Origin: Robiginitomaculum sp.
GTDB lineage: Bacteria > Pseudomonadota > Alphaproteobacteria > Caulobacterales > Maricaulaceae
Assembly: GCA_021776515.1 (NCBI GenBank)
Contig: JAJFFS010000005.1
Location: 1-64,000 of the forward strand
Length of the DNA: 64,000 bases
Reading direction: 5' to 3'
In this document: one piece after another, positions 1 through 64,000 of the stretch
Numbering within the stretch: the stretch's first letter is position 1
How the letters are laid out: each line of letters opens with the position of its first letter
The notes under the pieces: generated by a model
What the model saw: the letters and a program-made list of their open reading frames with translations, nothing else
Database searches by the model: none
What the model was told of the DNA's origin: nothing
Position numbers and translations under genes: made by a program

Positions 1-283
1 TTTCACCAACACCTTCTGGTACGCCGGGCATTCAAACCGGCCCTGTTGTGGCACAGATTGATCCCAAGGCACAGGTTTCACCAACACCTTCTGGCACGCC
101 GGGCGTTCAAACCGGCCCTGTTGTGGCGCAGATTGATCCCAAGGCGCAGGTTTCACCAACACCTTCTGGTACGCCGGGCGTTCAAACCGGCCCTGTTGTG
201 GCGCAGATTGATCCCAAGGCGCAGGTTTCACCAACACCTTCTGGTACGCCGGGTGTGCAAACCGGCCCTGTTGTGGCGCAGAT
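1..283 (+). repeat. In-frame 75-bp tandem repeat (25 aa VVAQIDPKAQVSPTPSGTPGVQTGP), about 3.7 copies in window
   Basis: Near-identical 75-nt units seen directly; array runs into the left edge. Confidence 0.95.
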
Positions 284-1166
284 TTCACCAGAAATTTCAA
301 GTATAGTGCGCTCCTTTAATGCGTCTCCTGGTTTGGTAGAGCCTGTCTCTCGTTTGCGCAGCACAGGTGAAAAGGTTGCCAGCAAACCATCAAGCGTTTC
401 CGGGTCCATTAAAGCCGCGGTCAATCCATCAACATTAACAGCTAATCAGGCAGGCGCTGTTCCAGCAAACTCATTGTTAAATGGTGCCAGTGCAGTCTTG
501 GCACAAGCCATGATGACGTCCTCATCAAACTTTTCGGGATTTGAAAAAAGTGGTTCTGCGTTGAAAGTTGCAGAGCCCTTCGGCATCAGCAGTGGTGAAA
601 CCGGGTTAGATGTTCGCGCTGGCATGCAAGGTATAGAGCAGGGGCAGTCTGCCAGACCGTTGCAGGGGCTGGATAGTCTGACGCCAAAAGCAACATTGGC
701 GGCGCACCATAATGTGCCACGTCTGGATCAGGCAAATCTCGCCGGATTTGCAGCTACATTGGCACAACGTGCGCAGGGCGGTGGTACCAGGTTTGAGATA
801 CGCCTCGACCCGGCGGAATTGGGCAAGGTCCAGGTTCGCCTTGAGGTTAGCGCTGACAACCGGGTGGAAGCCATCGTGAGCACCCAACGCCCTGAAGTGC
901 TCGCTGACTTGCAAAAAGGTGCAGATTCCTTGCGCCGGGCTTTGGTTGATGCGGGTTTTGAACTTGATTCAGACAGCCTGAATTTTTCGCTTGAGCACGG
1001 TAATGATGGTGCCAGTGCCGAGCAGGATTTGGCCCCGGGATATAGTGTAAGTGAAGCAATAGCGCTGGAAGATGCGGCGGAGCCGATGCAAGCGCCAGTT
1101 ACTGAAATTGAGCAAGCATACGGGATGAGACGAATGTTCACAGAACGCGTTGACGTAAAGGTATAA
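1..1166 (+). CDS. fliK: Flagellar hook-length control protein FliK (5' end outside window)
   Basis: C-terminal Flg_hook-type motif RFEIRLDPAELGKVQVRLEVSADNRVEAIVSTQRPEVLADL; directly upstream of flgD; frame open to left edge. Confidence 0.9.
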   Translation, partial: SPTPSGTPGIQTGPVVAQIDPKAQVSPTPSGTPGVQTGPVVAQIDPKAQVSPTPSGTPGVQTGPVVAQIDPKAQVSPTPSGTPGVQTGPVVAQISPEISSIVRSFNASPGLVEPVSRLRSTGEKVASKPSSVSGSIKAAVNPSTLTANQAGAVPANSLLNGASAVLAQAMMTSSSNFSGFEKSGSALKVAEPFGISSGETGLDVRAGMQGIEQGQSARPLQGLDSLTPKATLAAHHNVPRLDQANLAGFAATLAQRAQGGGTRFEIRLDPAELGKVQVRLEVSADNRVEAIVSTQRPEVLADLQKGADSLRRALVDAGFELDSDSLNFSLEHGNDGASAEQDLAPGYSVSEAIALEDAAEPMQAPVTEIEQAYGMRRMFTERVDVKV

Positions 1167-1176
1167 GGGAAAAGAA

Positions 1177-1851
1177 ATGCCAGCATTAAATGGACTTGGA
1201 CTAAACCTTGCTGCCTCAAACACACAGGCTGACGGTGTCTCTCTTGCCGATGATTTTGATACGTTTCTTGTATTGCTAACGGAGCAGTTAAAAAATCAGG
1301 ATCCACTTAGTCCACTGGATTCAAATGAGTTTGTTGGACAATTGGTGCAGTTTTCAGGGGTTGAACAACAGATCAATCAGAACCGTAATCTGGAATCCCT
1401 CATTAGCCTCAATGCAATTAACTCTGCCACGTCTGCCGTTGGATTTATCGGCAAGGAGGTTGATGTCCTTGGCCCAACGACTGATCTTGTTAATGGAAGT
1501 GCCCGTTGGACATACGCCAGTGCAAATGGGGCCACAGCGGTTAGCATTCTTGTCAAGGATGCAAATGGCAAAATTGTTTTTCAGACCGAAGGCGACACGG
1601 GCTCAGGTGATCATAGTTTCAACTGGGACGGTCGAGATAATATTGGTACGTTACTGGCGGATGGTTCTTACGACCTTGAGGTCAGTGCACTGGATGCAAA
1701 TGGCAATTTATTATCCACGTCTGTTTCTACCAGTCATGTTGTTACCGGCGCAGACTTCTCAGGGCTGGAGCCTGCATTGCTCGTAGGTGATAACCGTATC
1801 TCTTTCGCCAACATTCTTGCTGTACGTGACAGGAGTGCAGCCAATACCTAA
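1177..1851 (+). CDS. flgD: Flagellar hook assembly protein FlgD
   Basis: FDTFLVLLTEQLKNQDPLSPLDSNEFVGQLVQFSGVEQQ motif, between fliK and flgE. Confidence 0.95.
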   Translation: MPALNGLGLNLAASNTQADGVSLADDFDTFLVLLTEQLKNQDPLSPLDSNEFVGQLVQFSGVEQQINQNRNLESLISLNAINSATSAVGFIGKEVDVLGPTTDLVNGSARWTYASANGATAVSILVKDANGKIVFQTEGDTGSGDHSFNWDGRDNIGTLLADGSYDLEVSALDANGNLLSTSVSTSHVVTGADFSGLEPALLVGDNRISFANILAVRDRSAANT

Positions 1852-1931
1852 CACGACAGGGTCCAGAATGGTGGCCCTCATACTGAAGCAGAAGCTCCTC
1901 ACAATAGACATTAAAAAAATAGGAGCCAAAA

Positions 1932-3314
1932 ATGTCACTTTATTCAGCACTAACTATAGGGGTTGCAGGGCTGCGTGCTAATTCATCGGCGCTCAGCGGC
2001 ATTTCCAATAATATCGCCAATGTTAACACCATTGGTTACAAACGCACACGGACGGATTTTTCTTCATTGGTTACATCGGCAAATGTCAGTGCACTTGATG
2101 CCGGTGCCGGTGTCAGGGCGGGTGCGCAACGTCTGATTTCAGAACAAGGACAGTTGCAGTCTTCTGGATCAACCACTGACCTGGGCATTGCCGGATCAGG
2201 TTTCTTTGTTGTGGGTACAGCTGTTCAAAACGGCGCCCCTGAAGATGCGTTGCGCTTTACACGTGCGGGTGGATTTGCCCCGGATGAGCAAGGCTTCTTA
2301 CGAAACGCTGCCGGTTATTATTTGCGAGGCTGGGCAGCTTTGCCCACGGGTGGTTTCGCCACCAATGCTTCAGATGCGACTACGCTTTCCACCGTTAACA
2401 TTGCTTCGATCAGCGGTTCAGCACAAGCTAGCAGTTCTGTACAATTTAATGGTAATCTTCAGGCTAGTCAGGTTGTTTCTGCGGCAGAAGCAACTTATGC
2501 GGCCAATACGTCAACCAATAATATGGCATCAGGTGCGGTTACGCCGGACTTTGTACGTACAGTTCAGGTGTTTGATAGTCAGGGCGGTGTTCGCAATGTC
2601 AATCTTGCCTTCCTGAAAAGCAGCGCAGCGGCGAACACCTGGCATGTCGAAGTTTATGCTTCCCCCGCCAGTGATGTGGCCATTGGTGCGCCATTGGTTG
2701 ATGGCCAACTTGCCACAGGCAATGTCGTTTTTGATGCAAATGGTCAATTTGATGCCGCCTCCTCTATGCCTCTTAATCTGGCTATTGGTGGATCATCAGC
2801 GGGAGCACCTGCCGCTGGTGCGTTTAATTGGGCTCCCGGTTTGGGGATTGCTGCACAGAACATTGATATAGGTTTTGGCACTGCGGGCGCATCTGGGGGG
2901 CTGACCCAGTTTGATTCCAGCTCAGTACTGGACTCATCCATTGTCGATGGGGCCATATTTGGCAGTTTAACCGGCGTTGATGTAGATTCTGAAGGTTTTG
3001 TGACAGCCAGTTTTTCAAACGGGGTAACACAAAAAATTTATCAGGTTCCTCTGGCTACTTTCATCAATCCTAACGGATTGAGTGCGGAAGATGGAGATGC
3101 CTTCAGTTTGGCTCAGAACTCAGGGTCACTAAACCTTAAGGCTGCCTCGAACGGGGTTGGAAAAATTTCTTCACGCACGCTTGAAGGCTCCAACGTGGAT
3201 CTGGCCGAAGAGTTTACCAATTTGATTACGGTACAACGGGCATATTCCGCATCATCCAAAATCATCACAACGGCTGATGAAATGCTCGATGAGCTTATCA
3301 GGATCAAACGATAA
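1932..3314 (+). CDS. flgE: Flagellar hook protein FlgE
   Basis: N-term SLYSALTIGVAGLRANSSALSGISNNIANVNTIGYKRTRTDF; C-term EGSNVDLAEEFTNLITVQRAYSASSKIITTADEMLDELI. Confidence 0.95.
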   Translation: MSLYSALTIGVAGLRANSSALSGISNNIANVNTIGYKRTRTDFSSLVTSANVSALDAGAGVRAGAQRLISEQGQLQSSGSTTDLGIAGSGFFVVGTAVQNGAPEDALRFTRAGGFAPDEQGFLRNAAGYYLRGWAALPTGGFATNASDATTLSTVNIASISGSAQASSSVQFNGNLQASQVVSAAEATYAANTSTNNMASGAVTPDFVRTVQVFDSQGGVRNVNLAFLKSSAAANTWHVEVYASPASDVAIGAPLVDGQLATGNVVFDANGQFDAASSMPLNLAIGGSSAGAPAAGAFNWAPGLGIAAQNIDIGFGTAGASGGLTQFDSSSVLDSSIVDGAIFGSLTGVDVDSEGFVTASFSNGVTQKIYQVPLATFINPNGLSAEDGDAFSLAQNSGSLNLKAASNGVGKISSRTLEGSNVDLAEEFTNLITVQRAYSASSKIITTADEMLDELIRIKR

Positions 3315-3321
3315 TTTAACC

Positions 3322-3350
3322 ATCCCCTCCAGCTCTCTGTTGGAGGGGAT
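3322..3350 (+). terminator. Hairpin downstream of flgE
   Basis: atcccctcca / tggaggggat stem, 9-nt loop, followed by ttaatt (weak T tract). Confidence 0.5.
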
Positions 3351-3463
3351 TTAATTAAAATTGCATGTAATTTTTTTGGGAGGAATTCACCAGCTTTATT
3401 TGCCGGATATTTAAGTTCTCTGGTTAAGGTCACAACCAGAGACAGAGAATGTCCGCTTAAAAG

Positions 3464-3751
3464 ATGGGAACGGGTGATATGGGTTACGCAAGAAAAGCAC
3501 GAGAAACACTGGTTATTGGGCCCGATGGCAGTCCACTGACTTTAGCAGATTTGCCCAGGCCAGAAACACGGCGCTGGGTCATACGGCGAAAAGCAGAAGT
3601 AGTGGCGGCCGTTCGCGGCGGGCTATTAACGCTGGAGGATGCCTGTAATCGTTATCGGCTTACGGTGGAGGAATTTTTAGGGTGGCAACAAATGATTGAC
3701 CGTCATGGTCTTGCCGGTTTGCGCACGACCAAGGTTCAGCAATACCGTTAG
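3464..3751 (+). CDS. sciP: SciP-like CtrA inhibitor (DUF1153)
   Basis: GPDGSPLTLADLPRPETRRWVIRRKAEVVAAVRGGLLTLEDACNRYRLTVEEFLGWQ is the DUF1153/SciP signature; flagellar context. Confidence 0.9.
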   Translation: MGTGDMGYARKARETLVIGPDGSPLTLADLPRPETRRWVIRRKAEVVAAVRGGLLTLEDACNRYRLTVEEFLGWQQMIDRHGLAGLRTTKVQQYR

Positions 3752-3833
3752 GCCATAGATTGATAAACCATGATATAATGATATGGGTCAATTTGCTCCC
3801 ATAGCAGGCGCAAATCCTAATCAAATCTGAACA

Positions 3834-3868
3834 AAAGAGCCGGTTGTTTACCATCCGGCTCTTTTTTT
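3834..3868 (+). terminator. Rho-independent terminator after sciP
   Basis: aaagagccgg ... ccggctcttt stem followed by T run. Confidence 0.85.
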
Positions 3869-3898
3869 ATGCTTTTTCAGGGCATTGTGTCGGTTTTA

Positions 3899-3914
3899 TT
3901 AAGTATACGTTTAC
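3899..3914 (+). promoter_or_regulatory. Candidate CtrA site upstream of fliF (TTAA-GTATACG-TTTAC)
   Basis: 7/8 match to TTAA-N7-TTAA, ~65-80 bp upstream of fliF; low specificity. Confidence 0.3.
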
Positions 3915-3976
3915 GACGTGATGGGAAATTCCTGCCTAGTGAAGTGCACGAATGTGCTTAGCAAGGTGGGAAATAA

Positions 3977-5644
3977 GTGAATAGTCTTCTCAATACGCTT
4001 AACCAGTTTGGCCCCATGCGGTTGATAATCATCTTAGGTGTTACCATCGGCGCCACAGTGGCGCTGATGACAATGGCATTAAATATTGGTTCGGCTGAAA
4101 AGACGCTTTTGTATTCCGGGCTCGACCTTAAAGAAGCCGCAGAGATCGGTGCACGCCTTGACCAAATGGGTGTCGCCTACTCAGTAGGTGCCGGTGGGTC
4201 TACTATTATGGTGCCGCGCAAAAAGGTAGATACAGTGCGCATGGCCCTTGCCGGGGAAAACCTGCCGAGCTCTGGCTCTATGGGGTATGAAATATTCGAT
4301 AAAACCGGGGCCATGGGGCAAACCAGTTTTGCGCAAAATACCGCCATGTTGCGCGCCATGCAGGGCGAACTGGAACGTACCATTACCACGCTTGATGGGG
4401 TTAGTGCGGCACGGGTGCTTCTGGTCATGCCAACGCGCGGCCTGTTTGAGCGTGAGACACAGCAGGCCAAGGCATCCGTAATTGTACGTTTGCAAGCCAA
4501 TATTATAGGCGTTACGCAAACTCAGGCCATTCGTCAGCTCGTGGCCAGTGCCGTACCAGGGCTTAAGGCCGGGGCGGTAACGGTGGCCGATGAGTCGGGT
4601 CGGGTACTTGCTCGTCAGGATGATGGCGACGGTAGCAGCGAAATTGCAGCCGGGCAGCGGGCGGGTACCGAAGCTGCCTTGGCAAAAAAAATAACCACCA
4701 TGTTGAGTTCTATCTCTGGCCCAGGTGGTGTGCAGGTTCAGGTTAGCGCTGAACTTGATATGAAACGGACAACGGAGCAGTCAACCATTTTCGATCCGGA
4801 TAACCGGGTGGTTATCTCTAGTGATACAAGTGAAGAAAGTTCTGATGAATCCGAAGCGAAAACAGAAGGTGGCGTCAGTGTTGGGGCCAATGTTCCCGGT
4901 ACTGCTGCAAACACAGAAGCATCGCCAAAATCCAATGCTGCCAGTTCTCGAACCAGTGAAATTCTTAATTTTGGTAACTCAAAAACTGAACGAACTATCG
5001 TTTACCAGGCAGGAAACATCCTCCGCCTTTCAGTGGCAGTCCTTGTTGATGGTACGCTGATTGTGGATGACCAAGGCGCTGAAACCTACACGCCACGTAC
5101 GCCTGCGCAAATGAGCGAAATTGAAGCCTTGGTCAAAACCGCCATTGGTTTTGATGAAACGCGTGGAGATACGGTTACAGTTTCAAATGTACAGTTTTCC
5201 AGACCGGCACCTATTGGTGAAGTTGCCAAACCGGGCATGTTCTCCTTTGATAAGAATGACATTATGCGCACAGTTGAATTGCTTATATTGGCCATTGTTT
5301 CCATCGCCATGATGATTTTTATCATCAAACCCCTTGTCGGCGGTATTGCTGGTGGCGGCACGGTAGGTGGACCAATGTTGGCCAGTGCAGGTGCAGGCGC
5401 CACTCCAGCACTTACGGGTCCCGCCGATACAACAGCCCCCCCGATCCCTGCCGGTGGCCTGGCAAGCAATTCGATGGGCGCATTAGCCGCACCGCAAGGC
5501 GCTTCAGATATGGACAGTGGCATTGATGTCGCCAGAATTCAGGGTCAGGTGAAAACATCATCGATTAACAAGGTATCAGAGATCGTAGACTCAAATCCGG
5601 AAGAAACTATTTCGGTTCTACGCTCCTGGTTGCACGAGGCATAA
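3977..5644 (+). CDS. fliF: Flagellar MS-ring protein FliF
   Basis: LLYSGLDLKEAAEIGARLDQMGVAYSVGAGGSTIMVPRKKVDTVRMALAGENLP...; two TM segments; operon with fliG; start read as GTG (gtgaatagtcttctc). Confidence 0.95.
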   Translation: MNSLLNTLNQFGPMRLIIILGVTIGATVALMTMALNIGSAEKTLLYSGLDLKEAAEIGARLDQMGVAYSVGAGGSTIMVPRKKVDTVRMALAGENLPSSGSMGYEIFDKTGAMGQTSFAQNTAMLRAMQGELERTITTLDGVSAARVLLVMPTRGLFERETQQAKASVIVRLQANIIGVTQTQAIRQLVASAVPGLKAGAVTVADESGRVLARQDDGDGSSEIAAGQRAGTEAALAKKITTMLSSISGPGGVQVQVSAELDMKRTTEQSTIFDPDNRVVISSDTSEESSDESEAKTEGGVSVGANVPGTAANTEASPKSNAASSRTSEILNFGNSKTERTIVYQAGNILRLSVAVLVDGTLIVDDQGAETYTPRTPAQMSEIEALVKTAIGFDETRGDTVTVSNVQFSRPAPIGEVAKPGMFSFDKNDIMRTVELLILAIVSIAMMIFIIKPLVGGIAGGGTVGGPMLASAGAGATPALTGPADTTAPPIPAGGLASNSMGALAAPQGASDMDSGIDVARIQGQVKTSSINKVSEIVDSNPEETISVLRSWLHEA

Positions 5645-5647
5645 TCC

Positions 5648-6682
5648 ATGACACGACCTGCACAGAAAAGCCCTATTATTGACGATGTAACCCGCCTGAG
5701 CGGTGCTGATAAGGCTGCGATAATATTGCTTGCTCTGGGTGAAGATCATCACAAACTTTGGGAACTGATGGATGATGAGGAAATTAAGGAAATTTCTCAG
5801 GCTATGTCCAATTTAGGTAATGTTACAGCCTCAGCCGTGGAAAAACTGATTGTGGATTTTGTCGGCCAGATGTCCAACACCGGCTCATTGATGGGGTCTT
5901 ATGACGCGACCCAGCGCCTTCTCAATAAATTTATGTCTGAGGACAAAGTCGAAGGCGTTATGGAGGAAATCCGTGGTCCGGCCGGGCGTACCATGTGGGA
6001 TAAACTGGGTAATGTGAATGAAGGCGTTCTGGCCAATTATCTGAAAAATGAATACCCGCAAACTGTCGCTGTAGTTTTGTCCAAAGTTAAATCTGATCAC
6101 GCGTCTCGGGTGCTGAGCGCTCTGCCAGAAGAATTTTCACTGGAGGTGGTAATGCGCATGTTGCGTATGGAGCCTGTTCAAAAAGAAATAATGGATGAGA
6201 TCGAGGCCACATTGCGGCGTGAATTCATGTCCAATCTGGCAAGAACCAACAAGCGCGACAGCCATGAAATGATGGCCGATATTTTTAATAATTTTGATCG
6301 TCAGACAGAAAACCGTTTCCTGGCGGCGCTGGAAGAACGAAACCGGGATGCATCCGAACGTATTCGTTCGCTTATGTTTGTATACGAGGATTTGCAAAAG
6401 CTGGATCCAGGGGGTGCACAAACACTGCTACGCGTCGTTGATAAAGAACAACTGGGTCTGGCGATGAAGGGGGCATCTGAGGCGCTTCGTGATCTCTTTT
6501 TCTCTAACATGTCGGAACGTGCGGCAAAAATATTACGTGAAGATATGGAGGCCATGGGGCCAGTGCGTCTCAAGGATGTTGAGGGTGCGCAACAGTTAAT
6601 GGTTAACCTGGCCAAGGACCTCGCCGCAAAGGGTGAGATATTGTTGGCAGATGGTGGTTCTGAAGATGAGTTGATTTATTAA
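5648..6682 (+). CDS. fliG: Flagellar motor switch protein FliG
   Basis: [38 protein letters not shown]-terminal FliG domain. Confidence 0.95.
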
Positions 6683-6683
6683 A

Positions 6684-7355
6684 ATGAGTACAGATTCAGC
6701 AACTAAATATACGTTTGACACAGAATTTTCCACTGACGGGAGAATTTTGCGCGATGGGGAAAAGCACCGGATACATTTCACTCGTGAGGAAATGAAAATA
6801 GAACGTGACAAGGCCTTTGAAAAAGGACAACAGGCAGCGCTGGTCAAGGCAGAGGAACAATCAGCAATCAGCTTGAAGGTGCTTTCAGAGAAAAGCATAC
6901 ACATAATTTCGACTTTGAAAAACCACAGTAATGAATATAGGGCCCAAGCGATTGATCTGGTGCTGCTTGCCGCGCGAAAAATTGCTGGCGCGGCACTGGA
7001 GCGTTACCCGGAAGAACAGATACAAGGCGTGGTTGGTGATGTGCTCAAGGATTTGCGTGATGTACCACGGCTGATCATTACTTGCCCGGCCGAGATTACA
7101 GATGCTGCAAGAGAGAACTTGCATGAACTGGCCAAAAATAATGATTTTGAGGGCACGTTGATTATTCGATGCGCAGAAGATGCGCAACCTGGTGACATTC
7201 AGTTGGAGTGGGCCCAGGGCGAAGTCAGTGTCAACACTGCAGACGTTGCTGAGCGGGTTGAAAATACTGTGCGGCATTGGCTGGCTGCAACCGAAGCACA
7301 AGAAGAACGGCATAATATTTCCGCCACCGAGCGCGGCACCGAGAAGGGAAACTAG
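6684..7355 (+). CDS. fliH: FliH/FlbE-like flagellar assembly protein
   Basis: Position between fliG and fliN; charged N-term and FliH-like C-terminal half. Confidence 0.7.
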   Translation: MSTDSATKYTFDTEFSTDGRILRDGEKHRIHFTREEMKIERDKAFEKGQQAALVKAEEQSAISLKVLSEKSIHIISTLKNHSNEYRAQAIDLVLLAARKIAGAALERYPEEQIQGVVGDVLKDLRDVPRLIITCPAEITDAARENLHELAKNNDFEGTLIIRCAEDAQPGDIQLEWAQGEVSVNTADVAERVENTVRHWLAATEAQEERHNISATERGTEKGN

Positions 7356-7358
7356 CCC

Positions 7359-7757
7359 ATGTCTGATATTGAATCTGATCTCGATTTAGAAGCTTTTGAT
7401 AAGCCCGGGGAAACGCCTGCGGACGAAGTTCCGCCCGATATGCCCCCCGAGACCCCTCCCGATACCCCTCCTGCGACGGTTGCTGAGGATAAGGAGCCCA
7501 AAACCGCTATTGATCTTGCGCCGGTTTATGATGTTCCCGTGCGAATATCTGCAGTACTTGGGAAGACAAAAATCAATGTAAATGACCTGCTTGCCCTGGG
7601 CCGTGGTTCGGTTTTGGAGTTGGACAGAAAAGTGGGTGAAGCTATTGATATTTATGTCAATAACAGATTGGTCGCTAGAGGCGAGGTGGTGATTGTTGAT
7701 GACCAGCTTGGTGTCACAATGACGGAAATTATTAAAGAGGATGGTAGTGGCACCTGA
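7359..7757 (+). CDS. fliN: Flagellar motor switch protein FliN
   Basis: VPVRISAVLGKTKINVNDLLALGRGSVLELDRKVGEAIDIYVNNRLVARGEVVIVDDQLGVTMTEII. Confidence 0.95.
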   Translation: MSDIESDLDLEAFDKPGETPADEVPPDMPPETPPDTPPATVAEDKEPKTAIDLAPVYDVPVRISAVLGKTKINVNDLLALGRGSVLELDRKVGEAIDIYVNNRLVARGEVVIVDDQLGVTMTEIIKEDGSGT

Positions 7758-7787
7758 TCGGGTGCACTGGCAATATAGGAGGATAAT

Positions 7788-9167
7788 ATGCGGGTATTAA
7801 TCATCGGTAGTCTTGGCGGTCAGCTAGGTGAAGCAACAAAAATTGCCATGAAAAATGGTGCCAAAGTTGCCCATGTTGAATGCACTGATACAGCAATGAA
7901 GGCATTGCGTGCTGGTCAGGGGGCAGACCTGTTAATGGCGGATATTGGCAATGATATAGCTACGCTTGCCAGTGCCTTAAAGGCCGAGCGTATTCATGTG
8001 CCGATCGTTGCATGCGGGGTTTCTGCCACACCTTCTGCTGCTGCTGCGGCTATTCGTGCCGGCGCCAAGGAATTTATTCCCTTGCCACCCGATACTGACC
8101 TTATTGCTGCAGTGTTGGCTGCTGTTGCTGATGATGAGCGCCCTATGATTGCCCGCGATCCGGCAATCCGCCAGGTGGTGACGCTTGCTGATCAGGTTGC
8201 CTCTTCTAATGCCTCTATTCTTATCACTGGCGAATCGGGTTCAGGCAAGGAGGTGATGGCTCGTTATGTTCATGAAAAATCCAAACGCGCCACCAAGCCG
8301 TTTATCTCTATCAACTGTGCGGCAATCCCTGATAATTTACTGGAATCAGAACTTTTCGGGCATGAAAAAGGGTCTTTTACCGGTGCCATTGCCCGGCGCA
8401 TTGGTAAATTTGAAGAAGCAGATGGGGGGACGCTGCTCCTTGATGAAATCTCTGAAATGGATGCACGCTTACAAGCCAAACTTTTGCGCGCCATCCAGGA
8501 ACGTGAGATCGACAGGGTAGGTGGTACACGCCCCGTAAAAATTGACATTCGTATTCTGGCTACCTCAAACCGGGATCTTTCACAAAGTGTTCGCGACGGC
8601 AGTTTTCGAGAGGATTTGTTGTTTCGCCTCAACGTCGTTAATCTGAAATTGCCGCCTTTGCGTGAACGTCCGGGGGATATTGCGGCACTGGCAGATCATT
8701 TTTCCGCCCGTTATGCTGCGGCAAACGGGGTTTCCGTACGTCCGGTTTCAGATGCGGCACGTCATGTGTTGCTCAATCGTTCCTGGCCGGGCAATGTTCG
8801 TGAACTGGAAAATGCCATGCACCGTGCGGTCTTGTTGGCCGATGGAGACGAAATTGGCCCCGATGCCTTGCGAGCCCCGGATGGGACGAAATTGAGCGAT
8901 GCCGCCCCGCGCGGTGTGGTTGAAGCGGCAGCAGAAGCGGCACAGGTTTCTGTGCAAAGCACAGTTGGACAAACCGTCGCACAAGTGGAGCAGGATCTTA
9001 TTCTTGATACACTGGATCATTGCCTGGGCAATCGAACCCATGCGGCAAATATTCTAGGCATTTCCATTCGTACCTTGCGGAACAAACTTAAAATTTATGC
9101 TGAACATGGTGTGTCTGTGCCCTTGCCTGGTGGGGAGCGCCATACAGGCGTTGGTGCAGTAGCCTAA
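7788..9167 (+). CDS. flbD: Sigma-54-dependent flagellar regulator FlbD
   Basis: AAA+ ITGESGSGKEVMARYVHEKS, GAFTGA loop (GSFTGA), Fis-type HTH at C-terminus; flagellar context. Confidence 0.9.
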   Translation: MRVLIIGSLGGQLGEATKIAMKNGAKVAHVECTDTAMKALRAGQGADLLMADIGNDIATLASALKAERIHVPIVACGVSATPSAAAAAIRAGAKEFIPLPPDTDLIAAVLAAVADDERPMIARDPAIRQVVTLADQVASSNASILITGESGSGKEVMARYVHEKSKRATKPFISINCAAIPDNLLESELFGHEKGSFTGAIARRIGKFEEADGGTLLLDEISEMDARLQAKLLRAIQEREIDRVGGTRPVKIDIRILATSNRDLSQSVRDGSFREDLLFRLNVVNLKLPPLRERPGDIAALADHFSARYAAANGVSVRPVSDAARHVLLNRSWPGNVRELENAMHRAVLLADGDEIGPDALRAPDGTKLSDAAPRGVVEAAAEAAQVSVQSTVGQTVAQVEQDLILDTLDHCLGNRTHAANILGISIRTLRNKLKIYAEHGVSVPLPGGERHTGVGAVA

Positions 9168-9198
9168 ATGCAGATTTTACAGAATTTTGGAAAATTAA

Positions 9199-11307
9199 AT
9201 GGCTGAAACGGCTGGCATAAGTTCGCCTGATACCGGGCTCGGCGGGAACAAGTTTGTCGCGGCAGTCATGCGCGGCGACGTGGCGCTGGCCGTGGGTATT
9301 ATCGCCATACTGATGATGCTGATTGTACCCATGCCCAAATGGTTGCTGGACATTGCTTTGGCGGTCTCGGTTTCCTTTTCTGTACTGGTATTAATGACGG
9401 CATTGTTTATCCGAAAACCACTGGAATTTAGTGCCTTTCCTGCAGTTTTGTTGATTGCAACCATGTTGCGGCTTGGGCTTAACCTTGCTTCTACACGTCT
9501 GATTTTATCAGATGGGTCACAAGGCTCTGATGCGGCGGGGGAGATTATTCGTGCTTTCGGGGTTCTGATAACCCAGGGCAATTATGTCATCGGTATTATT
9601 GTTTTTATCATTCTGGTTATCGTCAATTTTGTCGTGATTACCAAGGGGTCGGGCCGTATTGCTGAAGTGGCCGCACGCTTTTCACTGGATGCCATGCCAG
9701 GTAAGCAGATGGCCATTGATGCGGACCTTAGCTCTGGCCTTTTGAAGGAAGATGAGGCGCGTCAGAAACGCAAGGACCTGGAGGCGGAATCAAATTTTTA
9801 CGGTTCAATGGATGGGGCCTCAAAATTTGTGCGCGGTGATGCCGTGGCCGGTCTTCTTATTACGGCTATTAATATTATTGGCGGTATGATTATCGGCGTC
9901 GGGCAGGAGGGTATGCCTTTCGCGCAGGCCGCTTCAAATTATACAATGCTGACCATTGGTGACGGGCTGGTTAGTCAGATACCGGCACTGGTTATTTCTA
10001 TCGCTGCCGGTCTTCTTGTTTCCAAGGCCGGTGTTGAAGGTGCGGCTGACAAAGCCTTGTTCGCTCAGTTTACCGGTTATCCTCAAGGGTTAGTTATCGT
10101 CGCGGCGATCAGTCTGATTGCTGCGCTTCTTCCCGGCATGCCGTTTGTGCCTTTTGCTCTGATGTCCCTGCTTTTGGGTGGCGGTGCCTGGGCTATCCAT
10201 AAGCGCAAAGCCAAAGAGCAGGTTATCACCGAGCAAGTCGTCGCTAGCGAGGAAAAAGAAAAAGAAAACGATGAGCAGCCAATTTCTGAAAGTTTGCATA
10301 TTGATGGTTTGAAGATTGAGCTGGGTTATAACCTGCTCAGCCTCATTAATGATATGGAGGGGCGACGTCTTACGGACCAGATCAAGGCTCTTCGTCGCCA
10401 GATGGCTCAGGAAATGGGTTTTGTTATGCCGCCAGTGCGTATTTTGGATAATATGCAACTTGGTACTGATGATTACATGATCCGCGTCAAGGAAATTGAG
10501 GCGGGTTCGGGCCTGCTAAAACTTGGTCATTTATTGGTGATGGACCCAACGGGCGCACAGGTTGATCTGCCGGGCGACCATGTCAAGGAACCTACTTTTG
10601 GGTTGCCGGCAACCTGGATAACAGAATCCTTGCGCGAGGAAGCTACGTTTCGGGGGCTGACGGTCGTGGATCCGGCAACAGTGCTGGCAACGCACCTGAC
10701 CGAGATTTTACGGGATAATATGCCGGATCTGCTTTCCTTTGCAGAAACTGAAAAATTACTCGAAGGTCTGGGTAAGGAAGATACAAAACTTCTGGAAGAG
10801 ATCAGCCCGTCACAAATCAGCCGCTCGGGTATCCAGCAGATTTTGCAAGGCCTCTTGAAAGAGCGCGTTTCTATTCGTGATTTACCGGCCATACTGGAAG
10901 CCATTGCCGAGGCCAGCGCCACAACGCAACAGCTGGGCGCCATTATAGAGCATGTGCGCACCCGGCTTGCCCGGCAATTATGCCATGCTAGTGCGGCACC
11001 GGATGGGTCACTGCCCATGTTGGGGCTTTCACCGGAATGGGAACAGGCCTTTGCTGAAAGTTTGATCGGTGATGGTGATAACCGTCAATTGGCCTTGCCA
11101 CCTTCAAAATTGCACGAATTTATCAATAGTGTACGGACAAGCTTTGATGTTGCAGCGCAGGCAGGTGATACGCCGGTTCTTCTCACGTCGCCATTAATTC
11201 GGCCTTATGTACGTTCAATTATTGAACGGTTCAGAGCGCAAACAATTGTTATGTCGCAAAATGAGGTTTCACCCAAGGCGCGACTGAAAGTTGTGGGACA
11301 AGTCTGA
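9199..11307 (+). CDS. flhA: Flagellar export apparatus protein FlhA
   Basis: Multi-TM N-term; FIRKPLEFSAFPAVLLIATMLRLGLNLASTRLIL; GQEGMPFAQAASNYTMLTIGDGLVSQIPALVISIAAG. Confidence 0.97.
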   Translation: MAETAGISSPDTGLGGNKFVAAVMRGDVALAVGIIAILMMLIVPMPKWLLDIALAVSVSFSVLVLMTALFIRKPLEFSAFPAVLLIATMLRLGLNLASTRLILSDGSQGSDAAGEIIRAFGVLITQGNYVIGIIVFIILVIVNFVVITKGSGRIAEVAARFSLDAMPGKQMAIDADLSSGLLKEDEARQKRKDLEAESNFYGSMDGASKFVRGDAVAGLLITAINIIGGMIIGVGQEGMPFAQAASNYTMLTIGDGLVSQIPALVISIAAGLLVSKAGVEGAADKALFAQFTGYPQGLVIVAAISLIAALLPGMPFVPFALMSLLLGGGAWAIHKRKAKEQVITEQVVASEEKEKENDEQPISESLHIDGLKIELGYNLLSLINDMEGRRLTDQIKALRRQMAQEMGFVMPPVRILDNMQLGTDDYMIRVKEIEAGSGLLKLGHLLVMDPTGAQVDLPGDHVKEPTFGLPATWITESLREEATFRGLTVVDPATVLATHLTEILRDNMPDLLSFAETEKLLEGLGKEDTKLLEEISPSQISRSGIQQILQGLLKERVSIRDLPAILEAIAEASATTQQLGAIIEHVRTRLARQLCHASAAPDGSLPMLGLSPEWEQAFAESLIGDGDNRQLALPPSKLHEFINSVRTSFDVAAQAGDTPVLLTSPLIRPYVRSIIERFRAQTIVMSQNEVSPKARLKVVGQV

Positions 11308-11630
11308 TGAATAATAATTTACTCGCCATTATGGAGCAAAGTTTTACGCCGGCGGATCTGGTTCTGATCAGTGCGATAGCTCTGGTTTGTGCCGGTGTTA
11401 TGCGCAGTTATGGTCATATAGTTATGGCAGTGTTTATTGCTGCGGCGGTAGATTTCATGTTGCCCGGTATTTTTGCGTTGGTTACGGGTGTCCCGGTGAG
11501 TGAGGCATTGCTGGCAAGTTGGGACCGTCTTGCGGGTTATTCCAGTGTTGCCCTTTTGGTGCGTGCACTGGTGTATTTCGCTGCGATCAGTTTGTTGTTT
11601 GGCACCAAGGCTGCTTACGGGCGGCGGTAA
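11307..11630 (+). CDS. Small membrane protein, 107 aa, paralog of the next gene
   Basis: ATGA overlap with flhA stop; predicted TM segments; ungapped similarity to 11704-12027. Confidence 0.8.
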   Translation: MNNNLLAIMEQSFTPADLVLISAIALVCAGVMRSYGHIVMAVFIAAAVDFMLPGIFALVTGVPVSEALLASWDRLAGYSSVALLVRALVYFAAISLLFGTKAAYGRR

Positions 11631-11703
11631 CTGGATATGTCTCTGGCGTGAATTTTGCGAGTTCCCTGGCGGAGTGTGTGCAAATGGAACGCTGGAGGCA
11701 AGA

Positions 11704-12027
11704 ATGGAAACATTACAGTTAGTCGGTGACATAGCTTTTGCGCCAGGGGAACTGGTGATTTACACAATTATTGCTTCAATGGTGGGCTTGGCTACCGGGC
11801 AGTTTTCACGAATTTGGCTAGCGGTTCTTGTCGCTTTGAGCGCAGATGTCGCCTGGCCCTGGATATTGGAAACCAGCAATGGGCTTGATGCCATGGCGGC
11901 ACGTGAAGCCGCGACAACACATCTTGTCCGCGATGGCGGTGCCGCCATTGCCTTGCGTATGGTGCTTTATTTTTTTGCGATTTCGGTAGTGCTGATGTTC
12001 AAACGTGTCCTGGGAACAGAAAACTAG
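11704..12027 (+). CDS. Small membrane protein, 107 aa, paralog of the previous gene
   Basis: Start METLQLVGDIAFAPGELVIY inside ORF 11500-12027; same length and motif spacing as upstream gene. Confidence 0.75.
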   Translation: METLQLVGDIAFAPGELVIYTIIASMVGLATGQFSRIWLAVLVALSADVAWPWILETSNGLDAMAAREAATTHLVRDGGAAIALRMVLYFFAISVVLMFKRVLGTEN

Positions 12028-12031
12028 TGGA

Positions 12032-12442
12032 TTAACGTGCAGCGCGGTTGCCAGCTATTTCATCCAGCTCATCCTGTTCGGCTTTGGCACGAGCATCAGT
12101 GATACGTTGCAAGCGACGCTCTTCCATCAACTCAAACTTTTTCAACTCAAGAAAGGCTTCTTCCAGTTGCACACGTAAAGCAGCGGTTTGAGCATCCAGC
12201 TCTACCATTGATGCGCGCAGGTTATTTTTGCGCTCGATAACAGCCTGGGCATAAGAGCCATAAGCCATAAAACCTTCGCGGCTTTCATCAGCCGCAACCT
12301 GTTCTTCGGGAACGCTGCGTTCCAGATCTGCTGCGCGGCTTTCCAGATGGGCGCGTGCCTCATCCAGACCTGCCATTTGTTTTTGTAGCTCTTCAACTTT
12401 AAACCGAGCCAATTTTACCAAGGATGCAAAATTACGCATCAT
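12032..12442 (-). CDS. fliJ: FliJ-like flagellar export chaperone
   Basis: Coiled-coil ~136 aa protein directly downstream of fliI. Confidence 0.75.
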   Translation of the reverse strand: MMRNFASLVKLARFKVEELQKQMAGLDEARAHLESRAADLERSVPEEQVAADESREGFMAYGSYAQAVIERKNNLRASMVELDAQTAALRVQLEEAFLELKKFELMEERRLQRITDARAKAEQDELDEIAGNRAAR

Positions 12443-12454
12443 TTCCCTCCATTA

Positions 12455-13798
12455 TCACCCATTTTCGGGTTTGTTATTATCACCCATGATTTTGGCCAGG
12501 CGTTGGAACCCATCATCAAGTGATGTGGCCTCTTCTTTTTCCTGTCCAAGAAACGCTTCTAACGGGCCGTGTAACTCGATGGCCCGGTCCACGTCAGCAT
12601 TGGAACCGCGGGCATAGGCGCCCAAACGGATCAATTCTTCCATGTCTGCATAGTCACTAAGCGCGCGACGCGCTTTGAGAATTAAATCGTTTTCTTCATC
12701 AGTGCTGCACCCTGGCATGGTGCGCGATATACTTTTTAGAACATTGATCGCGGGGAACCTTCCCCGTTCTGCAATCGCCCGTTCCATAACGATATGGCCA
12801 TCAAGTATCCCGCGTGTTGCATCGGCTATGGGCTCATTATGATCATCGCCATCAACCAACACAGTGAAAATACCCGTGATGGCACCCTCGGACCGCCCAT
12901 CCGTGCGGCGTCCGGGGCCAGCGCGCTCAAGTAGTCGCGGCAGTTCATTAAAGACCGATGGTGTATAGCCGCGTGTTGTTGGCGGCTCACCTGCAGCCAA
13001 TCCAATCTCTCGCTGGGCCATGGCAAAACGGGTAACAGAATCCATCAAACACAGGACATGCTGTCCCTGATCACGAAAATATTCGGCTACGGTCAGGGTA
13101 AGTTGGGCAGCCTGACGACGACTGAGCGCGGGTTCGTCCGAGGTTGCCACGACGACAACGGCGCGTTTCATCCCCTCTGCCCCTAGAACGTCGTCAATAA
13201 ATTCTTTGACCTCACGGCCCCGTTCACCAATCAACCCAATAACGGCAACGTCGCAATCCGCATTTTGCGCTAGCATGGACATCAGCACAGATTTGCCGAC
13301 GCCGGACCCGGCAAAAACACCCATGCGCTGACCTTTGCAAATTTGCGTAAAGGTATTGATCGTCCGCACGCCAGTATCCATACGTGCGCCAACTCGTGCC
13401 CGGGCATGTGGTGCCGGGGGGCGGCCTCGCAAGGGGTATGGATAAAGCCCTGGCAATAGCGGTCCGGCATTATCCAGAGGCTTGCCAAAGGCATCAATGA
13501 CCCGGCCCAGCCATGCCTGGGCAGGGCGAACAAATGGGCCTTCTGGGTCAATTTCCATACGCGAGCCAGCCCGTACACCATCCAGTGGACTAAAAGGCAT
13601 CATCAAGGCATGGTCTCCGCGAAAACCAACAACTTCGCAGGCAATGTCACCATGACGGGTCTGGGCTTTTGCCCGTGCACCGAGTTCAAGCGCATCGGCT
13701 GGCCCTTCGGCTTCGATCATCAGACCGTTAACCGCAGTAATGCGTCCGCGAAAACGCCGTGGCTCAATGCTCTCTATACTGGCTTTCAGTGTTTGCAT
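12455..13798 (-). CDS. fliI: Flagellum-specific ATPase FliI
   Basis: [42 protein letters not shown]; likely start at [16 protein letters not shown]. Confidence 0.95.
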
Positions 13799-13932
13799 GG
13801 TCGCAAATTTTATCCAAATATCTAGTGTTAAGCTAAAACCTACATGAACCACCTTGAGATCGCGTAAACGCGCGTGTGAAAATTTTCAGAAAATAGTTTT
13901 TGATCACAGAAAGTTAAAGGCATCAGATTTGA

Positions 13933-13947
13933 TTTACTTTTAGTTAA
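13933..13947 (+). promoter_or_regulatory. Candidate CtrA site upstream of ctrA (TTTA-CTTTTAG-TTAA)
   Basis: 7/8 match to TTAA-N7-TTAA ~85 bp before ctrA start; AT-rich, low specificity. Confidence 0.3.
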
Positions 13948-14031
13948 GGGGATTCCCCTAGCGTATGGATAGAGTTAACCATTATGCCAAAGGAGCCTGC
14001 AAACTGATTCGCAGGACAATGGGAGGGGCCG

Positions 14032-14727
14032 ATGAGAGTTCTCTTGGTTGAGGATGATAGTGCAACAGCGCAGTCCATAGAGCTGATGCTAAAGTCGGAA
14101 GGCTTTAATATTTATACAACAGACCTTGGAGAAGAAGGGGTCGATTTGGGTAAGTTATATGATTATGACATCATACTGCTTGATCTGAATTTACCGGATA
14201 TGCCGGGATTTGATGTTTTGAAGCAATTGCGTGTTTCAAAGGTCGAAACGCCGGTCCTGATCCTGTCAGGTACGGCTGACACCGAGGTCAAGGTTCAGGG
14301 ACTGGGCTATGGTGCCGATGATTACCTGACAAAACCTTTCCACAAGGATGAACTGGTTGCCCGTATCCACGCGGTGGTGCGGCGTTCCAAAGGACATTCG
14401 CAATCAATCATTACCACAGGGGCAGTTGCTGTTAACCTGGACGCCAAGACGGTGGATGTGAATAAACAACGCGTCCATCTGACTGGCAAGGAATACCAGA
14501 TGCTGGAACTGCTATCCTTGCGCAAGGGAACAACCTTGACCAAGGAAATGTTCCTTAATCAATTGTACGGCGGCATGGATGAGCCGGAATTGAAGATTAT
14601 TGATGTGTTTATTTGCAAATTGCGCAAAAAACTTGCTAACGCCACTGGCGGTGAACACTATATTGAAACGGTCTGGGGGCGCGGCTATGTGTTGCGTGAC
14701 CCTGTCGAGGAAGAAGTTGCCGCGTAA
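14032..14727 (+). CDS. ctrA: Cell cycle response regulator CtrA
   Basis: [67 protein letters not shown] plus OmpR-type wHTH. Confidence 0.97.
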
Positions 14728-14750
14728 ACCCGGCGTATCATTTTCAAAAA

Positions 14751-14778
14751 AAAGGCGGCTTTTCAGCCGCCTTTTTTA
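14751..14778. terminator. Bidirectional terminator between ctrA and cheR
   Basis: aaaggcggct-tttc-agccgccttt with A/T tracts on both sides. Confidence 0.9.
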
Positions 14779-14795
14779 TTATTCTAAATTCGGGA

Positions 14796-15632
14796 TCAAG
14801 CCACTTGCGCTGCAGCGGCCTGTCCCTTGCGAATGTAAAGGCCACGTTTTCCGGGCACAGGAACGAAAGCATCAGAAAGCCCCATAACGGTTTCAGCCGC
14901 ACCCAGGAATAGAAAGCCATCGGGGGCAATAGATTGTGCCAGCCGGTTCAGGATGTCAGTCTTCGTTGCCTGATCAAAATAAATCAGCACGTTGCGGCAA
15001 AAAACCACATCAAACTGACCAAGCCCGCGAAAGTTTTCAAGCAGGTTGAACTTTCTAAAAGTGATATGTTGTTGCAATCTGGGGTCTATGCGCCACAGGT
15101 CATTAGCCTTCTCGAAATACTTGACCATAAGCTGAACTGGTAAACCGCGCTGCACTTCAAATTGGGAGTAAAGGCCAGTTTTGGCTTTTTCCAGAACCTT
15201 GTCAGAAATATCAGTGGCCAGAATACTGCTTTGCAATCCTTTCATACGCGCTGCTTCTTCGCGCATGATCATGGCCAGTGAATAAGGCTCCTGACCGGAA
15301 GATGCAGCAGCGCACCAGATTTTTATCTTGGAACCAGCCGGGCGATTTGCCGTAAGATGAGGGATGACATCACTTTTAAATAGATCAAAAGGTGTGCGAT
15401 CGCGAAAGAAAAAAGTTTCGTTGGTCGTCATCGCTTCAGTTACGATCGCGTTCAGACGATCATCATTTTTTGTACGCATGGCCTTGATGAGTGCATCAAC
15501 CGAATCGTAATTCTCTTTACGGGCAATCGGCCCAAGCCGACTATCAAGTAAATATCCCTTGTCTTCTGCCAGAACATGGCCTGAAGTTTTTTTCAGCATA
15601 TTCACCAGAAATGTAAAATCTTGAGTGTTCAT
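14796..15632 (-). CDS. cheR: Chemotaxis protein methyltransferase CheR
   Basis: TNETFFFRDRTPFDLFKSDVIPHL; KIWCAAASSGQEPYSLAMIMRE; 4-bp overlap with cheB supports start. Confidence 0.95.
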   Translation of the reverse strand: MNTQDFTFLVNMLKKTSGHVLAEDKGYLLDSRLGPIARKENYDSVDALIKAMRTKNDDRLNAIVTEAMTTNETFFFRDRTPFDLFKSDVIPHLTANRPAGSKIKIWCAAASSGQEPYSLAMIMREEAARMKGLQSSILATDISDKVLEKAKTGLYSQFEVQRGLPVQLMVKYFEKANDLWRIDPRLQQHITFRKFNLLENFRGLGQFDVVFCRNVLIYFDQATKTDILNRLAQSIAPDGFLFLGAAETVMGLSDAFVPVPGKRGLYIRKGQAAAAQVA

Positions 15633-16741
15633 TTTTGAACTTCCCTGCTGACAATGCGCATAATTGTTTCCCCAATTTGATTTAAGGGTTTGATTTGTTC
15701 TGCAAGACCTGCCTGAACGATTGAACCGGGCATGCCCCAAACAACTGAGCTGGCCTCATCCTGTGCAATAATTTGTGCCCCGGTTTTTACCATTTCTTTG
15801 GCCCCGGCACAGCCATCATGCCCCATGCCTGTAAGAATAACACACAGGGCAGCATCTCGATAAATATTGGCGGCACTGCGCAACATCGGGTCCACCGCCG
15901 GGCGGCAGAAGTTTTCTGGTGGACGTTGGTCCAAGCCAATCACCAAACCAGTGCCCGCACGGCGCACAGTCATATGGTAATCACCTGGTGCCAGGTAAAT
16001 ACCATCTTGTTTGACGGGCATGCCGTCACGGCCCTCAACAACTAGTCTGCGGGCGCTTTTGCTCAAATGTTCGGCTAGAACAGCGGTAAAAGCCTTGGGC
16101 ATGTGTTGGGTAATAAATACCGGAATTTTTATCTTGGGTCCGATCATGCTAATGACATCACGCAAGGCTTGCGGTCCGCCTGTGGAAGACCCAATAAACA
16201 ATGCCTTTGGTGGGTTGCGGTTAGCCGGTGGGCGAATTGCTACTTTGGCTGCAGGTGCCGTGAGGCGTGTGCGTGTAAAACTCTGCTTACGCCCGGCTTC
16301 GCCAAGTGTACGCACCTTTCTGATCAGGTTTTGTTTGAATTCATCTGCTCTGGAGAGAGAACCGGATTCCGGTTTAGGCAGATAATCTGCGGCACCATGC
16401 TCTAATGCTTTCAAGGTGATGTCTGCATTGCGGTGAGTCAGGGTCGAGGCCATGATAACTTTGGTTTTTGGTGCGGCTTTCATGATTTGCGGCAAAGCGG
16501 ATAAACCATCAAGGCGCGGCATTTCAACGTCCAGGATTACCACGTCAGGCTTGTGTTCGCCCGCCATTCTAACGCCCATAACTCCATCAGAGGCTTTGGC
16601 AACAATTTCTATGCCGTCTTCTTCTTCCAGCCAACGTGAGACCAGACCGCGCACAACGGCTGAATCATCAGTGATCATGACCCGGATCGGGCCGTGATTC
16701 ATACCAGAATTGCGTGATATATGGGGTTTGGCAAGGGTCAT
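15629..16741 (-). CDS. cheB: Chemotaxis methylesterase CheB
   Basis: REC domain (DVVILDVEMPRLDGL) and FIGSSTGGPQALRDVI ... ILTGMGHDGCAGAKEM. Confidence 0.96.
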   Translation of the reverse strand: MTLAKPHISRNSGMNHGPIRVMITDDSAVVRGLVSRWLEEEDGIEIVAKASDGVMGVRMAGEHKPDVVILDVEMPRLDGLSALPQIMKAAPKTKVIMASTLTHRNADITLKALEHGAADYLPKPESGSLSRADEFKQNLIRKVRTLGEAGRKQSFTRTRLTAPAAKVAIRPPANRNPPKALFIGSSTGGPQALRDVISMIGPKIKIPVFITQHMPKAFTAVLAEHLSKSARRLVVEGRDGMPVKQDGIYLAPGDYHMTVRRAGTGLVIGLDQRPPENFCRPAVDPMLRSAANIYRDAALCVILTGMGHDGCAGAKEMVKTGAQIIAQDEASSVVWGMPGSIVQAGLAEQIKPLNQIGETIMRIVSREVQK

Positions 16742-17115
16742 GCTTTGGCCGCTATCAAACCAACTTCAACGAATTTAGAACTGAGGATGTCGCCATCAAA
16801 TGGTTTCATGATGTACTCATTAGCGCCGGCGCGCAGGGCTTCGGTAATATGCCCCATATCATTTTCAGTCGTGCAGAAGACTACGACGGGCTGATCACCG
16901 CCGGTTTCCTTACGCAGTGCGCGAAGAAAATCAATGCCGCTCATAACGGGCATGTTCCAGTCCAGAAGAACTGCATCAGGCATGGTTTTTCGGCACTGCT
17001 CCAGGGCTTGCGCCCCGTCAGCGGCCTCTTCACAGGCAAAATCCATATCTTCGAGAATACGTCGTGCGACCTTACGGATTACACGGCTATCATCAACCAC
17101 GAGACAATTCTTCAT
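16738..17115 (-). CDS. cheY: Chemotaxis response regulator CheY
   Basis: Single REC domain, LLDWNMPVMSGIDFLRALR; operon position. Confidence 0.9.
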   Translation of the reverse strand: MKNCLVVDDSRVIRKVARRILEDMDFACEEAADGAQALEQCRKTMPDAVLLDWNMPVMSGIDFLRALRKETGGDQPVVVFCTTENDMGHITEALRAGANEYIMKPFDGDILSSKFVEVGLIAAKA

Positions 17116-17151
17116 TTTCTTCGTCCTTTATCTATCCCTTGAAAACTCCGA

Positions 17152-17637
17152 CTAGGCAGCACAAGCTTCCATATCGCCGATGTTCAGCATTTTCTGGATG
17201 TCCAAAATTATCAAAAGTCGACCGTCTAGCCGGTAAATTCCTTTGGATATATCTTGCCATTGCGGGTCAATATTACTGGGAAGCGTCTTTCGATCCCGCT
17301 TGGCAAGTCGTAAAACTTCACCAACCTTATCTATGATGAGCCCATAGGACTCATTACCCAGTTCGACACCGATAGCCATTTCATGGTGATCTTCATTTTC
17401 TTGCTTTGGCAGCCCTAGACGCACACGTGCATCAATGGCGGTTACGATGCGGCCCCGAAGATTCAGAACGCCTCTTACTTCTGGCGATGCCATGGGTACT
17501 CTCGTTAGTGAGAGTGGCTGAAAGACGTCATGAATACTTGTGACCTCAATACCAAAAAGTTGGTCGGCAATTTCGACAGTTACATATTCGTTGGTGTCTT
17601 CATCGATATGTAGTTGTTTGTCATCGGCAGTACTCAT
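17152..17637 (-). CDS. cheW: Chemotaxis adaptor CheW
   Basis: YVTVEIADQLFGIEVTSIHDVFQPLSLTRVPMASPEVRGVLNLRGRIVTAIDARVRLGLP. Confidence 0.95.
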   Translation of the reverse strand: MSTADDKQLHIDEDTNEYVTVEIADQLFGIEVTSIHDVFQPLSLTRVPMASPEVRGVLNLRGRIVTAIDARVRLGLPKQENEDHHEMAIGVELGNESYGLIIDKVGEVLRLAKRDRKTLPSNIDPQWQDISKGIYRLDGRLLIILDIQKMLNIGDMEACAA

Positions 17638-20357
17638 GCTGCTTCTCCATGGGTTTGAAGAACGTAATCAATTGTGGATATCAGGGATTCGCGATCTGCT
17701 TTTCGAACGATGTCAGTGAAAGCATCAACCGCCCCCATCCGTTCCAGATCATTTTGCCCCATAGCTGACAAGGCCAGCCTGGGTATGGAAGACCAGTGTT
17801 CATCTTTTGCCAGCTTGGAGGCAAAGGCGACACCAGTTTCATCAGGCATCTCAATATCGGAAACAATGACATCGAAAATGGCGCCGGTCTCGTTCAGTTT
17901 CCAGGCTTCGGCAGCACTGCCAACCGCAGTAACTTCATATCCGGCAGCAGCCAATAGCGGGGCTACCATATTGCGGAAGAAGGCATTATCATCAACCAGA
18001 AGGATGCGCTGTTTTGGAAGTGTTTCCACGCCCTTTTCCTTCTGTGCATTTTCAAACCAGTCATGATAGGCCATCGTCAAATAATGACCGACATCAATAA
18101 CCTCGGTGGCTTTGCCTTTCAGGACAGCGGCCCCGATAACACTTGGTGAAGCGGCACCTTTTTCAACATCGAGGACTTCCTCAACAATATCGACTATTTC
18201 ATCCACCACCAGGCCGACAGAACGGCCCCGATCAGTGAAGACCAGAACAGGTTGCCGGTCATTTTCACCAAGGGGAGCGTACCCGCCAATCTGAACCAGA
18301 GGCATCAAGCCCCCGCGATATTGCACCAATTGCTCCCCATCAACATTTTCAACGCTGGTGGTATCAATTTCTTCCAGCCGTGTGACCAGACTTAGCGGTA
18401 CGCCTTTTGGCTCTTTGCCCCCGGCATTGAACAGCAACATTGCCGTTTTCTCTTCAACACGTTTAGCCGAAACCTCTTCGCTGTCTGCCGAGCGTTCACC
18501 CTCATCGCCGATGTTGACAGCCTTGGCGATACCATTGGGGTCAACGATCATAATGACTGTGCCATCTCCCAATATGGTGTTTCCTGAAAAAACCGGAATA
18601 CTGCTCAAGACCTGTGCCAGTGGTTTGACCACGATCTCTTCGGTATCAAAGACATTATCAACCACCACACCAAAGCGTTGTTCACCAACGATCATGACAA
18701 CAACGAAAGCATTTTCTGAAGTGATTTCTTTTTTGGGAATGTCGAGAATATCAGCCAGGTCAATCAAGGGCAGAAGGGTGTCGCGTAGACGTAATACCCG
18801 CGTGTTGTGTATTTCTTCAACACGGTGCTCACCGTCCTGAGATGTGCGGACCAATTCCAGAACCGATAATTGCGGAATGGCAAAACGGCTATCAGCCGCC
18901 TCAACAATCAATGCCGAAACGATCGCAAGGGTCAAGGGGATTTTGATGGTAAAGGTTGTGCCTTCACCACCTATGGAAACCAGATCAATGGTGCCGCCTA
19001 TCTGCTCGATATTATTACGCACGACATCCATGCCGACGCCGCGACCTGAAATGGCGGTCACTTCTTTTGCAGTGGAAAGTCCGGCTGCAAAAACCAGGCG
19101 GTGTATCTGGTTTTCCGTCATGCCATTGGCTTCTTCTTCGGTAATGGTACCGTTTTCAATGGCTTTACGTTTAATCTTGGACGTTGGCAGACCAGCCCCG
19201 TCATCGGCAATCTCTATGACAATATGTCCGCCTTCATGGAAGGCACGCAGATGAATTTGCCCCGCTTCCGGCTTTTCTGCGGCAATGCGCATATCGGTTG
19301 GTTCCAGTCCATGATCGCAGGAATTGCGTACCATGTGGGTCAGCGGGTCGCGGATAAGCTCCAGAACCTGGCGATCCAGCTCTGTGCTTTCCCCTTCCAT
19401 ATGCAGCTCAATCTTTTTACCCACGGCCTTGGCCGAGTCCCGGACAATACGGGGTAGTTTTTTCCATGCGCTACCAATGGGTTGCATGCGGGTTTTCATT
19501 ACCCCTTCTTGCAATTCAGCGGTTACGCTGGACAGTCGCTGTAAAGGAACTTTAATCTCGGTATCGCCCATTTGGCGGACCATCTGTAAAAGCTGGTTTC
19601 GGGTCAGAACCAGCTCTGAAACCATGGTCATCAGGTCTTCAAGCACATCCACATTGACCCGAATTGATTGGGAAACCAGGGAAACTTCCACGGTAGGCTT
19701 GTTGGTAGCCTGTTCGGCTTCTTCTTTTTTCTTCTCTTCTGCTAGCTTTGCATTCTCAGCTTCTTCGGCCAATTGTTCAAGATCAGGACCATCCGCTGAC
19801 ATAAAGGCGCGCTCCAGATCAGCAAGGGAAACTTCGCCAGGACGTAATGGCCGGTCAAGGTCCTCATCATAGCTTTGATTGCTATCGCCATTGGCTGCCT
19901 CTTCAACCTCAGCTACTGGTTCAGTTTCAGCTACTGGTTCTTCAGTCACTTCAGCACTGGCTTCGCCACTCGGTTCCATTTTACCCTCAGAAGCAGCCAC
20001 CAATTGCGCGATCATATCGGCATCATCGCCTTCAGGTTCGCTTTGTGTGGTTCCCAAATGACCCAGAATGACTTTGAGCTGATCAATTGATTCGAGGATT
20101 AACGTCACTGTATCGGGATTTGGCACTAATGCTTTGTCGCGGTATTTGCCTAATAGTGTTTCACCGGCATGGGCCAGTGCTTCCAGTCGGGGGAGGCCTA
20201 AAAACCCGCACGTGCCTTTAATTGTATGAACCAGACGGAATATATTATTGAGCGTTTCCTCATCATTGGGGTTTTGCTCAAACTTGACCAATTCCGCATC
20301 AACGGTTTCAAGGCTTTCTGAGGTTTCAGTGAGAAATTCTTCTAAGAGATCGTCCAT
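17634..20357 (-). CDS. cheA: Chemotaxis histidine kinase CheA with second CheW-like domain and C-terminal receiver
   Basis: HPt (HTIKGTCGFLG), dimerisation, HATPase, CheW-like domains, C-terminal REC RILLVDDNAFFRNMVAPLL...DVIVSDIEMPDETG. Confidence 0.95.
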   Translation of the reverse strand: MDDLLEEFLTETSESLETVDAELVKFEQNPNDEETLNNIFRLVHTIKGTCGFLGLPRLEALAHAGETLLGKYRDKALVPNPDTVTLILESIDQLKVILGHLGTTQSEPEGDDADMIAQLVAASEGKMEPSGEASAEVTEEPVAETEPVAEVEEAANGDSNQSYDEDLDRPLRPGEVSLADLERAFMSADGPDLEQLAEEAENAKLAEEKKKEEAEQATNKPTVEVSLVSQSIRVNVDVLEDLMTMVSELVLTRNQLLQMVRQMGDTEIKVPLQRLSSVTAELQEGVMKTRMQPIGSAWKKLPRIVRDSAKAVGKKIELHMEGESTELDRQVLELIRDPLTHMVRNSCDHGLEPTDMRIAAEKPEAGQIHLRAFHEGGHIVIEIADDGAGLPTSKIKRKAIENGTITEEEANGMTENQIHRLVFAAGLSTAKEVTAISGRGVGMDVVRNNIEQIGGTIDLVSIGGEGTTFTIKIPLTLAIVSALIVEAADSRFAIPQLSVLELVRTSQDGEHRVEEIHNTRVLRLRDTLLPLIDLADILDIPKKEITSENAFVVVMIVGEQRFGVVVDNVFDTEEIVVKPLAQVLSSIPVFSGNTILGDGTVIMIVDPNGIAKAVNIGDEGERSADSEEVSAKRVEEKTAMLLFNAGGKEPKGVPLSLVTRLEEIDTTSVENVDGEQLVQYRGGLMPLVQIGGYAPLGENDRQPVLVFTDRGRSVGLVVDEIVDIVEEVLDVEKGAASPSVIGAAVLKGKATEVIDVGHYLTMAYHDWFENAQKEKGVETLPKQRILLVDDNAFFRNMVAPLLAAAGYEVTAVGSAAEAWKLNETGAIFDVIVSDIEMPDETGVAFASKLAKDEHWSSIPRLALSAMGQNDLERMGAVDAFTDIVRKADRESLISTIDYVLQTHGEAA

Positions 20358-20418
20358 AGTATTTGCTCCCCCAGGGGCATAAGGATTCCCGTGGTGTCAC
20401 TATAATTCACCAGAGTGG

Positions 20419-20433
20419 TTAAGGGGGTGCTAA
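20419..20433 (-). promoter_or_regulatory. Candidate CtrA site upstream of cheA (minus strand TTAG-CACCCCC-TTAACC)
   Basis: 7/8 match to TTAA-N7-TTAA, ~65 bp upstream of cheA. Confidence 0.25.
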
Positions 20434-20456
20434 GGAGTGTTTTCTAGTTTTGATAA

Positions 20457-21155
20457 TTATACAGCTTGTGCGCGAGTACCGATGGTTTCAATATCGGCTT
20501 CATTGGTAAGAGAGGTAAACTCTACCCCATCGTCCAATACGTGCGCTTCTGTACGTCCGCCAAGTGAGCGTGCAATGAGGCCTGTATAAAACGGCTGGAT
20601 AGAACGCCCATCATAGCCATTTTCCATAGGTTCGCCGTTTAAGGCTGTTGTTACTGTGGGTAACAGTTTGGTCATTCCGCCTCTGGCGCAAACCCGCATT
20701 CGGGCAGCGGAAGGCGCTTCAATATGCACTTCACCGCCGCGTAAAGCAGCTTCAACGCCAAGAATAACCATATTTAACAGCAGACGAGAGGCTGCTTTTG
20801 ATAGATGTGATGCGGTTACCTGCCAGATAATTTCCGACCTTGCCGATGAAAAGGCTCCCATAACAAGGCGTTTCAGTTCGCGGGTCTCTACCATGCCCGG
20901 TGCTGATGTTCCGGCACCAAAGGCGATACGGGCAAATTCCAGTTTGGCAGATGCCTGGCCAGCGGAAAGGTGCAAAAGCTTTAGCGCTTCTTCGCGCATA
21001 TCTGCCGCGCTATCATCTTCCATAACTTCAAGGGCTGTATTGATAGCACTAACCGGGGCAACAAGGTCGTGGCACAACCGTGCACACAAAAGCGCAGCCA
21101 GATCTTCAGCGGGCATATCTAAAGGTGCGGGTGTGTTGGTCATTTTTGTACTCAT
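20457..21155 (-). CDS. chpT: Histidine phosphotransferase ChpT
   Basis: LAALLCARLCHDLVAPVSAINTALEVMEDD signature of ChpT HPt-like proteins. Confidence 0.9.
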   Translation of the reverse strand: MSTKMTNTPAPLDMPAEDLAALLCARLCHDLVAPVSAINTALEVMEDDSAADMREEALKLLHLSAGQASAKLEFARIAFGAGTSAPGMVETRELKRLVMGAFSSARSEIIWQVTASHLSKAASRLLLNMVILGVEAALRGGEVHIEAPSAARMRVCARGGMTKLLPTVTTALNGEPMENGYDGRSIQPFYTGLIARSLGGRTEAHVLDDGVEFTSLTNEADIETIGTRAQAV

Positions 21156-21399
21156 TCTGATTCGTAACCATAGCCCAATCTAGCTATACTCATAAGATTG
21201 TGTGCATAGCCTTACCATCAGGTGAACGCTCACAAGATTGCGTGCAAATTTTTTTTCACTGCACGTAAGCGGCGAGAAGACTTGGATTCGCAAATAGGAT
21301 CAGTCAATGTGCGGTCCTGAAAAAATTATAGATACTCAGACTTCTTTAACCTGGCTCGTTTTCACTGCGGCGAGCATGTGGACGTTTACGGGGATTAGT

Positions 21400-22827
21400 A
21401 TGGATGAGCAGGTTTTGATGTCGCCTGACCCGCACTTTAATAAAAAACACAGGGTTGTGGCCCTGGTGGCTCTGCTGGTTCCGGCATTCCTGATGGTCTG
21501 GGCAGTCTATAATCTAAATACTAATGCGGCGACCATAGGGTCAAAGCCCGTGGAAGTATCTGTCGCCAGTATGCCACCTGTCACATTTGCCCCGGTATTG
21601 CCCGATATGGTGACGCTTGAGCAGGCGGTTTTTTCTGAATTTATCGAGGCCGGGTTTGGTAAAACCAAACACCAAAGAATTAAAGTCAAGGCCGGTGCCA
21701 CGCTTTCAAACCTGTTGGAAAACGCCGGTGTTGACCGGCGCGAGGCTGCCAGAGCTATTACAGCGTTGGCCAGCACCTATAATCCACGGCAGTTACGGGC
21801 CGGGCAGACCCTTAATCTAACACTTGAGGAAACTGGCAACACGGCACACAAGGGCGGTGCTCGTTTTCATCTGGCAGGTTTGACCACCAAACCTGATGTG
21901 ACCCGCACCATTCTTCTTGAACGCGCCCATGATGGTCAATTTTCCGCCCGTGAACTGGTTATGGATCTGAATGCCGGGCTGACCAGGGCAAACGGGGCCA
22001 TTGATGCTTCTTTATACGTTGACGGGTTAGGGGCTGGTGCCACTGATGCTGTAATCGCCTCTTTTGCACAGCTTTTTGCCTACTCCGTTGATTTCCAGCG
22101 GGGCATCCGTCCTGGTGACCGCTTTGATATGGTTTTTGAGGATTTCCGCGATGAGCGCGACACCTCGATTAAAAGCGGCAATCTTGTTTTTGCCATGCTG
22201 GCTCCACGGGGCAAGGAAAAAGCCTATTACCGGTTTGAAACCCCCGATGGTGAGGTGGGTTATTATAATGAGCAAGGCCAGAGCGCCAAACGGTTTTTGA
22301 TGAAAACCCCGGTTAAAGGGGCGCGCATTTCATCAGGGTTTGGCCGCCGCCGTCACCCGGTTCTGGGGTATACGCGGGCGCATAAAGGCACAGATTTTGC
22401 CGCTGTGCGCGGCACGCCAATTATGGCCGCAGGAAATGGCGTGATCGAGCGCTCCAGCCGTTATGGGTCTTATGGGAAGTACATCCGTATTCGTCATGCC
22501 AATGGCTATAAAACGGCGTATGCACATCTTTCACGTTATGGCCGGGGCATTAAAAAAGGCCGCCGGGTCAGTCAGGGGCAGATTATCGGGTATGTTGGCG
22601 CGACGGGGCGGGTAACCGGTGCGCATTTGCATTATGAAGTGCTAAAAAACAAGCGTCAGGTCAATCCGATGACGGTAAAGGTGCCTACTGGTCGTAAGCT
22701 GAAGAAAAATGAATTGAAGCTCTTTGCTGTTGAAAAAACCCGTATTGATGCGTTGATTGCAAAAGCCCGGCCCGCTAAAGCGGCAACAAAATCTACCGAT
22801 CTGGGAACACTGTCTTCTGCCGGCTAG
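21400..22827 (+). CDS. M23 family metallopeptidase (LytM/NlpD-like)
   Basis: GARISSGFGRRRHPVLGYTRAHKGTDFAAVRGTPIMAAGNGVIERSS...GRVTGAHLHYEVLKN; N-terminal TM; start chosen at MDEQVLMSPDP. Confidence 0.92.
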   Translation: MDEQVLMSPDPHFNKKHRVVALVALLVPAFLMVWAVYNLNTNAATIGSKPVEVSVASMPPVTFAPVLPDMVTLEQAVFSEFIEAGFGKTKHQRIKVKAGATLSNLLENAGVDRREAARAITALASTYNPRQLRAGQTLNLTLEETGNTAHKGGARFHLAGLTTKPDVTRTILLERAHDGQFSARELVMDLNAGLTRANGAIDASLYVDGLGAGATDAVIASFAQLFAYSVDFQRGIRPGDRFDMVFEDFRDERDTSIKSGNLVFAMLAPRGKEKAYYRFETPDGEVGYYNEQGQSAKRFLMKTPVKGARISSGFGRRRHPVLGYTRAHKGTDFAAVRGTPIMAAGNGVIERSSRYGSYGKYIRIRHANGYKTAYAHLSRYGRGIKKGRRVSQGQIIGYVGATGRVTGAHLHYEVLKNKRQVNPMTVKVPTGRKLKKNELKLFAVEKTRIDALIAKARPAKAATKSTDLGTLSSAG

Positions 22828-23591
22828 TTTTTGTCTGCGCGAACACGTTTTCCCGATAAAAACCCGGCCAGGCGCAAGGATGAAGGTCGGCCAGCAAATC
22901 CATCTGCGGTTACCAGGTGAATTTCAAGTACGGCATCTTGCAAAACCAGAGTTTGTTTTTGTGCAGAGATAAGCCGAATTGCATTTAAGGCAGGAAGAAT
23001 ACGCCCCTTGCGGTCAGGGTTACGTAGTATCCGGCTGATGGCACTGCGGGTATTCAGGGCAGTATCAAGATAAAGCCAGGCTGAGTTTTCATCGGCGCCA
23101 CGTGCAGAGATAGTGACATCATGATCAAGTATGGTTACCAGGTCTTCGGCGATATTGGCGAGCGCCGGACGCAGGTTTTCCAGCTGTACGGTTTGTGGTC
23201 CAAGAGGTAGTGCCGGCCCGGTATTCCAGGCGGGGATGCCCTGAGAATTACGTTCAGGGAACAGTACAGGGCCACCAACCCTGCTCATGCGTACCATGAC
23301 GGCACCAAGGTCATTTTTCAACATCATGTCGCCGCGTGGTCCGGGCACTCTCTTTAAGACAAAAACCTCACGTGAACGTACATAACGGAACAGTAATGGT
23401 CCTTGTTGTCTCTGGTCGAGAATAAATGCCTCACTTTTTTTGCCCACATCAAAACGGGCAACGGGCTGTGTATTGACGGGCACTTCATAAGCTTCGCGCA
23501 ATACTTGTCCTGTCTGTTCACCTGCCATTGCGGACGTAGCACCAAGCAAGGCACATCCGATATAGGTTGTCAGAGAACCAAAGCGCTTCAT
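22824..23591 (-). CDS. Exported protein, DUF4908-like
   Basis: Signal peptide MKRFGSLTTYIGCALLGATSAMA; FRYVRSREVFVLKRVPGPRGDMMLKNDLG resembles alphaproteobacterial DUF4908. Confidence 0.6.
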   Translation of the reverse strand: MKRFGSLTTYIGCALLGATSAMAGEQTGQVLREAYEVPVNTQPVARFDVGKKSEAFILDQRQQGPLLFRYVRSREVFVLKRVPGPRGDMMLKNDLGAVMVRMSRVGGPVLFPERNSQGIPAWNTGPALPLGPQTVQLENLRPALANIAEDLVTILDHDVTISARGADENSAWLYLDTALNTRSAISRILRNPDRKGRILPALNAIRLISAQKQTLVLQDAVLEIHLVTADGFAGRPSSLRLAGFLSGKRVRADKN

Positions 23592-23935
23592 TATTTTTAA
23601 TTGACCTTCTTTCATGATCTTAGCATAGGCATCAAACTACGGCGGTTTTGGGGCTAAATCCATCTTAATACATTGGCCGCCCCCTATTAGGGTCTGGCCA
23701 GAATTGTGTCACTCCATTGAGACCAGCCTCTAATGGACAAGGTGGTGTTCGTGATAAACTCAGTGTCCCGTCCATCTCAGGTAAAGGTGGTCAGCTTTCT
23801 TATGGCACTCTGCTGAATAGTGAAAGTCAGTGTGCCAAATCCCCTGATAAAAGAAAACTCCCTATTTAACTTGCCGTACTGTGCTGCACTTGCGAAACTC
23901 CAGCTTTGGGGTTCTTCAGATAACGGGGCCGGGCA

Positions 23936-24517
23936 ATGGTAAAAGAAAATAAAAATTCGGATGGTCCGGTGGTGATTAAAAAGTATGCCAACCGGAGACT
24001 TTATGACACCACACGCAGCGTTTACATCACTCTTGATGATGTAAAGGCACTGGTTCACAGCGGTACGGACTTTGTGGTTCAGGATGCTAAAACCGGGGAA
24101 GATTTGACGCATAGTGTGCTCACCCAGATTATTTTCGAGCAAGAAGCACAAGGCCAGCATTTGCTTCCCGTTGATTTTTTACGTCAGCTTATCCAGTTTT
24201 ATGGTGACAGTATGCAAAGTCTTGTACCTGGATTTTTAGATATGAGCATGAATTCACTGGCCCAGGGCAAAGAGCGTTTTGCCAAACAAATGGGCAGCAC
24301 TTCGGGGGCCTCATCCTTTGGTGTTTTTGAGGAACAGGTACGTCAGAACATGAAAATGTTTGAAACAGCGTTAAGTGCCTTTACGCCGTTTGGTGGATTT
24401 GCAGCGACAAATGCTGACGCACAATCACCCCCCCCAAAAGCAGAGCATAACGATGAGCTGGAAGAATTACGGGAGCAAATGGCAGCTATGCAGGAAAAGC
24501 TTAATACGTTGAGCTAG
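23936..24517 (+). CDS. phaR: Polyhydroxyalkanoate synthesis repressor PhaR
   Basis: VIKKYANRRLYDTTRSVYITLDDVKALVHSGTDFVVQDAKTGEDLTHSVLTQIIFEQE. Confidence 0.95.
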   Translation: MVKENKNSDGPVVIKKYANRRLYDTTRSVYITLDDVKALVHSGTDFVVQDAKTGEDLTHSVLTQIIFEQEAQGQHLLPVDFLRQLIQFYGDSMQSLVPGFLDMSMNSLAQGKERFAKQMGSTSGASSFGVFEEQVRQNMKMFETALSAFTPFGGFAATNADAQSPPPKAEHNDELEELREQMAAMQEKLNTLS

Positions 24518-24671
24518 GGGCCACACTCACTCAACCTGTTTTATATTGGGACAAATTATAGGTAAGGGGAGGAGGGGCGCTGTCAAATTTCATGGTTAAT
24601 GCGTCATTAACGCCCTCAATAGTGCCAAAGCGCATCAGTTTGTCTGGTGCACCTTTTGCAACAAAGCCGGT

Positions 24672-24974
24672 ATGAGCAAAATCACTTCTATATCCAGCGC
24701 CACACGTACACAGGCCCGGTCGTCATCTGCACGTCGAGACAACCCGGCATCTGCTAACAGGGCTCTTCCCGTGCCAGTGTCCTTACCATTGCGCCGCGTT
24801 TCGCATACCTTGCGTTCTCCACAAAATGCAGCATTTTCCGCACAACTTTTGGCCGGCAGTCCCCGACGCGGTTTGAAAGCAGAGCCAGCAGAGCAGAGGC
24901 GGGTCTTCAGTACTTACGCCCGTATTCAAAATATGAATTCGCTGGGTGGAACAAAACTTAAAATTCTGGCTTAA
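24672..24974 (+). CDS. Hypothetical 100-aa basic protein
   Basis: ORF in phaR-downstream gap, ends convergent with next gene. Confidence 0.4.
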   Translation: MSKITSISSATRTQARSSSARRDNPASANRALPVPVSLPLRRVSHTLRSPQNAAFSAQLLAGSPRRGLKAEPAEQRRVFSTYARIQNMNSLGGTKLKILA

Positions 24975-25405
24975 TCTGTATATTCTTCTTCGATAATATT
25001 TTCATGTTGTGCCGACATGACGGTAATCATAAAGCCCGCTAAGACATCCAATAGAGCCATAACCATAATGATAAAGAAAAGCGTGGAGGCAAAGGCCGGG
25101 ATTAACAAAAATTCCACCAGACAAATAATAAAAATCGCCAGTGACAAGGTGTGGTTAAACATGGCTTCCCGGCCATGACGCGCTGCTTTTAGAAACTCAG
25201 TAAATAGCGCCAGCAGAGCAATTAATAGAACAACGTCGCCAGAGGTGACAATCCATTGGGTGTTCGATGCCATCGGCACGGTAAACAGGATACGGGCCAG
25301 CCCTTCGACCACCTCTTGCGCTGACCGCGATAGTACACCGCCGCCCAGTGCCATTACATTGTAAATAGCGACAGGTATCACCAATAGTGGAAAATTTCGT
25401 ACCAT
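24971..25405 (-). CDS. Conserved-looking small multi-TM protein
   Basis: Four hydrophobic segments; start chosen at MVRNFPLLVIPVAIYN. Confidence 0.7.
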   Translation of the reverse strand: MVRNFPLLVIPVAIYNVMALGGGVLSRSAQEVVEGLARILFTVPMASNTQWIVTSGDVVLLIALLALFTEFLKAARHGREAMFNHTLSLAIFIICLVEFLLIPAFASTLFFIIMVMALLDVLAGFMITVMSAQHENIIEEEYTD

Positions 25406-25499
25406 ACCCGCACCCTTCTGCGCGGATACTAGCCGAGAACGATACAATTGTCAGGCGTTAACCGGATTTTGGTTACCTGTTGACTTTATCACGATCGTT

Positions 25500-25751
25500 T
25501 CAAGCGCAGTCAGGGGTATGTGTTTCGACCAGGTTTGCCAGGGAGTGCATGATGTCTGCCGTTTGCCTTAGCATGACAACTAAATCAGTAAATTTTTCTT
25601 CATCGATAGTGGTCCCCAGATAAGCACACCAACTCAGATGCGCTTTTAGTTGATCGCGAAGGTCTTCTCTGGATAGAGTCATTTTTCCGTTCACATTTAA
25701 CAACAAAGCTTTTGGTTGAGTGGGTTTGATTTCGTATGTAGATCTGCCCAT
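25500..25751 (-). CDS. Small protein, partner of LuxR-type regulator (copy 1)
   Basis: QLKAHLSWCAYLGTTIDEEKFTDLVVML core shared with 39552-39794; follows LuxR-type gene. Confidence 0.75.
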   Translation of the reverse strand: MGRSTYEIKPTQPKALLLNVNGKMTLSREDLRDQLKAHLSWCAYLGTTIDEEKFTDLVVMLRQTADIMHSLANLVETHTPDCA

Positions 25752-25978
25752 AGGTGTTTCTCCTTAGTGGTTGCCTTGCTTGAAGGTAACGCGCCCCCAG
25801 CGAATCACTTTCTTTCTAAGGAGTTTAATTCTATTAGCCTTCTCATCACTCGTGAACTGACTATACAGACAGCTGTTATTAATGACAGGTTTTTAAAATT
25901 TCAGTTGATTTCTATAAAAAAAATAAGGCTATATATTACTTGTTTGAAACAGACTAAAAACCTGGTTGCCTGCAGCCT

Positions 25979-26731
25979 TTAAGGCAGTATTTCAAGGCTG
26001 TTTGTGGCGTTAATAACGGCTTGCAGGCGCGTATGGGCATTCAGCCTTTCTTTTGCATTTTCGACGTGAAAATGGACGGTGCGTTTGGTAATACCCAATA
26101 TTTCTGCAATATCACCATCTGTTTTTCCAATGGCCACCCAGGTTAAACATTGGCGCTGCCGGCTTGAAAGGATACTGGGTTGCACTTGTGCGTCCTCGGG
26201 TTTGCTATGTACGTCTAATTCACAAGCGCGTTGATAAAAAACTGTGCTTAACCACCATAATACCCAGATTTGCTGTTTCGATAATTTTTCTGGATCACCT
26301 GAAATGGCCAGGTAAGTAACCCGGTTAAACCGCCCCTTTAACGGGAAGACAATCCCGTCAGAGATACCGTAATTACTGGTCTTGTTCATGGAGGCCAGTT
26401 CTTTTGATGATAGATTTTTTCTGTCGATGACCTCATGAGCCTTGAACGGTCTGTTGGTCAGTTTGGCCATACGTGCAGTAGGTGCATCAAAAAGCCGTCG
26501 ATCATTCCAAAAACCGTCCATATAGTCTTCTGGGAATGTCCCAATGACCAATTGTTGACGCTAACAGATACTAATTGATTTTATTTCCAATAATGCAAAA
26601 ATGCTAAAGCTAAAAGAGGCAATAAATTTCTCAAAACAAGAGACCAGTTCTTGTGTTGTCGTCGCTTCAAGTAATTGTTCCATAACCGGTAGATACGAGT
26701 CAAAGCCTATGGTTTCTGACTTGTTATTCAT
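25979..26731 (-). pseudogene. LuxR-type regulator interrupted by an in-frame TAG (copy 1)
   Basis: ORFs 26561-26836 and 25979-26551 share a frame, separated by a single TAG (26563-26561); full length 753 bp equals intact paralog 38639-39391; stop aligns with Trp. Confidence 0.85.
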
Positions 26732-26879
26732 TAAAACCCCCGTTCTAAGAATGTTGTGAGCTCTAAACTTGGTCGTTATGTTGCCCCATGTGTTTTTGTA
26801 CGGGGGAATATAACACAAATATGGCGGTAAAACCATGCCGTATTTTTATGTGGTAACAATTTGGCTCAAAAAACCGCAC

Positions 26880-27827
26880 TTATGGTGAATGATCCCCTTT
26901 GGGGTGCGCCTTGTCGTATATTTTCAATAATGAATCGGCATCCACATCAGCGTAAATTTGTGTTGAAGACAGACTTTCATGGCCCAATAGTTCTTGCAAG
27001 GCGCGCAAGTCGCCACCGCCGGCCAGCAGATGTGTAGCAAAGGAATGGCGCAAAGCGTGAGGTGTGGCCGTATCGGACAGACCAAGTCGTGCACGTAATT
27101 TTTGCATTAGTTTTTGCGCGGCTCTGGCCCCCATGGCGCCGCCGCGCACACCCCGAAATAATGCTTTTGTCTGTTCCACGGGCCAGGGGCAGACATGGAC
27201 ATAAACGTCTATGGCTTCTCGTACTGCGGGCAGTAATGGCACCAGTCTGGTTTTATTACCCTTGCCAGTAATGCGTAGCACGTCACTCAGTGGAAAATCG
27301 TCGCCCTTTAGGGCCAACGCTTCACTGATACGCAAACCGGCCCCGTAAAGCAAAGTTAGCAAAGCCGCATTTCGGGCGGCAATCCATGGCGCGGTCTTAT
27401 CGGTGTGTTTGGTGCTTTCACTCAGCACGTCTTTGGCGGCTTGTGTTGACAATGGCCTTGGGGCTGTGCGGGCAAGCTTTGGTCCTTCAATGAGGGAAAG
27501 CTGGTTGTTCTTAATGCCCCAGTGCCGTTCAGCATATCGATAGAAACTGCGAATCGATGAGAGGTTTCGGGCCAGGGAACGTGAGGCAAGCGGTGTTTCT
27601 CCGCGCCGCCGCGCTGCCAAATAGCTGCGAAAATCCTGCGCGCTTAACTGCGCCAGCATGGACAGGTTGACCGCTTCGCCGTGATGATCGCACACGTGTA
27701 CAAAAAACGCATCCAGATCACGTTCATAGGCAGATAATGTGTTTGGGCTTAGGCGACGTTCAACACGCAAATAAGTAATAAACGTGGCCAGGGCCTCGTG
27801 TGCTGGGGTTTTCAGGCCGGTGCCCAT
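26880..27827 (-). CDS. xerC: Tyrosine recombinase XerC
   Basis: SAM-like N-term; LLYGAGLRISEALALKGDDF; TPHALRHSFATHLLAGGGDLRALQELLGHESLSSTQIY. Confidence 0.93.
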   Translation of the reverse strand: MGTGLKTPAHEALATFITYLRVERRLSPNTLSAYERDLDAFFVHVCDHHGEAVNLSMLAQLSAQDFRSYLAARRRGETPLASRSLARNLSSIRSFYRYAERHWGIKNNQLSLIEGPKLARTAPRPLSTQAAKDVLSESTKHTDKTAPWIAARNAALLTLLYGAGLRISEALALKGDDFPLSDVLRITGKGNKTRLVPLLPAVREAIDVYVHVCPWPVEQTKALFRGVRGGAMGARAAQKLMQKLRARLGLSDTATPHALRHSFATHLLAGGGDLRALQELLGHESLSSTQIYADVDADSLLKIYDKAHPKGDHSP

Positions 27828-28375
27828 GTCGCTACCAGCCGCTCGACCACGCGGGCAAGAAATGACGCCAGATCAGTGCCGTGGTCAGGTTTGAAGGTGA
27901 GCCGATCACGGCTGCCCAGTGCAAACATACCTTCACGACCATGGATGCTAAGACGCAAGAGCAGTTCGGAAGCCAAACCTTCGGTTTTTTGGCCAAAAAT
28001 ATCCGTGGAATGCGCCTGACATGGTCCTAGACGTTCAGTATGACTGCCCATCACACGCACCACCAACCCCTTGGGTGCGCCCAATATAGCCCTTGTATCC
28101 TGTGGTGGCTGCAAACCTTCTACCAGCACCCGCAAAACATCGGCACCCAGGGAACGGCATACATGACCAGCAAGGCGTTGATCCAGCATGTTCAAATCGC
28201 GCGCATCGACCAGTGCCAGTGCCGCACCATGAATTTGCGCGATACTGGCGTGGTTGGTCTTCATGGTTTGTATCAGCGCATCGCGCTCCATGGTCAGGCG
28301 TCTCACCTTGCCTTCCAGCTGTAATTTTGCCGCTGGTGCAAAACTGATAATGGCGGCGCTGGTGTCTTCACTCAT
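27812..28375 (-). CDS. DUF484 family protein
   Basis: DUF484-like architecture, upstream of and overlapping xerC. Confidence 0.8.
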
Positions 28376-29031
28376 GACAATATGCTTTGACCCGTACTTT
28401 CCCAGTCGGCCATAAATGCGGCCAGCCCCTTATCTGTAAGCGGATGTTGTACCAGTGCTTTTAGTACCTTGGCCGGGATGGTGGCCACATCAGCACCCAA
28501 TAGCGCAGACTCTTTAACATGCAACACATTGCGGATAGAGGCCGCAAGAATTTGTGTATCCAGTTCCGGGTAATTGTCATAAATGGCCCGAATTTCACCG
28601 ATGAGCTCCATGCCATTGGCGCCGGTGTCATCGATGCGGCCAATGAATGGCGAGATATACGTTGCCCCGGCCTTGGCCGCCAGCAAGGCCTGATTGGCAC
28701 TAAAGCACAAGGTGACATTAACCGGATGGCCTTTGCTGCTGAGTATATGGGTGGCTTTCAGCCCTTCCCAGGTCAGCGGGACTTTTATGCAAACATTTTC
28801 GGCAATGCTGCGTAAAAACTCACCTTCGGCTATCATACCATCAGCATCACTAGCGGTTACTTCGGCGCTGACCGGGCCAGTAGTCAGCGTGCAAATTTCC
28901 TTTATGGTCTGCACTAGGTCACGCCCTGATTGGGCGATCAGCGACGGGTTGGTGGTGACGCCGTCAACCAGGCCGGTCGCGCTATGTTCACGGATCTCGT
29001 CCACATCGGCGGTATCGAGAAAAAACTGCAT
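28372..29031 (-). CDS. fsa: Fructose-6-phosphate aldolase / transaldolase family
   Basis: [67 protein letters not shown]. Confidence 0.92.
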
Positions 29032-29117
29032 GGAAAATGCCCTCTATATTATCTCAGATGAAAAGTGATTCGCCCAAGCCTAACTTGTTCGACAGCACCC
29101 TGCCAGAAGAGGGTTAA

Positions 29118-31301
29118 TTGAATATGCCTGCAAAATATCTGGCCTCGGTTTTGTTTCCGATGGCCGTGCCTGAGCCATTTGATTACGAGTTTCCTGAAGG
29201 TCAGTCCCTGGAGGAAGGCAGTTACGTTCTGGCTCCACTGGGGGCAAAGACGGTGCGCGGCGTTGTCTGGAATATTCACGAGGCCAGCGAAAAAGATGAA
29301 GCGCGCACCTTAAAAACTATTGCCCGGGTGCTTGACGTTCCACCCTTGCCAGCCTCATGCCGCGCTTTTGTTGATTTTGTGGCGCGTTATACCTGCCATT
29401 TACAGGGGGTAGTATTGCGTATGGTCCTTAGTAGCCCGGATGCGCTACGGCCATCGCCTATGAAGGTTTTTTTTGTACCTGCTCAGCGCTTGCCGCCTAA
29501 AATGACGCCGGCACGCGAAAAAGTTATCGCTGCTGCACACGCGGGGCACTATAGCGCGGCGGAGCTGGCGCGCCGCGCCGGGGTGTCGCCGGGTGTGGTC
29601 AAGGGCCTGGCTGATGCGGGTGGTCTTGTCACAATAACCCGTCCCACTGACCTTCCCTTTGATTTGCCAAACCCTTCATCAGAAGGATTGACATTGACGC
29701 CATCGCAACGCGATGCGGCTGAGGCCATGATTACCTTGACCCGCCGTGGTACGTTTGCCCCGGCATTGCTGGACGGTGTTACCGGTTCTGGCAAAACCGA
29801 GGTCTATTTTGATGCTATTGCCGATGTTCTGGCCCGCGAGCCGGAGGCACAAATTCTGGTGCTCTTGCCTGAAATTGCCTTGACGCAAGATGTGTTGGCG
29901 CGTTTTGAACGTCGCTTCGGTGCGCCGCCTGCCGAGTGGCATTCCGAGCGCTCTGCTGTACAGCGCCGCCGGGTTTGGCGCGAAGTGACCCATGGGCGCG
30001 CCCGCATTACCGTGGGTGCCCGCTCTGCCCTGTTTTTGCCGTTTGCCAATTTGCGCCTGATCATTGTCGACGAGGAGCATGATACATCTTTCAAGCAAGA
30101 AGAGGGTGTTCTCTACCATGCACGCGATATGGCTGTGGCGCGGGCCAGGTTTGCCGATGCAGCGGTTATTCTGGCTTCAGCAACCCCATCGCTGGAAAGT
30201 CTGGTCAATGCCCGTTCCGGTCGTTATGCCCATGTGCGTTTATCGGCGCGACCCGGTGCAGCAGTGTTGCCCCCAATATCAACTGTGGATTTGCGCGAAC
30301 ATCCGCCAGAGGCAGGCAGCTGGCTGTCTGCGCCTCTGCTGGAAGCCATGACGCGGACCATAGAGCGGAACGAGCAATGCTTGCTATTTTTGAACCGGCG
30401 CGGTTATGCGCCGCTGACGATTTGTCGAAAATGCGGTGAGCGCATGAAATCGCCAGATAGCTCCACCTATCTGGTTGAACACCGCTATAGTGGTCGTCTG
30501 GTTTGCCATCTGACCGGGTACTCCATGCCCAAGCCCAAAGCCTGCCCGGCGTGCGGTGCAGAGGATTCCCTGCACCCCGTTGGCCCCGGAGTAGAGCGAT
30601 TGCTGGAAGAAGTGCAGGCACGTTTTCCTACCGCCCGCGCCGAAGTGTTTTCGTCTGATACCACAAACAATGCTGCCGATGTACGTGACCTGATTGCGCG
30701 GATGGAACAGGGTGAAATTGATATTCTCATCGGCACGCAAATGGCGGCCAAGGGGCATAACTTTCCACGGCTTACCCTGGTGGGTGTTGTGGATGCCGAT
30801 ATGGGTTTGCACGGCGCAGATCTGCGTGCAGGCGAGCGGACTTACCAGACCTTGATGCAGGTGGCGGGCCGTGCCGGCCGTGCAGACCATCCAGGCCGTG
30901 CCATATTGCAAACCCATCAGCCGGACCATGAGGCGATACTGGCGCTTTGTTCTGGCGATCGGGAAATGTTTATTGCGGCTGAGCTGGGCTTGCGAGAGGA
31001 TATGGGTTTTCCACCCTATGGCTGTTTGGCTGCTTTGATTTTTTCAGCGTCGCACGAACAGGATGTTATAAAGGCCGCCCGTGCCTTTGTAGCTGCGGCA
31101 CCTGTCGTTCAAGATGTAGATGTGTGGGGGCCGAGCGAGCCGCCGTTAAATCGGATCAGGGGGCGGTGGCGGCGCCGGTTACTGGTGCGTGCTGATCGTA
31201 AAGTGGATGTTTCCGCCTTTATCCAGGCGTGGCGAAAGCGTATAAAACTTGACCGTAATGTGCGGCTTAAGGTCGACATTGACCCCTATTCTTTTTTGTA
31301 A
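29118..31301 (+). CDS. priA: Primosomal protein N' (PriA helicase)
   Basis: LLDGVTGSGKTEVYFDAI; zinc-binding CRKCGERMKS / CPACGAEDSL; IDILIGTQMAAKGHNFPRLTLVGVVDAD. Confidence 0.96.
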   Translation: MNMPAKYLASVLFPMAVPEPFDYEFPEGQSLEEGSYVLAPLGAKTVRGVVWNIHEASEKDEARTLKTIARVLDVPPLPASCRAFVDFVARYTCHLQGVVLRMVLSSPDALRPSPMKVFFVPAQRLPPKMTPAREKVIAAAHAGHYSAAELARRAGVSPGVVKGLADAGGLVTITRPTDLPFDLPNPSSEGLTLTPSQRDAAEAMITLTRRGTFAPALLDGVTGSGKTEVYFDAIADVLAREPEAQILVLLPEIALTQDVLARFERRFGAPPAEWHSERSAVQRRRVWREVTHGRARITVGARSALFLPFANLRLIIVDEEHDTSFKQEEGVLYHARDMAVARARFADAAVILASATPSLESLVNARSGRYAHVRLSARPGAAVLPPISTVDLREHPPEAGSWLSAPLLEAMTRTIERNEQCLLFLNRRGYAPLTICRKCGERMKSPDSSTYLVEHRYSGRLVCHLTGYSMPKPKACPACGAEDSLHPVGPGVERLLEEVQARFPTARAEVFSSDTTNNAADVRDLIARMEQGEIDILIGTQMAAKGHNFPRLTLVGVVDADMGLHGADLRAGERTYQTLMQVAGRAGRADHPGRAILQTHQPDHEAILALCSGDREMFIAAELGLREDMGFPPYGCLAALIFSASHEQDVIKAARAFVAAAPVVQDVDVWGPSEPPLNRIRGRWRRRLLVRADRKVDVSAFIQAWRKRIKLDRNVRLKVDIDPYSFL

Positions 31302-31314
31302 ATACTGCGCCTAA

Positions 31315-33258
31315 TTATTTGTTGACAGCCTTAACTTGATCATCATTCCGATCATCATTTGTATCATTGTTGTTAATTGCATTTTGCATGGCAGAAAAAA
31401 GGCGTTGTGGTTCAATAGGCTTGGCAACATGGTCGTCCATGCCTGCGGCTAGATACTCTTCGCGTTGGTGCGGCATGGCATTGGCCGTTACCGCTACGAT
31501 CGGGGTTTTGATCATGTGCCCATTTTCTTCAATTTTGCGAATGGCCTGTGTTGCTTCGACGCCGTTCATATGCGGCATCTGAATATCCATAAGCACCAGG
31601 TCAAAGGTTTGCATTTGCCAGATATTAACGGCTTCCTGCCCGTCTTCTACAAACGTAACCTCGGCATTGACGTGACTTAATATTGCCTTGATGACCATGC
31701 GGTTGGTTGCATTGTCTTCGGCCACCAGTATGCGTATTGCCCGGTTAGTTTCTTTTGCATTGTCAGTACTTTTCGGTGAGTCTTCTGATTTGATGTCTTC
31801 AGTTTGACTTTTCTCGACAGTGACAAAAAAGCGGAAGCAGGACCCTTCTCCTGGATCGCTTCGCAGACCAATTTCACCGCCCATACGCTCGACCAGTTCC
31901 TTGCAAATGGCCAGGCCAAGCCCCGTACCCTCATGGGTGCGGCTGAGCGAACTATCCACCTGGGTAAAGCGGTCAAAAATATTGTTTTGTGCGGCATAAG
32001 GAATGCCTTTTCCTGTATCACGTACAACGCAGCTTAGGTGTACAACGCCCTGATTGTCAGTTTCTTCTGCCAGGGTGACTTCAATTCCGCCTTTATCCGT
32101 AAACTTGACCGCATTGGACAGAAGATTGTTTAACACCTGACGTATCCTGGCGGCATCACCTTTGTAGAGCGTGTCGGCGTTGATATTGGATTGAACGTCA
32201 AATGTCAGGTTTTTGGATCGTGCCGCATTGCCAAACATTTCCAGTGAAGAGTGAGATATTTCATCTATTGAAAATTCTGCATTGTTTAATTTAAATTCCC
32301 CGGACTCAATTTTAGATATGTCCAGTACATCGTTCAATATTGTCAGAAGTGCATCACCAGATTGTTCAACTACCTCTAGCATAGCGCTTTGATCATCCGA
32401 AATATCTGTTGCACACAGGGCCTTGGTCATACCCAATATACCATTGAGGGGTGTGCGAATTTCGTGGCTCATGACGGCAAGAAACTCGGACTTGGCCTTG
32501 TTGGCACTTTCTGACTTATCGCGTTCTTTTCTCAGGGCTTGTGTGCGTTCGCGCACCCGTTGCTCCAACTTGTCACGATAGGCCAAAAGCTCAGCCTGTG
32601 CCGTTGCCAGTGCTTTGCCCCGGCGTTGTGCGTCCTGTAAAATACCGTACCAGATGACGCTAAGAACGATAAGAATAATAATTGTGCTTATAAGGGCCGT
32701 ACGTATGGTGCTTTGTGCGGCAATGCGTTGTTGCTCAACATGTTTCCAGCTTGCGCTGAGCAAAGTATCGACAGCCTTGTTATAGGCATCAGCATTAGCA
32801 ATATAGCGCGGGTCACTTATAATGTGGCTGGCCTTTACCGCGTTACCCTTGCGGATCTGTGCAAAGGCGCGGGCCTCTGCCGGTGCGACAAGCTGGCGTG
32901 CTGCGTTTGCTCGCCCGGCGGCAAGTTTTACCGCAGGGCTGATGGCTAACGCACTGGCATCACGCAGGCGGTTCTCCAATTGAGCGCCTAGTGAGCGATA
33001 ACGGCTTTCCCAGCGCGTGTCGCCACTTTCCCTTGCTGCCCGAATAACAAACCCGCGTTCACGGTTGATGGAAACCAGGTCACCATGAATTTGAGCGAGT
33101 TGGGCACTGGCATGAGACGCATCGGCAATGTTTATCGCTGCTTTGCGCACCGTTAAACCCAGCCCGGCAACCATGATGACGGTCAATGTTATCGCCAGCG
33201 CCACCAGTGCGGTGCGCGATCGAAAAACTGCCAATTCTGAAATGCGAATGGGAGACAT
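31315..33258 (-). CDS. Hybrid sensor histidine kinase (TM sensor - HisKA - HATPase - REC)
   Basis: FLAVMSHEIRTPLNGILGMTKAL; GTGLGLAICKELVERMGG; C-terminal REC DLVLMDIQMPHMNG. Confidence 0.95.
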   Translation of the reverse strand: MSPIRISELAVFRSRTALVALAITLTVIMVAGLGLTVRKAAINIADASHASAQLAQIHGDLVSINRERGFVIRAARESGDTRWESRYRSLGAQLENRLRDASALAISPAVKLAAGRANAARQLVAPAEARAFAQIRKGNAVKASHIISDPRYIANADAYNKAVDTLLSASWKHVEQQRIAAQSTIRTALISTIIILIVLSVIWYGILQDAQRRGKALATAQAELLAYRDKLEQRVRERTQALRKERDKSESANKAKSEFLAVMSHEIRTPLNGILGMTKALCATDISDDQSAMLEVVEQSGDALLTILNDVLDISKIESGEFKLNNAEFSIDEISHSSLEMFGNAARSKNLTFDVQSNINADTLYKGDAARIRQVLNNLLSNAVKFTDKGGIEVTLAEETDNQGVVHLSCVVRDTGKGIPYAAQNNIFDRFTQVDSSLSRTHEGTGLGLAICKELVERMGGEIGLRSDPGEGSCFRFFVTVEKSQTEDIKSEDSPKSTDNAKETNRAIRILVAEDNATNRMVIKAILSHVNAEVTFVEDGQEAVNIWQMQTFDLVLMDIQMPHMNGVEATQAIRKIEENGHMIKTPIVAVTANAMPHQREEYLAAGMDDHVAKPIEPQRLFSAMQNAINNNDTNDDRNDDQVKAVNK

Positions 33259-33551
33259 TCTTATTTCTCTTTTACCCCGTTAGAAAGGCAATCTGGCACG
33301 AAGGTATTAATATTGGATGGATTATCGGGTTTTATAGGTTCTCAGGGGGGGGAGGGCTGAAAGTGTCGTGGCAAGGACAGTCATGCTGCCGTCGCCGTCT
33401 TGCCCGGCTTCAAAGGGCGTGCTATGCCCCCGCCGAGTTATGGGGATAGACAAGGTTTTTTCATTGTTTTGTTCTTATAAATCAAAGTAAAATCAATGTG
33501 TTGTCCCTCTGTGTAATGACAGTAGGAAATTGTGGTAATGGGTGGGTGTAA

Positions 33552-35644
<2,093 letters not shown>

Positions 35645-35667
35645 AAGCGGCATAAAGGAATAGTCCT

Positions 35668-36555
35668 ATGGCGAGTTTGAAGGAATTCCGCGATCGTATT
35701 GATAGCGTGAAATCCATTCAGAAAATCACCAAGGCCATGCAGATGGTGGCCGCTGCCAAATTGCGCCGGGCGCAAGAGGCGGTTGAGGCTGCGCGGCCCT
35801 ATGCGGCGCGTATGGGTGCCGTGGTTGGTAATCTGTCATCCGCCATGGATGGTCGCCCGGGCGCACCAGAACTTTTGGTGGGAACCGGCAAGAGCGATAC
35901 ACACCTTCTGGTGGTCGCCAGTGCAGACCGTGGGCTTTGTGGTGGGTTTAACAGTGCTATTGCCCGTAAGGCCCGCGAAGAAATAACCAGCCTTGTGGGT
36001 GAAGGTAAAACGGTCAAAATTTTATGTGTAGGCGTAAAAGCTGCCGATCAACTGAAACGCCTTTATGCCAGTCAAATGGTTGACGTTATTTCGCTACGTG
36101 AACATAAAAAAATCGACAGCACCATTGCCGCTGATATTGCGGCGAAAATACTGGCCATGTTTTCGGCTGGTGAATTTGATATTTGTACGCTTGTCTTCTC
36201 GCGTTTCAATTCTGTTATTTCGCAAACCCCTACGGCTCAGGTTCTGATCCCGGCCAAGGATTCGCTTGGTGATGTGGCAGGTGCACCAGACCTTGGCGGC
36301 GCGTCTTACGATTATGAACCGGATGAAGAAGACATTCTGAAAATTTTATTGCCACGTAACCTGACCACACAAATCTTTCAGGCTTTGCTGGAGAACGTGG
36401 CCGGGGAAATGGGCGCAAAAATGTCAGCCATGGATAATTCCACCCGCAATGCTGGCGAAATGATCGACAAGCTGTCTTTGCAATACAACCGCAAACGCCA
36501 AAGCATGATTACCACCGAATTGATTGAAATTATTGCCGGCGCAGAAGCCGTATAG
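35668..36555 (+). CDS. atpG: ATP synthase gamma subunit
   Basis: [36 protein letters not shown]. Confidence 0.97.
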
Positions 36556-36580
36556 GGTCCGTCTTGATTGCGGTCCTTAA

Positions 36581-38047
<1,467 letters not shown>

Positions 38048-38050
38048 GGC

Positions 38051-38452
38051 ATGGCAGGTAAATTACAATTTTCACTGGTCTCACCGGAAAAAGAACTTTT
38101 TTCCGGCGAAGTGGACGGCGTTGATGTGCCGGGTGAAGAAGGCGATTTTGGTGTTCTTCCGGGGCATGCACCCGTGATGACCACCATTCGCGCAGGAGCA
38201 ATAATCATTGCCGATGGCGGCGAGAAACGCAGACTGTTTATTCGTGGCGGCTTTGCTGATGTGACCCCGGCGGGCCTTACCATTCTGGCTGAAGAAGCGG
38301 TGGATATTGCTGATCTTGATGCTGGCAAAGTTACCGAAGATTTACGCAATGCCGAAGAAAACCTGCGCGATGCCAGCACGAACGAGAAACGCGAAGCCGC
38401 CAGTGCTCGCCTTGAGTATGTCCGCGGTCTTTCTGAAGCTATGAACGGCTAA
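38051..38452 (+). CDS. atpC: ATP synthase epsilon subunit
   Basis: LQFSLVSPEKELFSGEVDGVDVPGEEGDFGVLPGHAPVMTTIRAG. Confidence 0.96.
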   Translation: MAGKLQFSLVSPEKELFSGEVDGVDVPGEEGDFGVLPGHAPVMTTIRAGAIIIADGGEKRRLFIRGGFADVTPAGLTILAEEAVDIADLDAGKVTEDLRNAEENLRDASTNEKREAASARLEYVRGLSEAMNG

Positions 38453-38600
38453 AAACCCCTACCTGTATGGTCGCCAGGCTCATTCAGGCAGCTCAGGCTA
38501 ATAATAATATAAAGCTCGGATCATCAGAAAAAAATGATTGGCGACAGCAACGTGATGCTTGCGAGCCATTTTGTCTGACAAGTCTTGGGGCAGTTGAGTC

Positions 38601-38613
38601 TATACATTGTATA
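38601..38613. promoter_or_regulatory. 13-bp palindrome TATACATTGTATA upstream of LuxR-type gene
   Basis: Perfect odd-centre palindrome ~26 bp before the start codon. Confidence 0.4.
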
Positions 38614-38638
38614 TGGTAAAATACGGTGCGGGGAGTAT

Positions 38639-39391
38639 ATGACTGTTCAAGCTAACAAGGTAAATTATCCTGGTGATATACCATATTTTGACCTCATAAA
38701 TGGAGCGTCTAATATAGCTGAGCTAACCGATGTCTTCGATCAGGCCGTTAAGGGCTTGGGTTTTGATCTCTTTACCTTGTTTGAGATGCATTCAATAACC
38801 CTGCATTGGCGCAAGCAATTAGTCTTCGGTACTATCCCTGATTTCTTCTGGGATGAGTTCTGGAAAGAGACCCGTATTTTTGAAGCCCCATTAATGCGTC
38901 AAGCCAAAATATCGACTAAACCATTTAAGTTTCGTGATGTTTTTAAGAGCACTGATCTTTCCTGGCGTGAGAAAAAGGCCATACAGAACCCCATTAATGC
39001 GGGGTTTACTGATGGTTTGATTGTTCCCTTAAAGGGGCGACGCAATCGCATGGCCCTGGTGGGTATAACAGGAAATACAGAACATTTATCAGAACGGGAT
39101 ATATGGTCGCTATGGTGTTTAAGCTCGACGCTTTATCAGCGTGCCTGTTCGTTGCCTCCTTATAGTGAAGAAACATTGCTGCAGGCTAAACCAAGTGTGC
39201 TGACACGGCGCCAACGCGAATGTCTTACGTGGGTTGCCATGGGCAAGACCGACGAAGAAGTGGCAAAGGAACTGGGTCTTTCAAAACGGACCATTGGCTT
39301 TCATATAGAAAACGCCAAAGAAAGACTGGGCGTCAGAACTCGCTTGCAAGCTGTTGTTACAGCTACAGAAAATCTGGATATTCTTGTTTAA
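38639..39391 (+). CDS. LuxR-type regulator, autoinducer-binding-like N-term plus GerE HTH (copy 2, intact)
   Basis: LTRRQRECLTWVAMGKTDEEVAKELGLSKRTIGFHIENAKERLGVRTRLQAV; 250 aa from MTVQANKVN. Confidence 0.9.
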   Translation: MTVQANKVNYPGDIPYFDLINGASNIAELTDVFDQAVKGLGFDLFTLFEMHSITLHWRKQLVFGTIPDFFWDEFWKETRIFEAPLMRQAKISTKPFKFRDVFKSTDLSWREKKAIQNPINAGFTDGLIVPLKGRRNRMALVGITGNTEHLSERDIWSLWCLSSTLYQRACSLPPYSEETLLQAKPSVLTRRQRECLTWVAMGKTDEEVAKELGLSKRTIGFHIENAKERLGVRTRLQAVVTATENLDILV

Positions 39392-39463
39392 TATTCAAGG
39401 TCAGGACGCATTCCAATCATTTTATAAAATAATTGGAATTATTCTTGAAACCCCTGTGCTTTG

Positions 39464-39476
39464 ATACAGTCTGTAT
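39464..39476. promoter_or_regulatory. 13-bp palindrome ATACAGTCTGTAT between LuxR-type gene and partner ORF
   Basis: Perfect odd-centre palindrome ~80 bp upstream of partner start. Confidence 0.4.
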
Positions 39477-39551
39477 ATTGTCACAGCTTGCGCTAACCAT
39501 TGGTATTTTTATAGCAATTCTATCAGGGGATATCTGATTCGTTTTGGAGAG

Positions 39552-39794
39552 ATGTTTATGGTTCAGGCAAATGAACTATCAAATAATGATTTGTACAGTG
39601 TGGCACAAATGACAGAATATGAAGGCAGTGCAAAGCAGTTTTGCAGTCAACTTAATGCACACTTGCGCTGGTGTGCTTTTTTAGGTTCATCACTTGAAAA
39701 TGAGTGTCTATCTGACCTTGTTGTGATGTTGGATGAAGCGACACTGACGATGCAAAAATTTACCAAGATTGCAAGAAAACTTGCCGAAGATTGA
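39552..39794 (+). CDS. Small protein, partner of LuxR-type regulator (copy 2)
   Basis: QLNAHLRWCAFLGSSLENECLSDLVVML core shared with 25500-25751. Confidence 0.8.
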   Translation: MFMVQANELSNNDLYSVAQMTEYEGSAKQFCSQLNAHLRWCAFLGSSLENECLSDLVVMLDEATLTMQKFTKIARKLAED

Positions 39795-39814
39795 TCTGGC
39801 GCGGAGCTGTGGCC

Positions 39815-40498
39815 TCACCTTTTGAAAGTGGCTATGTCTTCGAGCGCTTTGCGTTTGATGTCTGGCACCATAGCCTCTTTTGCCGGATATCCGGCAACAA
39901 CAATCATAACAGCACGCTCGTTTTTAGGGCGGCCCAACAGGTCCCGTAAAAATCCCATCGGGCTGGGGGTGTGGGTCAGTGTTGCCAGTCCGGCATTATG
40001 CAAGGCGGCAATGAGCAGCCCGCAGGCCAGCCCAACGCTTTCATGGATGTAGTAGTTTTTGGATCGTTTTTTGGTCTGCGGGTCAATTTCATAATTTTGC
40101 TGAAACACTACAATCAACCACGGCGCGGTTTTTAAAAAAGGCTTGTGTTCATCGGTGCCTAAATGTTCAAGGTCGCGCAACCATTCCTTCCCGGCCTTGC
40201 CAGCATAAAATATTTTTTCTTCTTTTTCTGCTGCGGCCCGAATTTGTGCTTTTAAGGCCGGGTCGCTAACCGCTACAAAGCGCCATGGTTGTTTATTGGC
40301 TCCCGAAGGGGCACTACCAGCGGTACGAATGGCGTACTCTATGATTTTTTGCGGTATGGCCGCAGGTGAAAAGTCTCGCACGGTCCGCCTGTTTTTCATC
40401 TGTGAGAAAAAATCGTGGGCGCGTATTTCCATGGTTTTTGTATCAATATGCCCTGGGGCATCCAGGGGGATGAAATAGGCTTTATGCTTTGAACTCAA
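39815..40498 (-). CDS. Nitroreductase-fold flavoprotein, iodotyrosine-deiodinase-like
   Basis: RRTVRDFS; NYYIHESVGLACGLLIAALHNAGLATLTHTPSPMGFLRDLLGRP; GYPAKEAMVPDIKRKALEDI. Confidence 0.88.
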   Translation of the reverse strand: MSSKHKAYFIPLDAPGHIDTKTMEIRAHDFFSQMKNRRTVRDFSPAAIPQKIIEYAIRTAGSAPSGANKQPWRFVAVSDPALKAQIRAAAEKEEKIFYAGKAGKEWLRDLEHLGTDEHKPFLKTAPWLIVVFQQNYEIDPQTKKRSKNYYIHESVGLACGLLIAALHNAGLATLTHTPSPMGFLRDLLGRPKNERAVMIVVAGYPAKEAMVPDIKRKALEDIATFKR

Positions 40499-40703
40499 AG
40501 GGTTTTCTCCACGTAATATTATGAAAATACGTTAACCATATTTACGTGATCTTAACGCAATCAGGGTTTTTGTTAACCAAGATTGACACGGGGTTACCGG
40601 GGCTACTCCTGTGGATAACCCCGTATGTTGTATGTATGACCGCATATTTACACCATATCATGGTGTGACTAACTTGGGACGGTACAAAAGGGGAGTGATT
40701 CGG

Positions 40704-43700
40704 ATGGCCACTGGCCCGTGGAGTGTTAAGGGGATCGATCCGCAAGCGCGAGAAGCCGCCAAAGCTGCTGCCCAGCGCGAGGGTTTGACACTGGGCGAGT
40801 GGATGAACCAGCGACTTTTGGGTGAAGCCGCAGCTATGCCTTCGCGTTCTCATACCCAGCCCTATGAACGCGCACGGTTTACTGCACCGGGCTCGTTATC
40901 CATTCTTTCCAATAATACCAACCATCAGGACGTCTATGATGCGATTGAAGATCTGACGGCTCGGCTAGAGGCTGCAGAACGGCGTTCGACATTGGCGATC
41001 ACGGGTATTGATCAGTCAGTTCTGGGTATGTTGACCCGCCTGGAAGGCGTGGAAAAAGTCCATGGGAACATTGCCAGCAAGCTGGACGATTCGCTGAGTA
41101 ATCTTGATAACCTGGCCACAAAGTCTCGTGATGAACTTGATCGGATGGTTAGCAAGGTTGATCGCGCCACAGAAGATTCGGCGCGCCGCATTGATACCGT
41201 TGCCGAACACACCGAGCTACAACTTGGGCGCGCTCGCCATGAGCTTGCCAAGGAACTGGAACTGGTAAATTCACACTCTGATGACCTGACCCAACGTCTG
41301 GGTGCGGCAGAGCGTATGACCGACAATGCAGTGCGTACACTTGAGGCCAGCTTTGCCTCGGTAGATGATCGTTTGCGTCAATCAGAGAAAAAAATAAACG
41401 AGAATGGCAGCGAAGCTCTGTCGGATATGTTTTCTCGGCGGTTTAAGAGTTTAAGTGAGGAACTTATCCATGTGGTTGCCCAGACGCGGGGGCAATTGGC
41501 CAGCCAAATAGAAACTCAATCGGCAGCACCACGTCTGGAGCAATTCGAAACCTCCCTTCGTGAAGTGCGCGGCAGTATCACTAAAACAGAACGCCGCCAT
41601 GCTGACACGCTGGAACGCATTGCTGGCGAGGTTGGTAAATTAGGTAGTGCTATTGAGCACCGTTTTTCAGAAACCGAACGCAATACAGCCATTGGCCTGG
41701 ATAAAATGCTGGATGGCCGGTTTCGTGAATTTCAAAACGATCATGCTGTAGCAATAGATAAAATTGGTGATGGGCTAACCGGAGCCATCACCCGACTTGA
41801 AGAAAAATTGAATAATGTTGAGATGCAGCGCAACGCTGAAGACAACCTTGAAACGCGCATGGCTGCTGCTGAAGAGCGGACAGCAAAAATGATAGAAGAC
41901 GCTATGGGGCGTATTCAAGATCAGCTAAACATGCAAGCCGCACCCGACCAGGATACGGAAGACTCCCCTGTCCAGAAGGCCATGACCGCACTGGCCACGC
42001 GCCTTGAAACACTGGAAAACCAAGCCGTTGATGTTCCGTTTTTTGACCCAACCCTGCCCACAGATGGAGTGTCACCTCCCCCTTTAGCGGGTTCACCAGC
42101 CGGGCCAAACCCTGCGTTGGAAGAGGTTATCAGGCCGCCTCATGTTTTTGCCAATGAAGCGCCAGTATCTTTACCTCCTCTGCCTCAAGAAAATGAGGAA
42201 GAGGCCGTAAGCGACTTTGGGTCATTTGATGGGGAACCCTTTGCCGATGCGGTTCAACTTGAGCCAGAAAATATGCCAGAGGCCGTGATTGCACCTGTCT
42301 ATTCCGCTGATGAAGAGCAATTTTCCCCGGCAGGCGCAACTGCTGATGCCAGTTTTATGGCTGCTGCCAGACGTACCGTTCGTGCGCCAGGGGTTGCGCA
42401 CTCCCAAGGTGCCGTGCCCGGTAATGGGCAATCCTATTCTCATGGTGGTCCCGCCACGCCTTCCGGGGGTGCGCGTAAGCTTCTTATGGCGGCCAGTTTT
42501 TTTGCCATTATCGCTATTGTTGGCGCGGGTGGTATGACGTATCTGGACTTTGGCAATGGCGACAAAAACATCAGCGCCGGTGTGTCAAACACAGCGAATG
42601 CCGATTGGGATACGCTGGTTGATGGCACCGCAGAAACAGCTGAGGGTACACAAATTGCAACTTTGCCATTGCCGATCGACAATGGTTTGCAAAACCCGGA
42701 CAATATAGCAACGCTGGATGGTGCTGCGCCGATCTCCGCATCTGAAAGTTCGACAAAAGCTGTTTTGGTTCAAAAAACAAAACCTGATCCAGCGCCAAAA
42801 TATGCCCCTGTAAAGACGGCCAGCCGTCCGCCAGCCCGTTCCTCGCAAACCGCCTCAAGCGAACCTGTGGTGCCACCTCTGGCACAACCAAGCATTCCCG
42901 TTAATGCTGTTCCCTTGGCGCAGGCCCAGTCAAAGCCTGCCTCAAAAAGCACAACTGGCCGACTAACCGTTCAACAAGCAGCAACCAATGGTGATCCGGT
43001 TGCACAGTTTCAACTGGCTTCAGCCAAGATTGATGCTGGCGATACACAGGAAGGTATTGCCCTGATGCGTCAGGCTGCCAATAGAGGTCTTCCTATTGCA
43101 CAATATCGTTTGGGCAAGGTTTATGAAGATGGTACAGGCGTAACCAGGGATGCCGATGAAGGTCGGCGCTGGACCGAGCGCGCGGCCAATGGCGGCAATC
43201 GCCGGGCCATGCACAATCTTGCAATGCTCTATGCCGAAGGCAACAGCGTTACACAAAGTTATGAAACTGCGGCCAAATGGTTTCAGGAAGCGGCTAGAAT
43301 GGGCCTGACCAATTCCCAATACAATCTGGCCTTTTTGTACGAGCAAGGCCTTGGTGTTCCTGAATCGCTTGCTGAAGCTTTTGCCTGGTATTCCATTGCT
43401 GGAAAGGCCGGTGATGAAGGTGCCAGGGAGCGGGCAGGTGAAATCAGGGCAACGCTTTCAGTTAAAGCCAAGAGTGAGGCTAATACGATCATTGCCGATT
43501 TTACCCCTCGGCCACTGGATTTGGCAGCAAACGGAATTTTCCGTAATGTTAGCTGGGCCCGACCACAATTAAACACCGCGCCCAACATTGCGCGGACGCA
43601 AATATTATTGGCGCGGCTCGGGTATCAGCCCGGCCCGGCAGACGGCAATCTTGGTGGTGCGACAAAGCGAGCGGTTATTGCCTATGAGCGCGATAATGGT

Positions 43701-43766
43701 TTGGCGCAAACGGGCCGTATTGATGCGACTTTGCTGGCAAAACTGGAAGCGGCGGCAGTGAACTAG
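40704..43766 (+). CDS. PodJ-like polar organiser: coiled-coil, TM, Sel1 repeats, peptidoglycan-binding domain
   Basis: PWSVKGIDPQAREAAKAAAQREGLTLGEWMNQRLLG N-term; long coiled-coil; TM LLMAASFFAIIAIVGAGG; Sel1 repeats; C-terminal PG_binding_1. Confidence 0.85.
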   Translation: MATGPWSVKGIDPQAREAAKAAAQREGLTLGEWMNQRLLGEAAAMPSRSHTQPYERARFTAPGSLSILSNNTNHQDVYDAIEDLTARLEAAERRSTLAITGIDQSVLGMLTRLEGVEKVHGNIASKLDDSLSNLDNLATKSRDELDRMVSKVDRATEDSARRIDTVAEHTELQLGRARHELAKELELVNSHSDDLTQRLGAAERMTDNAVRTLEASFASVDDRLRQSEKKINENGSEALSDMFSRRFKSLSEELIHVVAQTRGQLASQIETQSAAPRLEQFETSLREVRGSITKTERRHADTLERIAGEVGKLGSAIEHRFSETERNTAIGLDKMLDGRFREFQNDHAVAIDKIGDGLTGAITRLEEKLNNVEMQRNAEDNLETRMAAAEERTAKMIEDAMGRIQDQLNMQAAPDQDTEDSPVQKAMTALATRLETLENQAVDVPFFDPTLPTDGVSPPPLAGSPAGPNPALEEVIRPPHVFANEAPVSLPPLPQENEEEAVSDFGSFDGEPFADAVQLEPENMPEAVIAPVYSADEEQFSPAGATADASFMAAARRTVRAPGVAHSQGAVPGNGQSYSHGGPATPSGGARKLLMAASFFAIIAIVGAGGMTYLDFGNGDKNISAGVSNTANADWDTLVDGTAETAEGTQIATLPLPIDNGLQNPDNIATLDGAAPISASESSTKAVLVQKTKPDPAPKYAPVKTASRPPARSSQTASSEPVVPPLAQPSIPVNAVPLAQAQSKPASKSTTGRLTVQQAATNGDPVAQFQLASAKIDAGDTQEGIALMRQAANRGLPIAQYRLGKVYEDGTGVTRDADEGRRWTERAANGGNRRAMHNLAMLYAEGNSVTQSYETAAKWFQEAARMGLTNSQYNLAFLYEQGLGVPESLAEAFAWYSIAGKAGDEGARERAGEIRATLSVKAKSEANTIIADFTPRPLDLAANGIFRNVSWARPQLNTAPNIARTQILLARLGYQPGPADGNLGGATKRAVIAYERDNGLAQTGRIDATLLAKLEAAAVN

Positions 43767-44034
43767 CGCTTTCGGGCATGGCCCAATACCCCTTCATAGG
43801 GCGCGGGTTTTCCCATTTGTCAAACTTGACCATAAACGGCCCGCATCCCAAATCATCCAGGTCCTTTTGCATGTTATCATCAGCCTTCAGGTAAAGCTCT
43901 TCACCGGCGATAAGGGCAAACATCACGCCCTGGCAATACACCCCGGCACCACCAAACATGCTGCGAGTGCTGATCTCGCCTAACCCGGATAAGTGATCAC
44001 AAATGAAGATTTTGAATTGCGAGGAGATCGCCAT
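43675..44034 (-). CDS. TfoX N-terminal domain protein
   Basis: GEISTRSMFGGAGVYCQGVMFALIAGEELYLKADD...GPFMVKFDKWENPRPMKGYWAMPE; 3' end antisense to podJ-like gene. Confidence 0.75.
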   Translation of the reverse strand: MAISSQFKIFICDHLSGLGEISTRSMFGGAGVYCQGVMFALIAGEELYLKADDNMQKDLDDLGCGPFMVKFDKWENPRPMKGYWAMPESASSLPPLPVLPAKSHQYGPFAPNHYRAHRQ

Positions 44035-44182
44035 GACAAGGATCCTATCATTATGTAGGCCAACACCCATAGAGATAATGTTTTGAAAGAGTAAGGCCCT
44101 GCGCCTGAGTGAGCAAAAAAACTTGATTAATAATAAGTCTCATGTGCATATTTTGTTGTTCATAAATTCTGGGGAGAAAAAC

Positions 44183-45247
44183 ATGAGCGATCAAGCAATA
44201 AACGACGATAAATTCAATGCCCTTTTAGGCAAGGTTATGGGTGATGTAGGCGGCGCTATTGGCCTTCTTATGGCCTATATGGGGGATCAGGCGGGTGTCT
44301 ATAAGGCGCTGGAAAGTACCGGGCCGTGTAGCCATGAGTATCTGGCAAAGAAAACCGGTGTAGATGCGCGGTATTTGCGTGAATGGCTGTCAGCAAATGC
44401 GGCGGCTGGTTATGTTGATTATGATGCGGGCAACGATACCTTCAGCTTGTCGCCAGAGCAGGCCGCCATTTTTTCTCATGAAGGTGAACCCACATGTATG
44501 CAGGGCTTTTTTCAGTCCGTTGTGGCGCAATATGAAGAACACGAAACGGCTGTGGATGTCTTCAAAACAGGCCGGCCTCGCCCATGGTCCGAGCATTCGC
44601 CTTGTTGTTTCTGCGGGACTGATCGTTTTTTCCGCCCCGGTTATGCCGCCAATCTAGTACAAAACTGGATCCCTGCGCTTGACGGGGTTGAGGCCAAATT
44701 AAACGCTGGTGCCAAAGTCGGGGATATTGGCTGCGGACTTGGTTCATCAACCATCCTGTTGGCGCAAACCTATCCCAACTCGCGCATTTATGGTTTTGAT
44801 TTTCACGGACCGTCCATAGAGAAGGCCAAGGAAAAAGCAAAAGAAGCCGGCTTGACCAATATTGAATTTCATGAAGTTACCGCCAAGAATTTCCCAGGTG
44901 ATGATTACGATTTTATCTGCATTTTTGATGCGCTACACGATATGGGCGATCCGGTTGGTGCTGCCGCTCATATCAAGGATAGCCTGAACGCTGACGGTAC
45001 CTTTATGGTGGTTGAACCATTGGCCGCAGACACTCTGGGTGAAAACCTCAATCTTCTGGCCGCCATTTTTTATGGCTTCTCAACAACAATTTGTGTGCCA
45101 ACATCCAAGGCTCAGGAAGTGGGCTTGGCCCTCGGCGCGCAAGCCGGTGAAAAACGCATTTCTGACGTTCTTAAACAGGCCGGTTTTGGCAGGGTTCACC
45201 GGGCCACCGAAACCCCTACCAATATGGTGCTGGAAGCACGCAAATAA
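44183..45247 (+). CDS. Class I SAM-dependent methyltransferase with N-terminal winged helix
   Basis: VGDIGCGLGSSTILLAQTYPNSRIYGFDFH; start at MSDQAINDDKFN. Confidence 0.88.
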   Translation: MSDQAINDDKFNALLGKVMGDVGGAIGLLMAYMGDQAGVYKALESTGPCSHEYLAKKTGVDARYLREWLSANAAAGYVDYDAGNDTFSLSPEQAAIFSHEGEPTCMQGFFQSVVAQYEEHETAVDVFKTGRPRPWSEHSPCCFCGTDRFFRPGYAANLVQNWIPALDGVEAKLNAGAKVGDIGCGLGSSTILLAQTYPNSRIYGFDFHGPSIEKAKEKAKEAGLTNIEFHEVTAKNFPGDDYDFICIFDALHDMGDPVGAAAHIKDSLNADGTFMVVEPLAADTLGENLNLLAAIFYGFSTTICVPTSKAQEVGLALGAQAGEKRISDVLKQAGFGRVHRATETPTNMVLEARK

Positions 45248-45262
45248 GATTTTTTCTTCGGG

Positions 45263-45295
45263 GTGAAGGCCTGCCCTTTAGGGCGTGGCCTTCAC
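45263..45295. terminator. Hairpin between convergent genes
   Basis: gtgaaggcc-tgccc-ttta-gggcg-tggccttcac; no T tract immediately 3'. Confidence 0.4.
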
Positions 45296-45296
45296 T

Positions 45297-46499
45297 CTAG
45301 AATACCTCAAACAGGCCTGCTGCGCCCATGCCGCCGCCAACACACATGGTGCAGACCACGTATTTGGCACCCCGGCGTTTACCCTCGATCAGCGCATGGC
45401 CGACCATGCGGGCGCCAGACATGCCGTAGGGGTGGCCGATAGAAATAGCACCGCCATCAACATTGAGCAGCTCATCGGGAATGCCCAGTTTATCGCGGCA
45501 ATAAAGCACTTGCACGGCAAAGGCCTCGTTCAGTTCCCACAGGCCAATATCATCCATAGTCAGGCCATTGGCGGCCAGCAATTTTGGTACGGCAAAGACA
45601 GGGCCAATGCCCATTTCATCAGGGCTTAGACCTGCCGCCCAGATGCCGCGATAGGCGCCCAGTGGCTCAAGGCCACGCCTTGATGCTTCGGCAGCCTCCA
45701 TAATCACGGCGGCGGATGCCCCGTCGGAAAGTTGTGAGGCGTTGCCGGCGGTAATAAATTTGCCTTCCTTGATCGTCATGCCGTCCCGAAACACCGGCTT
45801 TAAGCCAGCCAGGTTTTCAGCACTGGTGCCTGGGCGATTGCCTTCATCTTTATCCAGCGTCACTTCAATTTCGGATATTTCCTTTGTTTCCTTGTTCATG
45901 AATTTCATGGTTGAGGGCAAGGCAACAATTTCATCATCAAAGCGTCCGGCCTCCTGTGCGGCGGCGGTGCGGGTTTGTGACTGTGCGGCATATTCATCCT
46001 GCGCCTCGCGGGAAATACCATAGCGGTCGGCGACGATCTCGGCAGTTTCCAGCATAGACATGTAAAGGTTTGGCACATTCTCACTTATCCAGGGATCTCG
46101 CGCACGATAGCCATTCATATGCTCATTTTGCACAAGCGAGATGCTCTCGCCGCCACCACCAACGGCGATATTCATACCGTCGCAAAGCACCTGTTTGGCG
46201 GCAATGGCAATGCCCATCATGCCAGAGGCGCATTGGCGATCAACGCTCATACCGGCGACACTGTCAGGTACGCCGCCCCGGATCAGCATTTGCCGGGCCG
46301 GATTTTGCCCGCCGGAACCCTGCTGCATGGCACAACCCATAATCACGTCGTCAACCTCTGCGCCTTCCAGTCCGGCGCGCGCTATGGCGTGTTTGATTGC
46401 GTGTCCACCCAATTCCTGTAGCTGGGTGTTGTTAAACGCGCCGCGGTAGGCTTTGCCGATAGGGGTGCGAACAGTTGATACAATGACGGCTTCACGCAT
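45297..46499 (-). CDS. Acetyl-CoA acetyltransferase (thiolase)
   Basis: [55 protein letters not shown]. Confidence 0.94.
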
Positions 46500-46599
46500 G
46501 ATTCTCTCCTTTAAGTCGTGCTGTAGAAACGTAACCGCGATTTTGCTGCAAGTGCAAACTTTTTACGGCCCATTAACCATAGGGCGTTCAGATAATCCC

Positions 46600-47547
46600 A
46601 TGGAGACCCCGTACATGCGTTGTCTGAATATTGCTCTCATTTTAAGTCTTGTATGCGCTGCACCCGTTATCGCCGGAGTGCGTGATGTCAATCTGGCTAT
46701 TGAAGGCAATGCGGCCCTTAGTCTGGTGCGCTTTGATGGACAACCCCGCGAAGTATCAGTGCAATCCAGTGCAGACGGCGTAGAGGTTACGGTTCTGGGG
46801 GTTCGTGCGGCCGAGGCCCGGATCACACCACCGGATACACACCTGGTCAATGCTGTTGATGTTCGCCCGTATGAGGATGGTGTTCGTCTCATCTATCATT
46901 TTAATGAACACCCAATTCAGGGCGAGGTAGAGATTTACGCACATTCAGTGCTCTTGCGCGCTCAATTTGATCACTCCTTGCAGGCGCAGTCCGCCAGCTT
47001 GCAATTTACACCCTCAATCACAACAAAAAAACCAGCCCCCGTGCATGACCCTGCACCCGTAACCGCCAGCATTACCCCTGAAGCTGATGATGAACCTGCG
47101 CCGCAACACCCTGCCTATGATGAAAATGCACCGGCCCGTGATGGTGATGTGATGGCACCAGCCCCTGTTCCCGCTCCAACACTGGGCACGGGTCTTGTTC
47201 GTGATGCCTCTACGGTTGTGACCGAACAGCATCTGGATGCGCACTCCTGTGCAGCAGCACAAAAAGCCATTGAGGACGATCCCTGGGCTCTGGATAAACT
47301 TTCGCTATATGGCGCGTGTATTGCAAAAGAGGGAAAAACTGATGAGGCTAAGGAAATATTTGAGCGTCTCCTGACTTTTGATCCCGATATGATAACTGCC
47401 TATATGGGCCTTGGCGCCATAGCTCAGGAAACGGGTGATGCGGCTGCGGCCAGGCGTCATTATCAGCAGGTATTGGGGCTTGGTGGTTCAGATGCGCAAG
47501 CAGCGCAGGTGCGGGCAATCTTGGGCTCGTTAGGCGATGGGCATTAA
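46600..47547 (+). CDS. Exported TPR-containing protein
   Basis: Signal peptide MRCLNIALILSLVCAAPVIAG; C-terminal TPR-like repeats; start could also be 46615. Confidence 0.75.
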   Translation: METPYMRCLNIALILSLVCAAPVIAGVRDVNLAIEGNAALSLVRFDGQPREVSVQSSADGVEVTVLGVRAAEARITPPDTHLVNAVDVRPYEDGVRLIYHFNEHPIQGEVEIYAHSVLLRAQFDHSLQAQSASLQFTPSITTKKPAPVHDPAPVTASITPEADDEPAPQHPAYDENAPARDGDVMAPAPVPAPTLGTGLVRDASTVVTEQHLDAHSCAAAQKAIEDDPWALDKLSLYGACIAKEGKTDEAKEIFERLLTFDPDMITAYMGLGAIAQETGDAAAARRHYQQVLGLGGSDAQAAQVRAILGSLGDGH

Positions 47548-47550
47548 TGC

Positions 47551-47652
47551 TTAAAGCAGCGATAGTGCCGCTCGCAAAAGAAACATAAAACCTAAAAGAC
47601 CAAAGCACAGGGTGAAGAGGCGCAAGCCACCATCAAATAATTTGTCTGGCAT
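47551..47652 (-). CDS. 33-aa membrane microprotein MPDKLFDGGLRLFTLCFGLLGFMFLLRAALSLL
   Basis: ATG overlaps upstream ORF stop (TGATG); single hydrophobic helix; below ORF-track length cutoff. Confidence 0.5.
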   Translation of the reverse strand: MPDKLFDGGLRLFTLCFGLLGFMFLLRAALSLL

Positions 47653-47873
47653 CAGAAAACCCCGGCGTTATTGGCGCGCTGTCGCCAAATATGCGTCAAA
47701 GCGGCGATCATGATAAAGCAAATACCTGCAAACAGTGTTGCCGCCGTATCCGTATCAGTAATACTTTTATCATTTGCGGCGCTGGCCTGACAGGCAAACA
47801 GCCAAAAGCTGGCAGCTGTAAGCACGATCAAAGTGAAGACCCGGTTTATGGTTCTGCGTACAGGTATGCTCAT
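47652..47873 (-). CDS. Small membrane protein, 73 aa
   Basis: Two hydrophobic segments; 1-bp stop/start overlap with 33-aa ORF. Confidence 0.55.
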   Translation of the reverse strand: MSIPVRRTINRVFTLIVLTAASFWLFACQASAANDKSITDTDTAATLFAGICFIMIAALTHIWRQRANNAGVF

Positions 47874-47994
47874 TGCTTTTCCCTTTTCTGTTGGTTTCTT
47901 TTTGGCGGAGCAAGGGGGCCGCGATAGGGCAAGCCCAAGGCCATTTGGGGAAAGTTATGATCGAATGTGGCCAGGATCAGTCAAAGAGGGCTGA

Positions 47995-49278
<1,284 letters not shown>

Positions 49279-49372
49279 GGTCTGGAACTGGAGTGTTGAG
49301 TCAAGCTCGTTTTGGCCGCCGCACCATTATTCAGCTTGGTGGTTATACCGAAGTGCGGAAAGTTTCTAACCT

Positions 49373-49450
49373 GTCATTACCCGATTTATTCGGGTAATCC
49401 AGCTTTGTGTTAAGGCAACACTGGATTACCGGTACAAGACCGGTAATGAC
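49373..49450. repeat. Paired palindromic repeat (two ~30-bp modules in inverted orientation)
   Basis: gtcattacccgatttattcgggtaatccag ... ctggattaccggtacaagaccggtaatgac. Confidence 0.85.
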
Positions 49451-49516
49451 AAAATGAGATATTCATTCTTACCCTAACAAATTGTGCCATCTCATAAGTG
49501 CGATTAACACAAATTA

Positions 49517-50326
49517 CTAAAATAAAACGACCAGAAAAATCACGGCTGACAAAAGCACCCGATAAATTGCAAAGGGCAATAATCCGATGCGTTCCACAAG
49601 GCGCATAAAAATGGCAATGGCCGCATAGGCAGCCAGTGCAGAAAGCCCCAGCACCACCATGCCATCGCCAAAGCTGGCCCCGTTAGCAGGCGGGTGGGTG
49701 TATAATGATGCCCCGGCAGCCAGGGCCAATGCCGCCAGCAACGGAATGGACATTAACATGGAAAACCGGGCGGCTTCTGTGCGCGATATACCCAGCGCAC
49801 GGGCAGCGGTCATGGTGATGCCAGAGCGGCTGGTACCGGGAATAAAAGCAAGCATTTGCGCCAGCCCAATCAGAAAAGCTGTTCGCCACCCGCTTTGCTC
49901 GACCGAGCCATTTTGCGTTGCCCAACGATCTGCTGCCCACAAGGGTATGGCAAAGCCAAGGCCTGCCCAGGCGATTATTTTGGGGTCGCGCAGCATATCA
50001 CTGGTACCACTCAGATAAAGCAAGGCACCAACAATCAAGGCAGGCGGCGTGGCAATAGCCAGAAGCCAGAACAGCCGTGCATTCGTTGTGGAAAATTGCC
50101 CGGTGACGACATCACTCATCCCGCCAAGGATGTGGGCAACATCCTTGCGGTAGTACGTAATAACCGCCAGCAAAGAGCCGCCATGAGCCATCAGGTCAAT
50201 GAGGGCACCCTGATCGGTAGCCCCCATAACTTTTGGCACGAGAATGAGGTGTGCTGACGAGCTGATTGGCAGAAATTCAGTTATACCCTGAATGATCGCC
50301 AATACGACAAGCTGCAACATTCCCAT
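49517..50326 (-). CDS. uppP: Undecaprenyl-diphosphatase UppP/BacA
   Basis: LAIIQGITEFLPISSSAHLILV; FIPGTSRSGITMTAARALGISRTEAARFSMLMSIP. Confidence 0.96.
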   Translation of the reverse strand: MGMLQLVVLAIIQGITEFLPISSSAHLILVPKVMGATDQGALIDLMAHGGSLLAVITYYRKDVAHILGGMSDVVTGQFSTTNARLFWLLAIATPPALIVGALLYLSGTSDMLRDPKIIAWAGLGFAIPLWAADRWATQNGSVEQSGWRTAFLIGLAQMLAFIPGTSRSGITMTAARALGISRTEAARFSMLMSIPLLAALALAAGASLYTHPPANGASFGDGMVVLGLSALAAYAAIAIFMRLVERIGLLPFAIYRVLLSAVIFLVVLF

Positions 50327-50334
50327 TTAGATGC

Positions 50335-53034
50335 TTAGCCCCGGTTTGCCAGTGCTTTGGCCAACTCTTCACCTTTGGCATCCTTAAAAGCAGAGCAGAG
50401 CGATATGCCCTCAAGGGTTTGTGCCAGCGAACGCTCATACCCTGGAGTTTTATCGGCCTGGGCCATGAAGAAAGCTTCGACCTCAGCCTGTTTTTCTGTG
50501 CTGCAAAAGGCTCCACCCATATTGGAGACGCTTGCTTTGCGCGTATCGGGCCTACGTGCCAGCACATCATCGAAACGTGCTGTTAGCCACTCCCAGCCTT
50601 CTTCGGTAAAGGGACCAAACATAAGACCGCCCAACAGACGCGTGCCTTCGCGATCGGTCAGGGGCTCACCTAATGCCCAATTGCGTAATTCAGCAGCCAG
50701 CGTCGCATCCCGAGTTGCACTTAGCGCCCCAAGAGCTGCGGCCCGTACCGCCGGGTTTCGTTCTTTTTCAAGAAGGTTTTGCAGGGCAGAAATGAACGGT
50801 TCTCCCTTGTCCTGTACTGCGGCAGTAAAAGCCATACCCATATCAGAAGGTGCCAATGGTGCAGCATCACTGCTGTTATCAAGGCCAACGAAATTCATCG
50901 CGCTGGCGACTAATGGTCCGCGTATTGCCGGGTCCTTCCCGGTTAAGGCCAGACGTCGTTTTAAGGCTGTCCGCAACAACTTATCACCACGACTGTCGCC
51001 TTTAATGGCGGCATAGCGCGGGCCAAAAGTTTTGCTGACAAAGGCGGCCATCGCCGGATCATCCCAGCCCAGAGCGCCGCCCTGAAAATTTGCAATGGAA
51101 TTAGCAGCGGCAGAAACCACGTCCCAGGCGGTGTGATTGGCCAGTTTTTCAATAAGGCCAAACCAGTTTTCACTGCTCATGCCGCCAGCCCGCAAGGCCG
51201 CCGTAGCACTGTCGCGCAGCGTCAGGGCTTCGCTGGCCGGCAAGGTATCGGCCTTGGCAATGAGTTTTTTCCAGGCCATATCATCAAGGGTGAAGCGGTA
51301 ATAACCGGCACCGCCTGCATTGGGCATGATATAATCCGGGGCTTGAGAACCGGGTAATTCTAGGGTTTCATTTTCCTTGCTCAGCATCATGCAGGATTTG
51401 AAAGCGACACCCTGATTTTCACCGGAAGTACAGAACGGTATTTTCCAGCGCCCATCTCCCTTGATTGCGGAGCCTAACGGCGCATAGGTGCTTTGGTGCA
51501 AATGCAGCACGGTTTTATCGTTTGCATGTTCCACACGCACATCCACACGCGGGGCGTGGGGCTGATCGACAAACGTGCGTAAGCTGTCGATAATTTCCGG
51601 GTGCCCGGAACCTTCACCAAGCGAGGTAAAAAAGTCATCGGCTGTGGCGGTTTTAAAGGCAAAGCGTTTCATGTGTTCGCGCACGCCGGCTTGAAAAGCA
51701 TCTTCGCCCACATAGCTTTCGGTCATGGCCAGAACGCCAGCGCCTTTTTGATAGGTAATACCGTCAAAGGCATCCCAAATGGCTGCATTACGGGTCACAG
51801 GTTCATGAATTTTACGGGTGCTGGCCAACGCATCCTGCCCCATAGCCCCCAGGGCACCGCGTAAAGTCGAGCGGTCAAATTCACCGTCCGGTTGCCATAG
51901 TCCCAAGGTTTTATTGCCCATCCATGTGGCAAAAGCCTCATTAAGCCAGATGTCGGTCCACCATTTGGGGGTGACAAGGTCGCCAAACCATTGGTGTGCC
52001 AGTTCATGGGCATTGACCGAGGCATAGGCGCGGCGTTGATTAAGTGATGACTCACCATCCATCAGCAGCAAAAACTCAGTAAAGACAATGGCACCCGGGT
52101 TTTCCATAGCGCCGAAATTAAAGTCTGGCGCAGCGATTAGGTCCAGCTTGGCGTAAGGATAAGGGGTCCCAAAATATTCCTCTTGCACGGTAACAATACT
52201 TGCTGTGTTTTTCAGCGCATAAGCTATTTGGCTGCCATTGCCCTTGGTGGTGATACCGCGCAACGGTACGGGATAATCACGAACGCTATTGGGCGGCATT
52301 TCTGCCCATGTGTTGACATCATAAGGGCCAACGGCAAACGCTAAAAGGTAGGTTGGTAGAGGTTTGGTTTGCGCAAAGTCATAACGCACCATGCCATCTT
52401 CCAACTCAACCGCGCTGGTTTGTGGTGTGTTGGTTATGACCACATCGTCTTTGGGTGCTGTGACAGAAATATCAAAGGGAACCTTGAAGCGCGGTTCATC
52501 AAAGCTGGGGAAAATTTTGCGGGCGGCAATGGCTTCAAGCTGACTGACGATATAGGAGTTGCCATCGCGCTGTACCTGATAAAGCCCATCAAGTGACTGA
52601 TTAAATGGGGCATGAAAGTCAAACTGCAAAGTTGCGGTGCCGGGACCCGTTACAGTATCAAGGGTAATCAGAGACACCCCTGGTTCAGATGATTCCTGAT
52701 AGCTGGCAGGAATACTGCTACCATTTTCCAGCGTCAGTACAGCACTATCAATGGTCAAACCCTCGCCGTGCATCCAAAAGCCCTTTACGGCCTTTTCCAG
52801 ATTTACTTCAATGGAAACCGTTCCCGAGAAATCTTTAGTGTCAGGGTCTATCACCAGACTAAGCGTATATGATGTTGGTTCTATACCCGTAGGTAATTGA
52901 CCAACAGGAGGTTTATCAAGCTGCGGCGTAACTGGTGTTTGCACGCTAACTGTTTCATGCCCACCAGTTGTTGAATCCGAGCCGCAAGAAGCAAGTATTG
53001 CTCCCGCCATAATTCCAGTGATGATAAAACGCAT
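50335..53034 (-). CDS. M1 family aminopeptidase, predicted lipoprotein
   Basis: GAMENPGAIVFTE; HELAHQWFGDLVTPKWWTDIWLNEAFATWM; lipobox LASC. Confidence 0.95.
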   Translation of the reverse strand: MRFIITGIMAGAILASCGSDSTTGGHETVSVQTPVTPQLDKPPVGQLPTGIEPTSYTLSLVIDPDTKDFSGTVSIEVNLEKAVKGFWMHGEGLTIDSAVLTLENGSSIPASYQESSEPGVSLITLDTVTGPGTATLQFDFHAPFNQSLDGLYQVQRDGNSYIVSQLEAIAARKIFPSFDEPRFKVPFDISVTAPKDDVVITNTPQTSAVELEDGMVRYDFAQTKPLPTYLLAFAVGPYDVNTWAEMPPNSVRDYPVPLRGITTKGNGSQIAYALKNTASIVTVQEEYFGTPYPYAKLDLIAAPDFNFGAMENPGAIVFTEFLLLMDGESSLNQRRAYASVNAHELAHQWFGDLVTPKWWTDIWLNEAFATWMGNKTLGLWQPDGEFDRSTLRGALGAMGQDALASTRKIHEPVTRNAAIWDAFDGITYQKGAGVLAMTESYVGEDAFQAGVREHMKRFAFKTATADDFFTSLGEGSGHPEIIDSLRTFVDQPHAPRVDVRVEHANDKTVLHLHQSTYAPLGSAIKGDGRWKIPFCTSGENQGVAFKSCMMLSKENETLELPGSQAPDYIMPNAGGAGYYRFTLDDMAWKKLIAKADTLPASEALTLRDSATAALRAGGMSSENWFGLIEKLANHTAWDVVSAAANSIANFQGGALGWDDPAMAAFVSKTFGPRYAAIKGDSRGDKLLRTALKRRLALTGKDPAIRGPLVASAMNFVGLDNSSDAAPLAPSDMGMAFTAAVQDKGEPFISALQNLLEKERNPAVRAAALGALSATRDATLAAELRNWALGEPLTDREGTRLLGGLMFGPFTEEGWEWLTARFDDVLARRPDTRKASVSNMGGAFCSTEKQAEVEAFFMAQADKTPGYERSLAQTLEGISLCSAFKDAKGEELAKALANRG

Positions 53035-53165
53035 GGTTTCCTCCCAGTTTGCGGTCTACAGCCCCCGCTGCCTGGTGGGTATAGGGCATTGCCGGAGAGG
53101 TGCAAATTAAACTTTGGAAGCCTTTGGTGTTTGACCGCTAAATCACAGCACGATATGTGGTCGTT

Positions 53166-54128
53166 ATGCCGCATGATGCAATCCATAACCCCGGACCAGG
53201 CCGTCACCAACCAGAGCACGCCATGCGTTCCACCCACATGGTGACCGCCGCATCTGTGGCTGTGGCGGCCATACTGGTTGGCGCAAAGCTGTGGGCTTAT
53301 GCGATTTCGCATTCGGTTGCTATGTTGGCCACATTTGCAGACAGTGCCCTGGATCTGGCAGCATCATTGACTACTTTCTATGCAGTGCGTTATGCGGCGG
53401 CACCAGCAGATCGTGAGCACCGTTACGGCCATGGTAAAGCCGAAAGTTTTGCCAGCCTGTTTCAAGCGTTATTGGTGGCTATTTCTGCGGCGCTGGTGGC
53501 CCGAGAATCTGTTGCCAGGTTACTCAATCCACGTGAGGTCGAACATGGTACACTGGCGATGGCCGTGATGGTGTTATCTGTTGTGCTGACAATTGTGCTG
53601 GTCTGGGGGCAAAGTCGGGCTATTCGCCAAAGTGGTTCTGTAGCAGTAATGGGTGATCGGGCACATTATATTTCAGATATTGGCGCTAATGTTTCGGTGA
53701 TCGCCGGGATTGCCCTGACAGTGTACGCCGGGCTTGGCTGGGCGGATGCTTTGGTTGGCCTTGGCATTGCGGGCTGGCTGGTATGGACAGCCTGGGGGGT
53801 AGCTCGAGGTGCGCTGGATCAAATGCTGGATCGTGAATTGCCGGATGAAGAACGTCGCCGGATTAAAAAGCTGACACTGGAAGTGCCCGGCGTATTATCC
53901 ATTCATGAATTGCGGACCCGGGCTGCTGGTATTTTTGTGCATATCCAGTTCCATGTGGACATGGACCCCCAAATCACTTTGGCAGAGGCTCACAAAATTG
54001 TTGTCGAGGTCGAAAAACGTCTTTTGAAAGCCTTTCCGGCAGCCGATATTCTCATCCATCCTGATCCTGACGGCGAAGCCGAGCCGCACGGAATTTCTCA
54101 TTTTAGTGGCAATGGTGAAACCCACTAA
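53166..54128 (+). CDS. Cation diffusion facilitator (FieF-like)
   Basis: DSALDLAASLTTFYAVRYAAAPADREHRYGHGKAESFASL; GDRAHYISDIGANVSVIAG. Confidence 0.93.
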   Translation: MPHDAIHNPGPGRHQPEHAMRSTHMVTAASVAVAAILVGAKLWAYAISHSVAMLATFADSALDLAASLTTFYAVRYAAAPADREHRYGHGKAESFASLFQALLVAISAALVARESVARLLNPREVEHGTLAMAVMVLSVVLTIVLVWGQSRAIRQSGSVAVMGDRAHYISDIGANVSVIAGIALTVYAGLGWADALVGLGIAGWLVWTAWGVARGALDQMLDRELPDEERRRIKKLTLEVPGVLSIHELRTRAAGIFVHIQFHVDMDPQITLAEAHKIVVEVEKRLLKAFPAADILIHPDPDGEAEPHGISHFSGNGETH

Positions 54129-54805
54129 TGCGTATTTTATATCATTGGCCGCTGGATCCTTTCTCTCGCATGGCCCGTTTGGCGCTGGCGGAAAAACGCC
54201 TGACGTTCAAACTTTCGCGGGTTGAGCATACCGATGACCCGGCCAAAATTCTGACGCTTAATCCCGCAGGTACAACGCCGGTTTTGCGTGATGAAAGTGG
54301 CGCCGAACCCATTGTGGTGGTTGAGGCGCGGCCAATTCTGGAGTACCTGGACGAAGCCCGGGAGGCCGCCCCCCTTTTGCCAGCGGATATTGCTGCACGC
54401 GCCGAAGTTCGCCGTCTGGTAGAATGGTTCAGCGTAAAGTTTCATGCCGAGGTTAATGCCTATATTTTGCATGAGCGGCTGGAGAAGTCCCTCATTGGTG
54501 GTGGTTCGCCAGATGCGGGCCTTATGCGCGAAGGCCGTTCGCATTTGCGCTGGCACATGGCGCATATCAATCACCTTATCGAGTCGCGTGACTGGTTGGC
54601 CGGGACAAATTTGACCCAGGCCGATATTGCGGCGGCGGCACAATTATCCTGCCTAGATTATCTGGGCGAGGTACCATGGGACGAATTTGCGCTGGCCAAG
54701 TCCTGGTATGGGCGCTTTAAGTCCAGGCCCTCCTTTCGCGCCCTTTTAACCGATGTCCTACCCGGTATGCCCCCCGCAAAGCATTATGCCGACCTCGACT
54801 TTTGA
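54128..54805 (+). CDS. Glutathione S-transferase family
   Basis: MRILYHWPLDPFSRMARLALAEKRLTFKLSRVEHTDDPAKILTLNPAGTTPVL. Confidence 0.9.
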   Translation: MRILYHWPLDPFSRMARLALAEKRLTFKLSRVEHTDDPAKILTLNPAGTTPVLRDESGAEPIVVVEARPILEYLDEAREAAPLLPADIAARAEVRRLVEWFSVKFHAEVNAYILHERLEKSLIGGGSPDAGLMREGRSHLRWHMAHINHLIESRDWLAGTNLTQADIAAAAQLSCLDYLGEVPWDEFALAKSWYGRFKSRPSFRALLTDVLPGMPPAKHYADLDF

Positions 54806-55913
54806 AACCTTGATAGAGGCGCTTCGTGCCAAGGCGCAGACGTGCGGTTTTGATGTCTGCCGGATTGCCAGCGCCAGCGTACCCTGGCGGGCTGGTGATG
54901 AGTTGCAAGGTTATGTGGATGAGGGTCATCACGGCTCTATGGACTGGATGCAGTCCACGTTAACCCGGCGCAGCCACCCCACAAACATGTGGGCCGAAGC
55001 CCGCAGTGCCATTGTGCTGGGCGTTAATTATGGCCCGTCCACTGACCCGCTGGCGGCGCTGGCTCATAAATCCAGAGGCATCATATCAGTTTATGCGCAA
55101 GGCGGTGATTACCACAAGCTGGTCAAAAAACGCCTCAAAGCACTGGCAGGATGGGTGGCTATGCAGACCGGTGAAGAGGTCAAGGTATTTGTCGATACCG
55201 CACCCTTGATGGAAAAACCTCTGGCGGCGCGTTCCGGGCTGGGCTGGCAGGGCAAACATACCAATCTTGTGTCGCGGGATTTTGGGTCATGGTTGTTTCT
55301 GGGGGTAATTTTATCGGCCTGTGATTTACCTGCTGATACGGCCAGCGAAGACCATTGCGGTTCCTGCACGTCCTGCCTTGATATTTGCCCGACCGGGGCT
55401 TTTCCCGCACCCTATAAAATTGATGCCCGGCGCTGTATTTCCTATCTGACGATCGAACATGACGGCCCCATTGCCAATGAACTGCGCCCGCTTATGGGAA
55501 ACCGCATTTATGGCTGTGATGATTGTCTGGCCGTGTGCCCGTGGAATAAATACGCCGTGCGCGGGCAAGAGGCGCTATTATGGCCCCGAGCAGAAAACAG
55601 CCTACCCGAACTTGATGAGCTTAGCCGGTTATCAGATGCGCAGTTCCGCGATCATTTTGCCGGCTCGCCCATTAAACGTGCCGGGCGCAACCGCTTTGTG
55701 CGCAACGTGCTGATTGCCATTGGCAACAGCGCCAACCCGGCGCTTGCCCCTGCCGTCCGGGCGCGCCTGAAAGATGACAGCGTACAGGTGCGCGATGCTG
55801 CCGTATGGGCGCTCAGATGCTTGTCGCCCAATGAAGACTTTGAGGCGTTACGCGCCGCCTGTACCCCTGATGAGGCAGACGAAACAATATTGGCGCAATG
55901 GCAAGGGGGATAA
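54786..55913 (+). CDS. queG: Epoxyqueuosine reductase QueG
   Basis: HGSMDWMQ; ferredoxin motifs CGSCTSCLDICPTGAF and CDDCLAVCPWNKYA. Confidence 0.95.
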   Translation: MPTSTFETLIEALRAKAQTCGFDVCRIASASVPWRAGDELQGYVDEGHHGSMDWMQSTLTRRSHPTNMWAEARSAIVLGVNYGPSTDPLAALAHKSRGIISVYAQGGDYHKLVKKRLKALAGWVAMQTGEEVKVFVDTAPLMEKPLAARSGLGWQGKHTNLVSRDFGSWLFLGVILSACDLPADTASEDHCGSCTSCLDICPTGAFPAPYKIDARRCISYLTIEHDGPIANELRPLMGNRIYGCDDCLAVCPWNKYAVRGQEALLWPRAENSLPELDELSRLSDAQFRDHFAGSPIKRAGRNRFVRNVLIAIGNSANPALAPAVRARLKDDSVQVRDAAVWALRCLSPNEDFEALRAACTPDEADETILAQWQGG

Positions 55914-55962
55914 AGTGACCATATCAAACAAAATCAAATGAGTTGATGAGGTATTCGTATTC

Positions 55963-55995
55963 ACTCATCCTTATTTTGAGCTTGTCGAAAGATGG
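55963..55995. repeat. Degenerate copy of CTCATCCTGAGCTTGTCGAAGGATG element
   Basis: ctcatccttattttgagcttgtcgaaagatgg. Confidence 0.6.
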
Positions 55996-56176
55996 CGTAA
56001 GGGCTGATACCTTATCCGACAACCTTTATGTACAAGACTTTTCAGGTACTATTCACATTGTCAAAGAGCCGTACAAACTGGCAATAATCCACTTTGCACA
56101 TCATCAGTATGCGCCCGTTTCCCACTCCGGGGATAAGTGATTCTGCCTATCCGTCATAACCCATCTTTCACAGGCT

Positions 56177-56243
56177 CCCCGGGCTTTTGGACCCGGGGTT
56201 CACACCAACATTCACGGCACTATGGACCCCGGCTCAAGGCCGG
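56177..56243. repeat. Palindromic repeat cluster (CCCCGGG..CCCGGGG and CCGGCtcaagGCCGG)
   Basis: Stem-loops read directly; second palindrome resembles modules at 49373-49450. Confidence 0.65.
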
Positions 56244-56464
56244 TAACCCTGATGAATGTGAGGGGCGTTATGGGGCAACAAGCCTCATCTGAGGGACAAT
56301 TATGTGCATTTTGCTTGCCATAAGCCTGATTTATGGGGCGCATGAAGGACAATTAAGGGGCAGCACATGCCCTTCGGCTGCAGAACGGGGATAAGATGCG
56401 ATTTATCTGCCTAAACCGTCACCCCGGCGCAGGTGAGGTATAATTTTTTGTGGTGATGGTTTCC

Positions 56465-56571
56465 CATCCTTCGACAAGCTCAGGATGAGGAAGAAAGGAA
56501 GAAAGGAAGAAAGGAAGAAAGGAAGGAAATAAAACATAACATGCACCTCATCCTGAGCTTGTCGAAGGATG
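56465..56571. repeat. Perfect 26-bp inverted repeat flanking a (GAAAGGAA)n simple repeat
   Basis: catccttcgacaagctcaggatgagg (56465-56490) and its exact reverse complement (56546-56571). Confidence 0.95.
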
Positions 56572-56742
56572 GAGGAACGCTGCCCTGATCTTTTGAGGTT
56601 CAGTCCGAAGAAGGTTTTTGCACCTCGAGCCTATTCCGGCCTTCGTTTTCACAAGGGTAAACTGGCCGGAGCTAGCGGCATATTATTTTCTCTATTTTTA
56701 GGCAGGGTTAGAGAGGGAAATAGTCTTACATACCCAGAACAA

Positions 56743-57393
56743 TTATTGCTGTCGCAGGGCTTCGCGGATTTGCCCGCGTACCAGCAGAGCCTCAACGCTG
56801 GTTGGGTCGTGCATCAACGCGGCCTCAATATCGTTTTTGGCATTTTGAAGATCATTCTCAAACAGCAGAACTGCCGCCCGCAAACGCAAAGACAGGGCAT
56901 CATCCGGGCGCAGGTCCAGTGCCGTATCGAGGTCTGCGTGCGCTGCGCCAGGTTGTTCCAGCGCCATCAGGGCGCGGGCGCGGTTAGTGTGTAAACCAGC
57001 ATTGTTTTTTTCTATGTCCAGGGCGCGTGTTAAGACCCGCAAGGCCTCTTTGGGCATGTTGGCTTGCAGCCAGGCTTCGCCGGATTGCCCAAGTGCCTCG
57101 GTTCGCAAGGCATCATCACCTATATCAGGGGCATAGGCCAGTGCCTCCAGTTTTTCTGCGGCATTGGCATAATCCCGTAATCCCAGCAAGGCCATGGCAA
57201 CGCAGTGGCGCGCCGGTGCCGCCCCGCCCTCATTTTGCCAGATCAGGGCATCTTCATAGGCCTTTGAGGGTGTGCTGTGAGCTTTGGCAAGGCAGGTGCG
57301 GTAGTGCAGACTTTCATCGACAGGGGCTTGCGCGCTTGTAACAACAGCCATGGGGCCAAGCCATAAAAACACGGATACAAATACACTACGCAT
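56743..57393 (-). CDS. Exported TPR protein
   Basis: Signal peptide MRSVFVSVFLWLGPMAVVTSAQA; TPR repeats. Confidence 0.8.
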   Translation of the reverse strand: MRSVFVSVFLWLGPMAVVTSAQAPVDESLHYRTCLAKAHSTPSKAYEDALIWQNEGGAAPARHCVAMALLGLRDYANAAEKLEALAYAPDIGDDALRTEALGQSGEAWLQANMPKEALRVLTRALDIEKNNAGLHTNRARALMALEQPGAAHADLDTALDLRPDDALSLRLRAAVLLFENDLQNAKNDIEAALMHDPTSVEALLVRGQIREALRQQ

Positions 57394-57457
57394 GATACAT
57401 CTCTCTTTACCTGGCTTTTGTGGACGCCGTAAAGCCACAAGACAAATCACAATCAAG

Positions 57458-58237
57458 TCACGGGGTATTTGCAAGTGTATTCTCGTAAAGCGTGCAAAGT
57501 TCATCCAGCGTTATGGTCAGGCGAGCCAGATCATCGGGGGTGGACAAGCGATGATCGCCGCTCTTGGACAAGCTGAACACCACGTTCTGGCTTTGCAGTC
57601 GGGCGACCAGCTCCAGTGCATGGGACCACGGCACGCTTTCATCCATCAAACCTTGCAAAATGCGCACCGGGCCATCAAAGGCAATGGGGCCACCCATCAG
57701 AAGATGCAAGCGGCCATCTTCAATAAGGGCATTGGTGATGGGGGTGGGTTCGTCGTCATAATCCGAAGGTTCATGATAAACGCCCCGTTCAACGATCAGG
57801 CGGCGGGTGTCGTTATCAAAATTTTTCCACATCAGTTTTTCAGTAAAATCCGCCGCCGGGGCGATGAGCGCCAGCGCCTTGATTTTTTCAGGGCGTGCTA
57901 ATGCCAGCAATAGCGCAATCCAGCCGCCCATGGACGAGCCAAGGGCAATGGCACCATCGGTGCACAGCTTGTCCAGCACCAAAAGTGCATCCTCGCGCCA
58001 GTGGCTTATGGTGCCATCTTCAAATTTCCCCGATGAAAGCCCGTGGCCGAAATAATCAAAGCGCACAAAGGCGCGGCCCTTGCCCTTTGCCCCGTCATCC
58101 ACTGCCTGCGCCTTGGTGCCATCCATGTCCGAGCGAAACCCGCCCAGCCAGAGAATCGCCGGGCCTTTGCCCGCACGGATACGGCAGGCGATTTTTTCAC
58201 CCGTTTTGGTTTTCAATATTGTAAGATCATCTGCCAT
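57458..58237 (-). CDS. Alpha/beta hydrolase
   Basis: ILWLGGFRSDMDGTKA; GSSMGGWIALLLALARPEKIKALALIAPA; catalytic SGDHRLS. Confidence 0.92.
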   Translation of the reverse strand: MADDLTILKTKTGEKIACRIRAGKGPAILWLGGFRSDMDGTKAQAVDDGAKGKGRAFVRFDYFGHGLSSGKFEDGTISHWREDALLVLDKLCTDGAIALGSSMGGWIALLLALARPEKIKALALIAPAADFTEKLMWKNFDNDTRRLIVERGVYHEPSDYDDEPTPITNALIEDGRLHLLMGGPIAFDGPVRILQGLMDESVPWSHALELVARLQSQNVVFSLSKSGDHRLSTPDDLARLTITLDELCTLYENTLANTP

Positions 58238-58285
58238 GTGCGTACAAGAATAGTACATTAACTATGGGTCTTGGGAAGGCGGTAG

Positions 58286-59392
58286 GTGTTGTTGAAAATT
58301 GTCCAGGTCATTCCCGCATTAAATGCTGGCGGTGCAGAGCGCACAGTTGTGGATATTACCCGCGCTGTTGTTGAGGCGGGCGGTGAGGCTCTGACCCTGA
58401 CGTCGGGCGGGATATTGGAGGAGGAACTGCACGCAGCAGGCGGGCAGATTGCACATTTACCTGCGGCATCCAAAAACCCGTTTACCATGTGGCGCAACGT
58501 GGATCGCATCGCCTGCCTTGCCCATGATTTTGGTGCACAGCTTATCCATGCCCGTTCCCGCGCACCGGCATGGAGCGTCCGGGCCGCGTGTTCAAAACTG
58601 GGCATACCTTTTGTGACCACCTACCATGGGACATATCGCGCACAAAACCCGTTAAAACGACGCTATAATGCAATTATGGCAAAGGGTGATGCGGTGATCG
58701 CCAACTCGCATTTTATTGCCCGGCATATCATTGATGAGCACGGCACGGATGAGGCACGCATTACTGTGATCCCCCGTGGGTGTGATCCGGGTTTTTTTGA
58801 AGTCCCTGAAAAAACAGTTGATGCTGACCTGCCGTTGATTGTTCTGCCGGCCCGCTTCACCCGGTTAAAAGGCCATGTTCTGGCAATGGAAGCCGTGGCA
58901 ATCTTGAATGCCAAAGGCGTGCGCGTGAAACTTGTTCTTGCAGGTGACACACGGGGGCGCGACGCCTATGTGCTGCAATTACAAGACCAGATTACCAATG
59001 CGGGTCTTGATGATGTTATCAGTTTTGCAGGCCATGTGTCTGATATGGCAGGGCTTTACGCCAGTGCTAATATTGTCCTGTGCGCGTCCATCCAGCCGGA
59101 AAGTTTTGGCCGGGTGAGTGTCGAGGGGCAAGCCAGCGCCCGGTTGTGTATTGCCCCGGCGCACGGGGGTTCGCGGGAAACAATTATGGATGGCAAAACC
59201 GGGTTTCATTTTGTCCCCAATGAGGCGAATGATCTGGCAAATGTGTTGCATAAGGCGTTAACATTGTCGCCAACACAGGCAGATAAAATAACCAGTAATG
59301 CCCGTGAACACGCACGTTCGCTCTTTTCGCGTGAGGCAATGTGTGCAAAAACCCTCGGGGTTTATAACGATCTGGCGCCGGTGTTGAAATGA
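58286..59392 (+). CDS. Glycosyltransferase family 4
   Basis: VIPALNAGGAERTVVDITRAV; QPESFGRVSVEGQASARLCIAPAHGGSRETI; start read as GTG/TTG-like upstream region. Confidence 0.92.
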   Translation: MLLKIVQVIPALNAGGAERTVVDITRAVVEAGGEALTLTSGGILEEELHAAGGQIAHLPAASKNPFTMWRNVDRIACLAHDFGAQLIHARSRAPAWSVRAACSKLGIPFVTTYHGTYRAQNPLKRRYNAIMAKGDAVIANSHFIARHIIDEHGTDEARITVIPRGCDPGFFEVPEKTVDADLPLIVLPARFTRLKGHVLAMEAVAILNAKGVRVKLVLAGDTRGRDAYVLQLQDQITNAGLDDVISFAGHVSDMAGLYASANIVLCASIQPESFGRVSVEGQASARLCIAPAHGGSRETIMDGKTGFHFVPNEANDLANVLHKALTLSPTQADKITSNAREHARSLFSREAMCAKTLGVYNDLAPVLK

Positions 59393-59429
59393 CCAGTTCT
59401 TTGTGTAGTGACGTAATGGGATATAACAT

Positions 59430-60395
59430 ATGAAGGCTGGTGCTCTCATTATCTGTTTTGGGCCTTTGGGCAGGCTGATTGACGCGCTGGCCGCTGTGCA
59501 ACGCCTTCGTGCGCAAAACACCCATGAGCGCCTGACGCTGCTGACATTGCCCAAGTTTGCCGACCTGGCCAAATCCACATCATTGTTTGATGATGTCAGT
59601 ACCGTTGATTTGTGGCAAAATACCAATGCGCTGCGCACGCTTGTTCAGGCGATTAAAAAACGCCGCTTTGAACGTATTTACGACCTTGAACGCTCAAGCC
59701 ACACCCTGCAGTTACAAAAAGCATTTGGAACCTTTGGCCCGGCTTTCGCCGGTGCGGGTAAACGGTCCAAATGGAAACTGGAAACGCCGCCATCGCACCC
59801 GCTTGAAGCCGATGCGATGCTTCTAGATATGGCAGGAATAGGGGGGCGTGGCCCCGGCCCTGCGCCCGGCCCGGATGGTGGCTGGCTACTTCGTCGCCAT
59901 GCCGGTGCGCCCTCTCTGGAGCCAGCATTTTTCGGGTTGGACCGTCATTTTGTGCTGCTTAATCTGTCGCGTGAAGATGATGGACCGTGCTGGCCTAGCC
60001 AACAATTCACCGCGCTGGCGCGTGGCATTGTCGAAGCCGGCGTGGGGTGTGCCCTTATAGGCACTATTGATGACCGGATGTGCGCCCGCGAAGTTGTGCA
60101 GGTCGATGCCCGGATCAAGGATCTGTGCGCGCGTGCCGATTATTATCAACTTGCCGCATTGGGCGCCCGGTCAAAAGCTGTGGTCGGTCATGCCGATGGT
60201 GCCGCAAGGCTGGCGTGTGCGGCGGGCGCGCGTACCATTACCTTGCATGAAGGGCATGAGGATGCCGCGGCAAATGCGCCAAGAGGCACCGGTGCCGTTG
60301 CGCTGGTCAATGCTTCACTTGACGCACTTCCGGCGCGCTCGGTCCTTGATGTATTGAGCATGTTTGGCGCATTAGAGCGCACCAGGGCGAACTAG
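59430..60395 (+). CDS. Glycosyltransferase family 9 (heptosyltransferase-like)
   Basis: ALIICFGPLGRLIDALAAVQRLRA; CWPSQQFTALARGIVEAGVGCALIG. Confidence 0.85.
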   Translation: MKAGALIICFGPLGRLIDALAAVQRLRAQNTHERLTLLTLPKFADLAKSTSLFDDVSTVDLWQNTNALRTLVQAIKKRRFERIYDLERSSHTLQLQKAFGTFGPAFAGAGKRSKWKLETPPSHPLEADAMLLDMAGIGGRGPGPAPGPDGGWLLRRHAGAPSLEPAFFGLDRHFVLLNLSREDDGPCWPSQQFTALARGIVEAGVGCALIGTIDDRMCAREVVQVDARIKDLCARADYYQLAALGARSKAVVGHADGAARLACAAGARTITLHEGHEDAAANAPRGTGAVALVNASLDALPARSVLDVLSMFGALERTRAN

Positions 60396-60622
60396 GGTTC
60401 AAGCTTTTCCACTATGTTCAATTTTCCTCTTTAATCGATAAATACACAGCCGTAGAATGAATATAGCTCATGGTTTTGCCCTTAAGCCTCATAAAAAGTG
60501 ATTTGCGTGCTTGATCCGCCGCATACCTTTCTTCATAAAGCCAGTTCTAAAGGTTGTGCCCATTGTTATCATGTGTGGACAATCAATAAAAATATGAATT
60601 CGCGGTCATAAAGGAGAACACC

Positions 60623-61162
60623 ATAGCCCGCCGTCCAGTCGTCGCCGCCCCCGCCAAAAAAAAGGGACCACGCGTTAATAAAGATATAGAAGCCGAGCAG
60701 GTTCTCCTTATCGATCAAAATGGTGAAAAGCAGGGGCAAATGCCGTTGCATGCTGCCCTTGATGCTGCCACCGAAGCCGGGCTTGATCTGGTAGAGGTAG
60801 GGCCACACCCTGAAACACCAGTATGTAAAATCCTTGATTATGGAAAATTACGCTTTCAGGAGCAGAAGAAACGTTCTGAAGCCAAGAAGAAGCAAAAGAC
60901 CGCTGACCTGAAAGAAATTAAAATGCGCCCCAATATCGACGTGCATGACTACAAGGTTAAAACGCGGGCCATGACCCGGTTTTTTGAGCAAGGTGACAAG
61001 GTCAAGGTAACGATCCGCTTTCGTGGTCGGGAAATGGCACACCAGGACCGTGGTCGTACGTTGCTGGAACGTGTGCGTGAAGATTTTACCGACACGACCA
61101 AGGTGGAGTTTGAGCCCAAGGTTGAAGGCCGCTTGATGATGATGGTGCTGGCACCGCGCTAA
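60623..61162 (+). CDS. infC: Translation initiation factor IF-3, apparent AUA start
   Basis: ATA GCC CGC CGT... gives [47 protein letters not shown] in frame with ORF 60740-61162; SD aaggag upstream. Confidence 0.92.
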
Positions 61163-61189
61163 CGGCACAGCTCTTGCGGTATAAGCCGC

Positions 61190-62290
61190 ATGAGTACCAA
61201 AGCGATACAAAGCAGGACACCAACCCTGGCAGAGGCATTGGACAGGCCGGTCAATCTGTTTACGCCTGTGCGTCTGTTTATGGCGCTGGGTGTTTTATTG
61301 GGGCACAGCTTTATAGTTCTGAACAACGATGGTGCTTCAGAGCCGCTGATATTGTTTAACATCACCATATCCTATGCGGCGGTGAACGGGTTTTTTATAC
61401 TCTCGGGTTTGTTGATTACCCGTTCTTTTGATCAGCGGGCGGATGTAGTACGTTTTGTCACGGCGCGGGTTTTGCGCCTGTTTCCAGCCCTGATTGCATT
61501 ATCTCTGGCGGCGGTTTTGTTGTTTGGGCCGGTTTTTACCCTGCTCACCCCGGCGGCTTATTTTACCGATATAAGCATTTGGCGCTATTTGTGTGATGTG
61601 CTGACTTTTGGCAACACGTCCGGTGGACCACCACAAATTTTTCCTTTTAATCCTAAAGCCGGTGAATTCTCAAACGCCCTGTGGACGCTGCGTTATGAAG
61701 CGATTGCCTATGGGGGGACTTTATGTCTTGCGGTGCTGGGGCTTTCACGTTCGCGCATTCGTGTTCTGGCTGTTTTTGTGCTTACAGTATTTGCCTTTAT
61801 CGCAGTGCGTACCGTGCCGGATTTATTACCTGACCAGCTTATGGATTTAACGCGCCTGGGCATGGCCTACCTCTTAGGGGCTGTGCTTTATGCCTGGCGT
61901 GATACCATACGCATCTGTGGCCGCACGGCTATGATTATTGTGGCCCTGGCATTACTTTTCGGGCCAACGTCATCGTATGAGATCATGCTCAATTTTACTC
62001 TTGCTGCCGGGGTGTTGATGGTGGGCTTTGGTTTGCCGGTTGCTTTTGCCCCATTGGCCCGCATTCCTGACCTGTCTTACGGGATTTATATCTGGCAATG
62101 GCCGCTTATGCAGAGCCTCTATCATGTTGGGTTTGTCCGCGATCCTTATACCATGATGATTTTGGCATTGCCGTTAAGTGCTTTGTTTGCTGCCGTGTCC
62201 TGGTACTGGATTGAGAAACCTGCACTGGCGCTCAAAACACCACTTGCTGCGTGGGTTAAAGGCAGGCTCAGAGCTTATAAAACTGCTTGA
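61190..62290 (+). CDS. Acyltransferase family 3 membrane protein
   Basis: PVRLFMALGVLLGHSFIVL; NGFFILSGLLITRSFDQR; GIYIWQWPLMQSLY. Confidence 0.9.
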   Translation: MSTKAIQSRTPTLAEALDRPVNLFTPVRLFMALGVLLGHSFIVLNNDGASEPLILFNITISYAAVNGFFILSGLLITRSFDQRADVVRFVTARVLRLFPALIALSLAAVLLFGPVFTLLTPAAYFTDISIWRYLCDVLTFGNTSGGPPQIFPFNPKAGEFSNALWTLRYEAIAYGGTLCLAVLGLSRSRIRVLAVFVLTVFAFIAVRTVPDLLPDQLMDLTRLGMAYLLGAVLYAWRDTIRICGRTAMIIVALALLFGPTSSYEIMLNFTLAAGVLMVGFGLPVAFAPLARIPDLSYGIYIWQWPLMQSLYHVGFVRDPYTMMILALPLSALFAAVSWYWIEKPALALKTPLAAWVKGRLRAYKTA

Positions 62291-63104
62291 TGATGGCCCA
62301 GCCTTCTTCACCTGTTTCTACAAACTGAAACAGTTCAAGGTCATCGGGCGAGATAGTACCTTCGGCAGCCAGGGCGTCAAAATCAATAATCCGCCGCCAG
62401 AACGCTTCCCCAAACAATAGCACAGGCATCGGGGCTATGCGCCCGGTCTGGATAAGGGTGAGCGTTTCAAAAGTTTCGTCCAGCGTACCAAATCCACCAG
62501 GGAAAACCGCGAGCGCTTTGGCGCGCATCAGAAAATGCATTTTACGGATAGCAAAATAATGAAATTGCAGGCTTAAAGCAGGCGTGACGTATGAATTTGG
62601 TGCCTGTTCATGGGGCAGCACAATGTTTAGACCGATGCTTTTGGCACTAACATCATCGGCGCCGCGATTAACCGCTTCCATGACACCCGGGCCACCACCC
62701 GAACAGATCACCCAGTCCCGTCCACCCGTATCAAGTGAATATTGTGATACCAGTCGTGCAAACTGGCGGGCTTCTTCATAATAATGCGCTTTGTCCTGCA
62801 GGCTTTTAATCAATGCAGGATCGTCTGTACGTTCTGGCCGGGTGCCTGGTGCGGGAATGCGCGCTCCGCCAAAAACGGCTATTGTGGAATCCACACCCTG
62901 TTCTTCAAAAATAATTTCCGGTTTTAACAGTTCCAGTTGCAAACGAACCGGACGCAGTTCATCGCGCAGCAAAAAATCGGCATCATCAAAGGCCAGTGTA
63001 TAAGCACCAGAACACGTTTGCGGGGTTTGCGGCACCTGGCGCAAAATATTCCTGTCTTCACAGGCCGTGCGAAAATGACGTTTGGTCTTATCCTGATCTG
63101 ACAT
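62268..63104 (-). CDS. LOG family protein (TIGR00730-like)
   Basis: VICSGGGPGVMEAVNRGA; VFPGGFGTLDETFETLTLIQTGRI. Confidence 0.93.
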   Translation of the reverse strand: MSDQDKTKRHFRTACEDRNILRQVPQTPQTCSGAYTLAFDDADFLLRDELRPVRLQLELLKPEIIFEEQGVDSTIAVFGGARIPAPGTRPERTDDPALIKSLQDKAHYYEEARQFARLVSQYSLDTGGRDWVICSGGGPGVMEAVNRGADDVSAKSIGLNIVLPHEQAPNSYVTPALSLQFHYFAIRKMHFLMRAKALAVFPGGFGTLDETFETLTLIQTGRIAPMPVLLFGEAFWRRIIDFDALAAEGTISPDDLELFQFVETGEEGWAIIKQFYKL

Positions 63105-63174
63105 ACCTGTCCCCTGAAACTAAACCCCCATGGGATAGGATAAACTTTAATAAAGCGCCAAAATTTGCGCGTCT

Positions 63175-64000
63175 TTATAATCGCTCCATTTTTATGGCTT
63201 GCCCGTCACCTTTAGGTGTCAAGCGGAAGCGGAAGCCAACACTGGCTGTAAACTCAGGCTGTTTGACACTGGATGTGGTGATGTAGTCAGCAAAGGCTTC
63301 GGCATGGCTCAATTTTAGTCGAATATAGCCAGTGTTATAGGCATCATGCAGGATGGTATCCGGGTTTGCCTCCTCGGTCATCTTGCCAAAATCCACACCG
63401 GGTGCCACCACACTGGCAAAATTACCAGGGCTGGACACCCCTGTAGTGCCCAGTTCTGCCCCAACAATGTTGTCATCGTCGGCACGCAGGATAGAGGCAT
63501 TGAAATCATGGGTGTCTCCGGCCAGTGAAATAAAACTGGACCCGGCTCGCTTGGCCCTTTGATAAAGTCGCTCCCGGGCAACCGGATATCCGTCCCAGGC
63601 ATCAATATTAAGCGGTGGCCGAAAGCGAGAACGCAGAAAATATTCAAAAAGCTGTGGGCTTTCGCGCCTGGCCAGCCATTTCAACCAACCTGGCAGGACA
63701 GCAATATAATCGGGTGAGTAAATTTTTGCCAACAATACCTGATTACCCAAAAGCTGCCAGGGCTGCCCGGCCTCAACCGAACGGGCCAAAGCGGCTTCAA
63801 CAAAATCACCCTGTGCATCGCCCAGCATTCGGCGCTCTGGATTACCTACAATATCGTTTTCAAAGCTGGTAACCTTGGCTTTAACCTCTTCATCCTCAGG
63901 GTCAGCATCAGCCGGAACGGGAAACAATGCCCAGTCCACTTGCTCGGAGCGCGCTGCCAGACGTGTCTCCAGCATCGTCAATGAGGCGAGATTACCAAAT
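63175..64000 (-). CDS. PhoD-like alkaline phosphatase/phosphodiesterase (5' part outside window)
   Basis: FGNLASLTMLETRLAARSEQ; LLGNQVLLAKI; SFISLAGDTHDFNASIL; GAELGTTGVSSPG. Confidence 0.88.
   Translation of the reverse strand, partial: FGNLASLTMLETRLAARSEQVDWALFPVPADADPEDEEVKAKVTSFENDIVGNPERRMLGDAQGDFVEAALARSVEAGQPWQLLGNQVLLAKIYSPDYIAVLPGWLKWLARRESPQLFEYFLRSRFRPPLNIDAWDGYPVARERLYQRAKRAGSSFISLAGDTHDFNASILRADDDNIVGAELGTTGVSSPGNFASVVAPGVDFGKMTEEANPDTILHDAYNTGYIRLKLSHAEAFADYITTSSVKQPEFTASVGFRFRLTPKGDGQAIKMERL

Follow-up and report, generated by a model that had tools for sequence, protein, structure and literature searches.

In the 64 kb window (the whole stretch of DNA that was analysed), a LuxR-type regulator gene located downstream of xerC and here named luxR-x is interrupted by an amber codon in an otherwise open frame. 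Is this a gene that has been lost, a recoded or truncated regulator, or an error of the assembly, and what would a loss mean for the genes around it? The features of the locus and the paralog of luxR-x are the following.

25979..26731, minus strand: luxR-x, a gene with an autoinducer-binding domain and a GerE HTH, one amber interruption, downstream of xerC
26561..26563, minus strand: in-frame TAG of luxR-x, at a position held by Trp in the paralog and the 16 other homologues of clades A and B
26564..26731, minus strand: N-terminal stub of luxR-x, 56 codons
25979..26551, minus strand: C-terminal open frame of luxR-x, 190 codons from TTG, containing the HTH and the greater part of the ligand domain
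26880..27827, minus strand: xerC, conserved upstream neighbour and synteny anchor of luxR-x
38639..39391, plus strand: luxR-a, the intact paralog, 44% identical, downstream of ATP synthase genes

The amber codon of luxR-x

The luxR-x frame extends from 26731 to 25979 on the minus strand and comprises 250 codons (MNNKSETIG...EIKSISIC*RQQLVIGTFPEDYMDGFW...LEILP*). It contains exactly one internal stop, the TAG at 26561-26563, and no frameshift, as was already described in the earlier note, in which two ORFs of the same frame, split by TAG alone and free of any further disabling lesion, had been recognised. Both domains of the LuxR-type receptor family are present. The C-terminal frame of luxR-x matched PF03472 at 1.2e-08 (35 bits, cut-off 23) and PF00196 at 2.3e-17 (62.8 bits, above the cut-off), and luxR-a, the sole other luxR-x homologue found in a search of the host genome, matched the same two families with 47.3 and 59.8 bits, respectively.

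In an alignment of 25 sequences, the column of the stop is occupied by Trp in luxR-a and in 16 of 16 other homologues of clades A and B (defined below), and by Phe or Pro in clade C. The change from TGG to TAG is a single G-to-A step, so that the alignment bears out what had been proposed from the paralog. None of the other aligned LuxR homologues has a stop (an apparent one in genome G001 is an N). From the alignment, the lesion is a substitution and nothing special: a nonsense change at a Trp codon is unremarkable, TGG being one of the codons that turn most readily into a stop, and about 4.3% of all point changes in the luxR-x ORF would create one. The change is a point substitution and not a change in repeat length, and there was no sign of a phase-variable allele, one of the readings considered previously.

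Amber suppression or recoding at 26561-26563 is very unlikely in view of the translation apparatus and of the use of TAG, and was rejected. A search for a suppressor tRNA, as had been suggested, revealed no CUA anticodon among the 39 tRNAs detected in the host genome, release factor 1 (RF1) is present, and TAG terminates 11 of the 45 genes of the window (among them the ORFs 33552-34109 and 40611-43766), in agreement with the previous argument that it is an ordinary stop here. The frame and its conserved residues do run on beyond the stop, as they would if readthrough supplied a low level of full-length LuxR; given the same tRNA, RF1 and stop codon data and the lack of a homologue with a stop at this position, such readthrough is scarcely credible.

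The entirely open frame after the stop, with its HTH, might also be translated separately. The first restart codon is TTG 26551, followed by ATG 26521, and the product would miss the first 60 to 70 residues of the protein. The omega downstream of the stop is low (0.19 in a codon model with saturated synonymous sites), and a precedent for a functional truncated LuxR-type protein is TrlR of Agrobacterium, which lacks the DNA-binding domain only and is dominant negative (PMC13043044). However, TTG 26551 is not preceded by a Shine-Dalgarno-like sequence and ATG 26521 only by a weak AGAAGA, the ligand domain is lost in its initial part only, and the low omega reflects the history prior to the stop. 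A restart is therefore unlikely, and a functional HTH-bearing regulator resulting from it very unlikely. The N-terminal part fares no better. As with TrlR, the gene specifies a truncated LuxR-type protein; unlike TrlR, the luxR-x stop leaves 56 residues only, which makes a dominant-negative action of the TrlR kind unlikely. Nothing in the sequence speaks for two useful fragments, the third of the earlier readings.

Relatives of luxR-x and age of the lesion

With a threshold of E <= 1e-20, the LuxR family was found in every one of the 18 genus genomes; 119 other genomes of the taxonomic family gave no match. The LuxR tree consists of three clades, A, B and C, with both window copies near clade A. 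The gene order priA, tal, a 187-aa ORF, xerC and luxR is common to the host genome and to G014, G011, G013, G006 and G017, and in three of these five genomes a histidine kinase is part of the conserved order as well; xerC was assigned by domain search, and the names priA and tal are presumptive. In G001, a clade A luxR is located about 220 nt downstream of an xerC match, as judged by coordinates. The xerC-linked luxR is intact in all of the five genomes sharing the order, and the order makes luxR-x an orthologue of this conserved gene, which is broken here alone. The TAG is thus a disabling mutation, restricted to the host genome, in a gene that is intact in relatives, as in a pseudogene. The earlier note had compared luxR-x with the paralog only, for which the syntenic xerC-linked orthologues are the better substitute, and had overlooked the lux box and the partner gene downstream.

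Compared with G011, the identity is 94% for tal, 78% for xerC and 47% for luxR; by these values luxR is evolving much faster than its neighbour genes. Divergence as such is no mark of the broken copy, since luxR-x and luxR-a are about equally diverged from the rest. In a leave-one-out comparison, luxR-x deviates at 6 of the 54 clade A columns that are invariant in the other sequences, the stop included, and the intact luxR-a and the intact luxR of G006 deviate at 6 each. There is no sign of excess decay at the conserved columns of luxR-x. The accumulation of frameshifts, which had been named beforehand as the mark of simple old decay, was not seen either. The absence of further lesions bounds the neutral period of luxR-x at about 0.04-0.09 substitutions per site, the value varying with the assumed indel rate. 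A branch codon model is given little weight here, since its synonymous sites are saturated: omega was 0.26 for luxR-x against a background of 0.13 (not significant), omega = 1 was rejected only marginally for luxR-x (2 dlnL about 4.1), and the intact luxR-a had a higher value of about 1.0.

That luxR-x is intact in the organism, the TAG being a minority allele or a fault of sequencing or assembly, would be a simple explanation for a gene that is one base away from an open frame and has kept every other conserved feature. Against this stand the quality of the assembly (2.57 Mb in 21 contigs, 99.85% complete, 0 contamination), the unbroken state of the neighbouring conserved genes and the kind of fault met in deficient MAGs of the genus, e.g. 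G017, which show indels instead; we consider an error unlikely. Repeated LuxR decay within the genus was considered and rejected, since the stop-riddled copies on G017:C3 are probable assembly frameshifts and xerC is broken there too. The region in question (L048, G017:C3:1-5100) carries tandem luxR-small gene modules beside an xerC-like end with many frame breaks, and its first part is 96-99% identical to contig C18; the breaks are probably assembly frameshifts at the contig end. For luxR-x itself, the data are best read as a recent nonsense allele, the amber codon probably being a real but ordinary recent loss; of the readings offered previously, the very recent pseudogene is the one best supported.

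The small partner gene and its lux box

Downstream of luxR-x, and again beside luxR-a, a small gene is found together with a lux box or similar sites.

25871..25890, minus strand: lux box ACCTGTCATTAATAACAGCT, the highest-scoring site of the window with 11 half-site bases out of 12
25500..25751, minus strand: small helical protein gene, 83 aa, intact, with a good Shine-Dalgarno sequence (AAGGAG), partner gene of the module
39452..39488, plus strand: two overlapping degenerate lux-box-like sites, CCCTGTGCTTTGATACAGTC and GTCTGTATATTGTCACAGCT, 9 of 12 each
39552..39794, plus strand: second small partner gene, 80 aa, beside luxR-a

The 83-aa ORF begins 227 nt downstream of luxR-x. Homologues of this clade A small gene adjoin the clade A luxR in G014, G013, G006, G001 and G017, and in clades B and C a small gene of about 80 codons is located after the box. 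A protein profile built from clades B and C had matches beside luxR in 15 genomes of the genus and also retrieved clade A members, including the window's own 83-aa protein at E 0.006. Together with the alignment of the clade A profile with that of B and C (hhalign, E 2.4e-6), these cross-matches identify a family that is homologous across all three clades. It is present in 17 of the 18 genus genomes, the exception being G007. Outside the genus, matches were limited to weak ones within frames of 1000 aa in genus g13, and 397 genomes sampled from the order gave none. No family of Pfam or NCBIfam matched the small protein above its curated cut-off. AlphaFold2 predicted a two-helix hairpin, which in clade B is extended by an N-terminal helix (mean pLDDT 75 and 82, pTM 0.59). 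Foldseek gave no significant match in the PDB (none with E <= 0.001), the hits being generic helical hairpins, many of them from ribosomal proteins. Sequence searches of the PDB returned ribosomal L29, designed or coiled-coil chains and other unrelated chains, and no TraM. Downstream of the small gene, a 158-codon ORF (24971-25447, minus strand) has several hydrophobic, membrane-like stretches and no Pfam match. At the start of the window (48-1166), a FliK-like ORF with perfect tandem repeats (AQIDPKAQVSPTPSGTPGVQTGPVV) is located upstream of flagellar genes.

The lux box of Vibrio fischeri has the consensus of a 20-bp dyad, ACCTGT-N8-ACAGGT. Half-site scores are given here as the number of bases out of 12 that agree with this consensus. 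The box ACCTGTCATTAATAACAGCT is situated between luxR-x and the 83-aa ORF and overlaps the -35 element of a promoter-like site (25888-25860). By sequence, 25871-25890 is a 20-bp dyad near a promoter-like site, as in promoters controlled by LuxR, and a putative operator. Of the 27 luxR copies of the genus, 20 are followed within 150 nt by a site that scores 10 of 12 or more, compared with 0.13 expected and a maximum of 2 in mononucleotide shuffles, which served as the background. In G016, a perfect box (12/12) precedes a small gene that is separated from the clade A luxR by 16.6 kb; no box was found after the clade A luxR of G016 and G011, both of which are without an adjacent small gene. The lux box thus accompanies the small gene even when luxR lies at another place.

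Several of the sites in clades B and C are perfect hairpins followed by T, as would be expected if the sites after the luxR genes were intrinsic luxR terminators and the module a mere neighbourhood. Yet the half-site letters themselves are kept between clades, for which pairing alone would give no reason; the sites in the window, in G001 and in G014 are without a T run, and no terminator was called at 25871-25890. In G016 the site has moreover kept its place by the small gene, and it is missing where the small gene is missing. An explanation by terminators only is quite unlikely on these grounds, although some of the box signal of clades B and C could double as a luxR terminator. The reading of the box as an operator is favoured. 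A wider lux regulon in the host genome was rejected, as four sites within one mismatch of the consensus compare with two in a control with the reversed pattern; the other three of these sites are located inside an ORF, between convergent genes and in a region without a clear target. The sole perfect lux box (12/12) of the host genome (G000:C9:85143-85162; L208 around 1644) lies near tRNA-Ile without a clear ORF and is possibly due to chance.

A LuxR solo module of the genus

LuxI (PF00765) is encoded in one of the 18 genus genomes, G007, and not in the host genome, where the LuxR proteins are accordingly LuxR solos, i.e. without a cognate LuxI. The closest solved relative is CviR. The ligand-contacting Asp (D70 in TraR, D97 in CviR) is a mark of canonical AHL receptors and not of the whole family. 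In the alignment with CviR, Asp is present at this position in clade C only, while Ser or Ala takes its place in clades A and B. Given this exchange and the lack of LuxI in the host genome, the ligand of the clade A and B proteins may not be a standard AHL. G007 (L139, G007:C1:7063-7473; L213), the sole genus genome with LuxI, is also the sole one in which the small partner was not found, and its lux box is located directly before a GAPDH-like gene. Clade C luxR genes (L039, L045, L046, L047 and L060) are positioned directly upstream of GAPDH-like genes, accompanied by PGK-like genes where the locus extends far enough, and these loci carry the small gene as well, with the exception of L039. 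The neighbourhood of clade C might point to a connection with central carbon metabolism.

We consider it likely that luxR-x is a recent nonsense allele within a genus-wide module of a LuxR solo, a lux box and a partner of about 80 aa, with luxR-a perhaps acting in trans. Where the module is intact, LuxR probably regulates the small gene by binding to the lux box; the small protein, with less certainty, would feed back on LuxR by direct contact. The host genome has lost the function of the xerC-linked LuxR but keeps the box and the small gene of this LuxR intact. The second module, 13 kb from the first, has an intact LuxR and a degenerate box (9/12 compared to 11/12), for which reason an action of luxR-a in trans on the box of the luxR-x module is the most economical working model. 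The redundancy provided by a second LuxR would have let the stop codon persist. A further-reaching proposal, which we regard as tentative and on balance doubtful, is that the small proteins form a new family of LuxR partners confined to the genus, either antiactivators or co-regulators, placed under LuxR control via the box, and that reciprocal decay (a dead LuxR with a good box, a live LuxR with a poor one) has rewired one LuxR to serve both modules.

In known systems, a LuxR-type regulator paired with a small protein is found in TraR-TraM of Agrobacterium, where TraM binds TraR and blocks its DNA binding (PMC13043044). The pair in the window resembles this arrangement, as far as the genes alone can tell, and by analogy the small protein is perhaps an antiactivator. 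TraM homology, however, was supported neither by sequence (Pfam, NCBIfam, PDB) nor by fold. TraM is all-helical. The small protein has no TraM match and would at most act like TraM. With LuxR solos in general, the window proteins share the autoinducer-binding domain, the GerE HTH and the lack of LuxI in the genome; they differ in the Ser or Ala of clades A and B at the CviR Asp position and in the dedicated small partner gene with its lux box. Literature searches, largely confined to papers outside subscription, found none on Robiginitomaculum with LuxR and none joining LuxR solos, Alphaproteobacteria and a small protein. Provisionally, the LuxR-small gene module present throughout the genus is apparently undescribed.

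Taken alone, the amber codon probably marks an ordinary recent pseudogene, and the more useful result is the genus-wide module. In this LuxR solo system, which has no LuxI, the sequence itself points to a likely target, as the lux box keeps to the small gene even when luxR and the small gene part. LuxR solos are often without known targets or partners, so that the module would offer a directly testable set of regulator, operator and partner, and luxR-x a natural example of a dead regulator whose operator and target survive.
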